Source: Psychromonas sp. 14N.309.X.WAT.B.A12
GTDB taxonomy: Bacteria > Pseudomonadota > Gammaproteobacteria > Enterobacterales > Psychromonadaceae
Reading direction: 5' to 3'
DNA: 64,000 nucleotides
Assembly: GCF_030397575.1 (NCBI RefSeq)
Contig: NZ_JAPNXS010000005.1
Coordinates: 186,001-250,000, forward strand
Below, one piece after another: positions 1 through 64,000 of the stretch. The notes under the pieces were generated by a model, which made no database searches, was not told the DNA's origin, and saw only the letters and a program-made list of their open reading frames with translations. Numbering within the stretch: position 1 is the stretch's first letter; every line of letters begins with the position of its first letter. Both the position numbers and the translations under genes were made by a program.

Positions 1-500
1 ATACCTTCCCAAATACCACTTTCAGTCAAAATAATGGGGTAATTCAGTTAACAGGCATCGCAAGTCGATACATAGGCGTATGGATTGGTGGTATCTTAAT
101 CGTAATGGGATTATTCCCACACATTGGTGCTCTATTCCGCGCAGTACCAAATTCAGTATTAGGTGGCGCGACAATTATTATGTTTGCAACTGTTGCTACA
201 GCAGGTGTAAAAATCTTAACTCATGTTGAATTAAACAGAAAAAATATGCTCACATTAGCCGTTTCATTTGGTATGGGTTTAGGAGTGTTATTGGTACCAG
301 AGGTAGTGAACACAGTATCTGCAAATATTGGCGGTGATTTAGGTGCTATCGTTAAAAGCATATTTGGCTCACCAATCACTGCAAGTGGTTTAAGTGTGAT
401 TGTATTAACCCTATTTTTAGGAGAATACCCTGAAGAATACAACCCAATTATTCAAGATTTCCCTCTTGATGATGAGCATTCAGGTAAAGCTAAGAGCTAG
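1..500 (+). CDS. NCS2 family purine (xanthine/urate) permease, C-terminal part
   Basis: This is the 3' part of an inner-membrane nucleobase:cation symporter of the NCS2 family; its start lies before the window and the frame opens at base 3. The visible part begins with a TFPNTTFSQNNGVIQLTG stretch, the NCS2 signature region, followed by ASRYIG, several hydrophobic helices and a short charged C-terminal tail (EHSGKAKS). The FSQNNGVIQLTG form is typical of the xanthine/uric acid branch (XanQ, UacT, PbuX) rather than of uracil permeases. The neighbouring purine ABC transporter, uraH/uraD and xdhABC support a purine substrate. The exact substrate cannot be read from this fragment. Confidence 0.88.
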   Translation, partial: TFPNTTFSQNNGVIQLTGIASRYIGVWIGGILIVMGLFPHIGALFRAVPNSVLGGATIIMFATVATAGVKILTHVELNRKNMLTLAVSFGMGLGVLLVPEVVNTVSANIGGDLGAIVKSIFGSPITASGLSVIVLTLFLGEYPEEYNPIIQDFPLDDEHSGKAKS

Positions 501-508
501 CATTTTAT

Positions 509-610
509 CATCAAGTGTTTTATAGCTTTAATTCACTTGATGCTAAAAACAGTGTTAAGTAATGAAACTGACATGGCGCTTTCCTAAATATGAAAACCTA
601 GGAAAGCGCC
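509..610 (+). terminator. Two inverted repeats after the NCS2 permease
   Basis: Two stem-loops follow the permease stop. The first pairs CATCAAGTG (509-517) with CACTTGATG (534-542). The second is a perfect 12-bp stem, GGCGCTTTCCTA (575-586) with TAGGAAAGCGCC (599-610), and a 12-nt loop. Neither is followed by a strong T-run, so they may protect the 3' end of the mRNA or terminate only weakly. An imperfect dyad at 623-649 (GTAATCAC / GTGAATTAC) lies further down, upstream of the binding-protein gene, and could be an operator. Confidence 0.45.
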
Positions 611-766
611 TCATCTATTTAGGTAATCACAATAAGTTCAGTGAATTACATAAATAACTGTAATGTTATCGATACTTTATATATCACTAAGAATATTTAA
701 GTAGATAACAGTTTTCAGACAAAAATAACTATATATTTTACAACCAATCAAAATTAAGGACAATTT

Positions 767-1771
767 ATGAAGAAGATATTAACAACCACAGCTGCTGCAG
801 TATCAATTGCACTATGTTCATTTGTAGCACAAGCTGCTGATTTCAAACCGGCTGTTGCTTATGATTCAACAGGTAAGTTTGATAAATCTTTCGGACAAGC
901 AGTTGCGGAAAACGGTGTAATTAAATTCATGGAGCAATCGGATACTAAAGTTCGTGAATTAGTACCTTCAAGTGATGCACAGCGTGAACAAGGTCTTGAG
1001 CGTCTTGCACGTAAAGGTTTTAGCCCTATTCTTGTTGTTGGTTTCTTATATGCAACACCACTACAAAAAATTGCAGCAAAATACCCTGATAGCCAATTTG
1101 TGATCATCGATGCAGTGGTTGACTTACCAAATGTAAAATCAATCTTATTTAAAGAGCATGAAGGTTCTTTCCTTGTCGGTGCAATGGCCGCAATGAAGTC
1201 TGAAACCAATAAAGTAGGTTTCGTTGGCGGTATGGATATTTCATTGATCCGTAAATTTGCTTGTGGTTATGAGCAAGGTGCTAAATACGTTAACAAAGAC
1301 GCAGAAGTTTTCCAAAATATGACGGGTTCAACTAACGCAGCATGGTCAGATCCTGCTCGTGGTGCTGAACTAGCTAAAAGCCAATTCAGTAAAGGTGCTG
1401 ATGTAGTATTTGCTGCGGCAGGTGGTACAGGAGTAGGTGTTTACCAAGCAGCAGCTGACGAAGGTAAATATGCAATTGGCGTAGATTCAAATCAAAACTA
1501 CATTCACCCAGGTGTGATGTTAACGTCTATGGTTAAACGTGTTGGTGTTGCAACAGTAGATGCGTTCAAAGCTGCTGAAGCAGGTACATTTACAGCCGGC
1601 ATCCAAAGCCTTGGCTTAAAAGAGAATGGTGTAGATTGGGCATTAGACGAATATAACCGTGATTTAGTGACACCTGAAATGGAAGGTAAAATTGCTGGAA
1701 TTAAAGCTAAGATTATTTCTGGTGAAATCAAAGTACACGATTACATGATTGATAATACTTGTAACTACTAA
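767..1771 (+). CDS. BMP family ABC transporter substrate-binding protein (purine/nucleoside)
   Basis: This is a periplasmic binding protein of the basic-membrane-protein (BMP/PnrA) family, which binds nucleosides or purine bases. The 334-residue product has a Sec signal peptide with likely cleavage at AQA|AD (residues 23/24). Cys17 is not in a lipobox, so the protein is probably soluble, unlike the lipoprotein members of Gram-positive bacteria and spirochaetes. The N-terminal YDSTGKFDKSF segment corresponds to the family's 'G.xDD.SFN' ligand-binding region, and GFVGGMD and FAAAGGTGVGVYQAA are conserved family blocks. A good Shine-Dalgarno (AAGGA) precedes the ATG. It is followed by an ATPase and two permeases in the same direction, so it is the first gene of a transporter operon. 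Purine specificity is inferred from family and neighbours. Confidence 0.88.
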   Translation: MKKILTTTAAAVSIALCSFVAQAADFKPAVAYDSTGKFDKSFGQAVAENGVIKFMEQSDTKVRELVPSSDAQREQGLERLARKGFSPILVVGFLYATPLQKIAAKYPDSQFVIIDAVVDLPNVKSILFKEHEGSFLVGAMAAMKSETNKVGFVGGMDISLIRKFACGYEQGAKYVNKDAEVFQNMTGSTNAAWSDPARGAELAKSQFSKGADVVFAAAGGTGVGVYQAAADEGKYAIGVDSNQNYIHPGVMLTSMVKRVGVATVDAFKAAEAGTFTAGIQSLGLKENGVDWALDEYNRDLVTPEMEGKIAGIKAKIISGEIKVHDYMIDNTCNY

Positions 1772-1794
1772 TATCTCCCCTGAGAAAATTAATG

Positions 1795-1827
1795 CTCCCT
1801 TGTTGTAACAAGTAAGGGAGTATTTTT
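1795..1827 (+). terminator. Intercistronic hairpin between binding protein and ATPase
   Basis: CTCCCTT (1795-1801) pairs with AAGGGAG (1814-1820), with a further TGTT/AACA helix inside, followed by TATTTTT. It lies in the 96-bp gap between the binding-protein and ATPase genes. A leaky terminator or 3'-stabilising hairpin here would give more binding protein than membrane components, a common arrangement in ABC operons. That role is inferred. Confidence 0.6.
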
Positions 1828-1867
1828 ACCGATCTTTATCAATGGACAGAATAGAGAAACTTAATTT

Positions 1868-3451
1868 ATGTCTCAACCCCACAATCAAGAGAACATTGCT
1901 TTAGAGCTTTGTGGCATCGATAAAAAATTCGGTGCAGTACACGCTAATTGCAATATCGATCTAAAAGTACCTGCAGGGACTATCCATGGCATAATTGGAG
2001 AGAATGGCGCAGGTAAATCAACCCTAATGAACATCATTTATGGGTTTTATGTTGCAGACGCTGGCGATATTAAAATATCAGGCACAGTGCGTAAATTAAC
2101 TAGCTCTAAAGAAGCAATTAGTTACGGCATTGGCATGGTTCATCAACACTTCATGTTAGTTGATAATTTTAGTGTATTAGAAAATGTTATTTTAGGCGCA
2201 GAAGAAGGCGGCCTGTTAGAACCTAGCTTACGAAAAGCTCGAAAAGAATTAGAGCGTTTAGCTAAAGAGTATCAGCTAAATGTCCCACTCGATGCATTAA
2301 TTGAAGACCTTCCAGTTGGTTTACAGCAACGAGTTGAAATTTTAAAAGCGCTTTACCGCGGTGCAAAAATTCTTATATTAGATGAACCTACTGGTGTGTT
2401 AACACCACAAGAAACAGATCATCTGTTTAAAATCTTTGATGCATTACGCAATCAAGGTGTAACGATCCTATTAATCACTCATAAGTTACGTGAAATTCTA
2501 GCGGCAACCGATAATGTATCTGTAATGCGTCAAGGTGAAATGGTTGCTCACCGTAAAACAGCCGACACAGATAAAGAAGAGTTAGCTGAATTAATGGTCG
2601 GTCGCAAGGTTCGTCTAAAAGTAGAAAAAACTGAGGCAGACTCACAACAAGAACTACTCTCTACCTCCAACCTAACTTACACCGATGAACTAGGTGTTGA
2701 CCGTTTAAAAAATGTGTCTATCTCTATTAAAGCAGGTGAAGTAGTTGGTATTGCTGGTGTTTCTGGCAATGGCCAATCGGAATTAATGAGTGCTCTTGCC
2801 GGTTTAATCAAACCTAATTCAGGGCAGATTAATATTGGTGATACCTGTATTGATGCGCGACACCCAAGCTCAGCAGCACAGGTGCGAGATCTAGGCGTTG
2901 GACATATCCCAGAAGACCGTTTAGTGATGGGACTGATCAAATCTTTTAGTGCAGAAGAATCAGCTATTTTAGGCTATCAAAACTCTGCAACTTATAATGG
3001 GGTATTGCTAAACAAACCTAAAGTGATCAACCAAGAGTGTGCTCGTTTAATGGAAGAATGGGATGTACGTCCACGTGATCCAAAATTACGTAGCTCTTTA
3101 TTCTCTGGCGGTAATCAACAAAAATTAATCATCGCCCGTGAAGTAGATAAAGACCCTAATATTTTATTAATTGGTCAACCTACACGTGGTGTTGATATCG
3201 GTGCCATTGAGTTAATTCATAAACGTATTATTGAATTACGCGATCAGGGTAAAGGGATCTTATTAGTTTCCGTTGAACTCGATGAAATCATGGCCTTATC
3301 GGACCGCATTATTGTAATGTTTGATGGCAACATCGTGGGAGAAGTCAGCGCACAACAAGCCAATGAAAAAATCCTCGGTATGATGATGGCAAATATCATG
3401 CCTGACGAACTGCAATCAAATACAGTAACAACTTCTGGAGAGCAATTATGA
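1868..3451 (+). CDS. ABC transporter ATP-binding protein with two nucleotide-binding domains (purine/nucleoside)
   Basis: This is the cytoplasmic energising subunit of the BMP-type importer, with two fused nucleotide-binding domains like RbsA and NupO. Domain 1 has Walker A GENGAGKST (44-52), a degenerate signature (LPVGLQQR) and Walker B LILDEPTGVLTP. Domain 2 has a degenerate Walker A (GVSGNGQSE), an intact signature (FSGGNQQK) and LLIGQPTRGVD instead of a standard Walker B. This asymmetry is normal for nucleoside ATPases of the family, so one composite site probably dominates hydrolysis. The 527-residue length fits the family. The gene overlaps the next by ATGA, indicating translational coupling. 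Confidence 0.9.
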   Translation: MSQPHNQENIALELCGIDKKFGAVHANCNIDLKVPAGTIHGIIGENGAGKSTLMNIIYGFYVADAGDIKISGTVRKLTSSKEAISYGIGMVHQHFMLVDNFSVLENVILGAEEGGLLEPSLRKARKELERLAKEYQLNVPLDALIEDLPVGLQQRVEILKALYRGAKILILDEPTGVLTPQETDHLFKIFDALRNQGVTILLITHKLREILAATDNVSVMRQGEMVAHRKTADTDKEELAELMVGRKVRLKVEKTEADSQQELLSTSNLTYTDELGVDRLKNVSISIKAGEVVGIAGVSGNGQSELMSALAGLIKPNSGQINIGDTCIDARHPSSAAQVRDLGVGHIPEDRLVMGLIKSFSAEESAILGYQNSATYNGVLLNKPKVINQECARLMEEWDVRPRDPKLRSSLFSGGNQQKLIIAREVDKDPNILLIGQPTRGVDIGAIELIHKRIIELRDQGKGILLVSVELDEIMALSDRIIVMFDGNIVGEVSAQQANEKILGMMMANIMPDELQSNTVTTSGEQL

Positions 3452-4578
3452 ATGACTCAAAGATTCCAGCATGGGTAAGCATTATTGTTCTTCCATTAAT
3501 CAATATTCTGTTTGCCTTTGCTTTTTCTGCCATTATATTTTTGGCCGTTGATGTAAACCCCATTGAAGCCGCACAAACCATGATCAATGGAGCCTTCGGT
3601 TATCAAGAAGGGATTGGTTATACCTTTTATTACGCTACCAACTTTATTTTCACCGGTTTAGCAGTGGCTGTTGCCTTCTCTGCAGGCCTATTTAATATTG
3701 GCGGTGAAGGACAAGCTTATATTGGCGGGCTCGGGGTAGGCTTAGTTTGCTTAGGTTTAGATCATACTTTACCGTTTTGGGCGCTATTACCGATCACCAT
3801 GTTTGCCAGTATGGCCTTTGGTGCATTATGGGCGTTAATCCCAGCTTACCTTCAAGCCTACCGTGGCAGTCATATTGTAATCACGACCATTATGTTTAAC
3901 TTTATTGCTTCATCATTGATGGTGTACTTAATGGTAAACGTGTTGAATCAAAAAGGTCAAATGGCGCCTGTATCACGTGTATTTGAAGACTCTGCTGGTT
4001 TACCGGGTTTTCACACCATTGCCGGATGGTTTGGTTATTGTTTTGCTGAATCCCCAATGAACTTAAGCTTTTTAATTGCCCTACTTTGCTGTGTTTTAGT
4101 GTGGCTATTACTTTGGAGAACACGTTGGGGTTATGCCATTCGCGCAATGGGTTCAAGCCCTTCTGCTGCTGAATACGGTGGTATTAACCGTAAGCGTTTG
4201 ATCATTATTGTCATGCTTATTTCTGGTGCTTTATCAGGCTTATTAAGCTTAAATGAAGTACAAGGTTACGCACAACAACTCAAATTAGGCTTTGTAGCAG
4301 GTTATGGTTTCACTGGTATCGCAGTGTGTTTGATTGGCCGAAATCATCCTTTTGGTATTGTGTTAGCGAGTATTTTATTCGGGATTTTATACCAAGGTGG
4401 CGCAGAACTATCTTTTGACTTCCCAAATATTGACCGAGAGATGATCCAAGTAGTACAGGCATTAGTTGTACTCTTTAGTGGCGCGCTGTCATTAATGTTA
4501 GTTAAACCAACTGAGCGATTATTTGTTTATTTAGATGAAAAGAAAAAGTCTAACAACACTAGCGCTGCGGAGGCTTAA
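3448..4578 (+). CDS. ABC transporter permease 1 (purine/nucleoside, BmpC/NupP type)
   Basis: This integral membrane permease of the branched-chain/ribose (BPD_transp_2) superfamily has about ten hydrophobic segments and 376 residues. Family landmarks are FNIGGEGQAYIGG in the middle of the N-terminal half, RGSHIVITTIMFNFIASSL, and the cytoplasmic coupling region RAMGSSPSAAEYGGI. The start ATG overlaps the stop of the ATPase gene (ATGA), with GGAG upstream. It pairs with the next permease to form the heterodimeric channel. The C-terminus ends in a short charged tail (DEKKKSNNTSAAEA). Confidence 0.88.
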   Translation: MNDSKIPAWVSIIVLPLINILFAFAFSAIIFLAVDVNPIEAAQTMINGAFGYQEGIGYTFYYATNFIFTGLAVAVAFSAGLFNIGGEGQAYIGGLGVGLVCLGLDHTLPFWALLPITMFASMAFGALWALIPAYLQAYRGSHIVITTIMFNFIASSLMVYLMVNVLNQKGQMAPVSRVFEDSAGLPGFHTIAGWFGYCFAESPMNLSFLIALLCCVLVWLLLWRTRWGYAIRAMGSSPSAAEYGGINRKRLIIIVMLISGALSGLLSLNEVQGYAQQLKLGFVAGYGFTGIAVCLIGRNHPFGIVLASILFGILYQGGAELSFDFPNIDREMIQVVQALVVLFSGALSLMLVKPTERLFVYLDEKKKSNNTSAAEA

Positions 4579-4581
4579 ATT

Positions 4582-5547
4582 ATGTATGAAAATATTATTT
4601 TAATACTCGATGCGACATTAAGGGTATCAGCTCCACTCATTTTAGCCGCATTAGCCGGTTTATTTTCAGAACGTTCTGGTATTGTGAATATCGCACTAGA
4701 AGGTAAGATCTTATCATCTGCTTTTGCTGCGGCAGCCACTACCTCAGTCACTGGCTCTATTATGCTGGGGTTATTAGCTGCGATGTTTACGTCTACTTTA
4801 CTCTCATTGTTACATGGTTTTGCATGTATCACACATAGAGGAGATCAGATTGTATCGGGTGTGGCGATTAATATGCTAGCGGCAGGTTTAACTGTCACTT
4901 TAGGTCGTTACTGGTTTGGTTTAGGCGGACAAACCCCACCTTTATCAAATGATGAACGCTTTACGTCAATCACTTTACCTGGTGCTGACGCCGTGGCTGA
5001 CATTCCTGTCATTGGCTTACTGTACAGTGAGTTAATTTCTGGTCATAACATTCTGGTTTACTTGGCATTATTATTAGTGCCTGTGTGTTGGTGGATTATC
5101 TTTAAAACACGCTTTGGGTTACGTTTACGTGCCGCGGGAGAGAATCCACATGCCGTTGATACGGCGGGTATTTCAGTTGCTTGGTTACGTTATCGTGCAT
5201 TAATTTGTGCAGGTATTTTAACGGGGATAGCAGGAGCCTACCTATCGACTGCACATAGTGCTGGTTTTGTACCAAACATGAGTGCGGGTAAAGGTTATAT
5301 CGCATTAGCAGCACTTATTTTTGGTAAGTGGAAACCTGTTCCTGTCTTGTTTGGTTGTTTACTGTTTGGTTTCTTAGATGCAATGGCTATTCGCCTGCAA
5401 GGTGCTGAACTACCATTTATTGGTGAAGTACCTGTGCAAGCAATTGAAATACTGCCTTATGTATTAACTGTATTATTACTTGCAGGATTTATTGGTCGCG
5501 CCGTTGGTCCGAAATCAATCGGTGTGCCTTACGTTAAATCACGCTAA
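4582..5547 (+). CDS. ABC transporter permease 2 (purine/nucleoside, NupQ type)
   Basis: This is the second channel subunit, 321 residues, shorter than its partner as is usual. Typical elements are FSERSGIVNIALEGK near the N-terminus, RGDQIVSGVAINMLA in the middle, the coupling loop RAAGENPHAVDTAGI, and the C-terminal block SAGKGYIALAALIFGKW. It starts 3 bp after the previous stop with GGAGG upstream. It is the last gene of the operon and is followed by a strong bidirectional terminator. Together the four genes encode a complete high-affinity importer located next to purine catabolism genes. Confidence 0.9.
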   Translation: MYENIILILDATLRVSAPLILAALAGLFSERSGIVNIALEGKILSSAFAAAATTSVTGSIMLGLLAAMFTSTLLSLLHGFACITHRGDQIVSGVAINMLAAGLTVTLGRYWFGLGGQTPPLSNDERFTSITLPGADAVADIPVIGLLYSELISGHNILVYLALLLVPVCWWIIFKTRFGLRLRAAGENPHAVDTAGISVAWLRYRALICAGILTGIAGAYLSTAHSAGFVPNMSAGKGYIALAALIFGKWKPVPVLFGCLLFGFLDAMAIRLQGAELPFIGEVPVQAIEILPYVLTVLLLAGFIGRAVGPKSIGVPYVKSR

Positions 5548-5575
5548 GTATTAGCCTGTAACGTAACGCGAAAAG

Positions 5576-5616
5576 AAAAAGGCCTGAGACGAAGTTAATT
5601 CATCTCAGGCCTTTTT
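5576..5616. terminator. Bidirectional rho-independent terminator
   Basis: A perfect 14-bp stem, AAAAAGGCCTGAGA (5576-5589) with TCTCAGGCCTTTTT (5603-5616), has a 13-nt loop. The A-run on the left and T-run on the right let it work on both strands. It separates the convergent ABC-transporter operon and the homocysteine methyltransferase gene. Confidence 0.93.
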
Positions 5617-5632
5617 ACGTTAAAGCTGTTAA

Positions 5633-6535
5633 TTAATTTGTTAAGCTAACTTGCCACTCAGCTAACGCTTTAATATGGTCAGGACCAATACCACAACAAC
5701 CACCAATGATATTTGCACCTAGTGCATACCACTGTTTTGCATAAGCTAAGTAATCAAGGGGAGATAAGTCACGATAAGCTTGTACCGCTTCGTTGGCTTT
5801 ATGATCTTTAGGAATAGGCGTGAAGCTATTAGCAAATACACCAATATCTAAATCTGTTTTACCTGTAGCTTGTAAAGCTTGCTGAGTATCTTTAAGCGCT
5901 TGCTCAATTACCTCTGGAATAGAACAGTTAAAGAAAATACCAGTAATATCTTCTGCTAGTAATACTTCAATAGCTTCAGTGACTAATTCACCAGATCTTA
6001 GTTTCGCCTCACCAGTTAAATCATCACTTAATGTAAAAGAAAAATGGCAAGGTTTAGTCGTACTAGCCAATACCTTTAACATTACTTTCGCTTCAGCAAT
6101 ACTAGAGATAGTTTCACCTAACCATGCGTCTACATGTTGGTCTTGGGCGATAAACAAGGTATTTAAAATATCAAAGGCATTATCTGCATCAAATAAATCT
6201 GGGCGATATGAGCCAAAAGCAGGCGGTAATGAACCTACCACTTGTACATTATGTTGAGCTGTAGTGGCTACTTCTTTAGCTATGATAGCGGCTTGTGCTG
6301 CTAATTTAGCCCCCTGTTCTGCAAACAAATCGTCACCTAAATGAAATGGTACACAAGCATAGCTGTTAACTGTAATTAACTCTGCACCAGCATCAACAAA
6401 GCTTTGATGTGTTTGAGTGACATAATGTGGTGCTTCAATTAAAGCCTGTGCACTCCACAAAGGTTGTGAAAACGGAGCACCAATACGCTTAAGTTCACGC
6501 CCCATACCACCATCTAAAATCGTTAATTCTTTCAT
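5633..6535 (-). CDS. Homocysteine S-methyltransferase family protein
   Basis: This is a zinc-dependent methyltransferase of the Pfam S-methyl_trans family (MmuM-like), predicted to transfer a methyl group from a donor such as S-methylmethionine to homocysteine in the cytosol. The 300-residue TIM-barrel protein begins with ILDGGMGREL, the family's N-terminal motif. It carries the three expected zinc cysteines: Cys204 in FNCS, and Cys280/281 in IGGCCGIGP. It lies alone between the purine importer and uraH/uraD; the link to purines is unclear. It could serve methionine salvage or detoxification. The Shine-Dalgarno is weak. The family call is firm, the substrate is not. Confidence 0.82.
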   Translation of the reverse strand: MKELTILDGGMGRELKRIGAPFSQPLWSAQALIEAPHYVTQTHQSFVDAGAELITVNSYACVPFHLGDDLFAEQGAKLAAQAAIIAKEVATTAQHNVQVVGSLPPAFGSYRPDLFDADNAFDILNTLFIAQDQHVDAWLGETISSIAEAKVMLKVLASTTKPCHFSFTLSDDLTGEAKLRSGELVTEAIEVLLAEDITGIFFNCSIPEVIEQALKDTQQALQATGKTDLDIGVFANSFTPIPKDHKANEAVQAYRDLSPLDYLAYAKQWYALGANIIGGCCGIGPDHIKALAEWQVSLTN

Positions 6536-6710
6536 TATGGACTTCTATACGTCTAAATAAGATATGCGTATTTAACCATAGTTTTCAAAAATTCATAATG
6601 AAACTTGATCAGGATAAGTATGAATAAAATTCAACTTAATATTTAAATTGTTGAGAGGATTAATATTAGGGCTAATATTAGGATTGAAACAAAATTAAAG
6701 CAGGGAAAGA

Positions 6711-6736
6711 AGCCACTTTATGCGAATAAAATGGCT
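6711..6736 (-). terminator. Possible terminator after uraH
   Basis: AGCCACTTTAT and AATAAAATGGCT form an imperfect 10-11-bp stem 11 bases downstream of the uraH stop. On the minus strand it is followed by TTCTTT. The upstream 210-bp gap also holds a duplicated AATATTAGG motif near 6659-6681. The T-run is poor, so this is a tentative call. Confidence 0.4.
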
Positions 6737-6746
6737 TGAATGGCGA

Positions 6747-7109
6747 TTAACTACCGCGGTACGTTGAATAACTATAAGGCGACAATAATAAAGGGATATG
6801 ATGGTGACGCTCATCCTGTAATCTAAAGCAAATTTCAGCACTAGGATAAAAGGCAGAGAGTGATTGTTGCTCCCAATAGCTTTCTAACTCAAAACAGATT
6901 TTATAGGTCGCAAATAACGATTCAATCTCTTTATCTTCATACCACTCTGTTTGTTCCCACCCATCGATTCTACCATCGCTATTGGTCACTGCAGAGGATA
7001 ATAACTGCCAGTTATCACCATCTAAAACTAATAGTTTAATCGTCACGCCAACAGCAGGTTTACCCAATGATGAATCTAAAATATGCGTAGTTATTGGATT
7101 ATGGTTCAT
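6747..7109 (-). CDS. uraH: 5-hydroxyisourate hydrolase
   Basis: This transthyretin-related enzyme (PucM/UraH) hydrolyses 5-hydroxyisourate, the product of urate oxidation, to OHCU. The 120-residue length is typical. It has the N-terminal ITTHILDSSLGKPA signature with His9, and the C-terminal HIPLLLSPYSYSTYRGS with the diagnostic YRGS end (117-120) and His104. There is no signal peptide, so it is cytosolic. Its ATG overlaps the uraD stop (ATGA), so the two enzymes, which act in sequence, are translationally coupled. The substrate is unstable, which makes stoichiometric production useful. Confidence 0.95.
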   Translation of the reverse strand: MNHNPITTHILDSSLGKPAVGVTIKLLVLDGDNWQLLSSAVTNSDGRIDGWEQTEWYEDKEIESLFATYKICFELESYWEQQSLSAFYPSAEICFRLQDERHHHIPLLLSPYSYSTYRGS

Positions 7110-7606
7110 AATAATTTCTCCAAGCGGATAGCTGTGATTTTAGCTTGCTCTCGACCGGCGATTTGCACTTCGGTTTCACGGGTATTATCTATTCTGGCTT
7201 TGATTAGAGCTAACATTTCAACAGCACTTTTACCCGATGCACACACAATAAAGATGAAGCCAAATTTATCTAGATAGGCTTTATTTAATGCCACCATCTC
7301 CTCTAATACTGCACTTTCTGCTACCGACATCCCAGCTTGCTCATTGCTTGCAGTGCCTGATGTATTAGCATATTTCTTGTGGAGTGTATTCAGATCTCCA
7401 ATTTGTGGATGACCTTGAAATGCAATTAAATAATCCTGCTCGTTTAATTCAGTAAATGCTTTTTCTGAGGCTGCAAGTAACGCAGCTTTATCTGCAAATG
7501 GTGTTGCTTGGATCATCTTCTTAATCCAATTTGGCGCACAGCAACAACTTTCAAAGATATCGAAGCCTTTATCCGCACTGGCATTATTGATTTTGTCTAA
7601 ACTCAT
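7106..7606 (-). CDS. uraD: 2-oxo-4-hydroxy-4-carboxy-5-ureidoimidazoline (OHCU) decarboxylase
   Basis: This enzyme decarboxylates OHCU to (S)-allantoin, the step after UraH. The family motif FQGHPQIGD is present, with the catalytic His at residue 66, as are the N-terminal CCCAPNW and the C-terminal helical region. I place the start at 7606 because AAGGAAAAATA lies just upstream and the resulting 166-residue protein has normal family length. The frame stays open to 7693, but that 29-residue extension is basic and atypical. The gene is the first of the uraD-uraH pair and is separated from xdhC by about 290 bp, so it may have its own promoter. Confidence 0.93.
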   Translation of the reverse strand: MSLDKINNASADKGFDIFESCCCAPNWIKKMIQATPFADKAALLAASEKAFTELNEQDYLIAFQGHPQIGDLNTLHKKYANTSGTASNEQAGMSVAESAVLEEMVALNKAYLDKFGFIFIVCASGKSAVEMLALIKARIDNTRETEVQIAGREQAKITAIRLEKLL

Positions 7607-7734
7607 TATTTTTCCTTTTTTACGATTTACTTTTATCATCGCAACAGTAAATCGATCTGATAAAGCACCTTGGTAGTGCAATAAATGGGACAATACGTGA
7701 TTATCAATAAGTTAATTATTCATCTTATTCTATA

Positions 7735-7786
7735 GGTGAATATTAAAGTATTCATAAACTACTGTTTATTAATACTTTAATCACCC
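7735..7786. repeat. Hairpin in the xdhC-uraD gap
   Basis: ATTAAAGTATT pairs with AATACTTTAAT (7771-7781) over 11 bp with a loop of about 19 nt, and flanking GGTG/CACC extends the stem past a bulge. It lies in the 289-bp region between xdhC and uraD. It has no clear T-run. It may be an mRNA processing element between the two transcription segments. A degenerate RutR-like half-site (TGACCATTTGG) lies at 7865-7875. Confidence 0.4.
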
Positions 7787-7895
7787 AATATGCATTACTA
7801 CTTGCTTGATAAGTTTTCTATATTTCACTACTGAGTGGTTATCAAGCTAATATCATACCAAAACTGACCATTTGGATTGTTTTTATTGGCAGCGG

Positions 7896-8792
7896 TTATC
7901 CAGTTTTCGTTTTTTTATTCTGTAATGCACTGAGATGAACTAGATTGTCTTGTAACTCTTTCCACTGTTTGCCTTTTTGTTTAGGTTTATCACCTTGTAA
8001 GCTTTGGTATAAAGCAACTAATTGCCCAGCGATAGACACTGCAACTTCCATAGGTAACTTCCCGCTCACTTCACTTAAGCCAACCGGACAAGTCATGCTG
8101 TCAATTTGTTGATCAGAGAACCCTCTTTGCATTAAACGATATTGGAATTTTTTGGCTTTAGTCTCTGAGCCTATCACCCCCAACCACAATGATTGATTTC
8201 GTTTCAAAACAGCTTGGCAGAGTTCAAAATCTAATTGATGGTTATGGGTCAAAATTAAGGTTGCAGTATTCTTCGCTGCGCTTGTTACCTGTGCAACGGG
8301 TTCATCATCAACCACTTTCTGTACACTGCTTGGGATATGTTCAGGAAACAATTCAGCTCGGCTATCTATCCAACGGATCTGTATTGGCAGCTGTGCTAAA
8401 ATAGGCATTAAGGCATGGGCAACATGACCTGCTCCGTACACGTCTAGATGCAGTTTATCACTGGCAAAAACCTCAAATAAAACCAAAACTTGACCACCAC
8501 AACATTGACCTAAACTTGCACCAAGTTGAAAATTCTCCACTTCCTGGCAGCTTTCGCCACGTGCAATTAACGTACGAGCATGCTCAATGGCTTTAAATTC
8601 AAGATGTCCACCACCAATGGTTGCGTAGATATTGTTGTCGCTAATCACCATTTTAGTACCACTCGCTCGTGGTGTTGATCCAGCTGCACTTAATAATGTA
8701 ACAATCACATAAGTTGCTGAGCTTGCTTCCAATTCAGTGGCTGCTTGCAACCAACTGTGAGCATGTAGCCCTTGTGTAGACTGATTAAGCAT
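7896..8792 (-). CDS. xdhC: Xanthine dehydrogenase accessory protein XdhC
   Basis: XdhC binds the molybdenum cofactor, supports its sulfuration and inserts it into XdhB. The 298-residue product has the N-terminal XdhC/CoxI domain with STPRASGTKM and the cysteine motif GASLGQCCGG. Its C-terminal Rossmann-like domain carries VYGAGHVAHAL. Its start overlaps the 3' end of xdhB by 8 bp, so production is coupled to the enzyme it matures. It is the third gene of xdhABC. Confidence 0.94.
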   Translation of the reverse strand: MLNQSTQGLHAHSWLQAATELEASSATYVIVTLLSAAGSTPRASGTKMVISDNNIYATIGGGHLEFKAIEHARTLIARGESCQEVENFQLGASLGQCCGGQVLVLFEVFASDKLHLDVYGAGHVAHALMPILAQLPIQIRWIDSRAELFPEHIPSSVQKVVDDEPVAQVTSAAKNTATLILTHNHQLDFELCQAVLKRNQSLWLGVIGSETKAKKFQYRLMQRGFSDQQIDSMTCPVGLSEVSGKLPMEVAVSIAGQLVALYQSLQGDKPKQKGKQWKELQDNLVHLSALQNKKTKTG

Positions 8793-11151
8793 GACTTATC
8801 TCTGTAGTTTTCGTTTGTGCTGCCGTTTTATTCCATTGCTGCGCTGCTTGAACAGCATTCAACACCGCCTCTGGTGTTGCAGGTGGATTTAAACTAGGCG
8901 CAAATTGATAATCAGTAATGCTAGCTAGTGCGTTACGAATTGCACTCCATACACTAATGCCTAACATAAATGGCGGTTCACCGACGGCTTTAGATTTAAA
9001 CACTGTCGTAGCAGGATTCTGAGAATTATATAACTTCACATTAAACTCTGCTGGCGTATCACCTATCGCCGGAATTTTATAGGTTGCAGGCGCGTTACTA
9101 GCTAATGCTCCTTGATCATTCCAGCTTAGATCTTCAGTGGTTAACCACCCCATTCCTTGAATAAAGGCCCCTTCGATTTGGCCAATATCCAGAGCTGGAT
9201 TAATAGAACTACCCACATCATGTAAAATATCAGTGCGTGTCACTGTATTTTCACCAGTTAAAATATCAATTTCCACTTCGCTTAACGCTAAACCATAGGC
9301 GTAATAAAAGAAAGGGTGTCCTTCTGCTTTTTCACGATCATAATAAATTTCAGGCGTTGCGTAATAACCCGTAGTGGAAAGCGAAATACGATTCAGATAA
9401 GCTAAATTAATCAATTCAGAAAAGCTAATTCGCCCCTTTTCATGCACTAATTGATTATCTATCAACTGCATTTGTTCAAGGCTCACATCAAAATGCTGAC
9501 TAGCAAACTCAAATAAACGTTGTTTGATGGTATTCGCTGCATTCAGAGCAGCCATACCGTTTAAGTCGGTACCACTTGATGCGGCGGTTGGTGAGGTATT
9601 TGGTACTTTATCGGTACGCGTTGCATTCACTAAAATATGTTGCATATCAATGGAGAAAGCTTGTGCGACGATTTGTGCAATTTTAGTATTAAGCCCTTGG
9701 CCCATCTCTGTACCACCATGGTTAACATGCACAGAGCCATCGGAATAGATCACTAACAATGCCCCCGCTTGATTCAAGTGCTGCACGGTGAAAGAGATAC
9801 CAAATTTAACCGGTGTTAATGACAATCCCTTTTTGATGATTGGAGAAGTTTTATTGAAAGTAGTAATCGCTTCTTTACGCGCCCAGTAATCCCCCTCTTC
9901 CTCCATTTTCGCAATCATATCCTTTAGAATAAATTGATCTACTTTTTGTTTATAAGGGGTTAAATCACGACCTGGTTTATATAAATTAAGTTTACGGATC
10001 TCTAGGGGATCTTTTTTCAAATAGTAAGCAATATCGTCCACCAGCTGTTCAGCCATAATCATTCCCTGCGGGCCACCAAAGCCTCGGAATGCAGTATGAC
10101 TAACGGTATTGGTTTTACAACGATTACCATTGATATGTGCATTAGGATAATAATAAGCGTTATCTGCATGGAATAAGGCTCGGTCAACGATGGCATCGGA
10201 CAAATCAGGAGAGTATCCACAATAACCATTAATATTAATATCTACGCCTTCAATTAAGCCCTGTTGATCAAAACCAACTTGATAGGTGTTATAGAATGGA
10301 TGACGTTTACCTGTACTTTTAAAATCATCACTTCGTGCTAAGCGAATTTTAACTGTTTTTCCAGTATGGTAAGCCGCTAAAGCAGCCAAACATGTCCAGG
10401 GTGCAGCCTGTGTTTCTTTACCACCAAATCCGCCGCCCATACGACGCATCTCTACCGTCACATAGTTGAATGGTTGTTTAAGTACTTTTGCAACTAAATG
10501 CTGTACTTCACTAGGGTGCTGGCTTGAACATTGAATAAACATACCGCCTTCTTCAGTGGGTGTCGCAATACTCACCTGCCCTTCCAAATAGAAATGTTCT
10601 TGGCCACCAATATCTAAATCACCAGAAATTTTATGTTCTGCATTTTTAATAGCTTGCTTAGCATCACCTCGGTTTAAAGCATGGGGTGGACGCACCCAAT
10701 GTTGTTCTTTTATCGCTTGTTTAATATCTAACATAGGTACACTAGTTTGATATTCAATCACCACTTTACGTGCGGCGATTCTAGCAGCTTTATAACTTGT
10801 CGCGACGACTAATAAAATAGGCTGACCATGATATTCAATCACCTCATCGGTTAATAAAATATCACCCGAAAAAACCGGGCCAATATCATTTGTACCTGGA
10901 ATATCTTTGCTGCTAAAGATATCAACAACACCTTGCACTGCGAAAGCTGGCGCAGTATCAATAGACATAATGTTTCCATGTGCAATAGTCGATACAACAG
11001 GGTAAGCATGTAAAGTATTTACTTCTTCCGCTTTATCATCAACATACACCGCTTTACCAATTACTTGTTTGATCGCACTTTCATGAATAAAAGATTGGCC
11101 GATGGCATTACCTTTCAGCCCTGTTGGTTTGTCTGTTTTAAAGTGACGCAT
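8785..11151 (-). CDS. xdhB: Xanthine dehydrogenase, molybdopterin-binding subunit
   Basis: This is the large catalytic subunit that oxidises hypoxanthine to xanthine and xanthine to urate in the cytosol. The 788-residue length matches two-subunit bacterial XDH. It has the aldehyde-oxidase a/b hammerhead N-terminal domain, the cofactor-binding GGGFGGKE segment near residue 240, HTAFRGFGGPQGM, and the catalytic glutamate Glu725 in AVGEPPFMLG, equivalent to Glu730 of Rhodobacter XdhB. It overlaps xdhA by 14 bp and xdhC by 8 bp, with AAGGA before its ATG, indicating a tightly coupled operon. Substrate assignment is supported by the purine neighbours. Confidence 0.95.
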   Translation of the reverse strand: MRHFKTDKPTGLKGNAIGQSFIHESAIKQVIGKAVYVDDKAEEVNTLHAYPVVSTIAHGNIMSIDTAPAFAVQGVVDIFSSKDIPGTNDIGPVFSGDILLTDEVIEYHGQPILLVVATSYKAARIAARKVVIEYQTSVPMLDIKQAIKEQHWVRPPHALNRGDAKQAIKNAEHKISGDLDIGGQEHFYLEGQVSIATPTEEGGMFIQCSSQHPSEVQHLVAKVLKQPFNYVTVEMRRMGGGFGGKETQAAPWTCLAALAAYHTGKTVKIRLARSDDFKSTGKRHPFYNTYQVGFDQQGLIEGVDININGYCGYSPDLSDAIVDRALFHADNAYYYPNAHINGNRCKTNTVSHTAFRGFGGPQGMIMAEQLVDDIAYYLKKDPLEIRKLNLYKPGRDLTPYKQKVDQFILKDMIAKMEEEGDYWARKEAITTFNKTSPIIKKGLSLTPVKFGISFTVQHLNQAGALLVIYSDGSVHVNHGGTEMGQGLNTKIAQIVAQAFSIDMQHILVNATRTDKVPNTSPTAASSGTDLNGMAALNAANTIKQRLFEFASQHFDVSLEQMQLIDNQLVHEKGRISFSELINLAYLNRISLSTTGYYATPEIYYDREKAEGHPFFYYAYGLALSEVEIDILTGENTVTRTDILHDVGSSINPALDIGQIEGAFIQGMGWLTTEDLSWNDQGALASNAPATYKIPAIGDTPAEFNVKLYNSQNPATTVFKSKAVGEPPFMLGISVWSAIRNALASITDYQFAPSLNPPATPEAVLNAVQAAQQWNKTAAQTKTTEISHA

Positions 11152-12673
11152 GGTTAATCCTTGTCTTAATAGCGGGTACTGTCGCGTTCAGGTCGACACT
11201 GTTTGGGCTTAATATCATGTTGCTAGCACTTTGATACCAAATCCGGTCAAACAAGTTCTTACTGACTTGTAATCGGTAAGCTGATGTTGCTCTTACATCT
11301 GATAACGGCTGAAAGTCCTCTTCCATTTTTTGTGCCGCTGCTTGCAAGTTTTCTAAACTAAAAGCTTTACCATTTAATGCGCCTGCAATATTAGGAGCTA
11401 AAGCTGGTGTAGAAGCCATACCGCCCATTGCACACTTCACCGCATGCATAGTTTGATCTGTTAATTGATAACTTAATACTAAACATACCGCTGAAATATC
11501 ATCTTCAATACGTTTAGATATTTTATGACAGCTGAGTTGTTGGTTAGGTAGGCGCTGAGGTACATGAATCGCCACAATTACTTCATCATCAGCTAATTGT
11601 GTCTGACGATAATCAACAAAGAACTCAGCCAAAGGGATAACACGAGTACCGCTGATGCTTTGTAACTCGATACTTGCATCCAGCGCAATCAATAAAGGAG
11701 CGGGATCACCAATCGGTGACGCGTTGGCAATACTGCCACCTAATGAACCCGCATTTCTAATTTGCAATGAGCCGATACGTTCAAACAGTTCATGTGCTTC
11801 TGGGTAGACTTCGCAAAAGCTATCTACAAATTCGCTATAAGGTAAAGCTGCACCAATGTGTATGCCTGTTTCATCTTGAGTAAATTGCATTAACTCAGGG
11901 CAATAACGTACTGATATCAGTTGTTCGCTGTAAGCTAAATGTTGACTAAATTCGACGGATAAATCCGTTGCACCTGCCACAAACTTAGCTTCAGGATGCG
12001 CTGCTTTTAATTCGCAGAGTTGAGTTAAGTTTTGTGGTAAATAAAAGTATTGCTGGCCATGTTCAATCGCCGGGATAGCATTTAATGCCAGATCTTTTTC
12101 TAAAGAGAGAGTCAATGCACTGACTTGTTGACTAAAACGATGATCTTTATCACTGATGTTTTGCGTGGATTCCGCTGTATAACTAAAACACTTTTCAGCA
12201 GCAGCTAAAATAGGTTGATACCCTGTACAACGGCATAGATTTCCACCCAAGGCTTGAATCACGGCTGCTTTGCCTGGGTAGCTTGAATAGTTCATATACA
12301 AGGCAAACAAACTCATAATAAAACCTGGTGTACAAAAACCACATTGTGAACCATGGCACTCTACCATTGCTCTTTGTACTGGATGCAACTCTTCCAAACT
12401 TGGGTTTGCTTTAGCGCTCAATGCTTCCACAGTAATTAAATGCTTACCGTGTAAATTTCCAACTAACATTAAACAAGCATTAATGCTTTTATAGTGCCAT
12501 TGGCCATCAATCAGATCCCCAATCACTACAGTACAAGCACCGCAATCACCAGAGGCACAGCCTTCTTTACTGCCTACTTTCCCCATATTGGTGCGTAACC
12601 AGTCCAAAATGCTCAAATTTGGCGCAAACTGTGTCAATTGAACCATTTCATTGTTAACTAAAAACTGAATCAC
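11138..12673 (-). CDS. xdhA: Xanthine dehydrogenase, iron-sulfur/FAD subunit
   Basis: This is the electron-transfer subunit. The N-terminal ferredoxin-like domain holds the first [2Fe-2S] cluster (Cys39, 44, 47, 67), and the next domain holds the second (Cys111, 114, 147, 149, in CGFCTPG and GNLCRCTGY). The FAD-binding domain, with AGATDLSVEF and a GGSIANASPIGD motif, occupies about residues 185-370, followed by the CO-dehydrogenase-type C-terminal domain. The length is 511 residues. The start is GTG with GAGAGG six bases upstream. It is the first gene of xdhABC, 85 bp downstream of a RutR-type operator. Confidence 0.95.
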   Translation of the reverse strand: MIQFLVNNEMVQLTQFAPNLSILDWLRTNMGKVGSKEGCASGDCGACTVVIGDLIDGQWHYKSINACLMLVGNLHGKHLITVEALSAKANPSLEELHPVQRAMVECHGSQCGFCTPGFIMSLFALYMNYSSYPGKAAVIQALGGNLCRCTGYQPILAAAEKCFSYTAESTQNISDKDHRFSQQVSALTLSLEKDLALNAIPAIEHGQQYFYLPQNLTQLCELKAAHPEAKFVAGATDLSVEFSQHLAYSEQLISVRYCPELMQFTQDETGIHIGAALPYSEFVDSFCEVYPEAHELFERIGSLQIRNAGSLGGSIANASPIGDPAPLLIALDASIELQSISGTRVIPLAEFFVDYRQTQLADDEVIVAIHVPQRLPNQQLSCHKISKRIEDDISAVCLVLSYQLTDQTMHAVKCAMGGMASTPALAPNIAGALNGKAFSLENLQAAAQKMEEDFQPLSDVRATSAYRLQVSKNLFDRIWYQSASNMILSPNSVDLNATVPAIKTRINHASL

Positions 12674-13162
12674 GTAAACCTCTCTTAATGTTGCAATCCT
12701 TTGTATATCAAGACTTAAAAAGTTAATAATATGTTATCAACTATTATTCAATCCTGTTTTGACCATATGGTCAAGTTACACTATTGCATACTGTGTACCA
12801 AGATTACCTTTCAATATAAAAATAATAATTACACGGGTTTATTAAAATACAATGACCTCTTTTAATATAGCCTTTTATAACGATTCTATTAAATTTGTAG
12901 CGGTGAAGGTGCCAAGGTAAGCTGAAGTTGAATAGTAAGTTAAGCTTATAGCCAAGACTTTATTATGACTCCCTTGCAAACTTTCTCAAGAACAGGGCGC
13001 AGAATGTCATACACATCAACAATGAGATCAAATACACCAGCATAATTATCTGTTAACCTATAGATAATAGACACTAAGCTTTACTATATAATTATCAAGA
13101 AATTAGACAAATTTAGTCCACTTTCTTATTCGTATAAATTGCTAAAAGAGTATGCTTCATTT
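12674..13162. other. Divergent xdhA / rutR-like regulatory region
   Basis: This 489-bp AT-rich gap separates the divergent xdhA and TetR-type regulator genes and has no credible coding sequence. It contains the RutR palindrome. On the minus strand TTGACC at the edge of that palindrome, 17 bp, then TTGAAT, could form the -35/-10 of the xdhABC promoter. If so, the operator covers the -35 and binding would repress. I see no second clear copy of the operator near the regulator's own start. Confidence 0.6.
12759..12774. promoter_or_regulatory. RutR-type operator upstream of xdhABC
   Basis: TTGACCATATGGTCAA is a perfect 16-bp palindrome and matches the published E. coli RutR consensus TTGACCANNTGGTCAA at all twelve specified bases on both halves. 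It lies 86 bp upstream of the xdhA GTG and faces a divergent gene for a RutR-family regulator. The match is seen directly; binding by the neighbouring protein is a strong inference. Confidence 0.88.
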
Positions 13163-13813
13163 ATGAAAAAAGTAATGAAAAAAAGCCAGTCACCTCGTGG
13201 TTCATTAGCCGACATACGTCAAGATAATGAGCAACAAATTTTAGATGCTGCAGAGCATGTATTTGCGGAACGTGGTTATCGCGGGACGACAGTAGCGGGC
13301 ATTGCAGAAGCAGTTAATTTGCCCAAAGCCAACGTACTTTATTACTTTAAAACCAAAGAAGGTTTATACAAAGAGGTCATTAACCGCCTATTAGTATTAT
13401 GGATGAAACACATGAATGAAATGAGTGCAGATCAACATCCAGGTGAAGCGCTTCCTAAATACATAGTGAATAAAATAACCCAGTCTCGACAACATCCCAA
13501 TGCTTCACGTATCTTTGCCGCAGAAGTACTGCATGGAGCACACTACCTACGTGAACCATTACAAAACGAATTAAGGGATCAGTTTGAACAAACCTGTGAT
13601 GTATTTCGAGCATGGCAAGAAAAAGGCTGGCTAGATCCGATAGATCCTGAGCATATGTTATTTATGTTGTGGTCAAGCACTCAGGCCTATGCCGATCACG
13701 GCTTGCAAATCAGCATTTTGATGAAAAAAGAGCAACTATCAGACGAAGATTTTGCGAAAGGCATTGAGCTAGTGACTCATATCATTCTAAAAGGGTGTGG
13801 AGTGAAGCTTTAA
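13163..13813 (+). CDS. TetR family regulator of the RutR type, probable purine-responsive repressor of xdhABC
   Basis: This cytosolic DNA-binding repressor has an N-terminal TetR helix-turn-helix (about residues 25-65, ending NLPKANVLYYFKTKEGLYKE, close to RutR's KTNLLYYFPSKEALY). The C-terminal ligand domain keeps RutR landmarks: SRIFAAEVLHGA, PIDPEHMLFMLWSSTQAYAD. E. coli RutR senses uracil/thymine and also touches purine genes. Here the gene faces xdhABC across a perfect RutR palindrome, and no rut genes are present, so a purine signal is plausible. I choose the ATG at 13163, which has AAAAGAG upstream; a TTG at 13139 and an ATG at 13175 are alternatives. Confidence 0.87.
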   Translation: MKKVMKKSQSPRGSLADIRQDNEQQILDAAEHVFAERGYRGTTVAGIAEAVNLPKANVLYYFKTKEGLYKEVINRLLVLWMKHMNEMSADQHPGEALPKYIVNKITQSRQHPNASRIFAAEVLHGAHYLREPLQNELRDQFEQTCDVFRAWQEKGWLDPIDPEHMLFMLWSSTQAYADHGLQISILMKKEQLSDEDFAKGIELVTHIILKGCGVKL

Positions 13814-13826
13814 CGCTTTCAATGAA

Positions 13827-13868
13827 GCGCAATGCCAGTAATCTTATTCATTACAGGCATTGTGCTTT
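13827..13868. terminator. Bidirectional terminator
   Basis: GCGCAATGCCAGTAAT (13827-13842) pairs with ATTACAGGCATTGTGC (13850-13865) over 16 positions with one G:T pair and one mismatch, leaving a 7-nt loop. A TTT follows on the plus strand. It sits between the convergent TetR regulator and lyase genes. Confidence 0.75.
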
Positions 13869-13878
13869 ACTCACTCCA

Positions 13879-16089
13879 TCATAAAACAGCTTCAATTATT
13901 TGAGTGTTAACTCCTTCATCATCAACCACTAACTGCTGTCCATCTAATCCAATAACTAACTCTCCGGACTCATTAACTTTTATAGGCACCGTAGATTTCA
14001 AACAGCTTACCGCGACATTATGTTCACTAGCGGAAGGGAACTCCCACTGCATATGATAAATATCAGTAGTCGCATCTGACTCTATCCCCCCAGAAACAGG
14101 GATATCTTCTTCGTAACCAAAGTCCAAGGTGGCAGCAACATTAATATTACTTTGCACTTTACAATGATAAGGTTGAGGCAATTCAGGGGAACATAATTCA
14201 ACCGCACCTTCTGTTAATGATGCATTTAAATGGCTATGTAAACGCCACTGCAATGGTTTTGCATCAAATAACTGAATAACATCCCACACAATGATTCCTT
14301 TACCTTTGATTAAAATAAAGGTGCGTATAAAAGACTTTGCATCAAGATATGTACAACTAAGGTCAGCTTTATAACAAACCCAAGCATCACCTTCTTGCTG
14401 ATAAGTTACTCTCGCTGCTGCACTCTCATCATCAATGATTTGTCCTACACCATCAATTAATGGCAAATTATGGGCGCGAGTTGTTTGTGTCCATTCACTA
14501 TGATGGCTGCTTCCAAAACAATAACCATAACTTCCCGTAGGAGTTAATACGCCTAAACGATTATCCATCAGAGCAAGGTTTCCCTGGTCTGCGTGACGAT
14601 GAGAGCTATTTCCAAAAGGACTGGCTCTAAACAATAAGTCAACCTGTTCATAACTAGCAATACCAAAGCCTGCATGCTGATAAAAATGACTGGCGGTGGT
14701 TCGAGCAGGTTTTGCTTTAACCTGAGATTGACGCTCATATTCGAGCTGCTTCACTGTGCTCACTACATCCAATAAGTGCAAACTATAACAATTGATTTTT
14801 GATTCTAAATATTCACTCGTTTGAATCGCTTTTTGATCACCAAAACGATGTGCATAAATACGTAAAGGGTTCTGAGCAAAAAAACCAGGCCACTCAACAC
14901 TATTTCGTTTACACCAAAAACCATCACCAAAAGGATGAATCGATTGTTCCGTTGCCACAAAGTCCATTGCAAAGTCGCAATAGTTTTTATAGAAAGGATG
15001 CTCGTAAAATGAAAAGTCACTCAACCGTTCAATCGATAAAAAGAAAGCATGGTGCCATTTACTGTAAGAAGATGAATAAAATGGCCCTTCTGCCCAACTG
15101 CCATCCTGACCACCATAGAAAGGAAAAATTCCGCGATAAATCATTAAAGAGTAATTTAACCACCGCTCGCAAACATCTCGGTCAAACTCTTTATGCAATA
15201 CCAGCGCAGCCACACCTAAATAACCCGGTAAACGAGACGTATGAGAGTGGCCTGGAAATTGATGGAATTGATCAGCACTTAAACGCTCTTCCATTTGATA
15301 AGCAATACGAATCAGCATAGGTCGAACAAATGACTTTTCAGGCTCAGTCATTAATGGTGACAACCAGTGATAAGCTAAAAATAGATTACGCGATAAAGAT
15401 AATCCTACTTCATCGCCCCACGTTAAGGGTCTAACTAAAGAAGCAGGACCTTCTGGGCTCCATTGCGCGAAGCTCAATAACAATTCAACTGCGTGTTGAC
15501 CACTCTCTTCTTCTTGCCATATTTTATAAAGCAAAGTGAGTGCGATTAAGTCTCTATCAATCCATTCACGAACGTTAGCAATGGCAGTCCTTTTACCTGC
15601 TTCCTTACCACGCTTATAATGATCAGGGTAACTTATATCATCAGCATGAGCAGCTAATTTAGCCGTTGCCTGGAGTTTAGGATAAGCCTGTTGCGCGGCT
15701 GTTTTTACGCTATCAATATCTTCATCAAAATACATCATAAATTGGTTTTTATCAGCACATAATGCAAATAATTGCTCAGCCGTAGGCGCGATATAATCAG
15801 CAGTCTGTTCTTCAATATCAAAATGAAACCACTGTGACTTAAACCCTATGGCATCAGTTAAACGCCAACGATACTTACCAACCTCCAAAGCAAAAGATAA
15901 CTGTAATGGCGATTGGATCGCTTGCCACTGCCAAGCTTGATCAGTCGTACAGCAAATCAGTTCTAGGTCATAGCGCTGTTGAATATCTGCTTGCGGCCAG
16001 TTAAAGCTAGGTGGATTAGTTAACGCAGGTTGTTGATCTTCAGGTGAGAAAAATAGCTGAAAGTCATGATGTCGTTTTAGCTCTAACAT
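13879..16089 (-). CDS. Heparinase II/III-fold polysaccharide lyase, PL15-like (probable oligoalginate lyase)
   Basis: This 736-residue protein has no signal peptide and should act in the cytosol on imported oligosaccharides. Residues about 1-95 resemble the DUF4962 N-terminal module (PPSFNWP, GKYRWRL, WFHFDIE). An alpha/alpha barrel follows, then a beta-sandwich heparinase II/III C-terminal domain. Candidate catalytic residues are the His in FPGHSHTSRLPGYLG (about 280), the Tyr in EGPFYSSSY (about 340) and the His in GNSSHRHADQGN (about 497), matching the His-Tyr-His layout of the PL15 exo-oligoalginate lyase Atu3025. It lies 1 bp from an acetyltransferase gene and downstream of an SSS symporter. 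Alginate is the likeliest substrate given the PL7 lyase in the window, but another uronic-acid polymer is possible. Confidence 0.75.
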   Translation of the reverse strand: MLELKRHHDFQLFFSPEDQQPALTNPPSFNWPQADIQQRYDLELICCTTDQAWQWQAIQSPLQLSFALEVGKYRWRLTDAIGFKSQWFHFDIEEQTADYIAPTAEQLFALCADKNQFMMYFDEDIDSVKTAAQQAYPKLQATAKLAAHADDISYPDHYKRGKEAGKRTAIANVREWIDRDLIALTLLYKIWQEEESGQHAVELLLSFAQWSPEGPASLVRPLTWGDEVGLSLSRNLFLAYHWLSPLMTEPEKSFVRPMLIRIAYQMEERLSADQFHQFPGHSHTSRLPGYLGVAALVLHKEFDRDVCERWLNYSLMIYRGIFPFYGGQDGSWAEGPFYSSSYSKWHHAFFLSIERLSDFSFYEHPFYKNYCDFAMDFVATEQSIHPFGDGFWCKRNSVEWPGFFAQNPLRIYAHRFGDQKAIQTSEYLESKINCYSLHLLDVVSTVKQLEYERQSQVKAKPARTTASHFYQHAGFGIASYEQVDLLFRASPFGNSSHRHADQGNLALMDNRLGVLTPTGSYGYCFGSSHHSEWTQTTRAHNLPLIDGVGQIIDDESAAARVTYQQEGDAWVCYKADLSCTYLDAKSFIRTFILIKGKGIIVWDVIQLFDAKPLQWRLHSHLNASLTEGAVELCSPELPQPYHCKVQSNINVAATLDFGYEEDIPVSGGIESDATTDIYHMQWEFPSASEHNVAVSCLKSTVPIKVNESGELVIGLDGQQLVVDDEGVNTQIIEAVL

Positions 16090-16090
16090 G

Positions 16091-16642
16091 TTACTTCTCC
16101 TGTTTAAACCAAGTATATTGACCCGTTTCTTTATCTATTTTTCCTAACTGTACCGCCGGTGTTCCACCTACAATGGCGTAATCTTCAACATCGTTTGTCA
16201 CCACGGAATTTGCACATACCAGACTACAACGACCAATGGTTACGCCAGGTGTAATAACCACTCCCGAAGTCAACCAGACGCCATCTTTAATAATCACTTT
16301 ACCTTCGCTTAAATCACTACGCCCGCTAAAAAAATCATCCTCGACAGAATAAACATGATTAGAAGCAACAATGCTGGCATGTGGGCCTATCAACACATTT
16401 TCCCCGATACTCACATCACCATTAACGTAACTATATAAACCAACATAAGAGCGAGCACCGATTTGATTATCACCAATTCTCACCACAGCTCCCGGTGCAA
16501 TTCGTACTCGTTCGTTAACAAAGCCTAGAATTTTCGCTCTGCTATTATCATCTTCAAAATTATTACTTTGCGTTGTATATAGAGTAAATTTACGAAACTC
16601 TTCCTCGCTTAATTCACCACCAAATTTTTCTTGTACAGACAT
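16091..16642 (-). CDS. Hexapeptide-repeat O-acetyltransferase (maltose/galactoside acetyltransferase type)
   Basis: This 183-residue cytosolic protein is a left-handed beta-helix acyltransferase. Hexapeptide repeats run through the middle (for example IGENVLIGPHASIV and IKDGVWLTSGVVITPGVTIGR). The catalytic His is in the ASNHVYSVED loop, and GGTPAVQLGKI is the usual C-terminal exit sequence. The gene ends 1 bp before the lyase start, so the two are co-translated. A sugar acetyltransferase inside a polyuronate uptake operon could modify surplus imported sugars, as LacA is thought to do; the substrate is unknown. AAGG precedes the ATG. Confidence 0.82.
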   Translation of the reverse strand: MSVQEKFGGELSEEEFRKFTLYTTQSNNFEDDNSRAKILGFVNERVRIAPGAVVRIGDNQIGARSYVGLYSYVNGDVSIGENVLIGPHASIVASNHVYSVEDDFFSGRSDLSEGKVIIKDGVWLTSGVVITPGVTIGRCSLVCANSVVTNDVEDYAIVGGTPAVQLGKIDKETGQYTWFKQEK

Positions 16643-16655
16643 ATTTCTAACCTTA

Positions 16656-16681
16656 GGAAGTGAATCGATAAATTCACTTCC
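16656..16681 (-). repeat. Intercistronic stem-loop downstream of the symporter gene
   Basis: GGAAGTGAAT (16656-16665) and ATTCACTTCC (16672-16681) form a perfect 10-bp stem with a 6-nt loop in the 60-bp gap between the symporter stop and the acetyltransferase start. No T-run follows on the minus strand, so it probably protects the 3' end of the symporter segment after processing. Confidence 0.6.
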
Positions 16682-16702
16682 ATAATGACAATTTAAAGAA
16701 AA

Positions 16703-18487
16703 TTAATTAACAGCTGCTTTTGTATTAACTGAATCAACTGGCACATCGCGCACTGATTTAACTAATAACAAACCAATTAATCCAACAATCGCAGCAACCA
16801 CGACGAACAATAAACGTCCCCATAAAGGGTTTGGCACTAGCGTTAATAATAAAAGTGGTACACAAGCAGTTAATAATAAACGACCTAACATTGAATGTTG
16901 TTTGTTATCCATCGTGATACTTAATGCTGTATCTTCAACAACCACTTCTCTATCAACGTTTGAGAAAAACTGCTCGACTTCAGCCGTACGCTCTGCTGAT
17001 AACCCTTTATAGAAGAGCTGCGACAATACAAAGAAAGGTAAAGTAATTAGCATATGACCCGATACACCTAAGGTTACCGATTTCATTTCAGCAAACTCAC
17101 GAGTAGATAGTGGTGTCTCTAACCCTAAAACAGATTCCACAAGCTCAGGTGTAATACCGAAGGCAATAATGCCAGAGACACACATACCTACTAAGATAGT
17201 TCCCCAACCTGCCCAGTCTGGCGTTTTACGAATAAAGAAACACATAATAGAAGGGATCAACACAGGGAAGCCAACTAATGTGCCCACCAGCATCATCAAA
17301 TCAAATAACCCAAATTCACGTAACGACGTTAAGAATAAACCAGTGAGAATAACAATTATGCCAAACATAGCTGTAAAGAACTGACTCGCACGCATCAAGG
17401 TTTTTTCATTTGGGTTTTTACAGAAGTACGGTTCGTATACACTTTTCACCAAGATTCCTGCATTGCGATTTAACGCCGAATCCATCGATGACATCGTTGC
17501 CGCAAACATCGCCGCTAACATTAACCCCACCATACCCACTGGCATTTCACGTTTTACAAAAATATAATAGGTCGCGTCAGATACATTTTTACCTAGTTCA
17601 TCGAGTCCCCACGTTGTGACATCAGGGTAATTGCCCGCAACAAACCATGCAGGTAAGAACCATACCAATGGCCCAAAGATCATCAGACCACAAGCAAGTA
17701 AAGCGGCTTTTCGTGCATTTTTAGTGTCTTTTGCACTGATATAGCGGTAAGAGTCAACCATATTGTTAGTACTAAAAAACTGCTTAACAAAAATACAGAC
17801 AAACCAACCAACGAATAAATAAGTGTAGCTATAACCATCTCCCATTAATGCTTGCTCTGGTAAACCTACTTCTAATAAATTCCCTACACCACCAGACTTC
17901 CAAACGGCCACTGCAGCTGCAATAAACGACATCACAGTGATAATCACCATTTGTAAAAAATCAGAAGCAATGACCGCCCAACTACCGCCGACCAGAGACA
18001 TAAATAACACCACTAACCCAGCACCAATAATAGTTTGCTCTAATGGCACACCTAACACTGCGCTAGTAAATACCGCCAAACCATTCAACCAAATAGCCGC
18101 CTGTAATACACTTAGCGGGATATTTGCCCAGGTAAAGACTTGTTCATTGAATTTGCCCAAACGCATTCTTGCCCCCTGTAAAGGACTGATCACACGCATT
18201 TGTCGTGCTTTAGCGGCAAAGAATAAATAATTACAAAAGTAACCTAACGCATTAGCAAAAAATACAATCGCCACCGACATACCACTGTTTAAAGCTTTTC
18301 CCATTAATCCAGTAAAGGTCATTGCACTTAGTGCCATCATGAATGCAGTTGCCCCGACCATCCACCAAAGCATACGACCACCACCTCGAAAGTACTCAGA
18401 AGTATTATCGGCAGCAGATCGGAACATCCAACCAATACCAAGTAAAAAGACGAAATAAACCAATACAACAATGACATCGATATCCAT
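16703..18487 (-). CDS. Sodium:solute symporter (SSS family), ToaA-like oligouronate importer
   Basis: This 594-residue inner-membrane protein of the SSS family has about 14 hydrophobic segments. Landmarks are DNTSEYFRGGGRMLWWMVGAT near the N-terminus, GGSWAVIASDFLQM, KQFFSTNNMVDSYRY and MFAATMSSMDSALNRNAGI, the last being the conserved sodium-binding region. It is a clear paralogue of the symporter at 36971-38767. Proteins of this type in Vibrio splendidus (ToaA/ToaB) import alginate oligomers, which fits the co-oriented lyase downstream. It heads a symporter-acetyltransferase-lyase operon divergent from a LysR regulator. Confidence 0.88.
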   Translation of the reverse strand: MDIDVIVVLVYFVFLLGIGWMFRSAADNTSEYFRGGGRMLWWMVGATAFMMALSAMTFTGLMGKALNSGMSVAIVFFANALGYFCNYLFFAAKARQMRVISPLQGARMRLGKFNEQVFTWANIPLSVLQAAIWLNGLAVFTSAVLGVPLEQTIIGAGLVVLFMSLVGGSWAVIASDFLQMVIITVMSFIAAAVAVWKSGGVGNLLEVGLPEQALMGDGYSYTYLFVGWFVCIFVKQFFSTNNMVDSYRYISAKDTKNARKAALLACGLMIFGPLVWFLPAWFVAGNYPDVTTWGLDELGKNVSDATYYIFVKREMPVGMVGLMLAAMFAATMSSMDSALNRNAGILVKSVYEPYFCKNPNEKTLMRASQFFTAMFGIIVILTGLFLTSLREFGLFDLMMLVGTLVGFPVLIPSIMCFFIRKTPDWAGWGTILVGMCVSGIIAFGITPELVESVLGLETPLSTREFAEMKSVTLGVSGHMLITLPFFVLSQLFYKGLSAERTAEVEQFFSNVDREVVVEDTALSITMDNKQHSMLGRLLLTACVPLLLLTLVPNPLWGRLLFVVVAAIVGLIGLLLVKSVRDVPVDSVNTKAAVN

Positions 18488-18630
18488 TTTAAAAATCCTA
18501 TTCGGTGGAGGGAAAGCTTCCCTATTAAAGCGATGAACAATTCAATTTAATGGCACTTTGATAAACGCCACACAAATAAATATACGTGCCGTTGGTAGGG
18601 GTGAGAAATACTGATAATGTATAGCATTAA

Positions 18631-18642
18631 TACAAATTTGTA
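18631..18642. promoter_or_regulatory. Palindrome between symporter and LysR genes
   Basis: TACAAATTTGTA is a perfect 12-bp palindrome 17 bp upstream of the LysR start, in the 172-bp divergent gap. Its TTGTA/TACAA halves resemble the FadR-type sites near other alginate genes, but the spacing differs. It may equally be the LysR protein's own dyad (T-N11-A type). The assignment between the two is open. Confidence 0.45.
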
Positions 18643-18659
18643 ATAAAAGGAAAGGGTTA

Positions 18660-19565
18660 GTGGAAATTAAAGCATTAAAAACCTTCATCGCCGTTGCCGC
18701 TTTAAAAAACTTTTCAGCAGCCGCAAAGCAGCTCTATACGGTACAACCTAACATTAGCCGACAAATATCAGATCTAGAAAAAGAGCTAGGTGTTAAGCTT
18801 TTTACGCGTAGTACACGCGAAGTAAATTTAACTGAAACAGGAAAAATCCTGTTGCCAGAAGCCATTGAAATTGTTGCAAACAATACACGCGTCACAGAAT
18901 TGGTCAGAGCAGCACAAGATAAACAACAAAGTTTACGTATTGGTTACCTTGCTTCTGCTTGCTCTACTTTTTTCCCACAACTTGTCAGTCAATTTTCAAA
19001 GTTATATCCACACATTAAAATATCAATTCAAGAAATGACATCTAAGGAGCAATTAAACGCTTTATTAGAAAACAAGATTGATGTTAGCTTTTCAAGACCT
19101 CAACCTTTGTTAGATAAAGAACGCTTTTATTGTGCAGAAATTTATACAGATCCTTTGGTTGCTGCGATTCCTGATGGACATCCACTACTAAAAACAGATG
19201 AAATCACCTTTCAAGACTTAAAAAACGAAAACTTCATATTATTCAAACCTGAAGAAGCCATGGATTTACACCATCACATTGTCTCAAATTGTGAGAAAAA
19301 TGGCTTTTACCCTAATATAACCTCTCATCATGGCAATATACGTAGCTTAATGACAGTAGTCTCAGCTGGACTGGGGATTTCATTTGTACCAACATGCGTT
19401 AAACACTTAGGGTTAAATGATTGTCAGTTTATTACCATGCAAGAATTGGATATGACATTAAAACTAAACTTGTATCATCCTGCAGCTAATTGCCCAGCAC
19501 ATGTCAGTCAATTTGTTGATTTTTGTGCTTCTAAAAACATCTCTCTCGGGCATCACATTAATTAG
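18660..19565 (+). CDS. LysR-type transcriptional regulator
   Basis: This 301-residue regulator has an N-terminal winged helix (residues about 1-60: FIAVAALKNFSAAAKQL, QPNISRQISDLEKELGVKLF, the standard LysR HTH). The C-terminal periplasmic-binding-protein-like effector domain (about 90-295) includes LRIGYLASA and the LVAAIPDGHPL block. The start is GTG with an excellent AAGGAAAGG upstream. It is divergent from the symporter-acetyltransferase-lyase operon and is the obvious local regulator; its inducer is probably a breakdown product such as an unsaturated uronate, by inference. Confidence 0.9.
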   Translation: MEIKALKTFIAVAALKNFSAAAKQLYTVQPNISRQISDLEKELGVKLFTRSTREVNLTETGKILLPEAIEIVANNTRVTELVRAAQDKQQSLRIGYLASACSTFFPQLVSQFSKLYPHIKISIQEMTSKEQLNALLENKIDVSFSRPQPLLDKERFYCAEIYTDPLVAAIPDGHPLLKTDEITFQDLKNENFILFKPEEAMDLHHHIVSNCEKNGFYPNITSHHGNIRSLMTVVSAGLGISFVPTCVKHLGLNDCQFITMQELDMTLKLNLYHPAANCPAHVSQFVDFCASKNISLGHHIN

Positions 19566-19748
19566 CAGACAATTGTTTTATATTATATTTTATATGTTAT
19601 TTTTTCATTTATTATTAGGTAGTTAGGGTTTGACCCCCTATTTTTTTAAATACTGGAAACCACTCTTTCAAGTAACCGATCTCACATAAATAAAAATAGA
19701 ATGCGCTATTTCCGCGCACTACTTTCAAAATGTTTAGGTAGTCACATA

Positions 19749-19759
19749 AAATAATACAA
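19749..19759 (-). promoter_or_regulatory. Weak FadR/GntR-type site upstream of the 19812 lipoprotein
   Basis: On the minus strand this reads TTGTATTATTT, sharing the TTGTATTA core with sites near other alginate genes but with two mismatches to the FadR-family pattern TNGTNNNACNA. It is 53 bp upstream of the lipoprotein start. Chance occurrence is possible in this AT-rich DNA. Confidence 0.3.
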
Positions 19760-19811
19760 TAGCACTATAGAGTACCTACACCATTAATAAATATAGGTTT
19801 AGGGGTAAGAT

Positions 19812-20480
19812 ATGAAAAAGATATACTTAGGATTAACTATCGCGGCACTATTAACGGGTTGTGCAAATACAGCACAAACAACGTCAGCCGCATCAACTAA
19901 GGCCGATGCAGTAGTGGCAGTTACATCTGGAGAAAACCTGATTATCGACCCACAATTAACTGAATTTAGAAGCAACAGTGGTAAAAGTGATGTGTGGAAA
20001 AAAGAGGCGGATAAAAACGCGGGTTTAGGCGATGCAGGTAGCTCCAAAGATACCGCATTTGATGAAGAAGGTTCATCTCGTCTTCGCTTTGTTTCTGCAA
20101 CAGATGACTTTACAGCACAACCAGGCTTAACTCAGCAAGTTAACGGTTTACAGCCCAATACAGATTATCAGCTATCACTGTATTACAATGATAAAAAAGG
20201 CGATGACTCTATCAGTGAATTAGTCTTTGGCGTTAATGGAATGACAGGCAAATCGCTCGCAAGTAAAACAACCCATGTTTCAGAACTTGCTAATGCCCCG
20301 CAAGGCGCAGTAAAAAAACGCTTCAAACAAACAGTACTTAACTTTAATTCCGGCGCAAATGTCTCAGTGACAATCTATGCAAAACTGCATATTACTGATC
20401 CATCACAAATCGATCCATCGGGTGATATTGGTAAACAGACAGAAGTCCGTATTGATGAGTTTAAACTGATTAAACGTTAA
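19812..20480 (+). CDS. Lipoprotein with carbohydrate-binding-like beta-sandwich domain
   Basis: This 222-residue protein has a lipoprotein signal (AALLTGC, acylated Cys17, Ala at +2, so probably outer membrane). A short linker rich in Thr, Ala and Ser follows. The remainder (about 40-222), starting ENLIIDPQLTEF and containing LQPNTDYQLSLYYN and ending VRIDEFKLIK, has the pattern of jelly-roll carbohydrate-binding modules of the CBM4/9/16 type, in which one face binds glycan. It has no catalytic domain. Set beside alginate genes and transcribed alone after the LysR gene, it may hold polysaccharide at the cell surface. The family call is by pattern only. Confidence 0.6.
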   Translation: MKKIYLGLTIAALLTGCANTAQTTSAASTKADAVVAVTSGENLIIDPQLTEFRSNSGKSDVWKKEADKNAGLGDAGSSKDTAFDEEGSSRLRFVSATDDFTAQPGLTQQVNGLQPNTDYQLSLYYNDKKGDDSISELVFGVNGMTGKSLASKTTHVSELANAPQGAVKKRFKQTVLNFNSGANVSVTIYAKLHITDPSQIDPSGDIGKQTEVRIDEFKLIKR

Positions 20481-20517
20481 TTTAGATTTCTATACTAGAA
20501 ATTAAAGGTAATGAGTA

Positions 20518-20551
20518 AACTATTCGGGGATATACACCCGAATAGTTTTTT
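20518..20551 (+). terminator. Rho-independent terminator
   Basis: AACTATTCGGG (20518-20528) pairs with CCCGAATAGTT (20537-20547), an 11-bp perfect stem with an 8-nt loop followed by TTTTTT. It ends the lipoprotein transcript before the convergent ast operon. Confidence 0.92.
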
Positions 20552-20586
20552 ATTATCAACCATTATTCGCGACAGCAATTGAGTGT

Positions 20587-21597
20587 TTATTTTTCTACAA
20601 ACAAACTTTCGTGATCCCCTTCTGCCAATAAAATGCCAGCTCTGAGACCTACTTTAACGGAAGGGTTTGGAAATAGTATCCATCCAAACTCATGAGTAAC
20701 TTGATACTTAATCTCACCATCATCTGCAATAATTGTCCCTTCTGTATAACGAGTGAAGTTATTGACATTGTCATCTACTGTAATAAATTTAAACTGATCA
20801 CTTAATTTAGTCAGCTCTTGGTCAACAACATAAATAACAGGCTCACCGAGACTAGAGTTATCTATCTTTTTTCCACTGATCAGTTTAATTAAGACTTCAT
20901 TTATCTGGTAAAAATTAGTTAGGTCATTACTTCCAAATGGAGTCGCTTTCCCCAGCTCCAACGTGCAGCTAAGAGCTTGGCAACAATGACTAGTAAAAGA
21001 GCTAAAAGTACCACTAGGGGTAGGATTAACAACAATAGCCTCTAATCCCATTCCTACTAACCAATCAAAGTATTCACTATTTTTTTTAGTAAGTCGTTGG
21101 GGTAACAAACCAAATTTTTCATGAACAGATCCTCTAATTGCAGTGTGGAGATCAAAATGAAAATGTTGCTTTGCTTTAGTTTGCGGGGCAAAAAAATGCA
21201 ATACGTGCTGCTCCAAGTTAGCCGCACGAAGACTCTCATCGGTATCAGCATAAGCTGTATAGCGCCCATTAAACATCCGATTAAGGTCAGCATCTAAATA
21301 ACGTTTACCTTCTTCAATCGCTTTAATATTGCCAAATACCACTAGAAGCTCCACAGCTAAGGGGCGTGCCCCATTGAGCAATGCACATACGATTTGCGCA
21401 ACAATTTCAATGGGAGCAGTCTCATTACCATGGATACCTGTAGAAATAAGCACTTGCTTATCTACGCTAGAGTCAGTGTCAAGAGGAGTGATATGTAACA
21501 CCCCTTCATCCAACCAGTGCCAACTTAAACGTTGATTACTGCCCTTTAAAGCTAACGGATAGTCAGAACAACCACTTAAAGCTAATACTTGATTCAT
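20587..21597 (-). CDS. astE: Succinylglutamate desuccinylase
   Basis: This is the last enzyme of the arginine succinyltransferase pathway. It hydrolyses N-succinylglutamate to succinate and glutamate. The 336-residue zinc carboxypeptidase-like (M14/AspA) protein has the metal motif STGIHGNETAPIE, with His56 and Glu59, and a second zinc His in FDLHTAIRGSVHEKF. It is the fifth gene of astCADBE, 8 bp after astB, with GAGG before the ATG. Confidence 0.95.
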   Translation of the reverse strand: MNQVLALSGCSDYPLALKGSNQRLSWHWLDEGVLHITPLDTDSSVDKQVLISTGIHGNETAPIEIVAQIVCALLNGARPLAVELLVVFGNIKAIEEGKRYLDADLNRMFNGRYTAYADTDESLRAANLEQHVLHFFAPQTKAKQHFHFDLHTAIRGSVHEKFGLLPQRLTKKNSEYFDWLVGMGLEAIVVNPTPSGTFSSFTSHCCQALSCTLELGKATPFGSNDLTNFYQINEVLIKLISGKKIDNSSLGEPVIYVVDQELTKLSDQFKFITVDDNVNNFTRYTEGTIIADDGEIKYQVTHEFGWILFPNPSVKVGLRAGILLAEGDHESLFVEK

Positions 21598-21605
21598 GAT
21601 AACCT

Positions 21606-22946
21606 CTATAATTGAAAAGGATAAATACTACCAAGATCAAGTATTTGAGTTAGTTCATCTAATGCTCTTCGGTTCTCTATCAGTAAGTGAGGATCAGCAA
21701 GATCCTCTTCACTTAAACGATCTCTATAATGCTTTTCAATCCAACGGGTTAATCTTGAATATAGGTTATCATCCATTAAAGCACCTTGATTACACGCCTT
21801 GAGCTCATTATTTTTAAGCGCAACACGTAATCGTAAACAAGCAGGTCCACCGCCATTACGCATGCTTTCTTTTAAATCAAATACTTTAACTTCATTAATT
21901 GGACAACCACTTGTAATTAGTTCATTTAAATAAGCCCAAACTCTTGGATTATTTTGTACTTCTTGTGGAACAATAATCACCATGCTTCCATCAGATTTAG
22001 TGAGTAATTGGCTATTAAATAAATAAGTGCTCACTGCATCAGCAACAGATACCTTCGCAGCAGGTACACAAATAGGGACAAACTGCGTACCACTGAGTGC
22101 TAGTTTTTCTCTCAACTCTGTGAATGCAACTTGCTGGTTTATAAAAGCTAACTCATGATAAAACAGCACAGGTCCATTACTTACAGAAATGACATCATTA
22201 TGAAATACCCCTTGGTCAATTACATCGGGATTCTGTTGAATAAAAACATAATTTGACGGATCAAGTTGATGTAATCGCGTAATCGCATCGCTCGCTTCAA
22301 AAGTCTGTCTAGCAGGGAATTTATGTGGCTCTATTTCACCACCGAATGCTTTGCGACCATATACAAAAAGCTCAACACCAGCACGACCATACTCACTACA
22401 AAGGCGATTATGGTTAGCCGCACCTTCATCCCCTAGAATAGCTTGTTGAGGAAGTGCGGCATGATGGCTAAAGTGCGTATCGCTATTAAAAATAGCTTTT
22501 AATGCACGACCTGTGGTATCAGCTTCAATACTGCGGTGAAACTTATTATTTAAGTTTGCGACAGTAAAATGTACCTTTCCATCTTGGGTATCTGCAGAAG
22601 GTGAAACAGTCGCAGCATTAGCTACCCACATTGAAGAAGCAGAGCTGACAGCTGACAATACTCTAGGTGCTCGCTTTGCAGCTTGTGTAATAATCTGAGT
22701 ATCATCACCAGTAAAACCCAAAGCACGTAAAGTAGGAATACAAGGTCTTTCCTGTGGAGGTAAAACGCCTTGCTTAAATCCCATATCAGCTAGCGTTTTC
22801 ATCTTTAATAGGCCTTGCAAAGCCGCTGATTTAGGGTTGGCTAATTGTTTTTTATTATTGGTAGAGGCAACATTACCAAAAGACAATCCCGCATAGTGGT
22901 GTGTTAACCCAACCAAACCATCAAAATTTACTTCATATGAAGACAT
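21606..22946 (-). CDS. astB: N-succinylarginine dihydrolase
   Basis: This enzyme converts N2-succinylarginine to succinylornithine, releasing two ammonia and CO2, the nitrogen-yielding step of the pathway. The 446-residue protein of the amidinotransferase (pentein) fold starts [19 protein letters not shown], a near-invariant AstB N-terminus. It has the nucleophile Cys370 in [11 protein letters not shown]. It lies between astD and astE with 8-9-bp gaps and AAGGAAAG before its ATG. Confidence 0.96.
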
Positions 22947-22955
22947 GAGCTTTCC

Positions 22956-25491
<2,536 letters not shown>

Positions 25492-25552
25492 GTTACGCAT
25501 CCTTATCTACTTTTATACTAAAAATCCATATCAAATAGCTTAACCACTATGG

Positions 25553-26767
25553 TTAAGCTTCTAGATAACGTTTAATGGCAACTTCTAAACGTGCAAGCCC
25601 TCGTTGCATTTCTTCATCGGAAATATTAAGAGCAGGCGCAAAACGCAATACATTTGGTCCAGCAATAAGTACAAGTACCCCCTCTTCTGCTGCAATATTG
25701 GTAATAGCCTTCGCTTTTCCTTGGTGTGCTTCTGTTAATTCACAACCAATTAATAGCCCAGCACTACGTAATGATTTAAAAACAGAAAAACGTGCATTTA
25801 TTGCTTCTAATTGTTGAATAAAAAAGTCATGCTTACGACCAACCTCAGCTAGGAATTTAGGCTCAGCAATGATTGAGAGTAGTTTGCCTGCCACAGCGCT
25901 TGCTAAAGGATTGCCTCCGTAAGTTGTTCCATGAGAGCCAGGCGAAAATGCCCCTGCAAATTTATCTGTAGTTAAAATAGCACCAATAGGAAAACCACCT
26001 CCTAACGCTTTTGCGGTAGACAGTAGATCCGGCGTAACACCATATTGCATGTAAGAGTAAAGTGCCCCCGTACGACCTACACCTGTTTGGATTTCATCAA
26101 AGATAAGCATTGCATTATGTTTATCGCACAGCACTCTCAACCCTTTTAAAAACTCAGTAGTTGCAGGTATAACACCACCTTCACCTTGGATAGGCTCTAC
26201 GATAACAGCACAAGTATTCTCATTAATTAACTCAGCAACCGCTTCAAGATCATTAAATGGAGCATGCTTAATGCCCTTTGGTAGAGGAGCAAAGTCTTCC
26301 GAATATTTAGGTTGGCCACCTGCAGAAACAGTAAATAAGGTACGGCCGTGAAATGACTTTTCAAAAGAGATAACTTCATTTTTTTGCTTACCAAAATTAT
26401 CATTAGCGAACTTTCTTGCTAGTTTTAATGCCGCTTCATTTGCTTCAGCACCAGAGTTACAAAAGAAAACTTTATCTGCAAAAGTATGCTTAACTAACTG
26501 CTTAGCTAGAGCAAGCACAGGCTCATTAGTGTAGCCATTCCCCATATGGCATAGTTTTTCTGCTTGGCTAACCAAAGCTTCTTTAACAGCTGGGTGGCTG
26601 TGACCAAGGGCATTAACTGCAATTCCACCAACAAAATCGATATAGTCTTTATCTTGCTGATCAAACACAGTTGAACCTTTCCCTCTTACCGGAATAAATG
26701 GAGCGGGTGCATAAGTTGGAATTAAATATTTGTCAAAGTCACTTCTGGATTCACTAATGCTATTCAT
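25553..26767 (-). CDS. astC: Succinylornithine/acetylornithine transaminase
   Basis: This PLP-dependent class III aminotransferase acts on N-succinylornithine in catabolism. Paralogues (ArgD) act on acetylornithine in biosynthesis, and some marine bacteria use one enzyme for both. The 404-residue protein has the PLP lysine Lys253 in [27 protein letters not shown] and [13 protein letters not shown]. It is the first gene of astCADBE, with GAGGAAATT before the ATG and a sigma-54 promoter about 118 bp upstream, which argues for the catabolic role. Confidence 0.93.
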
Positions 26768-26884
26768 AATTTCCTCGTTAAATTTACTTTTGATTAAGTT
26801 TATTTACTCACATTTAATCAGATGAAATGGGCTAAAATATCTTGCTATTAACAATTTTTAACTGCCGGTTAATAACAAATATTT

Positions 26885-26900
26885 TGCAATAGAGGTGCCA
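26885..26900 (-). promoter_or_regulatory. Sigma-54 (RpoN) promoter of astCADBE
   Basis: Read on the minus strand the sequence is TGGCACCTCTATTGCA, an exact fit to the -24/-12 consensus TGGCAC-N5-TTGCW. The start point should be near 26874, about 107 bp upstream of astC. The ast operon of enteric bacteria is sigma-54 dependent, so the context agrees. Confidence 0.9.
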
Positions 26901-27160
26901 ATACCTTTAACAAAATAGATAAAAAAACTTTATTAGCTATAAACATGAATTGAGAAATATTATTAACAACAACATCAAATAACCAAATATAATTCGGCAT
27001 TAAATTTAGAGTAAAATAAAATAAAGACTTAACTGAGAGCGAAAACAAAAAAACGCACCAAAACAACTCGATAAGCACCAAATTGGCTCGTGTCGTTTAG
27101 TTGAATTAAAGATGAGTAACAAAAAACAATTTGTTAAGAAGTGATATTGAATATGGGTCA

Positions 27161-27288
27161 CTATTACCATGACCTTAATTAAATGGAGGAAATTAGGTAG
27201 ATAAGCTGCTATTAACCCTATTCATTAATTGACTTATTTAAGCGTAGGGAGAATCAACAAAGCCTGCTATTAACCATGGTCATTACTT
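27161..27288. repeat. Three imperfect direct repeats upstream of the ast promoter
   Basis: Three related ~20-22-bp units begin at 27161 (CTATTACCATGACCTTAATT), 27209 and 27267, sharing the form CTATTA(A)CC-N4-TCATTA. The centre-to-centre distances are about 48 and 58 bp, close to half-integral numbers of helical turns. They lie 260-400 bp upstream of the sigma-54 promoter, a usual place for enhancer sites. They do not match the NtrC consensus. The adjacent Lrp-type protein is one candidate binder. Confidence 0.5.
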
Positions 27289-27358
27289 ATTATTGCTATA
27301 TTAATAATGGGTATCTTCGTTGCCTGTTACGATACAACAACTAAAACCAAACATGCTG

Positions 27359-27832
27359 TCAGCTTAATGTATCAAGGTTAACTTTAGTAAAGGCTTTATC
27401 TTCATTAAGTACTACATGCGTATTAATCGTTGCAACATAATCAGGACTGCTAATTAACTTATCATTAATCTCTAAATAAGATCGCATATCACGGCAAATA
27501 ACTTTTAAAATAAAGTCACATTGGCCACTAACTGTATAATATTCAACGATTTCAGGTATTGATTTAACCACTTCAACAAAAGCAAGCATCTCTTGATAAG
27601 AATGATTTTTTAAATCAACATTAGCAATGCAAGTCACAAAGCGACATATAGAGTATAGGTTTACTCGAGCATGGAACCCCTCTATTACCCCGTCTTCTTC
27701 TAAACGACGAACACGCTGCAAACAAGAACTTGGCGCTAATGCTATCCGGCTTGCTAACTCTTGATTAGTGATACGGGCATGACTCTGTAAGACATCAAGT
27801 ATTTTATAATCAATTCGATCTAAGTTTTTCAT
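27359..27832 (-). CDS. Lrp/AsnC family transcriptional regulator
   Basis: This 157-residue regulator has an N-terminal winged HTH (LDRIDYKILDVLQSHARITNQELA region, with SSCLQRVRRLEEDGVI as recognition helix and wing). Its C-terminal RAM effector domain (about 70-150) includes VSGQCDFILKVICRDM. It probably responds to an amino acid. Its location directly upstream of the ast operon and on the same strand suggests control of arginine or related amino-acid use; the effector is not known from sequence. Confidence 0.9.
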   Translation of the reverse strand: MKNLDRIDYKILDVLQSHARITNQELASRIALAPSSCLQRVRRLEEDGVIEGFHARVNLYSICRFVTCIANVDLKNHSYQEMLAFVEVVKSIPEIVEYYTVSGQCDFILKVICRDMRSYLEINDKLISSPDYVATINTHVVLNEDKAFTKVNLDTLS

Positions 27833-28543
27833 TATTAACGACCTTTATTAAAATGGGTAAAAGTAAAGTATCAATTATTGATGCCTTACCATGATATATC
27901 CCACCTCTTAATTACCGTTTTTATACGATGTAACAAAGGTAGATACGAGCAAAGAAGGAATTTAATTCCAAAGCTTTAACGCAAGTTCCACTGCTTACTA
28001 ACTTCAATATTGCACATACATTAGAGGCCGTAGTCTGCATAAAATAGGACTGACGATAAAGGTACTATTAAAGCAGCAATCAATATGCCAAAAAAATCAA
28101 TAGCAATGAAAAGAATACTTAATTTGCCTTAATAAACAAAAAACAGAATTTAAATTAATACGACAAAAACAAACCAAATATAATTTCAAAAAGAGTAATA
28201 ATAATAAATTTAAAACCTTAAAGAGAGTAATAAAACCTATTAAAATCAACATAAATCACCATTTTGGTGCTGAAAATTAATTCACAAAGAATTTTATTTG
28301 GTTTTTCATGCCAATAATATTAAATAAATGATCTAAATTTCTCGGGGGGAAAATAGGTTAGTTGAAGCTGTAAATAGAGGCAAATGAACGCGCCCTTTAC
28401 ACAACTTATAAGTTACCTTAACAAGCATAAATAGAGCAATGAATTATCAGGCAGGGATCACAATAGCTTAAATTTAAATTCAACGTTTAAGATTAATGAT
28501 GGAATAAATAGAAGTGATTAATTTTAAGATGGACTTAGAAACG
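27833..28543. other. Non-coding region between lrp-like gene and tRNA-Trp
   Basis: This is about 710 bp of very AT-rich DNA without credible genes. The part next to 27833 must hold the regulator's promoter. From about 28309 it contains a degenerate copy of the MITE-like repeat described at 30373. I see nothing else definable. Confidence 0.6.
28309..28480. repeat. Degenerate copy of a MITE-like repeat
   Basis: The segment beginning GCCAATAATATTAAATAA, followed by GATCTAAATTT, a G-rich stretch and GGAAAATAGGTTAGTTGAA, aligns with the left end of the repeat at 30373-30531. Further right, AAATAGAGCAA and GCAGGGATCACAATAGCTTAAA resemble other parts of the same element, partly inverted, so the copy looks rearranged. 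Its right boundary is uncertain. Confidence 0.5.
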
Positions 28544-28570
28544 AAAAAGCCCCGACAATTGTCGAGGCTT
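28544..28570 (-). terminator. Terminator of tRNA-Trp
   Basis: On the minus strand AAGCCTCGAC, an AATT loop and GTCGGGGCTT form a 10-bp stem with one G:T pair, followed by TTTTT. It lies 11 bp beyond the CCA end of the tRNA gene, so the tRNA is transcribed alone. Confidence 0.92.
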
Positions 28571-28580
28571 TATCTAAATG

Positions 28581-28656
28581 TGGCAGGGGTGGAGAGATTC
28601 GAACTCCCAACATACGGATTTGGAATCCGTCGTTCTGCCGTTGGAACTACACCCCT
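28581..28656 (-). tRNA. trpT: tRNA-Trp (CCA anticodon)
   Basis: The minus strand encodes a 76-nt tRNA with a 7-bp acceptor stem (AGGGGTG/CACCCCT), discriminator G and an encoded CCA end. The anticodon stem is ACGGA/TCCGT with loop TTCCAAA, giving anticodon CCA for UGG codons. The T arm GGGAGTTCGAATCTCTC is standard. It is close to E. coli tRNA-Trp throughout. It has its own promoter and terminator. Confidence 0.98.
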
Positions 28657-28669
28657 GCAGACGTTGCGG

Positions 28670-28697
28670 ATAATACCGAAGCTAGCGTTAATGTAAA
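28670..28697 (-). promoter_or_regulatory. Sigma-70 promoter of tRNA-Trp
   Basis: On the minus strand TTTACA (28697-28692), a 16-bp spacer and TATTAT (28675-28670) form a good -35/-10 pair, five of six matches each. The expected start is only a few bases before the mature tRNA 5' end at 28656. Confidence 0.75.
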
Positions 28698-28928
28698 GTA
28701 ACTTTTGCTAAAAAGTGATTGATTGTTTACAAAACAGACAAAAATAAATGATTTTAATAAAATAGGCCGTTATCAGACTCAATTTTAATATTCAAAGCGA
28801 AAGATCTTACTTTTATGCTGATCAGAATATTGTAATGAATAAGAGACGGATTTGTTTGATAACCAATCGCCTCTGGTGTATTTTCGATACCATTATATCT
28901 CTTCATTTGTTTATAAAAGGATCGAACA

Positions 28929-30053
28929 ATGACGCCCGCCATACCTGCAGTTAAACCAACTATCCCAAACTTCTCTTCAGGGCCGTGTGCAAAACGCCCA
29001 GGCTATGATTTAGCAAGCTTAAACCAGACAACATTAGGCCGATCTCATCGTTCTGAAATAGGGAAAAATGCCTTACAAAAAGTGATTAATGACACTGCAG
29101 ATATCTTGCAATTACCTGAAGGTTATCGGGTGGGTATTGTACCGGCTTCAGATACGGGTGCGATGGAAATGATCATGTGGTCAATGCTAGGCCCTCGTGC
29201 TGTAGATATTTGTTATTGGGAATCATTCGGTCAAGGTTGGTTTGCTGATATCACCAAGCAGTTAAAACTAGAAAATGTAAATGAAATTAAAGCGGGCTAC
29301 GGTCAACTACCTGACATGAGCTTAGTTAAACCAGAAAATGACTGTATCTTTACCTGGAACGGCACAACCTCTGGTGTAAAAGTAGAAAATGCAGACTTTA
29401 TTAGCGATAACCGTGAAGGTTTGACTATTTGTGATGCAACATCAGCTGTTTTTGCGATGCCTATGCCTTGGGAAAAGTTAGATGTTACTACTTTTAGTTG
29501 GCAGAAAGTGTTAGGTGGTGAAGGTGGCCATGGTGTGATTATCTTAAGCCCTCGCGCAGTAGCGCGTTTAGAAAGTTATACACCTTCATGGCCTTTACCA
29601 AAAATCTTCCGTTTAACGGCAGGTGGTAAGTTAATAGAAGGTATTTTCTCTGGTGCGACTATTAATACACCGTCAATGTTATGTGTGGCGGATTATCAAG
29701 ATGCATTAGATTGGGTTCGATCGATTGGTGGTGTTGAAGCTTGTATTAATAAGTCACAACAGAACTTAGCCGTATTAACTGAATTTGTTGGGAACAATGA
29801 ATGGATTAATTTTTTAGCAGAAAAAGAGAGTATTCGTTCAAATACTAGTGTTTGTTTATCTGTTGACTTATCTACTGAACAACTTAAGCAATTTATCACA
29901 CTATTATCGTCAGAAAATGTAGCCTTAGATATTGGTGCGTACAAAGATGCGCCTAGTGGTTTACGTATCTGGTGTGGTAGCACAGTAGAGCAAAGTGATT
30001 TAGAAGCCTTAATGCCATGGTTAACTTGGGCTTATAAAACAGTGACACAATAG
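28929..30053 (+). CDS. serC: Phosphoserine aminotransferase, Methanosarcina/alphaproteobacterial type
   Basis: This PLP-dependent class V aminotransferase converts 3-phosphohydroxypyruvate and glutamate to 3-phosphoserine in serine biosynthesis. The 374-residue protein is of the divergent SerC type found in Methanosarcina and alphaproteobacteria (N-terminus [14 protein letters not shown], then GRSHRS). The PLP lysine is Lys193 in [21 protein letters not shown] precedes the ATG. It is monocistronic. The classical gammaproteobacterial SerC looks different, so this may be an acquired or additional copy. Confidence 0.88.
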
Positions 30054-30078
30054 ATTTTAATTAAATACAATTTTAAAG

Positions 30079-30107
30079 CAGCTATCAATCTGACTGGTTG
30101 GTAGCTG
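30079..30107 (+). terminator. Possible terminator after serC
   Basis: CAGCTATCAA (30079-30088) pairs with TTGGTAGCTG (30098-30107), a 10-bp stem with one G:T pair and a 9-nt loop. TTATTACTT follows, a weak T-rich tail. Confidence 0.5.
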
Positions 30108-30372
30108 TTATTACTTGCTTCCTTTATTCCCTCACTCTTATATTATCTACATTATTGATAATGAATATATTTTTGATAACACTCGTGGTTTCAATACATT
30201 AAAAATTTATCATCTCCGAGGCAGAACGATCCTATTCTTATCTTGATAGCGTAAGATAGTAAATGAATTGATGTGATAACTATATTTACCCACAACAATC
30301 AAAAAACTCCATGCAAACTCTATAGTTTGTACAAGCAATGCTGTAACTTAACGGCTAAGAAAAACAAATTAA

Positions 30373-30531
30373 TACCAATTATATTAAATAACAGATCTAA
30401 ATTTTGCGCAGGGAAATGGCTTAGTTTAAGGCGTAATGAGACTCAAATAGTTGCTCTATTTGAGAAAATTACAATCAAGAAATAAGTTATTTTAAAAGCA
30501 AAGTAGAACAGCTAATTAGTGTAATTGATGT
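30373..30531. repeat. MITE-like palindromic repeat element
   Basis: This is an approximately 160-bp element upstream of gor. The left end, CAATTATATTAAATAACAG from 30376, and the right end read inverted, CAATTACACTAATTAGCTG, match at about three of four positions over 24 bp, forming imperfect terminal inverted repeats. Inside is a perfect hairpin, CTCAAATAG (30442-30450) and CTATTTGAG (30456-30464). No transposase is encoded. A degenerate relative lies at 28309-28480. The remaining parts of the 517-bp serC-gor gap show nothing definable. Confidence 0.65.
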
Positions 30532-30570
30532 AATAACTGTTTAATTTTCCAGAATAAAAATGAGGTCTCC

Positions 30571-31935
30571 ATGAGCGACAAACAATTTGATTTTGATTAC
30601 ATCTGTATCGGTGGTGGGAGCGGCGGTATCGCTTCTGCAAATCGCGCTTCTATGTACGGTGCAAAAGTGGCGATTATTGAAGCTAAAGATTTAGGCGGTA
30701 CTTGTGTCAATGTAGGCTGTGTACCTAAAAAAGTGATGTGGCATGGCGCTCAAGTTGCGGAGGCGATTAACCTTTATTCTGAAGATTACGGCTTTGATTT
30801 AGACGTGAAAAGCTTTAATTGGGCAAAAATGGTTGAAAACCGCCAAGCTTATATCGGCCGCATTCATGAGTCTTACGATCGTGTGTTAGGTAACAATAAA
30901 GTTGAAGTGATCAAAGGTTTTGCAACGTTTGTAGATAAAAATACCGTTGAAGTAGATGGAAAGCACTACACAGCAAAACATATCACTATTGCAACAGGTG
31001 GCCGCCCTACTATTCCTAATGTACCAGGTGCAGAATTAGGGATCGATTCAAATGGCTTCTTTGATATTGTTGAACAGCCTAAGCGGGTCGCTATTGTTGG
31101 TGCTGGTTATATCGCCGTGGAAATCGCAGGTGTTTTGAGTGCATTGGGCACAGAAACACACTTATTTGTACGTAAAGAATCACCGTTGCGCAGCTTTGAT
31201 CCATTAATTGTTGAAACATTAGTAGAAGTGATGGCGGAAGAAGGCCCAACTCTTCACACTCATTCAACACCAAAAGAAGTGACCAAAGAAAGTGATGGCA
31301 GTATTACTTTGCACCTAGAAAATGGCCAAAGCCACAATGTTGATACTTTAATTTGGGCAATTGGCCGTCACCCAACGACTGACCAAATCAACTTAGCAGC
31401 AACTGGTGTAGAAACTAACGACGCAGGTTATATCAAGGTAGATGAATACCAAGAAACCAATATTCCGGGCATATACTGTGTTGGCGATATTATGGAAAAT
31501 GGCGTAGAGCTAACGCCTGTAGCCGTTAAAGCCGGCCGCCAGTTATCAGAACGCTTATTTAACAACAAACCTGAAGCTAAAATGGATTACGATTTGATCC
31601 CTACAGTGGTATTCAGCCACCCACCGATTGGCACGATTGGTTTAACTGAGCCAGAAGCGATTGCACAATATGGTGAGAAAAACGTTAAGGTTTATCAATC
31701 AGGTTTTACAGCTATGTATACCGCGATTACTCAGCATCGCCAACCATGTAAAATGAAGTTAATTTGCGCAGGTGATAATGAAGTTGTTGTAGGTCTACAC
31801 GGCATCGGCTTTGCTGTTGATGAAATGATTCAAGGCTTTAGTGTTGCAATGAAAATGGGCGCAACTAAAGCTGACTTTGATAATGTGGTAGCAATTCACC
31901 CAACGGGCTCTGAAGAGTTTGTTACTATGCGCTAG
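30571..31935 (+). CDS. gor: Glutathione reductase
   Basis: This NADPH-dependent flavoenzyme reduces glutathione disulfide in the cytosol. The 454-residue protein has the FAD motif [15 protein letters not shown], the redox-active disulfide Cys45/Cys50 in [13 protein letters not shown], the NADPH-binding [12 protein letters not shown], and the C-terminal interface motif HPTGSEEF with the catalytic His443 and Glu448. GAGG precedes the ATG. It is monocistronic and followed by a terminator. Confidence 0.96.
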
Positions 31936-31954
31936 GCGCTATTTCAGTCATTAT

Positions 31955-31990
31955 GAGCGTAGTCATCATACATTTGATATACGCTCTTTT
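31955..31990 (+). terminator. Terminator after gor
   Basis: GAGCGTA (31955-31961) and TACGCTC (31980-31986) form a 7-bp stem with a long inner loop that can pair further, followed directly by TTTT. Confidence 0.7.
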
Positions 31991-32736
31991 CATTTCTATT
32001 TATTTCTATTTATTTCACCTTTTTTGCAAAGTTATTCCTCTCTAAGTAAAGCCAATCACACTAACTTAACTCATCTATTTTTATAGTTAATAATTTATTT
32101 CTTCATTACAAGTTCTGTACAGAAAACAATATTTCAAATATTTAATTTATCCACTAGCTGTCAAAGTTGTTACTTTTAATCTATTTAACTTTATAAAAAT
32201 AATAAGCTAATTCACGTCGTTTATTCAAAATTGAAGCTAATCAAAACAATCTTTCTATCATTTCAAATAAGCCCTTATCTACTAGTCGTTTATATCCTTA
32301 AAAACTTTATCCACCTCACAATTACTCATACAAAACTATAAATATATCGATATTAAACCTTAATTTTAATAAAACGATTAAAATTAAGTGACCAAGCATA
32401 AAAAAGTCAAGTAAGCACATGAATTTAAACACATTTAAATTAAGCAAAGTGATTTAGATGATATCTATATTTTTTGTCAAAAGAAAATTACCGCTATTTA
32501 TTTTGCTTTTAAATCGTACTAAAAGTTAAAAAAACACACCATTAAACATACAAATAAACACAAAATCTGCTATTTAAAATGATGTACAGATCTACTTTAT
32601 GAACCTAAATACCCCTCTAATGAGAGCAAGATCATTTTATTTGCATGGAAAAATTGCCCCTTTTAGCAGATTCCAGAACAATAAAAAGGTAAACAAAATC
32701 AACTCCAATTATTTTTAGCTTTAAAGGGAAAAGAAA
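31991..32736. other. AT-rich non-coding region upstream of the LamG-like lipoprotein gene
   Basis: This is about 745 bp of extremely AT-rich sequence with no credible gene on either strand. It must carry the promoter of the lipoprotein gene at 32737. I see no clear FadR-type or CRP site in it; CATACAAATAAAC near 32550 contains only a half-site. Confidence 0.55.
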
Positions 32737-34137
32737 ATGAAAAACGGACAAAAAATGAAACTCACTAAAATTGCAGCCGTCACTTTAAGCGCAGCATTAA
32801 TTTTTGGTTGTGATGATCTTGAATTCAAAGAAAGCACTAGCTCTACAGGTGAAACTGATTCTGGTAGTGAAACAGATACAGGTTCAGAAACAACTGATAC
32901 AGGACAATATTCAATATTAACGAATGTTGAAGCTGGCTCAAGTGGTCAAATGCGCTACGACGTTGCTGCCGTTGAAGGCGCTGAACTAACTGAAGGGCAA
33001 GTTGACGTCAACGTGTTCTATTCGTCATCTGAAACAGAAACTGCTTATATATCATTATTCAATGCAGATACAAATACAGCCGGCCTAGTAGGTGAAGTAC
33101 AACTAGATGATGGCAACATTAAAATTAGATCTGGAGACTCTACTACTGTAGGAACTTTCACTACAGGTACATGGGTTAACGTTAACGTCACTTGGAGTGT
33201 AACAGCGGGTACCTATACAGTTACTGTTGATGGTACAGAAATTGGTACTTATGACTTCCATAATTCAACAGCAACGGGTGTTGATACTGTTGGCTTTAAA
33301 ATAGGTAATAATGCATTAACTGATTCTGAAGAGTTCTTGGTCGATGACTTCACTATTTACTCAGACGAAGCCGGTACAACAGAAGTCTTCTTTGATGATT
33401 ATGAAGATTATGTTGTTGATGAATTATTAGATGGCGCAGGTGACCCATACAACGATGAAACGCAACCAGCCATTGTTGGTGGAGAAGCATCAGATGATAC
33501 GGATGATAGCGATTCTACAGAAACTGACTCAACTCAAGTTGCAGCTATTGCAGATACTGATACAAGTGATACTGGGGAACTAAGATATAAACTCAGTGAT
33601 ACACTTGCAACAGGACAAGTAAATGTATCAATCTTATATGATGCAGAAGAAGATTTATCTGCGTACGTAACAGTATTCTCTGATGGTGGTACTTCAACTT
33701 CAAATCAAATTGCCGACCTAAAATTAGATGATGGAAATATTTCATTAAGAAATATTGAAGGAACATTAACAACATTCACGCCAGGTGAATGGGTAGATGT
33801 TCAAATCAATTGGGTAACGGATGGAACTGGAGAAGCTGATGTTACTTTTTCTATTGACGACACTCAAATAGGCGACACATATTCAATCACTTATGATACT
33901 GATGAAGAAGCGACTTTTGTTGGTACAGGTGCAGAAGTTGTCTCAGTAAGATATGTAGATAATAGTGGAACGACTGTGTATACACTATATGCAGATGACC
34001 TATCTATTACAGATGGAACAAGTGAAGTATTTTCTGATGATTTCGAAGGCTTTGATATAGACGAAGTACTTGATGGTACTGATGATGATTACAACAACAA
34101 CAGTTCTGAAGCTACTGTAGCTGCACAACCAGAGTAA
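32737..34137 (+). CDS. Lipoprotein with two tandem LamG-like (concanavalin-fold) modules, probable alginate-binding
   Basis: This 466-residue surface lipoprotein has lipobox LIFGC (Cys25) followed by Asp-Asp. Asp at +2 usually means inner-membrane retention in enterics, though that rule is not universal. An acidic Ser/Thr/Glu linker leads to two homologous modules, about residues 77-236 and 287-450. They share GQV(D/N)V-type starts, LDDGNI in the middle, W(V)(N/D)V, and an end of the form VF.DD(Y/F)E....DE.LDG. Such modules occur as accessory glycan-binding domains of alginate lyases. No lyase motif is visible. It directly precedes the tandem PL7 lyase but has its own terminator. Its base composition and acidity suit a secreted marine protein. 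Confidence 0.62.
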   Translation: MKNGQKMKLTKIAAVTLSAALIFGCDDLEFKESTSSTGETDSGSETDTGSETTDTGQYSILTNVEAGSSGQMRYDVAAVEGAELTEGQVDVNVFYSSSETETAYISLFNADTNTAGLVGEVQLDDGNIKIRSGDSTTVGTFTTGTWVNVNVTWSVTAGTYTVTVDGTEIGTYDFHNSTATGVDTVGFKIGNNALTDSEEFLVDDFTIYSDEAGTTEVFFDDYEDYVVDELLDGAGDPYNDETQPAIVGGEASDDTDDSDSTETDSTQVAAIADTDTSDTGELRYKLSDTLATGQVNVSILYDAEEDLSAYVTVFSDGGTSTSNQIADLKLDDGNISLRNIEGTLTTFTPGEWVDVQINWVTDGTGEADVTFSIDDTQIGDTYSITYDTDEEATFVGTGAEVVSVRYVDNSGTTVYTLYADDLSITDGTSEVFSDDFEGFDIDEVLDGTDDDYNNNSSEATVAAQPE

Positions 34138-34167
34138 TCAATAACAACATTTCACTTCTGTTATTAG

Positions 34168-34196
34168 GCCGAACATTTAATTGTTCGGCTTTTTTT
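34168..34196 (+). terminator. Rho-independent terminator
   Basis: GCCGAACA (34168-34175) and TGTTCGGC (34182-34189) form a perfect 8-bp stem with a 6-nt loop, then TTTTTTT. Confidence 0.93.
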
Positions 34197-34317
34197 ATAA
34201 AACAACTTCCCCATCAAAAATACCTCCTCAAACTTACCTCCGATAACAATCATTATTACATCAAGTTTCAGTGTCTAGTTATCAGTTTTGGAAGCTGCCT
34301 TTAGGAAGAAATTTCAT

Positions 34318-34328
34318 TTGTATTATAA
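34318..34328 (+). promoter_or_regulatory. FadR/GntR-type site upstream of the PL7 lyase
   Basis: TTGTATTATAA fits the FadR-family pattern TNGTNNNACNA with one mismatch and is 87 bp upstream of the lyase start. It shares the TTGTATTA core with the sites at 38825, 39360 and 44007. Confidence 0.45.
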
Positions 34329-34415
34329 TTAGATTTTATTGTTAAACCGAGTCAATACAAAGCGAATTAATAACAGAAAATCTCTATTAACTCTTATGAA
34401 AATGGACATCATACA

Positions 34416-36170
34416 GTGAAATATAAATTAATAAGTAGTGCCATATTATCAGTATTCCTTAGTGCATGTGGTGGTAGCGGCAGTAGTTCTAGTAGCAGTG
34501 AAGGTACGGATACAGATTCATCTAGCTCAGATAATTCAAGCTCAACAGGATCATACTCTGGCGTACCTTACGATTATGTACAATATATCCATGCACTTAA
34601 TAATGCGAAATTGCAGCAAAACAACCCACCAACAAGCAGTTCAACCTCTGAAGTGGTTGATGCAGGTGAATATAATGGTTTTGATAATGATTACTTTTAT
34701 TTAGACTCAACCACTGGCTGGTTAACCTTTGAAATGACAGGAGATAGCAAACGTTCTGAATTGCGCTTTGTTGAAAATTTTAGAACCAATACTTCTGAAA
34801 TATCCACATTAAGTGCAGAAATATTGCCTATTTCACCTGAAGAATCTGTTGCATCTAGTGGTGATGGGCAAGAGATGACATTAATGCAGGTGCATAATAA
34901 AGGTGAAAATGGTGAAACCGATGACACCGTATTATCTCACCCGCTACTACGTATTGTTTGGGATGGAGAAAGCCGTACAGATGATGATACTGGTGACTCC
35001 TACAGCAATGCTTATTGGGCGATCATTAAAACGAATGCTTATGAGTGTAAAGATGACAGCAACCCTAACTATAATGACAACTGTCCTGATTCTTATGACT
35101 TTTATTATTTAGCTGATTACGACCAAGATAATGCAACAAAATTTGACATTGAAGCAGGTGACAGCACTTTAATTATCAATGTTGATGGTGATGAAAAAGT
35201 TAATATAGATATTACCTACTGGGATGACCTATACAGTTACTTTAAAGCCGGTGTTTATAATCAATATGAAGATGGAACCAGCACGGTTCAATTTAAAAGC
35301 CTAACTTATAATGGAACAACACTACCAAGCGCTGATCTAGATTCCTCTTCAGCACCTTCAGATAACTTTGAACTCAATGATTGGAATTTGAGTATCCCAA
35401 CCGATGATGATAATAGCGGAACGGCAGATACCATTGATGAAGATGATTTAAGCGATGGCTATGAAGATTTTGAGTACTTTTATACTAATACCGACGATGG
35501 CGGCATGGTATTTTATGTTGAAGTAGACGGCTATAAAACGTCAACAAACACCTCTTACACACGTACCGAGTTACGCGAAATGTTACGCGAAGGTGATACG
35601 AGTATTTCAACAAAAGGGGTTAATGAAAATAACTGGGTATTCTCATCAGCGCCCACCAGCGAACAAGAAAAAGCAGGTGGCGTAGATGGTATTTTGGATG
35701 CGACGGTTGCGGTTAACCAGGTATCGACTACCGGTGAAAGCTATCAAATAGGTCGCGTTATTATTGGTCAAATACATGCTAATGATGATGAACCGGTTCG
35801 CCTTTATTACCGTAAGTTACCGGACAACGACAAAGGGTCTATTTACTTTGCTCACGAGCCACGTACTGGTGATGAAGTATGGGTTGATATGATTGGTAGT
35901 CGTGATAATAACGCCAGTAATCCAAGTGATGGCATTGCCTTAGATGAGCCTTTTTTCTATCAAATAAAAGTGGTCGGTAACACATTAACAGTTACCATCA
36001 TGCGCGATGGCAAAGATGATGTGATTGAAACTTGGGATATGACTGATAGCGGCTACGACGAAACAGGCCAATACATGTATTTCAAAGCGGGTGCCTATAA
36101 CCAAAATAATTCAGGAGAAGATGACGAAGCTGCACAAGCTACCTTTTACTACCTAAATAACCGTCATTAA
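34416..36170 (+). CDS. Lipoprotein alginate lyase with two PL7 domains
   Basis: This predicted extracellular, surface-anchored endo-alginate lyase has 584 residues, with lipobox LSACGG (Cys18) and a long Ser/Thr/Asp linker to about residue 47. Two PL7 jelly-roll catalytic domains follow. Domain 1 (about 50-300) has RSELR (113-117), QVH (158-160) and YFKAGVYNQ (275-283). Domain 2 (about 318-584) has RTELR (383-387), QIH (452-454) and YFKAGAYNQ (555-563). These are the three PL7 active-site motifs, supplying Arg, Gln, His and Tyr, and both sets look complete. QIH versus QVH often tracks polyguluronate versus polymannuronate preference, so the two domains may differ. The start is GTG with a poor Shine-Dalgarno; upstream ATGs are out of frame. 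Confidence 0.9.
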   Translation: MKYKLISSAILSVFLSACGGSGSSSSSSEGTDTDSSSSDNSSSTGSYSGVPYDYVQYIHALNNAKLQQNNPPTSSSTSEVVDAGEYNGFDNDYFYLDSTTGWLTFEMTGDSKRSELRFVENFRTNTSEISTLSAEILPISPEESVASSGDGQEMTLMQVHNKGENGETDDTVLSHPLLRIVWDGESRTDDDTGDSYSNAYWAIIKTNAYECKDDSNPNYNDNCPDSYDFYYLADYDQDNATKFDIEAGDSTLIINVDGDEKVNIDITYWDDLYSYFKAGVYNQYEDGTSTVQFKSLTYNGTTLPSADLDSSSAPSDNFELNDWNLSIPTDDDNSGTADTIDEDDLSDGYEDFEYFYTNTDDGGMVFYVEVDGYKTSTNTSYTRTELREMLREGDTSISTKGVNENNWVFSSAPTSEQEKAGGVDGILDATVAVNQVSTTGESYQIGRVIIGQIHANDDEPVRLYYRKLPDNDKGSIYFAHEPRTGDEVWVDMIGSRDNNASNPSDGIALDEPFFYQIKVVGNTLTVTIMRDGKDDVIETWDMTDSGYDETGQYMYFKAGAYNQNNSGEDDEAAQATFYYLNNRH

Positions 36171-36175
36171 TTAAT

Positions 36176-36226
36176 AATATCCCCTGATTAACAAGCTATA
36201 GTGTTATTTGTCAGGGGTTATTTTTT
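36176..36226 (+). terminator. Terminator after the PL7 lyase
   Basis: CCCCTGA (36181-36187) and TCAGGGG (36211-36217) form the core stem, extended by AATAT/TTATT with one mismatch, and TTTTTT follows at 36221-36226. Confidence 0.85.
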
Positions 36227-36907
36227 CCTGAGTACTAAGCATCTCCTCTATAACTCCCCTACCGCATTACAATTTCTACTTTATTGTATGACAACTGATC
36301 AATTAACTTTAAACAACAAAACCTAACTGGTCTGTTTAATGCTTTGAATATTGAGCACCACTCAAAAAGCATGCACAGCTAAAAGCATTATTAACAAGGA
36401 TAAATATAAGCGATTTACATCTCGAAAAATCAGGAATAAATAGATTAACGGATATCGCTCTTCATAAAAAGTAGCCAACAGAAGTGAGCAAAGCGACGAT
36501 GTTTAGGCGCGGCCTGACCTAAGGGACGAAGGATGAATTAAGCGCCCCTTAATCACATAAGAGGGTGAACTATGCCTCCCCTTTTTAAGAGCCTTTCAGT
36601 ATGCCAGTTATCGCACACGAGCATCCACTTAGTTGATCAATACTAAGCAAAACTAGCGTATATGAATAAACGAACAAACCAAAACAAGTAGGCTGAAGCA
36701 AGGGCAGCACTCGATCGCTGTCGTACGACCACCAGACACGCAGAGCTCAACCCGATCATAAAATGATACAGCTATACCATACGCCCTCTCTACTACATAA
36801 AAGAGTGACCACTGCACGCGGCTTTATTCACCTCATGCTCAGTCGATATCAAAAACAAAATAGTTAAAATAATTCGCCAAAGTCATAACAGAACATAAAT
36901 TTTACGC
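36227..36907. other. Long non-coding stretch of distinct composition
   Basis: About 680 bp between convergent genes has no credible coding sequence. From about 36470 to 36850 it is visibly richer in G and C than other gaps here, with segments such as TTTAGGCGCGGCCTGACC and AAGCGCCCCTTAA, a TACGACCACC run and CTCAACCCGATC. It may be the remnant of a lost gene or mobile element, or a structured RNA. I cannot identify it. The plus-strand end near 36285 holds TTGTATGACAA, a full match to the FadR-family operator pattern without a gene beside it. Confidence 0.4.
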
Positions 36908-36940
36908 AAAAAAAAGCGGTTAGATAATCTAACCGCTTTT
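36908..36940 (-). terminator. Terminator of the second SSS symporter
   Basis: AAAAGCGGTTAGA (36912-36924) and TCTAACCGCTTTT (36928-36940) form a perfect 13-bp stem with a 3-nt loop. On the minus strand it is followed by a run of eight T (36915-36908). Confidence 0.93.
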
Positions 36941-36970
36941 ACTATTTGCATTTAATAAACGCTAACCTGA

Positions 36971-38767
36971 TTAATCCATTTCTGGTAATCGGTCTTTATC
37001 TGAATCATCATCATCTTCATTTACTTGGCTAACTGCTTTAACAAGTAGTAAACCAACAGCGAACACGATACCACCACATAATACGAAGATTAAACTTTGC
37101 ATAAATGGGTTTGGTAAGAAGAACATTGCCATAATACCAACACCCGCTGTACCAATTAACATACCTAACATGCGACGTTGCTTGTTATCAAGGTGTGCTT
37201 GAGCAGCAGACTTATTATGAAGAGGCGTAGCTAAATTCGTGAAGAATGTATCAACGTCTTTCTCACGCTCTGCCGATAATGGTTTGTAGAAGAACATAGT
37301 TGCACAGAAGAAACCACCTGTAATAACAATGTGACCTAATAAACCTAGACCTACTTTCAAGTCTTTCCATTCACGACCAGTTAACGCAGTATCTAAGTTA
37401 AACCAGTTTTGGATATCAGTTGCTGAGATAACAAGACCTACATAATAAGACACACATGCACCAACAATTAATGTTGCCCATGCTGCCCAGTCTGGTGTTC
37501 TACGGATAAAGAATCCACAGAATGCTGGTACTGTCATAGGGAAGCTGATTAACGCACCTACATACATCATAGTATCAAATAAGCTCAACCCTTTTAGTGA
37601 GTTAATGAATAACGCTACTAGGATAATGATTAAACCAAACACTGTTGATGTGATTTTAGAACAAGTTACTAACTCTTTCTCTGTTGCTTTTGGACGTAAA
37701 ACGACTTGGTAGAAGTTTTTAACAAAAATACCAGAGTTACGGTTTAGACCTGAATCCATTGAAGACATGGTAGCCGCAAACATCGCAGAGATAAGTAAAC
37801 CAACCATACCAACAGGCATATATTCATCAACAAAGTAAAGGTAAGCATAATCTGCTGCTTTTTTACCTGCATCTGGATACATAGCTGTTAAATCAACACC
37901 TGTAGACGCTAAGAACCAACTTGGTAGGAACCAAATTAATGGCCCCATTGTCATCAGAACACAAGCTAATAGAGCAGCTTTACGTGCATTTTTAGAATCT
38001 TTTGCCGCAAGGTAGCGGTAAGAGTTAAGCATGTTATTAGTAATACTGAATTGCTTAACAAAGATAAAGAATGACCATAACGCAAAGATGCTAAAGTAGT
38101 TGATTTCAGTACCAACAAGGAAAGTTACTTCGCGTACTTCTTCGAAACCTTCAATGATGTTTGAAATGCCGCCACCTTGATTAAGCGCTACAATCGCACA
38201 AGTAATTGTTACCGCCATGATGATAACCATCTGCATAAAGTCAGATGCGATTACCGCCCATGAACCACCTGTTACAGACATGACGAGTACAACAATACCT
38301 GTGGCCCAAATGGTTGTTTCAATATCTACACCAAAAATACCAGAAGCGATAATAGCAAGACCATTTAACCAGATACCTGCGTTAATAACGCTGTTCGGCA
38401 TACCTGTCCAGGTAAATACTTGCTCATTTTTACTACCAAAACGTTGACGTACCGCTTGAATAACCGTTACTACGCGCAATTGGCGAAACTTGGGAGCGAA
38501 GTAAGCAAAGTTCATGAAGTAACCAAATGCGTTAGCCATGAAGATAATCGCAACAGTAAAACCATCGTTATAAGCTTTACCAGCAGCACCTGTAAATGTC
38601 CAAGCACTAAATTGGGTCATGAAGGCAGTTGAACCTACCATCCACCAGAGCATGTTACCGCCCCCACGAAAGTAATCACTTGTATTAGTGGTGAACGTTC
38701 TGAACATCCACCCAATTGCAATAAGGAATAAGAAATAAACCCCTACTACTAATATATTAAAATCCAT
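36971..38767 (-). CDS. Sodium:solute symporter (SSS family), ToaB-like alginate oligomer importer
   Basis: This 598-residue inner-membrane symporter is closely related to the one at 16703-18487. It shares NTSDYFRGGGNMLWWMVGST, GGSWAVIASDFMQM, KQFSITNNMLNSYRY and MFAATMSSMDSGLNRNSGI. About 14 hydrophobic segments and an acidic C-terminus (DDDDSDKDRLPEMD) are visible. The family imports alginate-derived oligomers or unsaturated uronates with sodium in Vibrio. It is monocistronic, preceded by AAAGGG, and divergent from the KdgM-like porin gene. FadR-type and CRP-type sites lie 58-95 bp upstream, so induction and catabolite control are likely. Confidence 0.9.
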   Translation of the reverse strand: MDFNILVVGVYFLFLIAIGWMFRTFTTNTSDYFRGGGNMLWWMVGSTAFMTQFSAWTFTGAAGKAYNDGFTVAIIFMANAFGYFMNFAYFAPKFRQLRVVTVIQAVRQRFGSKNEQVFTWTGMPNSVINAGIWLNGLAIIASGIFGVDIETTIWATGIVVLVMSVTGGSWAVIASDFMQMVIIMAVTITCAIVALNQGGGISNIIEGFEEVREVTFLVGTEINYFSIFALWSFFIFVKQFSITNNMLNSYRYLAAKDSKNARKAALLACVLMTMGPLIWFLPSWFLASTGVDLTAMYPDAGKKAADYAYLYFVDEYMPVGMVGLLISAMFAATMSSMDSGLNRNSGIFVKNFYQVVLRPKATEKELVTCSKITSTVFGLIIILVALFINSLKGLSLFDTMMYVGALISFPMTVPAFCGFFIRRTPDWAAWATLIVGACVSYYVGLVISATDIQNWFNLDTALTGREWKDLKVGLGLLGHIVITGGFFCATMFFYKPLSAEREKDVDTFFTNLATPLHNKSAAQAHLDNKQRRMLGMLIGTAGVGIMAMFFLPNPFMQSLIFVLCGGIVFAVGLLLVKAVSQVNEDDDDSDKDRLPEMD

Positions 38768-38824
38768 ATCGAGACCCTTTAGTTATTTATGATTGGCAAA
38801 ACCATATCTCAGAGAGAAGATTAA

Positions 38825-38835
38825 TTGTATTACAA
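38825..38835. promoter_or_regulatory. FadR/GntR-type operator upstream of the SSS symporter
   Basis: TTGTATTACAA fully matches TNGTNNNACNA, the FadR-subfamily operator pattern of GntR regulators. It sits inside a 13-bp palindrome ATTGTA-T-TACAAT (38824-38836), 58 bp upstream of the symporter start, and overlaps a candidate -10 (TACAAT). The regulator at 43263-43976 is the natural candidate binder. Confidence 0.6.
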
Positions 38836-38846
38836 TAATAAAAGTA

Positions 38847-38862
38847 TGTGATTGAAATCATA
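38847..38862. promoter_or_regulatory. CRP-like site upstream of the SSS symporter
   Basis: TGTGATTGAAATCATA matches the CRP dyad TGTGA-N6-TCACA at nine of ten conserved positions. It lies about 38 bp upstream of the inferred symporter start point, near the usual class II position. Confidence 0.55.
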
Positions 38863-39359
38863 TTAAATAGAAAGGTATCGTAAAGAATATAATCTAGATC
38901 AGGTTTCAATCTGTTAGAAGTCCTTATATAGAGAAGTATAAAACATACTCCCATGTATAAGGTTGGTATTATTTAAGCGTGCTTAACCCACTACTATTGC
39001 GCTCAAATAGAATAAATAAAATCCAATGTAAGCCGCACGATTACTAGCACAGTCAAATAAAACAAAAAAATAAAAAATGAAAATGCTCTTATCACACCGA
39101 ATCAAAATTGATTTCAATTTTTGCTGTGACATAGCGCAAAAAAAGTACATAGAGGACTACTTTAGTCGTATTATTTAAAAACAAAAATGTTACACAGCTC
39201 TCTATACGAACTAAAAGCCATTAAATACAAAAATCAAAAAATAAATACAAACCATTGAAAATAAAGACTTATAATTAAATTTATAAAAACCTGAATTTTT
39301 AGTACAAAAAAAGTTAGAGGGAACTCACAGAACAAAAGCACAAAAATTATGTATCCTAT

Positions 39360-39370
39360 TTGTATTATGA
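39360..39370 (+). promoter_or_regulatory. FadR/GntR-type site upstream of the porin gene
   Basis: TTGTATTATGA fits TNGTNNNACNA with one mismatch, 164 bp upstream of the porin ATG. The preceding TATCCTATTTGT is repeated at 44046-44057 upstream of the GntR regulator gene. Confidence 0.42.
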
Positions 39371-39533
39371 AATGCCAATTAAAACCGGTATTGAATAAAT
39401 ATTTTAAGTTTTAGTATTTACGATATTACAAGTTTATTGTTGTTCGTAAAAATAAGTTTTGCACTGTTCATACCTGCAACAATAAGACTAGAAATATAAA
39501 AAACTTTATATTAAATCAAATTGGAAGATAACC

Positions 39534-40277
39534 ATGAAACTACAAAATAAGTTAATTTTTGCTGTTGCAACTACAGTGCTCTCTGGCGCAGCATCTGCTG
39601 CTACTATCGACTTCCGCCATGAATACAAGGCAGATAACGAACAACAAGCAAGCCGAGTTAAACTAAGCAACAACTTCAGACCTGTAGAAGATATGAAAGA
39701 CCTTAAAGTTAACCTTGGTCTAGAAATGAAGTTTGCTAGTTTCGATAAAACAGACACGTTTGATGATACTTACTTAACTGAAACAGAGTTAGATATGGGC
39801 TTAACTTACCGTATCGGTAAATGGCAAATCAAACCAGGCATGCCAATCGCATTAACGGATCGTAAAAGAACCTTTAAACCACAAATTCGTATCGTTTATA
39901 AATCAGACTTTGGTTTACAAACGGCACTACGTTACCGCCATGAATTCGCTAACTACTCAGATCCAACTGATGGTGATACTAACGTAGAAACAGGTAATAA
40001 AGTTAACCGCCCTACTAAATCTAAAGTAACACTTACCGGTTCATACAAAGTGGAATCAATGCCAGATCTTAAGCTTAGTTATGAAGCAAACTACGTGAAA
40101 TCATGGGATAAAGTAAAACAATTTGATAATAAAGATTGGGAATATGATGCAGGTATAATTGTTGGTTACCAATTTGGTGATTGGCGCCCGTTTGCTGAAA
40201 TCTGGACTGTAGATGAGGGATCTAGCTCTAGTAAACGCCAAGCTCGTTACCGTGCGGGTATTAAATACAGCTTCTAG
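39534..40277 (+). CDS. KdgM/KdgN-family oligouronate-specific outer-membrane porin
   Basis: This 247-residue outer-membrane beta-barrel has a Sec signal peptide (cleavage at ASA|AT, residues 22/23), amphipathic strands throughout and a C-terminal Phe in RYRAGIKYSF, the barrel-assembly signature. The opening TIDFRHEYKADNEQQASRVKLSN and numerous basic residues (for example DRKRTFKPQIRIVYK) match KdgM-type porins, which pass anionic oligogalacturonate or oligoalginate. It lies divergent from the SSS symporter, giving an outer- plus inner-membrane import route for the products of the PL7 lyase. It is monocistronic with its own terminator. Confidence 0.85.
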   Translation: MKLQNKLIFAVATTVLSGAASAATIDFRHEYKADNEQQASRVKLSNNFRPVEDMKDLKVNLGLEMKFASFDKTDTFDDTYLTETELDMGLTYRIGKWQIKPGMPIALTDRKRTFKPQIRIVYKSDFGLQTALRYRHEFANYSDPTDGDTNVETGNKVNRPTKSKVTLTGSYKVESMPDLKLSYEANYVKSWDKVKQFDNKDWEYDAGIIVGYQFGDWRPFAEIWTVDEGSSSSKRQARYRAGIKYSF

Positions 40278-40333
40278 TAGCAATAGTCCATTGATACTAA
40301 GTTTAAAATGATTAATTGAGTCTGATCATTTAG

Positions 40334-40360
40334 AGCCACTTACTTGTTAAGTGGCTTTTT
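40334..40360 (+). terminator. Terminator after the porin gene
   Basis: AGCCACTTA (40334-40342) and TAAGTGGCT (40348-40356) form a perfect 9-bp stem with a 5-nt loop followed by TTTTT. Confidence 0.93.
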
Positions 40361-40473
40361 CATTTTTAAAATAAAAGATTAATTAGAAAACGATCAAGTA
40401 CAAAACACTCTATTATCCACTATAAAATAGCCATCACTGATTTAATTTTTACCGTTTTACTTTCCATTAAAGA

Positions 40474-41199
40474 TTATAATGGACGCGTGTAATCAAATTT
40501 CATATGTCGAACCGAAGAATCAGCTCCCTCGAAGTGTTGCTTAAGTAGTGCTAAATACAACTCACCAGTAGCTAATGAATCAACTAGCGCACCATGTGCA
40601 GAATACTCAGGTAAATGATGGCGTTCACGTACACTACCAAGACGAAAATCATCAGTGCCATTATTATCTTTGTAAATATGTAGAGACTTTTCCATCTGTA
40701 AGGTATCTACCCACAATAACGGTAAAGGCGGTAATTTATAACGCTTCGCCATATAATGATTTAAAAAACGCTTTTCTACTATGCTGCCATGAACGATTAA
40801 TACTTTGCCAACAGCTTCGGTTAACATTGCATCCAGCACCACATTCCATGCTTCGCCTTTTTCTAGCATTTCAGGAACAATATGATTGATCACTGCAGTT
40901 TCAGCTTTGACATTTTTAGCCGTATGAATCAATGTCTCTACTGCTTCAGATAACAACAACTGCTGATTAATTAAAGGCAAGTATCCCACACTTAATAATG
41001 AATCCGTTTTAGGGTTAAATCCTGATGTTTCAAAATCTAGTGACAAGTAATCCAATGAATAAATATCATCATCTAGGTCTGGTAATGGCGCTTCTAATAA
41101 GACACGTATGTTGTCAGGCACTTGGTGTGTTGACAAATATCGCTCTCGTTCACGTTGTAACTTATTAAGTGGATGAAAATGATTAAAAATACGACGCAT
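40474..41199 (-). CDS. DEDDh-type 3'-5' exonuclease (DnaQ-like)
   Basis: This cytosolic exonuclease-fold protein resembles the proofreading subunit of DNA polymerase III. Motif Exo I is LDFETSGF (Asp55, Glu57 in the numbering used here), an acidic/His pattern follows, and Exo III is HGALVDSLATGELY. I start at the ATG at 41199, which has AGAGAG upstream, giving 241 residues. A GTG at 41226 overlapping the neighbour's stop (GTGA) is possible. The gene directly follows the cNMP/CBS/DUF294 gene, a pairing seen in other marine gammaproteobacteria. The real substrate is unknown. Confidence 0.85.
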   Translation of the reverse strand: MRRIFNHFHPLNKLQRERERYLSTHQVPDNIRVLLEAPLPDLDDDIYSLDYLSLDFETSGFNPKTDSLLSVGYLPLINQQLLLSEAVETLIHTAKNVKAETAVINHIVPEMLEKGEAWNVVLDAMLTEAVGKVLIVHGSIVEKRFLNHYMAKRYKLPPLPLLWVDTLQMEKSLHIYKDNNGTDDFRLGSVRERHHLPEYSAHGALVDSLATGELYLALLKQHFEGADSSVRHMKFDYTRPL

Positions 41200-41222
41200 A
41201 GTTTTTCTCTCTGACCTAAATA

Positions 41223-43085
41223 TCACTGACGATTAAACTTCAATTTCGTATATTCTTGCAGATCTGCAATGATCCTAAAGGCATCTTTTAAATGCTTTCT
41301 TTCGAAGCTACCAAAAGCATTAGGATCGATGTGATTATCTGCTACTCGTCCTTCTTTTAACGCTGTAAATTGATGTGATAAACGTACTTGGGTAATAAAT
41401 TGGAATGCCCCTTGTACATTTTTCAACATATCTTCGCTTAATAAATTATTTTCATGTGCATGTTCGAAACGCGCCATGGTTTCGGCTTTTTCAGAGCCTG
41501 ACGACAACCCATAAATTCGAGCAAGATCGACCAACAAACTTAAAGCAAACTTTTTAATATTTAAGGTCTTAGAGTTTTCACCACTTTTTTCTAATACTAA
41601 TGAATTAAAAATACCTAGTGGCGGACTTACTGAGACGGAATCTCGCACCATGGAAGATAAAAATACATGTGAAGATTTAATACTACTGAAAAGGTGGTCT
41701 TGTAACTCTTTATTAAAGCTCTCATTACCATATAACCAGCGAGTTTCTAAAAATACCGTGGCATTTAACAAGCTATCATATTCTGGATTAGCAACCCATT
41801 TACTGTACGAGGCTTTCCACACTTTCAGTGGCATACACCACTTAGGATTAACCGCCATAAATTTACCGCTACACAAAGGGTATGCGCAGGCGTCAAGGGC
41901 ATTACATACCCACATTGCTAATCCCTGGAAATAGATGCGATCTGCAGCCGTTGCGTTATCCGCTAAAATAATCGCATTATCTTGGTCTGAGAGCATATGT
42001 ACTTCATTACGCGCATGCGAACCTGCAACGATCCAAGCAAATTCACAGGGCGGCTTACCAAAATGTTCTTCTGCGATTTGCAATAGACGACGATTATAGG
42101 CATCCATAATCAAGGTCATTACATGGCCAATAATATCGCCACTCACTTTACCTTCTACTAACGCCTCAAAGATCGCTTGGCGTTCAGGAGTTAATTTAGA
42201 TAAGTCAGCAACCGTCTTAGCATATTTTATTTTTTCAATCAGAAAAACTGCTTGAATCCTATTATTTCGGACCAAATGTGTTGTCGTTAATACCCCTAGT
42301 ACATTATTACCCTCGACCACTGGTAAGCTTCGCACGTTGTTTTGCATCATAATTGATGAGGCTTTTAACACCAGGTCGTTAGGGGCTACAGTTAATGGGT
42401 TAGGCGTCATGATCTCTTTAACTGGTCGACAGTAATCTAATCCAGCCACAATAACGCGTTTTGTCATATCGCGGTCGGTAACTAGGCCAACTATTTGGCC
42501 GTTTTCAGTAATTACCGCTGTTGGTGAACAAACCGCCATAATTTGCTCCGCGACTTGCCTAATCGGCGTACTAGAGTCAGCAACCACAATTTTATCACTA
42601 GCCACTTCGGATACTTTTTTAACAAAGATACCTTTTTCACTATCTGACCACACCACGTCTAACGCAGAGTGTAAACGTACCTGTACATTACTGGCAAAAT
42701 GCTCGGCAAAATCAGGGTACTCTTCTAAAAGATTTAATAGGTCAGAATGAGGAACCAAGTATAAAAGCGTATTTTCTAATGCGACTGCAGTGTAATCTTC
42801 CTGTGACTCTTTTTGTTCTGAAAGAAAGGTAAAGCCAAATAGATCTTCCGAACCTAATTTTGCCCGTAACATACCATTATGCTTGCGTTGCTCCATAGAT
42901 CCGGTTCTGACGACATATAAATAGCGTAGCTCATGCTCTCCACCAAACTGAATCTGCTCCCCCTTCGCGAGGTAAGTTATTTTTATACAACAAGCAATTT
43001 TACGTTGTAATTCTTTAGGTAATTTATCGAAGGGATCAATCGTTGCTAGGAAGTCATGAATGTTCGGTATTAATGTTTGAGGCAT
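41223..43085 (-). CDS. cNMP-binding / CBS-pair / DUF294 nucleotidyltransferase protein
   Basis: This 620-residue cytosolic protein has an N-terminal cyclic-nucleotide-binding-like domain (about 15-135) and a CBS pair (about 155-280, with VKEIMTPNPLTVAP and NNVRSLPVV). The DUF294 nucleotidyltransferase domain follows (about 335-465, with GSHARNEVHMLSDQDNAI carrying the GS...D.D pattern), then a helical DUF294 C-terminal domain. This matches GlnD-like signal-transduction nucleotidyltransferases of unknown target. It is probably regulated by cAMP or adenine nucleotides. Its stop overlaps a GTG ahead of the exonuclease gene, suggesting joint expression. Confidence 0.88.
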   Translation of the reverse strand: MPQTLIPNIHDFLATIDPFDKLPKELQRKIACCIKITYLAKGEQIQFGGEHELRYLYVVRTGSMEQRKHNGMLRAKLGSEDLFGFTFLSEQKESQEDYTAVALENTLLYLVPHSDLLNLLEEYPDFAEHFASNVQVRLHSALDVVWSDSEKGIFVKKVSEVASDKIVVADSSTPIRQVAEQIMAVCSPTAVITENGQIVGLVTDRDMTKRVIVAGLDYCRPVKEIMTPNPLTVAPNDLVLKASSIMMQNNVRSLPVVEGNNVLGVLTTTHLVRNNRIQAVFLIEKIKYAKTVADLSKLTPERQAIFEALVEGKVSGDIIGHVMTLIMDAYNRRLLQIAEEHFGKPPCEFAWIVAGSHARNEVHMLSDQDNAIILADNATAADRIYFQGLAMWVCNALDACAYPLCSGKFMAVNPKWCMPLKVWKASYSKWVANPEYDSLLNATVFLETRWLYGNESFNKELQDHLFSSIKSSHVFLSSMVRDSVSVSPPLGIFNSLVLEKSGENSKTLNIKKFALSLLVDLARIYGLSSGSEKAETMARFEHAHENNLLSEDMLKNVQGAFQFITQVRLSHQFTALKEGRVADNHIDPNAFGSFERKHLKDAFRIIADLQEYTKLKFNRQ

Positions 43086-43120
43086 AAGTTATCCTTTAAA
43101 AAACACTGTCATTTTAAGGC

Positions 43121-43153
43121 AAAAAGCCACCCTCCTAATAACGGAGAATGGCT
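43121..43153 (-). terminator. Terminator of the GntR regulator gene
   Basis: On the minus strand AGCCATTCTCC and GGAGGGTGGCT pair over 11 positions with two G:T pairs, then TTTTT. It separates gntR from the DUF294 gene. Confidence 0.83.
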
Positions 43154-43262
43154 ATAAAATCATATTAGTTTTGCTAAATACTCGAACACTAAGCATCAAA
43201 GTAATTTACACCTATTAATTAAATATAGTTGGAATAAATAACAAAGCTCTCATGAAGAGATC

Positions 43263-43976
43263 TTAATCATTACTTGGTAAACGGCGTTTACTTTTACTTA
43301 ATAGTTCAATATTAGCTTGTCTAGCTTTGTCTGCATCACCTGCCATGATCGCCGAATAAATAGCGCGATGTTCATTAATACAAGTGCTGCCTCTGATAGA
43401 TGAATGTGTAATGAAACTCTTAAACATAGTGCAAAGTACATTCGCAAAAGGCAGATAAAAGCTGTTACCTGTTGAGAGAAAAATCAGACGATGGAACTCC
43501 ATATCTGCATCTGTCCAGCTCTCTAATTCAAAGTCTTTGGAGATATCATCCATCTGTTGAAAAGTGGCAGACAATAAAATACGTTGTTGTGCAGTCGCAT
43601 TTTCAGCTGCGAGTGCAGCAGCTTCAGGCTCTAGAGCGTTACGTAATGATAAGAAATCACGATAAACTGCATCGTTATCACCCAAACCAGTCAACCAATC
43701 TAATAATTGTGAGTCTAAGAAGTTCCAATTTTCACGGCTAGTTACTCGGGTGCCGACTTTTGGCTTGGATTCTAGCAAGCCCTTGGATGTTAACAATTTA
43801 ATCGCTTCCCTTAAGGAGGTTCGACTTACTCTAAATTGTTCACATAAAGCCATTTCACCGGGAATAATCTCATTCTGAGCAACTTCCCCAGACAATATTT
43901 TGCGAGCAATTTCGCGCGCTACTTGCACATGTAAGCTGCGTTTTACTCCTGCTATTTCGACAAATGCATTCTGCAT
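43263..43976 (-). CDS. GntR family regulator, FadR subfamily (probable alginate/uronate regulator)
   Basis: This 237-residue repressor has an N-terminal GntR winged HTH (about 10-80, with PGEMALCEQFRVSRTSLREAIKLLTSKGLLESKP) and a C-terminal FCD helical ligand domain. That domain includes the metal/ligand motif region LRNALEPEAAALAA, DADMEFHRLIF and NEHRAIYSAIMAGD, the family's Asp-His-His layout. FCD regulators usually sense small organic or sugar acids. It lies in the alginate region beside the porin and symporter, and a full-match FadR-type site sits 31 bp upstream of its own start, consistent with autoregulation. Confidence 0.88.
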   Translation of the reverse strand: MQNAFVEIAGVKRSLHVQVAREIARKILSGEVAQNEIIPGEMALCEQFRVSRTSLREAIKLLTSKGLLESKPKVGTRVTSRENWNFLDSQLLDWLTGLGDNDAVYRDFLSLRNALEPEAAALAAENATAQQRILLSATFQQMDDISKDFELESWTDADMEFHRLIFLSTGNSFYLPFANVLCTMFKSFITHSSIRGSTCINEHRAIYSAIMAGDADKARQANIELLSKSKRRLPSND

Positions 43977-44006
43977 AAGATTCCTTCCTATAATAAAGTC
44001 ACTTAA

Positions 44007-44017
44007 TAGTAATACAA
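44007..44017 (-). promoter_or_regulatory. FadR/GntR-type site upstream of the GntR gene
   Basis: On the minus strand TTGTATTACTA fully matches TNGTNNNACNA and lies 31 bp upstream of the regulator's ATG, suitable for autorepression. A second, weaker TTGTATTATAT lies at 44094-44104. Confidence 0.5.
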
Positions 44018-44262
44018 ATAAACACTGTTTGGTATCAGTGTCATCTATCCTATTTGTCTTCTGTGATTTATATAGGGTAAAAAATTGCTTATTTTGTATT
44101 ATATGTGAACTAATACTTTTAGTTTTTAAAAGGTTAACTTAGTTAAAATTATTTTCTAATAAATAAAATACAGGTGTTTTTGTTCACAAAATAACCATCT
44201 ATGGTATAACCTATTAGGATTAGTTTATTATCATGAAGATAATGTAAAAGTAAGGGACAACT

Positions 44263-44499
44263 ATGAAAACAATGACCTGTAGACAACTTGGAGGCGCTTG
44301 TGAACAATCCTTTCAAGGAGATACATTACAAGACCTATTAGAGCAAAATAAGCTTCATATGGTAGAAATGATGATGCAACAAGATGAGCTACATATTGAA
44401 GCCAGTCGTAAGGTCAAAGTATTAACCCAGGATGTGGAAGCGAGTAAAGTTTGGTATGCAAATAAACAAAAACTATTTGATGAGTTACCAGAAGATTAA
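44263..44499 (+). CDS. DUF1059-like small protein
   Basis: This 78-residue cytosolic protein begins MKTMTCRQLGGACEQSFQGD, matching the DUF1059 family pattern of CRxLGGxC followed by a helical segment. The family has no assigned function. The two cysteines (Cys6, Cys13) and acidic C-terminus are the only notable features. AAGGGAC precedes the ATG. It is monocistronic and ends at a shared terminator. Confidence 0.8.
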   Translation: MKTMTCRQLGGACEQSFQGDTLQDLLEQNKLHMVEMMMQQDELHIEASRKVKVLTQDVEASKVWYANKQKLFDELPED

Positions 44500-44524
44500 C
44501 ATTCAATCTAAATACTAAAAAGAG

Positions 44525-44574
44525 AAGCCTAATAAATAATATTAAATGAACATTGCTTATTATTAGGCTTTTTT
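44525..44574. terminator. Terminator between DUF1059 gene and thyA
   Basis: AAGCCTAATAA (44525-44535) and TTATTAGGCTT (44560-44570) form a perfect 11-bp stem with a 24-nt AT-rich loop, and TTTTTT follows on the plus strand. It can serve the convergent genes on both sides. Confidence 0.85.
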
Positions 44575-44590
44575 ACATCAATCACTCTCA

Positions 44591-45442
44591 TTAAACAGAG
44601 AAAGGGTATTTAATCGCTTCGTGACACTGATACCCAACCACTTCAAAATCATCCATGGTTACCCAAGTTTCTAAGTCTTCTAATGAAGTAATTTTAGGAT
44701 TAATTTTCAGTTGTGGTGATGGAAAAGGCTCTCTTTTTAATTGTACATCTTGCATCAACGCTAACTGATCTTCATAAATGTGTGCATTAACAATTTTATG
44801 GTACGCCTTACCTGCTTTTTTACCGGTTATTTGTGCCATCAATGCTAGAAACGCAAAGACTTGTACTTGGTTAAAATTTAGACCAAGCGGCACATCACAT
44901 GAGCGCTGGTAACTGGTTAAATGCAATGTATCACCCAGTAGTGAGAAAGTATGAGTATGCATACATGGGCGTAAACATCCCATATCAAATTCACCTGGGT
45001 TATAAAACGTTAGAATTTCAGCACGATCATCGATACCGTTTTTAAGGTTATCTACAATTTTTTTCAACTGATCTAATGTGGTTCCATCAGGCTTTGCCCA
45101 AGCACGACCTTGCACACCATAAACACGCCCCATGTCATCGTCACCTTTACGGTGTGGATTGTTCAACCAAGCATCATTTAAGTTAGCATTCGCGTCCCAC
45201 GTTTTAGTGCCTAATGCACGAAAATCAGCAGCATTATCATAACCACGAATATAACCAAGAAACTCAGCTATCGCAGATTTATAAAAGCTCTTACGCGTGG
45301 TGATCATTGGGAATTGATTATTACCAACATCATACTCTAAATCAGCGTTTATTACGGTTAAACAACGTTTCCCAGTTCGCTCATTTTCAATCCAAGTCCC
45401 TTGGTCTATGATGCGTTGGCATAACGCTAAATACTGTTTCAT
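44591..45442 (-). CDS. thyA: Thymidylate synthase
   Basis: This enzyme methylates dUMP to dTMP with methylene-tetrahydrofolate. The 283-residue protein has the nucleophile Cys160 in [15 protein letters not shown], the dUMP-binding [18 protein letters not shown], and the C-terminal IKYPFSV. It belongs to the slightly longer gammaproteobacterial form in which CMHTH replaces the E. coli CHAFF. The ATG overlaps the lgt stop (TAATG), as in the conserved lgt-thyA pair. Confidence 0.96.
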
Positions 45443-46278
45443 TATTTTTTATCCTTTGCTTTTTTAGTGCTGTCATTGACTTCTGGAACAGGATTATTTT
45501 TGTATGCATAAACCATTAAAATAGTACCGATAATAATCATAGGCAGTGATAAAATTTGTCCCATGCTCATATTAAAAGTTAATAGGCCTAACTGTGCATC
45601 CGGCTCACGGGCAAATTCAATAATAAAGCGGAAAGTACCGTAACCTAATAAGAATAAACCAGCTACTGAACCGGCAGGTTTGGGCTTACGAATAAATAAG
45701 AATAAGATAATAAACAGCGCAACGCCTTCTAGTGCAAACTCATATAATTGCGAAGGATGACGCGGTAATGGTCCTGCGTTATAGAACACTACGCCAAATG
45801 GAGAATCTGTTACACGTCCCCAAAGCTCTGAATTAATGAAGTTACCAATACGCCCTGCGCCTAAGCCAACTGGCAATAATGGCACGATAAAATCACCTAC
45901 CGATAAAATTGAACGTTGATGACGTTTAGCATAAATAATAATGGCTGTAACCACCCCTAATACGCCGCCATGGAATGACATACCGCCTTCCCAAATTCTA
46001 AATAAATACATCGGATTGTCGATAAAAGTTGGGAACTGATAAAACAATACATAACCAATTCGACCACCTAAGATAACGCCCATAAAACCTGCAAATAACA
46101 GATCACTGGCTTGTTCGCGTGTCCATACGCCATTGGATTTATCACATACACGGTTTGCCATCCAAAACGCAAAGGCGAAACCAACAAGATACATTAATCC
46201 ATACCAACGAATATCAAGTGGCCCAAGACTAATAGCGATCGGATCGATCTGAGGTAATACATAGTGAGATGAGGACAT
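45442..46278 (-). CDS. lgt: Prolipoprotein diacylglyceryl transferase
   Basis: This inner-membrane enzyme adds diacylglycerol to the lipobox cysteine of prolipoproteins; several such substrates are encoded in this window. The 278-residue protein has seven predicted membrane segments, the Lgt signature [14 protein letters not shown] (Arg143, Asn146, Glu150), the essential His103 in SFHGG, and an earlier GRIGY. It forms an operon with thyA. Confidence 0.96.
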
Positions 46279-46630
46279 AATTTGCTCTAATTGATAAATT
46301 TAGTGGCCGTATCATAGCGTAATTTCAGTGGAAAAATAATCATAGTTTTCTTTCTCAAAAGAAAAACTAGTAGACCTAGATAAATAGTCATCTTGTCAGC
46401 TGTTTTTTACTAAATGATAAAAAATAGCAATTACCGAATTAATTTCCCGCTATTTATGCTATTTTCTGCGCCAAATTATGATCTGTATTAATTTCAATAA
46501 CAGATTACTCACTACAATCCCCTGTAGTTTTGCAGTAACAGCGTTTTCCGAAATAAAGCGTTAAATGATTAATCATGGCATCGATAAGTACATTTATTAA
46601 TGCATAAAAATAATAAAGTAGGAATATTCA
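46279..46630. other. Divergent lgt / sstT intergenic region
   Basis: This 352-bp gap holds the promoters of lgt-thyA and sstT. An AT-rich inverted repeat (TAGTTTTCTTT / AAAGAAAAACTA, about 46343-46370) is visible. I could not define operators or a riboswitch. Confidence 0.5.
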
Positions 46631-47863
46631 ATGAGTTCAAACCCCACTCTTATTCAACGTATGATGAGCGGTAGCTTAGTATTACAAATTGTTGTCGGTA
46701 TCATTGCAGGTGTTTGCCTTGCGAGCTTTTCACCAAGCACTGCAACATCAGTTTCTTTTCTAGGTGGTTTTTTCGTTAGCGCGTTAAAAGCCGTTGCGCC
46801 AATTCTTGTGTTTATCTTAGTTGCTTCGTCTATTGCTAACCAAGCAAAAGGCAGCCACACTAATCTTAAACCAGTTATCCACCTATATTTAATTGGCACT
46901 TTGTTAGCCTCTATTACTGCTGTTTTATTTAGTTATGTTTTTCCTACTGAATTAGTACTAATCACCAGTAATGTAACCACCACTCCACCTGAAGGCATTT
47001 TGGAAGTTTTAAATACCTTGTTATTTAAAATCGTTGATAATCCAGTTAATGCACTATTAACAGGTAACTTTATCGGTATTTTAGCTTGGGCTGTTGGTTT
47101 AGGCTTAGCATTACAACACGCTAATGAATCGACTAAAAAATTACTGCAAGATCTAGCGCATGGTGTTTCGAAGATTGTACAACTGGTTATTCGTCTCGCG
47201 CCTATTGGTATTTTTGGCTTAGTAGCAACAACCTTTGCAGAAACAGGTTTTGATTCACTGATTGGTTACTCTCACCTATTAGCAGTATTAGTGGGTTCAA
47301 TGTTATTCATTGCCTTAATTGTTAACCCAATTATTGTTTACATCAAATTAGGTTCAAACCCTTATCCACTGATTCTACAATGTCTACGTGAATCTGGTGT
47401 AACAGCCTTCTTCACACGTAGTTCTGCGGCTAATATCCCAGTTAATATGGCATTATGTGAGAAATTAAACCTACATAAAGATACTTACTCTGTTTCTATT
47501 CCGTTAGGAGCGACCATTAACATGGCAGGTGCAGCGATTACTATTACGGTATTAACACTAGCTGCTGTTCATACGTTAGGAATTGAATTTGATATCTTTA
47601 CTGCCATCTTATTAAGCGTGGTAGCAGCTGTGTCAGCATGTGGTGCTTCAGGGGTCGCAGGCGGTTCATTATTACTTATCCCACTTGCTTGTAGCTTATT
47701 TGGTGTACCGAATGAAGTGGCGATGCAAGTTGTTGCTATCGGCTTTATCATTGGTGTTGTTCAAGACTCTGCAGAAACAGCTTTAAACAGCTCTACTGAC
47801 GTTATCTTCACGACAGCAGCTTGTCGTGCTGAAGAAGCAAAAGAGTTAGCAGCTAAAAGCTAA
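46631..47863 (+). CDS. sstT: Serine/threonine:sodium symporter
   Basis: This inner-membrane transporter of the DAACS family co-transports serine or threonine with sodium. The 410-residue protein has the diagnostic [14 protein letters not shown] re-entrant loop, [12 protein letters not shown] and the C-terminal [20 protein letters not shown] precedes the ATG. It is monocistronic and lies on the opposite strand between lgt and ptsP, genes that are adjacent in E. coli, so it appears inserted in a conserved block. Confidence 0.95.
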
Positions 47864-47887
47864 AACTAATTCTGAAAATACAACAAT

Positions 47888-47915
47888 AAAAAACCGATCA
47901 TGTGATCGGTTTTTT
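47888..47915 (+). terminator. Terminator after sstT
   Basis: AAAAACCGATCA (47889-47900) and TGATCGGTTTTT (47903-47914) form a near-perfect hairpin ending in a T-run. The left A-run lets it also serve the convergent ptsP. Confidence 0.92.
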
Positions 47916-47944
47916 CGTTTTTGAATAGCATTAAAAATGACCAA

Positions 47945-50215
47945 CTATTTCTTACCTGCTCGAACAAAACCGCCTAACCCTTTCTCATCCAAGTAGTTAA
48001 TAAAAGTTTGTTTAATAAAAGCGCCATCATGCCCTTTTAACGCGACTTCCGTACAAACCTCAAGCTCTGAAATGGTAATTTTATTAAGAAGATACTTCAC
48101 CTTATTAATATTAAAGGCATTCATACTTAGTTTCCGATATCCCAAGCCTAACAGCATTAACAAGCCAATTGGATCACCTGCTAATTCACCACAGATACTG
48201 ACTTCTATGTTGTTCTTTTTACTTTGCTCTAAAATCAACCGCATCGCTTGTAATACCGCAGGGTGATAACTATCAAATAGATCAGCTACGCGACTATTGT
48301 TACGATCCACAGCCAGTAAATATTGAGTTAAATCATTGGTTCCAATTGACAAAAAGTCCACCAGCGGCGCAAGTTGATCAATAATAAAAATAGCCGATGG
48401 CACCTCGATCATCACACCTATATCAGGCAACGGAAACTGCTCATGTGATAAAGCTTGTTCCCAACACACCTCTTGCCATGCTTGCTCTATCAAGCGCTTA
48501 GATTCTTCAACCTCACCGACCGAGCCAACCATTGGTAACATGATACGTAAATTTTGGGTTTCGATACTCGCACGTAACATGGCACGTATTTGAATCAAAA
48601 ATATTTCAGGATGATCTAAGGTTAAACGAATACCACGCCAGCCCAAGAAGGGGTTTTCTTCATTAATTGGGAAATAACTTAATTGTTTATCACCACCAAT
48701 ATCTAAGGTACGCATGGTAACAGGCAAGTTTTGGTACTGATCAAATAATGATTTATAGGTGCTAACTTGCTCCTGCTCTGTCGGGAAGGCATTACTCAGC
48801 ATAAAAGGTAATTCACTACGATATAAACCGATGCCAGAGAAGTTATGTTCAGAGAACACGTCTGGTGTTGAGTTCAAACCAGTGTTTAATAACAGCTCAA
48901 CTTCACAACCATCTTTAGTCACTGCCGCTTGATTAGCTTCCAATTCCACTAACGCTTTCATCTCATTCTCTTCATCTAAGAGAATTTGATACTCAGCAAC
49001 TAATGATGCTTCAGGCTCAATAATAATGGTGCCGGCATAGCCATTGATGATCATGTTTTTCTGACCAATGTTCTTCAAACGCAGTGGTACACCTAATACC
49101 GCAGGAATACCTAAAGTGCGCGATAGGATTGCGATATGAGAACTTAAACCACCACGTACAGAAACAATCCCTTTCAGCTTATCAGGCGGTACCATGGCCA
49201 ACATTGAGATGGTCACCTCTTCGGCAACTAAAATAATTTCGTCCGGAAAGTCTAGCTGCTCGTCATCGCGATTAGAGAGGTGGTATAACAAACGCTGGCC
49301 TACATCTCTAATTTCAACAGCTCTTTCTCTTAAGTAAGGATCACTCATGCTCTCAAACTGTTCTATATAAGTCTCAGAAACACGTTTAACAGCACTTTTA
49401 GCGGTTAGCTTCTCTTGCCTAATCTGAACTTCTACCGCACTCAGTAACGCTTTATCCTGTAAAAGGTGTCCGTATACATCAAACAGCATAAAAGCATCTT
49501 TCGATACTTGCTCCTTTAAGGTGATAGATACCTTGGAAAATTCATCTGCACAGGCTTGCACAGCGTTAGTAAAGGAGATCATTTCGTGTTCAGGATCTTC
49601 ACTCTGCTCTATGCCCACATCGGTTAATAATAGGTGAGCCTGTAATACATGTGCTTTATTAATAGAAATACCAGAACTCGCAGGACTGCCTTGTAGATGC
49701 AAGGATCGGCTTTTAGATTCAGTTTCTTCAGGTAAATCTAGTAAGGTGCCACCTAATACACTGCCAAGGTGCACAGCTAAGGTAACTAAGAAAGATTCTT
49801 CAAGTTCATTATATAAACGAGGGGTACGTTGCTGTGCCACCAAAACACCTAACACTTGGCGTTTATGAATAATAGGCACACCTAAAAACGAATTAAACTG
49901 CTCTTCATTACTGGAAGGGAGATATTTAAACTGAGGGTGTTCTGAAACGTTCACTAAATTAATTGGCTCACCTTTTTGGTAAACCAAACCAACAATACCT
50001 TCATCTAAATTAAAATGCGTTGCGCCCACTACTTGACTATCTAACCCTTCACTGGCCATTAGCGTTAGCTTTTTAGTTTCTTGATTAGTCACAAAAATAG
50101 AACAACAATCTAGGATCATCGTACTTTTAGTTTGCTGTACTAATAAGTTCATAGCATCAGAAAGTGTACTGGCCTCACCGAATTGCTCTACAATTTGACG
50201 AAGTTGGCTGAACAT
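47945..50215 (-). CDS. ptsP: Phosphoenolpyruvate-protein phosphotransferase PtsP (enzyme I-Ntr)
   Basis: This is the first enzyme of the nitrogen-related PTS; it passes phosphate from PEP to NPr and so modulates nitrogen and potassium responses. The 756-residue protein has an N-terminal GAF domain (about 1-165) and then an EI core. The phosphoryl-accepting His is in GGLSSHIAILSRTLG (near residue 357). The PEP-binding barrel has RTLDIGGDKQL, the LRIMLPMV block and the catalytic Cys in ISICGE-type SICGELAGD. It follows rppH by 35 bp, forming the conserved rppH-ptsP operon. Confidence 0.95.
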   Translation of the reverse strand: MFSQLRQIVEQFGEASTLSDAMNLLVQQTKSTMILDCCSIFVTNQETKKLTLMASEGLDSQVVGATHFNLDEGIVGLVYQKGEPINLVNVSEHPQFKYLPSSNEEQFNSFLGVPIIHKRQVLGVLVAQQRTPRLYNELEESFLVTLAVHLGSVLGGTLLDLPEETESKSRSLHLQGSPASSGISINKAHVLQAHLLLTDVGIEQSEDPEHEMISFTNAVQACADEFSKVSITLKEQVSKDAFMLFDVYGHLLQDKALLSAVEVQIRQEKLTAKSAVKRVSETYIEQFESMSDPYLRERAVEIRDVGQRLLYHLSNRDDEQLDFPDEIILVAEEVTISMLAMVPPDKLKGIVSVRGGLSSHIAILSRTLGIPAVLGVPLRLKNIGQKNMIINGYAGTIIIEPEASLVAEYQILLDEENEMKALVELEANQAAVTKDGCEVELLLNTGLNSTPDVFSEHNFSGIGLYRSELPFMLSNAFPTEQEQVSTYKSLFDQYQNLPVTMRTLDIGGDKQLSYFPINEENPFLGWRGIRLTLDHPEIFLIQIRAMLRASIETQNLRIMLPMVGSVGEVEESKRLIEQAWQEVCWEQALSHEQFPLPDIGVMIEVPSAIFIIDQLAPLVDFLSIGTNDLTQYLLAVDRNNSRVADLFDSYHPAVLQAMRLILEQSKKNNIEVSICGELAGDPIGLLMLLGLGYRKLSMNAFNINKVKYLLNKITISELEVCTEVALKGHDGAFIKQTFINYLDEKGLGGFVRAGKK

Positions 50216-50250
50216 AAAACGCTCCTATTAGTAAGGTAAGAAGGTATTTA

Positions 50251-50784
50251 TTATTTGTAAGAACCTCGACGAGGTCGTTTGTTTCGTTTTTTATCTGTTC
50301 TATGCATCAGAGAAAATGCAGCATGGGCAAACTCAGTCAATGCTCTTCTATACACATCACGTTTAAATGATACTACTTGACGCACTGGATACCAGTAAGT
50401 AACCCATCGCCAATCATCAAATTCAGGGTGTCCGCAAGTATCAAATCCAATTTGCTCTTCTTTTGCAATCAATTGTAATAAAAACCAGCGTTGTTTTTGA
50501 CCAATACAAATAGGTGCGGGTGATTCCCAGCGTACTAAACGCTTAGGAAGTTTATAACGCAGCCACTGACGACTGCTCGCCACTACTTTGACATGCTCAG
50601 GTTTTAAGCCAACTTCTTCATATAACTCTCGATACATCGCTTTTTCAGGGGTTTCGCCCTCTTTTATTCCACCTTGTGGAAATTGCCATGAATGTTGACC
50701 GAAGCGTTTAGCCCATAAAACTTGACCATTTTTATTACAAATGATGATACCTACATTAGAACGGTAGCCGTCAGCATCAATCAT
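50251..50784 (-). CDS. rppH: RNA pyrophosphohydrolase
   Basis: This Nudix enzyme removes pyrophosphate from the 5' ends of mRNAs, triggering RNase E decay. The 177-residue length is typical. The Nudix box spans residues 38-60, with RELYEEVGL and metal-binding Glu53, Glu56 and Glu57. The start [17 protein letters not shown] is near-invariant for RppH. The basic tail ([13 protein letters not shown]) is common. It is the first gene of rppH-ptsP. Confidence 0.96.
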
Positions 50785-50974
50785 TAAAAAACTTTCTCAG
50801 GTTAAGATCTATTCTTATTTATACACAAGTAAATCAACGACAAAACAAAATAGATGAAATTATAATTATAATTGCATTCTTTCACAGAAACCCCTATCCA
50901 TCAAACTCATAAACTATAAAAAGGTTAAACGATAGTACCTAGCTCACGTTTACTGAAAATGAATAATATTAATG

Positions 50975-51005
50975 TATCCACTAAATCTGTGCATAACTAT
51001 GTGTA
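50975..51005 (+). repeat. Direct repeat copy 1 with DnaA box
   Basis: This 31-bp unit matches the copy at 51317-51347 at 28 positions. It starts TATCCACTAA and contains TGTGCATAA (50988-50996), the complement of the perfect DnaA box TTATGCACA, then ends ATGTGTA. Confidence 0.7.
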
Positions 51006-51316
51006 CAATTAAACACAAATAAAAGGATCAAGAAACACAACAAACCGCAAGATCTTTATATATTTATTTAAAAACCTATTATTACATTTAAAAACAGTAT
51101 GTTAAATAAAAATCATAAACAATAAAAAGGTATCACTGTAATTAGATCCAGTAAGTTTCATTCACAATCGAATGTGAATATCTTGGTCGTATAAAAAACA
51201 TACAACCCTTATTAAACAGCACTTTCTTGCTCAAAAAATAAACATAAAAAATAGATTTTTAGAAAATTAAAGCGAAATGTGTTGAATCAAAGTAAAGATC
51301 TTATGATCTATTCAGT

Positions 51317-51347
51317 TATCCACTAAAAATGTGCATAACTCTGTGTA
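51317..51347 (+). repeat. Direct repeat copy 2 with DnaA box
   Basis: This is the second copy of the unit at 50975-51005, 28 of 31 bases identical. It contains TGTGCATAA at 51330-51338, and TTATCCACT at its left edge (51316-51324) is a second near-consensus DnaA box. Confidence 0.7.
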
Positions 51348-51436
51348 AGTTCATTTTAAAACTATGAATAACCCAACAATAAAAAAACACGTACAATTAA
51401 TCTGTTTATCTCTTTTAACCTTTCAAGCGAGTTATT

Positions 51437-52111
51437 ATGCAGCCTACACCGACGTCTGAATCTCAATTATTAAATTATTGCGAAGCTATAGCCGGCTTTT
51501 CTTTATCTGAATTAGCAGACATAGCAGGGATCATTACCCCAGAAAACCTACGTAAAAACAAAGGCTGGGTAGGACAACTGATAGAGTGGCATTTAGGTGC
51601 GTCGGCAGGCAGCAAACCTGAGCAAGATTTCAAACACCTCGGCATTGAACTAAAAACTATCCCTATTGATAGTAATGGCAAAGTACTAGAAACCACCTTT
51701 GTATGTAGCACTCCCATTTTAAATACCACTCACCTTACTTGGGAAAACAGCAACATTCGCAATAAACTCAGTAAAGTATTGTGGCTGCCGGTGCAAGGTG
51801 AGCGGAAAATTCCATTAGCAGAGCGTTTAGTTGGAAACGGATTTTTATGGACAGCGTCCGCACAGCAAGAACAGTTAATGCGTCAAGACTGGAATGAGCT
51901 CATGGAGAAGATAGCACTCGGCAAGATCGAGCAGATAAGTGCAAGAGACGGGCAAGTATTGCAACTACGTCCGAAAGCCGCCAATGGGCAAGTGGTGACA
52001 GATGCGTATGGTGAAGAAGGTGAATTAATTAAAGTCAGGCCACGTGGTTTTTATCTTAAAAAGGCATTCACTCAAGATATTATCAATCAACAATTTAATT
52101 TAAATGTTTAA
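51437..52111 (+). CDS. mutH: DNA mismatch repair endonuclease MutH
   Basis: MutH nicks the unmethylated strand at hemimethylated GATC sites in methyl-directed mismatch repair, so this organism should have Dam methylation. The 224-residue protein has the family block [17 protein letters not shown] and [10 protein letters not shown], giving catalytic residues Glu50, Asp64, Glu71 and Lys73. It is divergent from rppH, as in E. coli. Confidence 0.95.
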
Positions 52112-52190
52112 CCAGAACAAAATTGACTAGAATTTGTACAAATTTTGCAGTAAATTAAATCTCAAAGAGATATAGTTTTAAGGAGTGGAT

Positions 52191-52520
52191 ATGAGCATTA
52201 AAAAGCAATTCTTAAAAAATAAACCCATTGTTAAAGTGACATTCGAAATCAGTAAAGAGATGGCGAATAATGCAAGCACCATTAACCTATTATCAGAGCA
52301 TAACGAATGGCAGCCTATTGAATTTAAAAAATTCAAAAACGGTAAATTTAAAATAGCTGAGAATATCTCAATGGAAGATCGTGAAGGTTTTCAATTTATC
52401 TATCAAGCTACCTCAGAAACAGGTGAACCCTTCACACTATTACCTGATGATGCTTACAGTTATGTGGATAATGGCATGAATGACGGTGGTAAAAATGCAG
52501 TAGTCGTTTTTGTGGACTAA
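52191..52520 (+). CDS. Isoamylase early-set (CBM48/AMPK-type glycogen-binding) domain protein
   Basis: This 109-residue cytosolic protein consists of a single beta-sandwich of the isoamylase-N/CBM48 type: VKVTFEISK, INLLSEHNEWQPIEFKKFKNGKF in the ligand-binding position, FQFIYQ and DDAYSYVDNGMNDGGKNAVVVF at the end. The family commonly stands alone in marine gammaproteobacteria with an unknown role, possibly glycogen binding. I choose the ATG at 52191 with AGGAG five bases upstream; the in-frame GTG at 52185 overlaps that Shine-Dalgarno. A perfect 14-bp palindrome (AATTTGTACAAATT, 52131-52144) lies upstream. Confidence 0.83.
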   Translation: MSIKKQFLKNKPIVKVTFEISKEMANNASTINLLSEHNEWQPIEFKKFKNGKFKIAENISMEDREGFQFIYQATSETGEPFTLLPDDAYSYVDNGMNDGGKNAVVVFVD

Positions 52521-52934
52521 TGATCTTTTAAAATCATTAATACGTAACTCATTATTATTGTGAATCAGTATTTTTAAGAGCACTGCTTTTGCAGAACAGT
52601 GTTGAAGTTCGGCTAGCTTAAATTAAAGCAAACCTCCTCTTTATAAACCTATTTACATAACACTTCGTTATATAACTGTGTACTTCCTTGAACCGTTTTC
52701 ATGCAATTACTTATTATCAGGCAAACAGAAAGATCCAGTTTGCAAAGCCTTGTTATGACAATCATAATCAAGTGTAAAAAATAAACGTTAAGCAGCCTAT
52801 CTCAAATCAAAAGAGATCGATAAAAGTACATTCCGCCACACTACCACTGTAATAATTTACAGTGTAACATGATGGTTATATAACGCTTTCAGATATCAAA
52901 TACACCAATTCAATGTATTAATGAGTGAGAAATA
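52521..52934. other. uvrA upstream region
   Basis: This 414-bp gap is non-coding. A small hairpin (CACTG / CAGTG, about 52580-52598) follows the CBM48-like gene. The part close to uvrA contains a LexA box. The usual divergent neighbour of uvrA, ssb, is absent. Confidence 0.55.
52847..52862. promoter_or_regulatory. LexA (SOS) box of uvrA
   Basis: CTGTAATAATTTACAG is an exact CTGT-N8-ACAG dyad with an AT-only centre and ACTG/CAGT flanks, 72 bp upstream of the uvrA ATG. uvrA is SOS-controlled in gammaproteobacteria. Confidence 0.9.
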
Positions 52935-55769
52935 ATGAACAATATTGAAATTCGCGGTGCAAAAACGCATAACTTAAAAAATATTAGCTTATCAATCCCA
53001 CGTGATAAATTGGTGGTGATCACCGGTCTATCAGGTTCGGGAAAATCCTCATTAGCATTTGATACTTTATATGCAGAAGGTCAGCGTCGTTATGTTGAGT
53101 CTCTATCTGCCTATGCACGCCAATTTTTATCATTAATGGAAAAACCGGATGTTGAGCATATTGAAGGTTTATCTCCAGCTATCTCTATCGAACAAAAATC
53201 TACCTCGCATAATCCACGTTCGACAGTAGGAACCATCACTGAAATTTACGATTACCTTCGATTACTCTTTGCTCGCATCGGCGATCCTCGTTGTCCAACA
53301 CACGGCGTAACTTTACACGCACAAACCGTAAGCCAAATGGTCGATACTATTTTAGAGCAACCAGAAGGCACTAAAATGATGCTATTAGCGCCAATTGTAA
53401 AAGGGCGTAAAGGGGAACATGTTAAAACCTTTGAAAGCCTAGCTGCACAAGGTTTTTTACGTGCACGAATTGACGGTGATGTTTGTGACCTAAGCGATCC
53501 ACCTAAACTAGCGTTACATAAAAAACACACTATCGAAGTGGTGGTTGACCGCTTTAAAGTACGTGATGACTTAAAGCAGCGTTTAGCAGAGTCCGTTGAA
53601 ACTACGTTAGAGCTAAGTAACGGCTCAGCTATTTTGGCACACATGGATGATAGTCAGCCTGAACAACTTTTCTCTGCTAATTTCTCTTGTCCGCATTGTG
53701 GTTACAGCATTGCAGAATTAGAGCCGCGTATCTTCTCTTTTAATAGTCCAGCCGGTGCCTGTGAAACTTGTGATGGTTTAGGGGTTGAACAATATTTTGA
53801 TGAAGCACTAGTGGTCACTGACCCAACACTGAGTTTAGCCGATGGTGCAATCGAAGGATGGAGTAGCAAATCTAACTACTACTACCAGATTCTGCGTGCG
53901 GTTGCAGAGCATTATGGATTCTCGCTCACCGCTCCTTTTAAATCATTAAGTAAAAAACACCAGCAATATGTGCTGCAAGGCACTGGAGCAGAAAAAATAG
54001 CCTTTACTTACAGTAATGATAAAGGTGACTTAGTATCTCGTTTACATGCTTTTGAAGGAGTTATTCCCAATCGCTCACGTCGCTATAAAGAGACAGAATC
54101 CCCAGCAATGCGCGAATATTTAAGCAAATATATGAACCGTCAATCTTGCTCTAGCTGTGGCGGTTCACGTTTAAAAGAGTCATCTCGTCATGTCTTTATT
54201 AATGATGTAAATCTCTCACATGTATCAGCACTCTCTATTGCCGATGCAGAGCAGTTCTTCGAAAATATTAAATTGGTTGGACAAAAAGCCAAAATAGCAG
54301 AAAAGATCTTAAAAGAGATCCTAGAACGATTGAGTTTCTTAGTGAATGTTGGACTTAATTACTTAAGTTTAGAGCGTAGTGCAGAAACATTATCCGGTGG
54401 TGAAGCACAGCGTATTCGTTTAGCTAGCCAAATTGGAGCGGGTTTAATGGGGGTAATGTATGTACTTGATGAACCCTCGATTGGTTTACATCAACGCGAT
54501 AACGAACGTTTATTAAAAACGCTAACGCATTTACGTGACCTAGGTAATACAGTGATCGTTGTAGAACATGACGAAGATGCTATTCGCCAAGCCGATCATA
54601 TTATCGATATCGGTCCAGGTGCAGGGATTCACGGTGGTGAGATTATTGCTGAAGGCAGTTACAAAAAAATATTAAAGTCGAAAGACTCACTAACCGCAGA
54701 TTATTTAAGTGGCCGTAAAGAAATTGTCGTGCCAGCGCAACGCACACCACTAACTGATAAATGGGTGAAACTAAAAGAAGCCAGTGCAAACAACTTAAAA
54801 TCAGTCAATTTAGACTTACCATTAGGCGTATTAACCTGTATTACAGGTGTATCGGGTTCAGGTAAATCAACGCTGATCAACGATACTCTCTTTCCGTTAG
54901 CACAAACTAAACTGAACAAAGCCACAACCATTCAAGCTGCAGCGCATAAGAGCATTACTGGTTTATCACAACTGGATAAAGTGGTGGATATCAACCAAAG
55001 TCCAATTGGTCGAACGCCACGCTCGAATCCAGCAACTTACACGGGTATTTTTACTCCTATCCGTGAGCTGTTTGCCGCTACGCCAGAATCTCGCTCTCGT
55101 GGTTACAAGCCAGGCCGTTTTAGTTTTAATGTAAAAGGTGGCCGTTGTGAAGCCTGCCAAGGTGATGGCATGATCAAAGTAGAGATGCACTTCCTACCAG
55201 ATGTTTACGTACCTTGTGATTCATGTAAAGGACAACGCTATAATCGTGAAACCTTGTCTGTAAAATACAAAGGCAAGAATATTCATGAAACATTGGATAT
55301 GACAGTAGAAGATGCCTTTAAATTCTTTGAAGCAGTACCGGTTATTGCACGAAAATTACAGACATTAATGGATGTTGGTTTATCCTACATTCGCCTAGGT
55401 CAAGCAGCGACGACTTTATCTGGCGGTGAAGCACAACGCGTTAAATTGGCTAAAGAGTTATCCAAGCGTGATACGGGTAAAACCCTATATATCCTAGATG
55501 AGCCAACAACCGGATTACACTTCCACGATATCGCCCAATTACTCAAAGTTATCCATACTCTTCGTGATAAAGGCAATACCCTAGTGATTATAGAACATAA
55601 CCTAGACGTCATTAAAACAGCCGATTGGATCATCGACTTAGGCCCTGAAGGTGGTAATGGAGGTGGTGAGATTATTGCCACAGGCACACCAGAAGATGTA
55701 GTAAAAGTAAAAGGCAGTTATACTGGACAGTTCTTAAAACCTATTTTAGAAAAAAGTACCTCTGCATAA
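52935..55769 (+). CDS. uvrA: Excinuclease ABC subunit A
   Basis: This DNA-damage sensor ATPase of nucleotide excision repair has 944 residues and two ABC-type ATPase halves. Walker A is GLSGSGKSS (N-half, about 31-39) and GVSGSGKST (C-half, about 639-647). The signatures are [12 protein letters not shown] and [12 protein letters not shown]. Zinc-binding cysteine clusters occur at CPHCGYS...CETCDG and [10 protein letters not shown]...CDSCKGQRY. Length and order are standard. Confidence 0.98.
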
Positions 55770-55819
55770 GCAGGAATATTGCCTTGTTTTAAAATAATAA
55801 TAATAAATACGAGAGATAA

Positions 55820-57565
55820 ATGGACTTACAACAAAAGCTAACACGTGCCTTCTTTATCAGTTTTACATTGTTAATGGGGCTAGGCGCGCACTACTTTCAA
55901 CATAACCAAGGTGGTAGTGGGTTACAATTAGCTGTAAACAACGTTGTTTGGATATTTTTCTCTCTTTTAATTGGCTTAGGCCTTTGGCGGATCACCGCCC
56001 AACAAAAAATTATCTACTCCAAGTACACTGCCATTGTATTTATTGCTTTAGGTTTGTTTTTTCTACCCTTAGCGTACCCCAATAATGCCTTAGCAGATCA
56101 AAGCTATACCCGGCTATTAGGATTATTCGCAGGTGTGCTGCTATTTCTTAGCCTACAACAATTTAGTTTTACGCGAGAACAAATTATTAAGCTATTACTA
56201 CTCATTGTATTAGCAGGCTTTATTCAAGCTTGTTATAGCTTGATGCAAGATTACTTGTTACCAGCCCGTAATTACTTTGGTTATAGCGTCGGTTATGGTC
56301 GTCCTTATGGCATCTTCCAACAACCTAACGTACTTGCCAGCTTTATGGCGACTACGCTTATTTTAAGTGGCTACTTGTTACAACAGGTACAGGATAAAAG
56401 ACTACAAGCATTTTTACTGTTAACTGCATTATTAAATATGTGGGTGATCAGCATTGCCATGTCTCGTACTGGATATTTAGGCACTCTCATCGGGTTATTG
56501 CTACTTTTACCTTGGGCATGGCAAAGTAATAAGAAACGCCTCAGTTTATTTGTACTCGCTGTCATGTTAGGGATAGGTTTTGCTTCTTTAAAAGGCGATG
56601 CATTAGGTGCGCGTAATGTAGAAGCAATGAAAGAAGGTGGTGCTCGTATTGAAATGTATCAACACGGTTGGCACATGATCAAAGAGAAGCCATTATTAGG
56701 ATATGGTTACGGCAGTTTTGAAAAAGAATACCTCTTAAGTCATGCTGAACGTGTTAAAAATGGCGAACTTAACAAGTTTTCTCAAGTATTGACCCATCCT
56801 CATAACGATCTTATATTTTGGGCGATTGAAGGAGGGATAGCACCTATTTTAGGTATGTTGCTATTAGTGCTTACCTTCTTTTATCGACTATGCTCATTTA
56901 ACCTTAGCAAAGCGCTCGCGTTACTTGCCTTAGTGGTACCCATTGGCTTACATACACAAACTGAATATCCTTTATACCATTCCGCATTGCATTGGCTGGT
57001 ATTAATGGTCTTAGTCTTTTATGTGGATTCAGAGTCACAAAAAAATAATGAAAAAAACTTTTCGCCCACCTTCTTTTTACGCGTTGCAGGTACATTAATT
57101 CCATTATTTACTGCTATTTTCATGATCACTAATCTATTTGCGATTCATGCAGTTACGCATTTTGAACGTAGCCAAACACGTGACCTTCGAGAGATCATCA
57201 ATATTGTCAATCCCTTGGTATTTGAAGATAACTTATCTTTTCATCTTTACAACTTCCGTTTAACCAATGCGATTAACACAGGTAATCAAGCTGAAATGGA
57301 GAAAGTGATATTAGGTTTAGAAAAAACCATTTACAGCACACCTAAACCGTTTTTCTATCATTTGCTTTATATTGCCTATCAACATCATAACCAACCAGAA
57401 AGAGCAGCCGAAGTACTAGCTTATGCACGTTATTTATATCCGGGAGATAGCGGTTTAAAGAATGCAGATAAAGTGAAAGAGAGCGCATCAGAAAGGACCT
57501 CTGTCGCAGTAACTACAAGCCAAGCAACTTCTTCTGCTAATATCAGTAGCGAGGCTCAGCCATAA
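55820..57565 (+). CDS. PglL/Wzy-type O-antigen ligase family membrane protein
   Basis: This 581-residue polytopic inner-membrane protein has about 12 hydrophobic segments and the large periplasmic loop typical of O-antigen ligases/polymerases. Landmarks are YGRPYGIFQQPNVLASFMA, the SRTGYLG segment, and LTHPHNDLIFWAIEGG with the conserved His of the Wzy_C domain. The C-terminal soluble part (about 415-581) resembles the PglL Wzy_C_2 region. PglL-type enzymes transfer glycans from undecaprenol to Ser/Thr of proteins such as pilins. The sugar-phosphotransferase and glycosyltransferase genes nearby could supply the glycan. A polymerase role is the alternative. Confidence 0.8.
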   Translation: MDLQQKLTRAFFISFTLLMGLGAHYFQHNQGGSGLQLAVNNVVWIFFSLLIGLGLWRITAQQKIIYSKYTAIVFIALGLFFLPLAYPNNALADQSYTRLLGLFAGVLLFLSLQQFSFTREQIIKLLLLIVLAGFIQACYSLMQDYLLPARNYFGYSVGYGRPYGIFQQPNVLASFMATTLILSGYLLQQVQDKRLQAFLLLTALLNMWVISIAMSRTGYLGTLIGLLLLLPWAWQSNKKRLSLFVLAVMLGIGFASLKGDALGARNVEAMKEGGARIEMYQHGWHMIKEKPLLGYGYGSFEKEYLLSHAERVKNGELNKFSQVLTHPHNDLIFWAIEGGIAPILGMLLLVLTFFYRLCSFNLSKALALLALVVPIGLHTQTEYPLYHSALHWLVLMVLVFYVDSESQKNNEKNFSPTFFLRVAGTLIPLFTAIFMITNLFAIHAVTHFERSQTRDLREIINIVNPLVFEDNLSFHLYNFRLTNAINTGNQAEMEKVILGLEKTIYSTPKPFFYHLLYIAYQHHNQPERAAEVLAYARYLYPGDSGLKNADKVKESASERTSVAVTTSQATSSANISSEAQP

Positions 57566-57566
57566 T

Positions 57567-58202
57567 ATGAAAGTATTCCGCTCACTATTTGGCTTTATCG
57601 CTTTATTACTAAGCGGACTATTCAGCACCAGTCACGCTGACATTTATATGTATACCGATAAAAATGGTAATAAATACTTTTCTGAGCGCAAAGAAAATGA
57701 AAACTACACGCTTCTATTACGCAGTGACACGAATAAAAAGCCCACTAGCTTTAGAAACTGGAAAGCGAAAAGCTATACCAACATATCAATTCCACGTGAT
57801 AAAACCTTACAAAGAAAGTATCACCCAATCATTTTAAAAGCAGCAGAGAAAAACCAATTAGATCCAGCATTCTTACATGCGGTGATCACTGCAGAATCTG
57901 CGTATCAACGTAATGCAGTATCTTCCGCTGGGGCACAAGGGTTAATGCAGCTAATGCCTGAAACAGCCAAGCGTTTTTCCGTCACCGATGCTTTTGACCC
58001 AACACAGAATATTTATGCCGGGGCATTATATTTAAAAATATTATTAAAAGAATTTAAAACAAGAGAGCTTGCAGCCGCAGCTTATAATGCAGGAGAAGGA
58101 GCAGTCAGGCGCTATAAACGCCAAATTCCTCCATACCCAGAAACACAGAAATATGTATCTAAGGTATTAACCTTCTACCAATATTATCAACATAATTTAT
58201 AA
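57567..58202 (+). CDS. Lytic transglycosylase (SLT domain) with DUF4124
   Basis: This 211-residue periplasmic peptidoglycan lytic transglycosylase has a signal peptide (cleavage near SHA|DIY, residue 24) and a short DUF4124 module (about 25-55, DIYMYTDKNGNKYFSE). The SLT domain (about 87-205) has the catalytic Glu110 in ITAESAYQRNA, GAQGLMQLMPETA and AAYNAGEGAV. The start is 2 bp after the preceding stop, with GAGG inside that gene's end, so the two are co-translated. Confidence 0.92.
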   Translation: MKVFRSLFGFIALLLSGLFSTSHADIYMYTDKNGNKYFSERKENENYTLLLRSDTNKKPTSFRNWKAKSYTNISIPRDKTLQRKYHPIILKAAEKNQLDPAFLHAVITAESAYQRNAVSSAGAQGLMQLMPETAKRFSVTDAFDPTQNIYAGALYLKILLKEFKTRELAAAAYNAGEGAVRRYKRQIPPYPETQKYVSKVLTFYQYYQHNL

Positions 58203-58286
58203 CTTTAGCTAAAAGGAATATAGTTAATCTTCCTGAAGTAGAAAACTTAACCCCTTAATTTATCTTTGTATGAGTAGTTATTAGTA

Positions 58287-59516
58287 ATGTATAAAACCCA
58301 ACAATTTTTTTCCAATAAATACGTTACTTATGCGATTGGTTTAATCTTAATTTATGCCATCATAGACTTATTTATGCCACTCTCTTATACAACGGTTTAC
58401 AACAGCTTACTTATTACAGTAGCCGTTTATTCTAGCTGCGTAATTACCCTACCTAGAGTCACTAAGTTTTTATTAGTCGACAAAAGTTTATATGTATTGC
58501 CTGTGATGCTATCACTTTACAGTATCGCGATTATTGCTATCGTTTTATTACGTATCGAATACTCTCGCCCTACTCTCATTTATGGATTTGCCGTAGTTCT
58601 ATTCTGGCTACTGATAAGTGCACGATTTAACCACCAAAGCTCTATTTTAAAACTACAAGCTATCGATAATTTCACTCTTTCATCATTTAATAGCAACCAA
58701 CATATCGATATTGAACCTATCAATTCACCTTATAATCTGAAACAAATTAAAGATGGTCTAGTAGTAAATTTACATAAATCACTAACTGCAGAGCAAGAGA
58801 AGTTTATTGCTGACTGCAGCATCAATAACAAGGTTGTTTACCACTCAGAAACGATTAAAGAGATGATCGAAGGCAAAGTGCAAACCACCCATCTATCAGA
58901 AAATGCGCTCAATGCTTTAAACACTAACCCTAGCTATCGCTTAATCAAACGTTTCATAGAAACAGGCCTAATACTATTAAGTCTCCCAATATTTTTACCA
59001 TTAATGTTAATCATCAGCATCGCAATCAAACTAGAGAGTAAAGGTCCGGTTTTCTATACACAGAAACGAATAGGACAAGGCGGAAAAATATTCAAGATTT
59101 ACAAACTAAGAAGTATGGAAGTCGGTTGCCCAAAGGCAGACTCTAAATTCGCCACCGAAGAACACGCAAGAGTGACCAATATTGGCCGATTTATCCGTAA
59201 AACCCGCATAGATGAAGTACCACAGTTTTTTAATGTAATAAAAGGTGAGATGGCCTTAATAGGACCAAGACCAGAGCAAGAAAGCTTTGTAAAAGCCTTT
59301 GAAGCAGATATCCCATTTTATGGTTACCGCCACATGGTAAAACCCGGCATTACAGGTTGGGCACAAACAGTACAAGGTTATACAGCAGATACCGATTCAA
59401 CCCGTGAGAAGCTCGCACACGACCTCTACTACATCAAACACCTATCATTCTGGCTAGATGTAAACATATTCTTTAAAACGCTTAAAACCATGCTAACGGG
59501 GTTTGGGGCGAAATAA
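58287..59516 (+). CDS. Polyprenyl-phosphate sugar-1-phosphate transferase (initiating glycosyltransferase)
   Basis: This 409-residue inner-membrane protein of the bacterial sugar transferase family (WbaP/ExoY class) begins surface-polysaccharide synthesis by loading a sugar phosphate onto undecaprenyl phosphate. The N-terminus has about four membrane segments and a soluble region. The C-terminal catalytic domain (about 215-405) shows GPVFYTQKRIGQGGK, FKIYKLRSM, TRIDEVPQFFNVIKGEMAL, GPRPEQ and VKPGITGWAQ. It is co-directional with the PglL-like gene and convergent, 3 bp apart, with the glycosyltransferase cluster. Confidence 0.93.
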   Translation: MYKTQQFFSNKYVTYAIGLILIYAIIDLFMPLSYTTVYNSLLITVAVYSSCVITLPRVTKFLLVDKSLYVLPVMLSLYSIAIIAIVLLRIEYSRPTLIYGFAVVLFWLLISARFNHQSSILKLQAIDNFTLSSFNSNQHIDIEPINSPYNLKQIKDGLVVNLHKSLTAEQEKFIADCSINNKVVYHSETIKEMIEGKVQTTHLSENALNALNTNPSYRLIKRFIETGLILLSLPIFLPLMLIISIAIKLESKGPVFYTQKRIGQGGKIFKIYKLRSMEVGCPKADSKFATEEHARVTNIGRFIRKTRIDEVPQFFNVIKGEMALIGPRPEQESFVKAFEADIPFYGYRHMVKPGITGWAQTVQGYTADTDSTREKLAHDLYYIKHLSFWLDVNIFFKTLKTMLTGFGAK

Positions 59517-59519
59517 ATA

Positions 59520-60719
59520 TTATTGTAAGTAATTTTTAACGATGAATTCTTTTAATTTATCAACTTGATTATCAGGAATGTCTGAAAAGATCTTATCGTA
59601 TAACTCTGTTTTACTATATGCTTTATTTTGTTTAGCATATTCCATAATTAACTTTTTAAGTTCATCAAAAGATTCTGCTACATCTCCATTTTTCCAATAT
59701 TCATAATGATTAAGACACTCCCAGTCCATTAACGTTGCGTTGATAAATATCCCTTGAATATTTTTATTACATAACAAAAATTCAAAATATTGGCTACTAA
59801 CATCTCCCATATAACAATCTGTATGTGGTATGTAGAATCCGTTGCATAACTTATCTGAATTAATATCAATCAAAATATTTGACGATTGACAATATTTATT
59901 TTCAATCGTTAGACCAAAGTATTTATCAAGTAAAATATGAGGGGCAAATATTAAATTATACTGGGGGTTATTAAAGAAAAAATTCAATATTTTTTCTCCA
60001 AACTTACTCCAAGAGCTTTGTCCTAAGCTATTGTCCCAATGGGGATTGTATAAAAAAGTAAATTGTTGTTTATTAAATAATTTTTCATTCTGAGTATTTA
60101 GTGCAAACCTATTAATTACATCTTTTTTTAAATAAGCATGTTTATATATTTGAGACGTCATAGGGAAATTACTTTCCTTCCGTAAACGACTAGCTAAAGA
60201 AAGAGACGGTGAAACAACTAAATCACAACTCCAATCTTTAAAGAATGGATTACCGTTAGAAATTATACCATGCAAACAAAAAACAAGTTTTGTTCCTGTC
60301 TCTTTTAGTACTTTTCCGCCTTTTAGTTCAGTGGTAAAAACTACTTCTTGTTTTGTAAAAAAATCAATATTACTCAAATAATGTCTGTTACCTGATTCAA
60401 CTATAGAGCTCACCCCTCTAATATAACCATAAAAATGACGACAGACTTTCACCAGCCAACCTGAATTAAATGACTTAAAAAAAGAAACTAATACATGTTT
60501 TAATTTATGACTTATTTCAGGCTTTATAATATGGATTTTAGCTTTATTGGCCTTACAGTATATTTTCGAATAAAGCTCATAAAACACATCAATATGTTTT
60601 TCATCCGATGAATATAAAGTTACGTTAAATGATGAACTATTTAAAAAAGCATCAATTAAAGGAGCTATATGAGCGTGATGTTCATGAGCATCAGATATTT
60701 CAAAAGCAATATTTTTCAT
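59520..60719 (-). CDS. CDP-glycerol glycerophosphotransferase-like protein
   Basis: This 399-residue protein has no membrane segments. Its C-terminal half has a GT-B-like pattern: KLVFCLHGI, FLYNPHWDNS, LIFAPH and DCYMGDVSSQYFEFLL, the last resembling the D.SS..FE motif of TagB/TagF glycerophosphotransferases that build teichoic-acid-like polymers. The N-terminal start FEISDAHEHHAHIAPLIDAF is like that of UDP-sugar epimerase or GT-B folds. It is directly downstream of the Stealth gene with no gap. It probably adds a phosphodiester-linked unit to the surface polymer; I am moderately sure of the family. The gene is very AT-rich. Confidence 0.6.
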   Translation of the reverse strand: MKNIAFEISDAHEHHAHIAPLIDAFLNSSSFNVTLYSSDEKHIDVFYELYSKIYCKANKAKIHIIKPEISHKLKHVLVSFFKSFNSGWLVKVCRHFYGYIRGVSSIVESGNRHYLSNIDFFTKQEVVFTTELKGGKVLKETGTKLVFCLHGIISNGNPFFKDWSCDLVVSPSLSLASRLRKESNFPMTSQIYKHAYLKKDVINRFALNTQNEKLFNKQQFTFLYNPHWDNSLGQSSWSKFGEKILNFFFNNPQYNLIFAPHILLDKYFGLTIENKYCQSSNILIDINSDKLCNGFYIPHTDCYMGDVSSQYFEFLLCNKNIQGIFINATLMDWECLNHYEYWKNGDVAESFDELKKLIMEYAKQNKAYSKTELYDKIFSDIPDNQVDKLKEFIVKNYLQ

Positions 60720-61709
60720 TTAAATTTCAAAAGATGATTTAGTGGGTAATATATGTTCAAAAGCAGCTTGAAGTTTAATTTTGCAAGAAATGAAATCTAA
60801 TTCACATGCATCATTCAACGTCAAAACTTTTAAGTGTTGCTGAGTTATTTTTTTAGCAATAACATCAACATTTTCGTTAGAGATTTCATAATATTTATAA
60901 AATCGTCTAAAATTAATTGGATGAAAATCGCCTTTACAAAGCTGCCAATATCTAAATATATATTGATTTAAATCCGTTATACTTCTGAAGCGAGCATCAG
61001 CAGTTTCTAATAACGATACCTTTTCTAGTTTCCAAACTTCATCGAGTGTTTTTTTTAAATATGGGGTAGGCGCATGATGATCCATAAACCCAGTAAACTT
61101 AGGCCAAGCTAATAAAGCAATAGTTCTAAAAATAGTCGTACCATATTTATAGTTAAACCATTTGAGAGGGTGAGATAGAAAGACATCTTTCTTATAAAAA
61201 TGCTTATTCAAAATATCTAAGTCATTCATTTTTATTTTAGAGAGGCCACCGGGAGATAATGCATTAAGGACAGCCGCATCTCGCGGTTTTCCTTTTTTAA
61301 AAAAGAATGTGCTATCTATAGGTGAAATTAAAAAAAAATCATCATTAAAATAAATAAACTTTTCTGATAAACCTTTAATACGATTAATAAATATTTCGAT
61401 AGGATTTGCACTAAATACAGGTAAGTATTGATTAGGAATATAATCCTTATGTTTTACTATATTTAACTTAGGGTTGTTTACATCTAACCACTTAGGAATG
61501 TGTCCGTACGTTATGAAATGAATTTTTCTTACCCACGGAGCAAATTTCTCAATACCTCGAAACCAATATTTCATCATCCCCCAATCTCTATAACGCTCAG
61601 ACCGAGCATCACATAAAGAGGAGTTTGTATTATATTTTTCAAATAAATTTTTCCATTCTGGATCACTTCCATCAACCCATGGAATAACAATATCTATATT
61701 AGAATGCAT
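60720..61709 (-). CDS. Stealth family sugar-phosphate transferase
   Basis: This 329-residue protein belongs to the Stealth family, which transfers hexose-1-phosphate to make phosphodiester-linked capsules. CR1 is IDIVIPWVDGSDPEW (5-19). CR2 includes RYRDWGMMKYWFRGIEKFAPW, RKIHFITYGHIPKWL, FSANPIEIFINRI and FIYFNDDFFL. A later conserved part has HHAPTPYLK near residue 215. It is contiguous with the CDP-glycerol-transferase-like gene, and together they suggest a phosphate-containing surface polymer. Very AT-rich. Confidence 0.9.
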   Translation of the reverse strand: MHSNIDIVIPWVDGSDPEWKNLFEKYNTNSSLCDARSERYRDWGMMKYWFRGIEKFAPWVRKIHFITYGHIPKWLDVNNPKLNIVKHKDYIPNQYLPVFSANPIEIFINRIKGLSEKFIYFNDDFFLISPIDSTFFFKKGKPRDAAVLNALSPGGLSKIKMNDLDILNKHFYKKDVFLSHPLKWFNYKYGTTIFRTIALLAWPKFTGFMDHHAPTPYLKKTLDEVWKLEKVSLLETADARFRSITDLNQYIFRYWQLCKGDFHPINFRRFYKYYEISNENVDVIAKKITQQHLKVLTLNDACELDFISCKIKLQAAFEHILPTKSSFEI

Positions 61710-61758
61710 AATTTTATCTTATTTAAAGTAGAGCATAGAAAGACAGTAATAACAAAAA

Positions 61759-62622
61759 TTAATAACGATCAATATACCTCTTCCGCAATGCATGCCAAGA
61801 ACACAAATGCAATTTAATAAATCCTTTTTTATCTAACGTAATAATAAACGCTACTAGGCATTTTAAATAAAGATACATATTAAACTTGTATCTAATCAAT
61901 TGGTTATCAAGACGATTTCTTTCACTCCAATTATAACCATATTTTTTTTTCATATGATTTGAAGATTCAATAATTTTTTCTATATGGGATAAAGAAATTC
62001 TGTCATATGCATGGCTAACATCCATAACATAGGTAATTTCTTTTATGCGTTCAGCTTCCCCTCCTCCCAATAACCTATACCAGCAGTCAAGGTCCTGCCA
62101 TGCATGCATGGTTTCATCAAAACCTTTTATAACAATTAGATTTTTCGTATGGGTAAAAACTTGATTTCCAATATGGTTTGAATACAACAAATCTGATTGT
62201 GATATAAATCTCTTACGGCGACTTTTAGTGAAGCCACAGTGCGACTTAGTCATAAAATCAGAAAACAAACATATTGTATTGACTCTTTTGTCGCTCCAAG
62301 CATCAATAAACTTAGCAATACGATTATGCAAAAAGTAATCATCGTCATCCAAGCCTGTAATAAACTCACCAGAAGCAACTTTAATAGCTTTATTTCGAGA
62401 AAAACAAGCCCCTCTATTCTTACTATTTACATAGAACTTGAAATCTATAGATTTGTTATATTCATCATAATTAGATTCTAAGTATTCTTTCGTTCCATCT
62501 TGTGAGTTATCATCAATAACGATTAACTCTATATTTTGATACGTTTGATTGATGACGGATAAAATGGCTCTTTCTAGTAATTTTTTGCGATTAAATGTGA
62601 CCAAATAAACTGATACTTTCAT
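61759..62622 (-). CDS. Family 2 glycosyltransferase
   Basis: This 287-residue GT-A glycosyltransferase begins VSVYLVTFNRKKLLERAILSV. It has the nucleotide-binding ELIVIDDNSQDGT, the metal-binding FITGLDDDDYFL, and a late W(Q)DLDCWYRLL motif equivalent to the catalytic-base region. No membrane segments are evident except a weakly hydrophobic C-terminal stretch (LKCLVAFIITL). It is part of the minus-strand polysaccharide cluster. The sugar is not predictable. Confidence 0.9.
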   Translation of the reverse strand: MKVSVYLVTFNRKKLLERAILSVINQTYQNIELIVIDDNSQDGTKEYLESNYDEYNKSIDFKFYVNSKNRGACFSRNKAIKVASGEFITGLDDDDYFLHNRIAKFIDAWSDKRVNTICLFSDFMTKSHCGFTKSRRKRFISQSDLLYSNHIGNQVFTHTKNLIVIKGFDETMHAWQDLDCWYRLLGGGEAERIKEITYVMDVSHAYDRISLSHIEKIIESSNHMKKKYGYNWSERNRLDNQLIRYKFNMYLYLKCLVAFIITLDKKGFIKLHLCSWHALRKRYIDRY

Positions 62623-62694
62623 ATACTCAACACTTTAAATAACTTTTAGTTCATTCAAAATTGGCTATAAAGAACATAAACTAACAATCAAATT

Positions 62695-63546
62695 CTATTT
62701 AATTCTATAATGTTTTCCAGTGAAAAAAGCCTTATATAAACTAAAAATGGATATTCTATTTTCTTGTTTAAAGAAAAACCTTTTTATAACACTAAGTAAA
62801 TGTTTTATTAATAAGAACGTAGCTACAGGTTTTTTCCTATAATACCTTAATATTAAAGCCTGTTCATAACTCCTTTCTATCCGCCTAAATTTTTTAAGCT
62901 CTTTACTTTCTTTTTCCAAGCGAGATAGCGAATGAATAAATCCAGGAATAATATTTATCCGACTTGTTAATTTACTATAAAAAATTCGAAGAAAAAACGT
63001 AGTATCTACACCATAAAAATAAAACCTTTCATCAAAAACATTCCCATAGTTTTTTTTCATAAAAACCGCAAAGTCTCTGCCAATAACTAAACCACTACCT
63101 ATTGATATCACTTTACTTTTGCCAGTTATATTTATACCAAAATAGTATGGTTTTTTCTGAATTTTAGGGTACACCACCTGATTTTTAAAACTTATAATTG
63201 GTAGAGAAATGCAAGTTACTTCAGACTTACACGATGCCAAAATATATGGAGCAGTTAAGTTTGAGTCATCGTCTAAAAAAATATACCTTTTTGCATCATA
63301 ACAAGATAAAAATCTATTATAAATAACTGCCAAGGATTCATTATGTAATGTTTCTTCAAAAAAAACTTCGTACCCTAAGTTACGATAAAGAGCAACTTCA
63401 GTTTTTTTAAAACTTTTAGGACCATTATTCCAGATCACTAATTTCGCATTCAAATAATGAACAACAGAACTAAGTAAAGAATTAAGAGTTTTACTTTCAT
63501 TTGGTTGATTGTTGTAAAGTAAAACTAAAATAGCAGTTTCAGTCAT
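62695..63546 (-). CDS. Family 2-like glycosyltransferase
   Basis: This 283-residue glycosyltransferase of the rhamnosyltransferase-like GT2 branch begins ETAILVLLYNNQPNESKTLNSLL. It has LVIWNNGP as the nucleotide region, YIFLDDDSNL with the DXD-type metal motif, and GSGLVIGRDFAVFMKK and DERFYFYGVDTTFFLR in the acceptor/base region. It lies between the other GT2 gene and the flippase gene. The specificity is not predictable. Strongly AT-rich with many Lys and Phe codons. Confidence 0.85.
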   Translation of the reverse strand: MTETAILVLLYNNQPNESKTLNSLLSSVVHYLNAKLVIWNNGPKSFKKTEVALYRNLGYEVFFEETLHNESLAVIYNRFLSCYDAKRYIFLDDDSNLTAPYILASCKSEVTCISLPIISFKNQVVYPKIQKKPYYFGINITGKSKVISIGSGLVIGRDFAVFMKKNYGNVFDERFYFYGVDTTFFLRIFYSKLTSRINIIPGFIHSLSRLEKESKELKKFRRIERSYEQALILRYYRKKPVATFLLIKHLLSVIKRFFFKQENRISIFSLYKAFFTGKHYRIK

Positions 63547-63561
63547 TTATTGTTACCTATG

Positions 63562-64000
63562 TTATATTTTAAAGCATAACCAAGTTGTTAAATTAGTTAT
63601 TCTCCATACATGTATTACCATTAAAAGGTTATTAATAAAAAGGCTTAAAGAGATTGAAATTGCTGCCCCAAAGCTACCGTAATAAGGGATCAATATAGTA
63701 AGTAAAAATACATTTATACTTACCGTTATAATAACCGTTCTTAATGCTAAATTTTCATTACCAGTCATATTTAAAACTAAACCACTAGACCCCATTAAAA
63801 GTTTCATCGCTTGTCCGATACAAAGAATAATTAAAATAGGATAAGCAGCAAGATATTCATCGCCGAATAATAAACTAATAAAGAAGTCACCGAAAAAAAC
63901 TAATGCTAAAATAATAGGCAGTGAAACAAGACAACTTAAACGTACACTTTTAGTTAATAACATTTGTGTCGCTTTTAAATTTCCCTCTTTATATAAACGC
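63562..64000 (-). CDS. Wzx-type polysaccharide flippase, C-terminal part
   Basis: This is the 3' end of a multi-pass membrane transporter of the MOP superfamily that flips undecaprenol-linked glycan units. The frame stays open to the window edge (RLYKEGNLKATQMLL upstream of the first visible ATG at 63963), so the gene continues beyond it. The LYKEGN..ATQ..LT..R motif, and the helices LVFFGDFFISLLFGDEY and NMTGNENLALRTVIITV, are typical of Wzx/RfbX proteins. It fits the glycosyltransferase cluster. Confidence 0.85.
   Translation of the reverse strand, partial: RLYKEGNLKATQMLLTKSVRLSCLVSLPIILALVFFGDFFISLLFGDEYLAAYPILIILCIGQAMKLLMGSSGLVLNMTGNENLALRTVIITVSINVFLLTILIPYYGSFGAAISISLSLFINNLLMVIHVWRITNLTTWLCFKI

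Follow-up and report, generated by a model that had tools for sequence, protein, structure and literature searches.

The window, a 64-kb stretch of Psychromonas DNA, carries genes for a two-domain PL7 alginate lyase, a KdgM-family oligouronate porin, an SSS-family symporter that is likely to take up alginate oligomers, a LysR protein and GntR1, a regulator of the GntR/FadR subfamily. A second GntR/FCD gene, gntR2, lies elsewhere in the genome on C8, where it adjoins PL17-PL17 and kdgK-eda. These genes and the sequence elements discussed below are listed in Table 1.

Table 1. Genes and sequence elements considered; positions without a prefix are those of the window, and those with a C prefix lie in the same genome.
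Feature	Position	Strand	Remark
LysR-side imperfect inverted repeat TTAATACAAATTTGTAATAA, 20 bp	18627..18646	.	beside LysR gene; 18/20 self-complementary
LysR gene	18660-19565		adjoins PL17 and SSS2
Weak site of the first-pass annotation, TTGTATTATTT	19749..19759	-	unsupported as operator
Predicted imperfect operator TTGTATTATAA	34318..34328	+	87 bp upstream of PL7 lyase
Two-domain PL7 alginate lyase	34416..36170	+	Pfam Alginate_lyase2, two stretches, 4.5e-84
SSS-family symporter	36971..38767	-	Pfam SSF 3.1e-42
Predicted perfect operator TTGTATTACAA, 11-bp palindrome	38825..38835	.	57 bp upstream of SSS symporter
CRP-like site TGTGATTGAAATCATA	38847..38862	.	centre 24.5 bp from centre of 38825 operator
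Predicted imperfect operator TTGTATTATGA	39360..39370	+	163 bp upstream of kdgM; overlaps possible -10 box
KdgM-family oligouronate porin	39534..40277	+	Pfam KdgM 2.8e-27
gntR1, GntR/FadR-subfamily regulator, 237 aa	43263..43976	-	GntR wHTH + FCD domain
Predicted imperfect operator TTGTATTACTA	44007..44017	-	30 bp upstream of gntR1
gntR2, second GntR/FCD paralogue	C8:16048-16755		79% identical to gntR1
Perfect dyads inside ORFs	C23 and C39:154608		own genome
Further perfect dyads	C1:633040 and C12:231512		own genome

A first-pass annotation of this DNA had proposed that a shared word, TTGTATTAYNA, marks operators of one regulator at 34318, 38825, 39360 and 44007. The four strings are indeed at these places, all intergenic, and are the only exact matches in the window (4 observed against 1.22 expected, with at least four in 4 of 100 shuffles). 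The accompanying warning that the AT-rich core would yield chance matches was borne out, as one-mismatch forms number 28 in the window against 25.7 expected. Genome-wide, the word occurs at 47 places against 55 for a reversed control; as written it therefore lacks specificity, and with that count below the control and 1.22 matches expected in the window, we rejected it as significant on its own. Four of the 47 places nevertheless form an unusual cluster within 9.7 kb, where about 0.12 would be expected at uniform density, in a region picked post hoc, and 25 inspected places out of the other 43 comprised 19 coding and 6 intergenic ones.

The element proper turns out to be a dyad of 11 bp, TTGTA-N-TACAA, flanked by A/T and free in its centre base; judged by their letters, the sites at 34318, 39360 and 44007 are imperfect forms of this symmetric sequence. 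We assessed it in loci that surround the regulator's relatives outside Psychromonas, 65 in all, gathered by the GntR protein alone. Among all 1024 dyads of the same shape it ranked first, with 76 intergenic places against 11 for the next best (and 3 coding places besides, the whole spread over 46 of the 65 loci), and when similar flanks were merged it still formed 46 flank-distinct clusters against 7. Of 91 genes adjoining these dyads, 63 match proteins of our own genome at E <= 1e-10 (36 SSS, 15 PL17b, 5 KdgM, 5 SDR, 1 kdgK and 1 gntR2), and in 27 of the 36 SSS cases the dyad lies 58-79 bp upstream.

These figures bear on the view that the words are no more than sigma-70 -10 boxes (TATTAT, TATAAT, TACAAT) in AT-rich gaps, the shared letters being promoter letters. 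The site at 34318 continues into TATAAT, that at 39360 includes TATTAT, a promoter scanner calls TACAAT inside the word at 38825, the one-mismatch matches are at chance level, and the conserved block before kdgM is invariant well past the 11 bases. Yet -10 boxes need not be dyads, and here the full palindrome tops all 1024; moreover, its A/T flanks lie outside the hexamer, its spacing from the SSS genes is held as described above, and before the SDR gene of two genomes (G003 and G018) the site shifts but stays palindromic. As a general account the promoter reading is thus highly improbable, although for 34318 and 39360 taken singly it is possible.

The significance of the dyad lies in its position, not in its number across the genome. 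Our genome holds 10 perfect copies against 9 for the control, with no excess, and of 24 genomes just 9 had more copies than the control, so that whole-genome counts were set aside as an uninformative gauge of the regulator's presence. In our genome, 6 of the 10 perfect dyads precede conserved targets. The exact dyad is absent from 19 of the 65 outgroup loci, 12 of which hold an intergenic one-mismatch form (a count that may lie within chance), and it is present in 5 of 8 Shewanella loci examined.

Within Psychromonas, TTGTATTACAA is exact in 13 of 14 SSS1 rows, and the dyad lies 321-344 bp upstream of PL17b, the oligoalginate lyase, in 10/10 rows; at three loci (L065-L067) a single dyad is common to SSS and PL17b. 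The kdgM site TTGTATTATGA sits within a 20-bp block that is invariant in 7/7 syntenic orthologues, while four additional kdgM rows comprise one with an exact site, one with one-mismatch sites and two with none. The site before the window's PL7 gene is kept in 4 of 6 orthologues and absent from two (L054 and L056), a count that sets apart the genome's own PL7 paralogues (L078, L081, L083 and L084); a near-dyad lies upstream of only 2 of the nine PL7 ORFs of our genome. Among 10 gntR1 rows, 9 keep the site at -41 to -44 and the remaining one matches it in part, which would be consistent with autoregulation through a predicted operator at 44007. Of the 18 gntR2-type rows, a site with at most one mismatch occurs in only 4. 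Another string, TTGTATGACAA at 36284, sits between convergent genes and was not counted. The sites are clearly kept both within Psychromonas and outside the genus, and this out-of-sample conservation strongly supports the core of the first-pass proposal, a predicted GntR/FadR-type operator before dispersed alginate genes.

GntR1 has two features of the FadR subfamily, an N-terminal GntR winged helix (Pfam 2.6e-18) and an FCD effector domain (9.9e-24). The FCD domain is all-helical, with seven helices in the FadR group and six in VanR; the GntR1 model (pLDDT 87.4) has seven after the wing (89-96, 101-126, 129-147, 151-167, 172-192, 200-211 and 215-231). In a Foldseek comparison, the model matched E. 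coli FadR with a TM of 0.75, at 17-18% identity in the fold match, against 24-25% for NanR (6on4); its best PDB match by sequence was 7c7e (2.3e-27), which we take to be DgoR, with 6on4 at 1.6e-09. DgoR, NanR and FadR of E. coli share the architecture of GntR1, while their ligands and operators differ. Across 88 regulators (a tree from which locus L149 was dropped), the DNA-reading residues S51, R52, T53, L55, R56, E57, A58 and K60 are invariant. The FadR-subfamily metal or ligand pocket carries Asp and His residues; in 42 regulator rows D158, H162 and H203 are invariant and H191 is nearly so. Compared with the operator type of the subfamily, TNGTNNNACNA, the dyad TTGTANTACAA and the 44007 site match in full and those at 34318 and 39360 with one mismatch, as the first-pass annotation had noted.

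Could the dyad instead be the operator of another alginate regulator, such as a LysR, IclR or LacI protein, travelling with these genes? The LysR gene stands next to PL17 and SSS2, a genome analysis cited in passages of PMC12125979 names LysR, GntR, IclR or KdgR in Vibrio, and one genome (G021) has an exact dyad before an SSS gene with no GntR match, which tells little because that genome is only 51% complete. Against this, the loci that yielded the dyad were gathered through the GntR protein alone, and an imperfect copy precedes gntR1. The dyad also has the GntR/FadR operator form, and the inverted repeat in the LysR promoter is longer and unlike it. We consider another owner of the dyad very unlikely. 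The LysR-side repeat TTAATACAAATTTGTAATAA includes look-alike half-sites, and is more likely to be a LysR site than a member of the GntR regulon; 18638, being part of it, was rejected as a GntR site. The weak site that had been proposed at 19749 found no support, since TTGTATTATTT is a single half-site of the chance-level one-mismatch class with no second half; it is kept in G014 and G023 and lost in G015.

The dyad is conserved in place and occurs together with the regulator, whose DNA-reading residues are invariant and whose predicted fold is FadR-like; we therefore read TTGTANTACAA as most probably the operator of a FadR-subfamily GntR alginate repressor (AlgR-like), present here as the gntR1 and gntR2 copies. 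Because the genome has two paralogous regulators, control of the dispersed genes, which was earlier suggested to lie with one regulator, may rest with one or both.

The predicted regulon extends past the window to C8, C40, C1 and C43, the perfect dyads of our genome adding as conserved targets an SDR reductase, a TRAP transporter, a second PL7 and fructose-1,6-bisphosphatase (fbp). The SDR operator is found in 9/9 genomes having the gene, displaced yet retained in G003 and G018. Before the TRAP gene dctP, 7 of 9 close copies have an exact and 1 a one-mismatch site in otherwise diverged leaders (a 52% paralogue, L281, was left out), and for the C40 PL7 the five close copies comprise 2 exact and 3 one-mismatch sites, 15 more distant PL7 rows being set aside. 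By comparison with four similar copies in other genomes, from which it is absent, TTGTATTATTA, 128 bp upstream of the C4 PL7 ORF, was rejected. The distances raise the question of whether the regulator activates, rather than represses, from the same operator: dctP sites lie 400-492 bp and PL17b sites 321-344 bp from the start, far for occlusion unless leaders are long. Several sites, however, overlap putative promoter elements, and the characterised FCD relatives DgoR and FadR are mainly repressors, so we regard activation as unlikely, and repression as the preferred mode.

A link to gluconeogenesis is suggested by fbp. With start codons of fbp and SDR genes anchored by homology, the dyad lies at -111/-113 in seven Psychromonas genomes, and in the tandem fbp pair of P. 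marina a predicted operator lies at -37 before one copy (one mismatch in G011). In Vibrio breoganii and V. inusitatus a one-mismatch form, TTGTCATACAA, lies at -36, and the alginate loci of both species contain this form too. Only 8 of the 16 GntR-plus genomes carry the exact dyad upstream of an fbp copy that was examined, and in the 8 GntR-minus genomes no site was found in the 8 copies examined of 11; 6 of 32 fbp matches have no locus and are outside these counts. The search outside the genus gave a match in 21 of 28 genomes, and 20 of 22 loci there have no site within one mismatch. On balance we lean slightly towards the alginate repressor also controlling gluconeogenesis, through a predicted fbp operator apparently gained more than once. 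If so, a local regulator of polymer degradation would turn on the glucose-making direction demanded by growth on a polymer that yields pyruvate, and a polysaccharide regulator would be wired into central carbon flow.

Near the symporter operator, TGTGATTGAAATCATA fits 9 of 10 positions of the CRP consensus, and by eye similar letters occur in nearly all SSS1 alignment rows. Sites fitting at least 8 of 10 positions lie close to 37 of the 76 outgroup dyads, compared with 26% of 2000 intergenic places drawn at random, an excess that is only suggestive of a general association because the outgroup loci are related; CRP may perhaps co-activate alongside GntR. We infer binding, repression rather than activation, the identity of the effector, a role for CRP and an operator shared between the two paralogues. 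In the resulting model, each winged helix of a GntR dimer would read one TTGTA half-site and, when alginate is absent, the regulator would occupy promoter elements and block RNA polymerase at the porin, symporter, lyase, kdgK-eda, reductase, TRAP and fbp genes and at its own gene. Release would then come from an alginate breakdown product formed in the cell, and CRP would help at least the symporter promoter to fire. The predicted 11-bp operator, regulator pair and target list are open to direct test in gel shifts and reporters, and would make alginate regulons readable in Psychromonas, Vibrio, Photobacterium, Shewanella and Agarivorans genomes.

Regulation of alginate use in Vibrio was assigned by genome analysis in 2025, according to passages of PMC12125979, and called elusive in 2026 (PMC13390454). 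The latter describes GntR genes in the alginate locus of Vibrio sp. C42, two of three alginate-induced and deleted; GntR-1 and GntR-2 of that strain resemble GntR1, by description, as GntR genes in an alginate locus. Neither 'palindrom' nor 'EMSA' occurs in its main text, and its passages give no binding motif. For Shewanella, a regulator algR and a transporter algT were listed for alginate in 2010 (passages of PMC2996990); compared by name only, algR may be an earlier prediction of this very regulator. In Zobellia galactanivorans, the GntR-family repressor AusR (Dudek et al. 2020) is described in passages of PMC8286568 and PMC7874173 as controlling alginate-use genes from operators that occur once, twice or three times, with release by alginate breakdown intermediates. 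Its host is a flavobacterium, unlike Psychromonas, and the likeness is drawn from its description; as with AusR, the predicted sites put an operator before genes for alginate lyases, uptake and the KDG pathway.

The window spans C39:186001-250000 of this 3.77-Mb Psychromonas genome. Its alginate stretch encodes a PL7 lyase with two domains, an SSS symporter, the porin KdgM and a GntR/FCD regulator of 237 aa, before each of which the first-pass annotation had named a string thought to be shared by the regulon. These four strings are confirmed as described, and nowhere else does the window match TTGTATTAYNA exactly (4, against 1.22 expected); one mismatch yields 28 matches against 25.7 expected. 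Across the genome the pattern occurs 47 times and its reversed form 55 times; counts of this kind are, by themselves, a weak statistic. One string, that ahead of the symporter, stands out among the four as a perfect 11-bp palindrome, TTGTA-N-TACAA (the dyad).

Features of the alginate genes and their candidate sites (window positions unless a contig, C, or locus, L, is named)
Feature	Position	Strand
LysR-side inverted repeat	18627-18646	
Candidate site, PL7	34318	
PL7 lyase	34416-36170	+
SSS1 symporter	36971-38767	-
Candidate site, SSS1	38825	
Candidate site, kdgM	39360	
kdgM porin	39534-40277	+
DUF294 and exonuclease genes	40474-43085	
gntR1 regulator	43263-43976	-
Candidate site, gntR1	44007	
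gntR2 paralogue	C8:16048-16755	
Second word before PL17b	L061:11629-11639	

A sample of loci was gathered with the regulator protein sequence alone (best 80 of 190 stretches encoding a relative), the 15 Psychromonas loci were excluded, and in the 205 kb of intergenic DNA from the other 65 we counted all 1024 words consisting of five bases, one free base and the reverse complement. TTGTA-N-TACAA ranked first, with 76 intergenic places in 46 of the 65 loci and three coding places, while the runner-up, with runs of N left out, had 11. Merging places with alike flanks gave 46 versus 7. No other design tried (half-sites of 5 or 6 bases, spacers of 0-8) exceeded the 28 places of ATTGT-N3-ACAAT, itself overlapping TTGTA-N-TACAA. 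Loci with an exact dyad include those of Vibrio, Photobacterium, Shewanella, Agarivorans, Motilimonas and Aliivibrio. The central position of the dyad varies freely, and A or T fills the two positions next to it on either side in 94-96%. The dyad was not found in exact form in 19 of the 65 loci, 12 of which carry an intergenic one-mismatch form, TTGTCATACAA in six cases (raw counts).

The 76 sites adjoin 91 genes, including matches to the window's SSS symporter (36), the oligoalginate lyase PL17b (15), KdgM (5; 29-36% identical) and a short-chain reductase, SDR (5; 36-88%), with one match each to kdgK, gntR2, DUF294 and lp19812. The 26 genes without a match in the reference set include one for a cupin protein (Pfam Cupin_2), which we take to be KdgF. 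Of the 36 symporter genes, 27 have their site 58-79 bp upstream, as judged from mechanically called starts.

The family group comprises 24 genomes including this one, all of one genus; among the best 80 of 190 relatives, the nearest named locus is that of Psychromonas sp. B3M02 (regulator 98% identical). Within Psychromonas, 13 of 14 alignment rows have the exact dyad ahead of SSS1, and 10 of 10 have it ahead of PL17b. Seven of the ten PL17b rows share the gap with kdgK; in L065-L067 it is common to PL17b and SSS, so three sites stand in both tallies. Nine of ten gntR1 rows keep TTGTATTACTA or TTGTAATACTA between -41 and -44, and all seven syntenic kdgM rows keep TTGTATTATGA; four further kdgM rows hold an exact dyad (one), one-mismatch sites (one) or neither (two). 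The PL7 site is kept in four of six rows and missing in L054 and L056. In the SSS1 alignment, one of 139 alignment windows reaches the site's score, namely the site itself; the corresponding figures are 11/249 for kdgM, 5/129 for gntR1 and 3/209 for PL7. In 9 of 10 Psychromonas rows PL17b also has an imperfect second word, TTGTATTACTT, at -40 to -53, a possible second operator.

In P. hadalis (L065), P. marina (L066) and G011 (L067), gntR, DUF294, exonuclease, PL17 pair, SSS and kdgM form a single cluster, which in L066 also contains kdgK-eda. Because most parts are together in these loci, the layout in the window may reflect the splitting of such a cluster. Between gntR1 and the porin, both the window and six syntenic relatives (L049-L052, L054, L055) carry the CBS/DUF294 nucleotidyltransferase and exonuclease genes, and an exact dyad lies upstream of the DUF294 gene in L050-L052 and L066.

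Of the ten perfect dyads in the whole genome, six are kept at orthologous genes and two others fall within ORFs. One outside the window precedes an SDR reductase found in 9 of the 24 genomes, all with the regulator; the dyad is exact in 9/9, shifted in G003 and G018 yet still exact. Solved-structure relatives of this SDR include DEH reductases (4tkl, 4w7i), ranked below other SDRs, and since none of the 25 NCBIfam models listed reaches its cut-off, its role is a guess. Nine close copies of the TRAP transporter carry seven exact dyads and one with a mismatch at -400 to -492; the dctP leader between operator and start codon (400-490 bp, L272-L279) is little conserved outside the operator surroundings and the region near the start codon. 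Seven close genomes carry a dyad at -111/-113 before fbp (fructose-1,6-bisphosphatase); its 14-bp core is invariant, and 10 of 159 alignment windows there are equally well conserved. Tandem fbp genes occur in P. marina G006 (L188, L201) and G011 (L191, L202), one copy having the predicted operator at -37, in exact form in G006 and with a single mismatch in G011. At the PL7 lyase on C40, two exact and three one-mismatch sites were found among five close copies. The genome holds ten PL7 domains in nine ORFs (on C40, C1, C3 and C4, among others); seven ORFs lack a near-dyad upstream, and these may be expressed constitutively or answer to a different regulator.

All 88 homologues have identical residues in and around the recognition helix (S51 R52 T53, L55 R56 E57 A58, K60), which fits a common operator for the whole set. 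In the AlphaFold model of the gntR1 product (pLDDT 87.4) the wing is followed by seven helices, and the TM score against E. coli FadR is 0.75; among solved structures, the regulator's best hit by sequence is 7c7e (DgoR). In the same genome, gntR2, 79% identical to gntR1, adjoins PL17-PL17 and kdgK-eda.

At the SSS promoter, a CRP-like site (9/10 positions) precedes the predicted operator, their centres 24.5 bp apart, and a TATA-like hexamer, identified by eye, lies ~25 bp downstream of the operator centre; both recur in the SSS1 alignment. If this hexamer is the -10 element, CRP would sit near -61 and the predicted operator over the -35, so that repression would act via occlusion, with activation by CRP. 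A promoter scanner chose a different -10, TACAAT within the operator, and at kdgM, PL7 and SDR the predicted operator overlaps a possible -10 element. The dyad is probably the operator of the GntR regulators, which would repress from it, with CRP perhaps assisting. A separate 20-bp imperfect inverted repeat lies between the SSS2-hexapeptide-PL17 operon and a LysR gene read divergently from it; G014 has a similar sequence, whereas those of G023 and G015 resemble it less. This repeat is probably the LysR site of a second alginate operon under separate control.

The links to fbp and the TRAP transporter would be the least expected parts of the predicted regulon. Among open-access main texts, the operator strings occurred in unrelated papers only, and the titles and abstract starts listed gave no operator for gammaproteobacterial alginate genes. 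In Shewanella, algR is listed as a regulator for alginate, with no motif in the main-text passages (PMC2996990). Three GntR genes lie in the alginate locus of Vibrio sp. C42, and its authors deleted two, again with no motif in the passages covered (PMC13390454). In Zobellia, AusR is reported to be a GntR-family protein that represses alginate genes (PMC8286568, PMC7874173).
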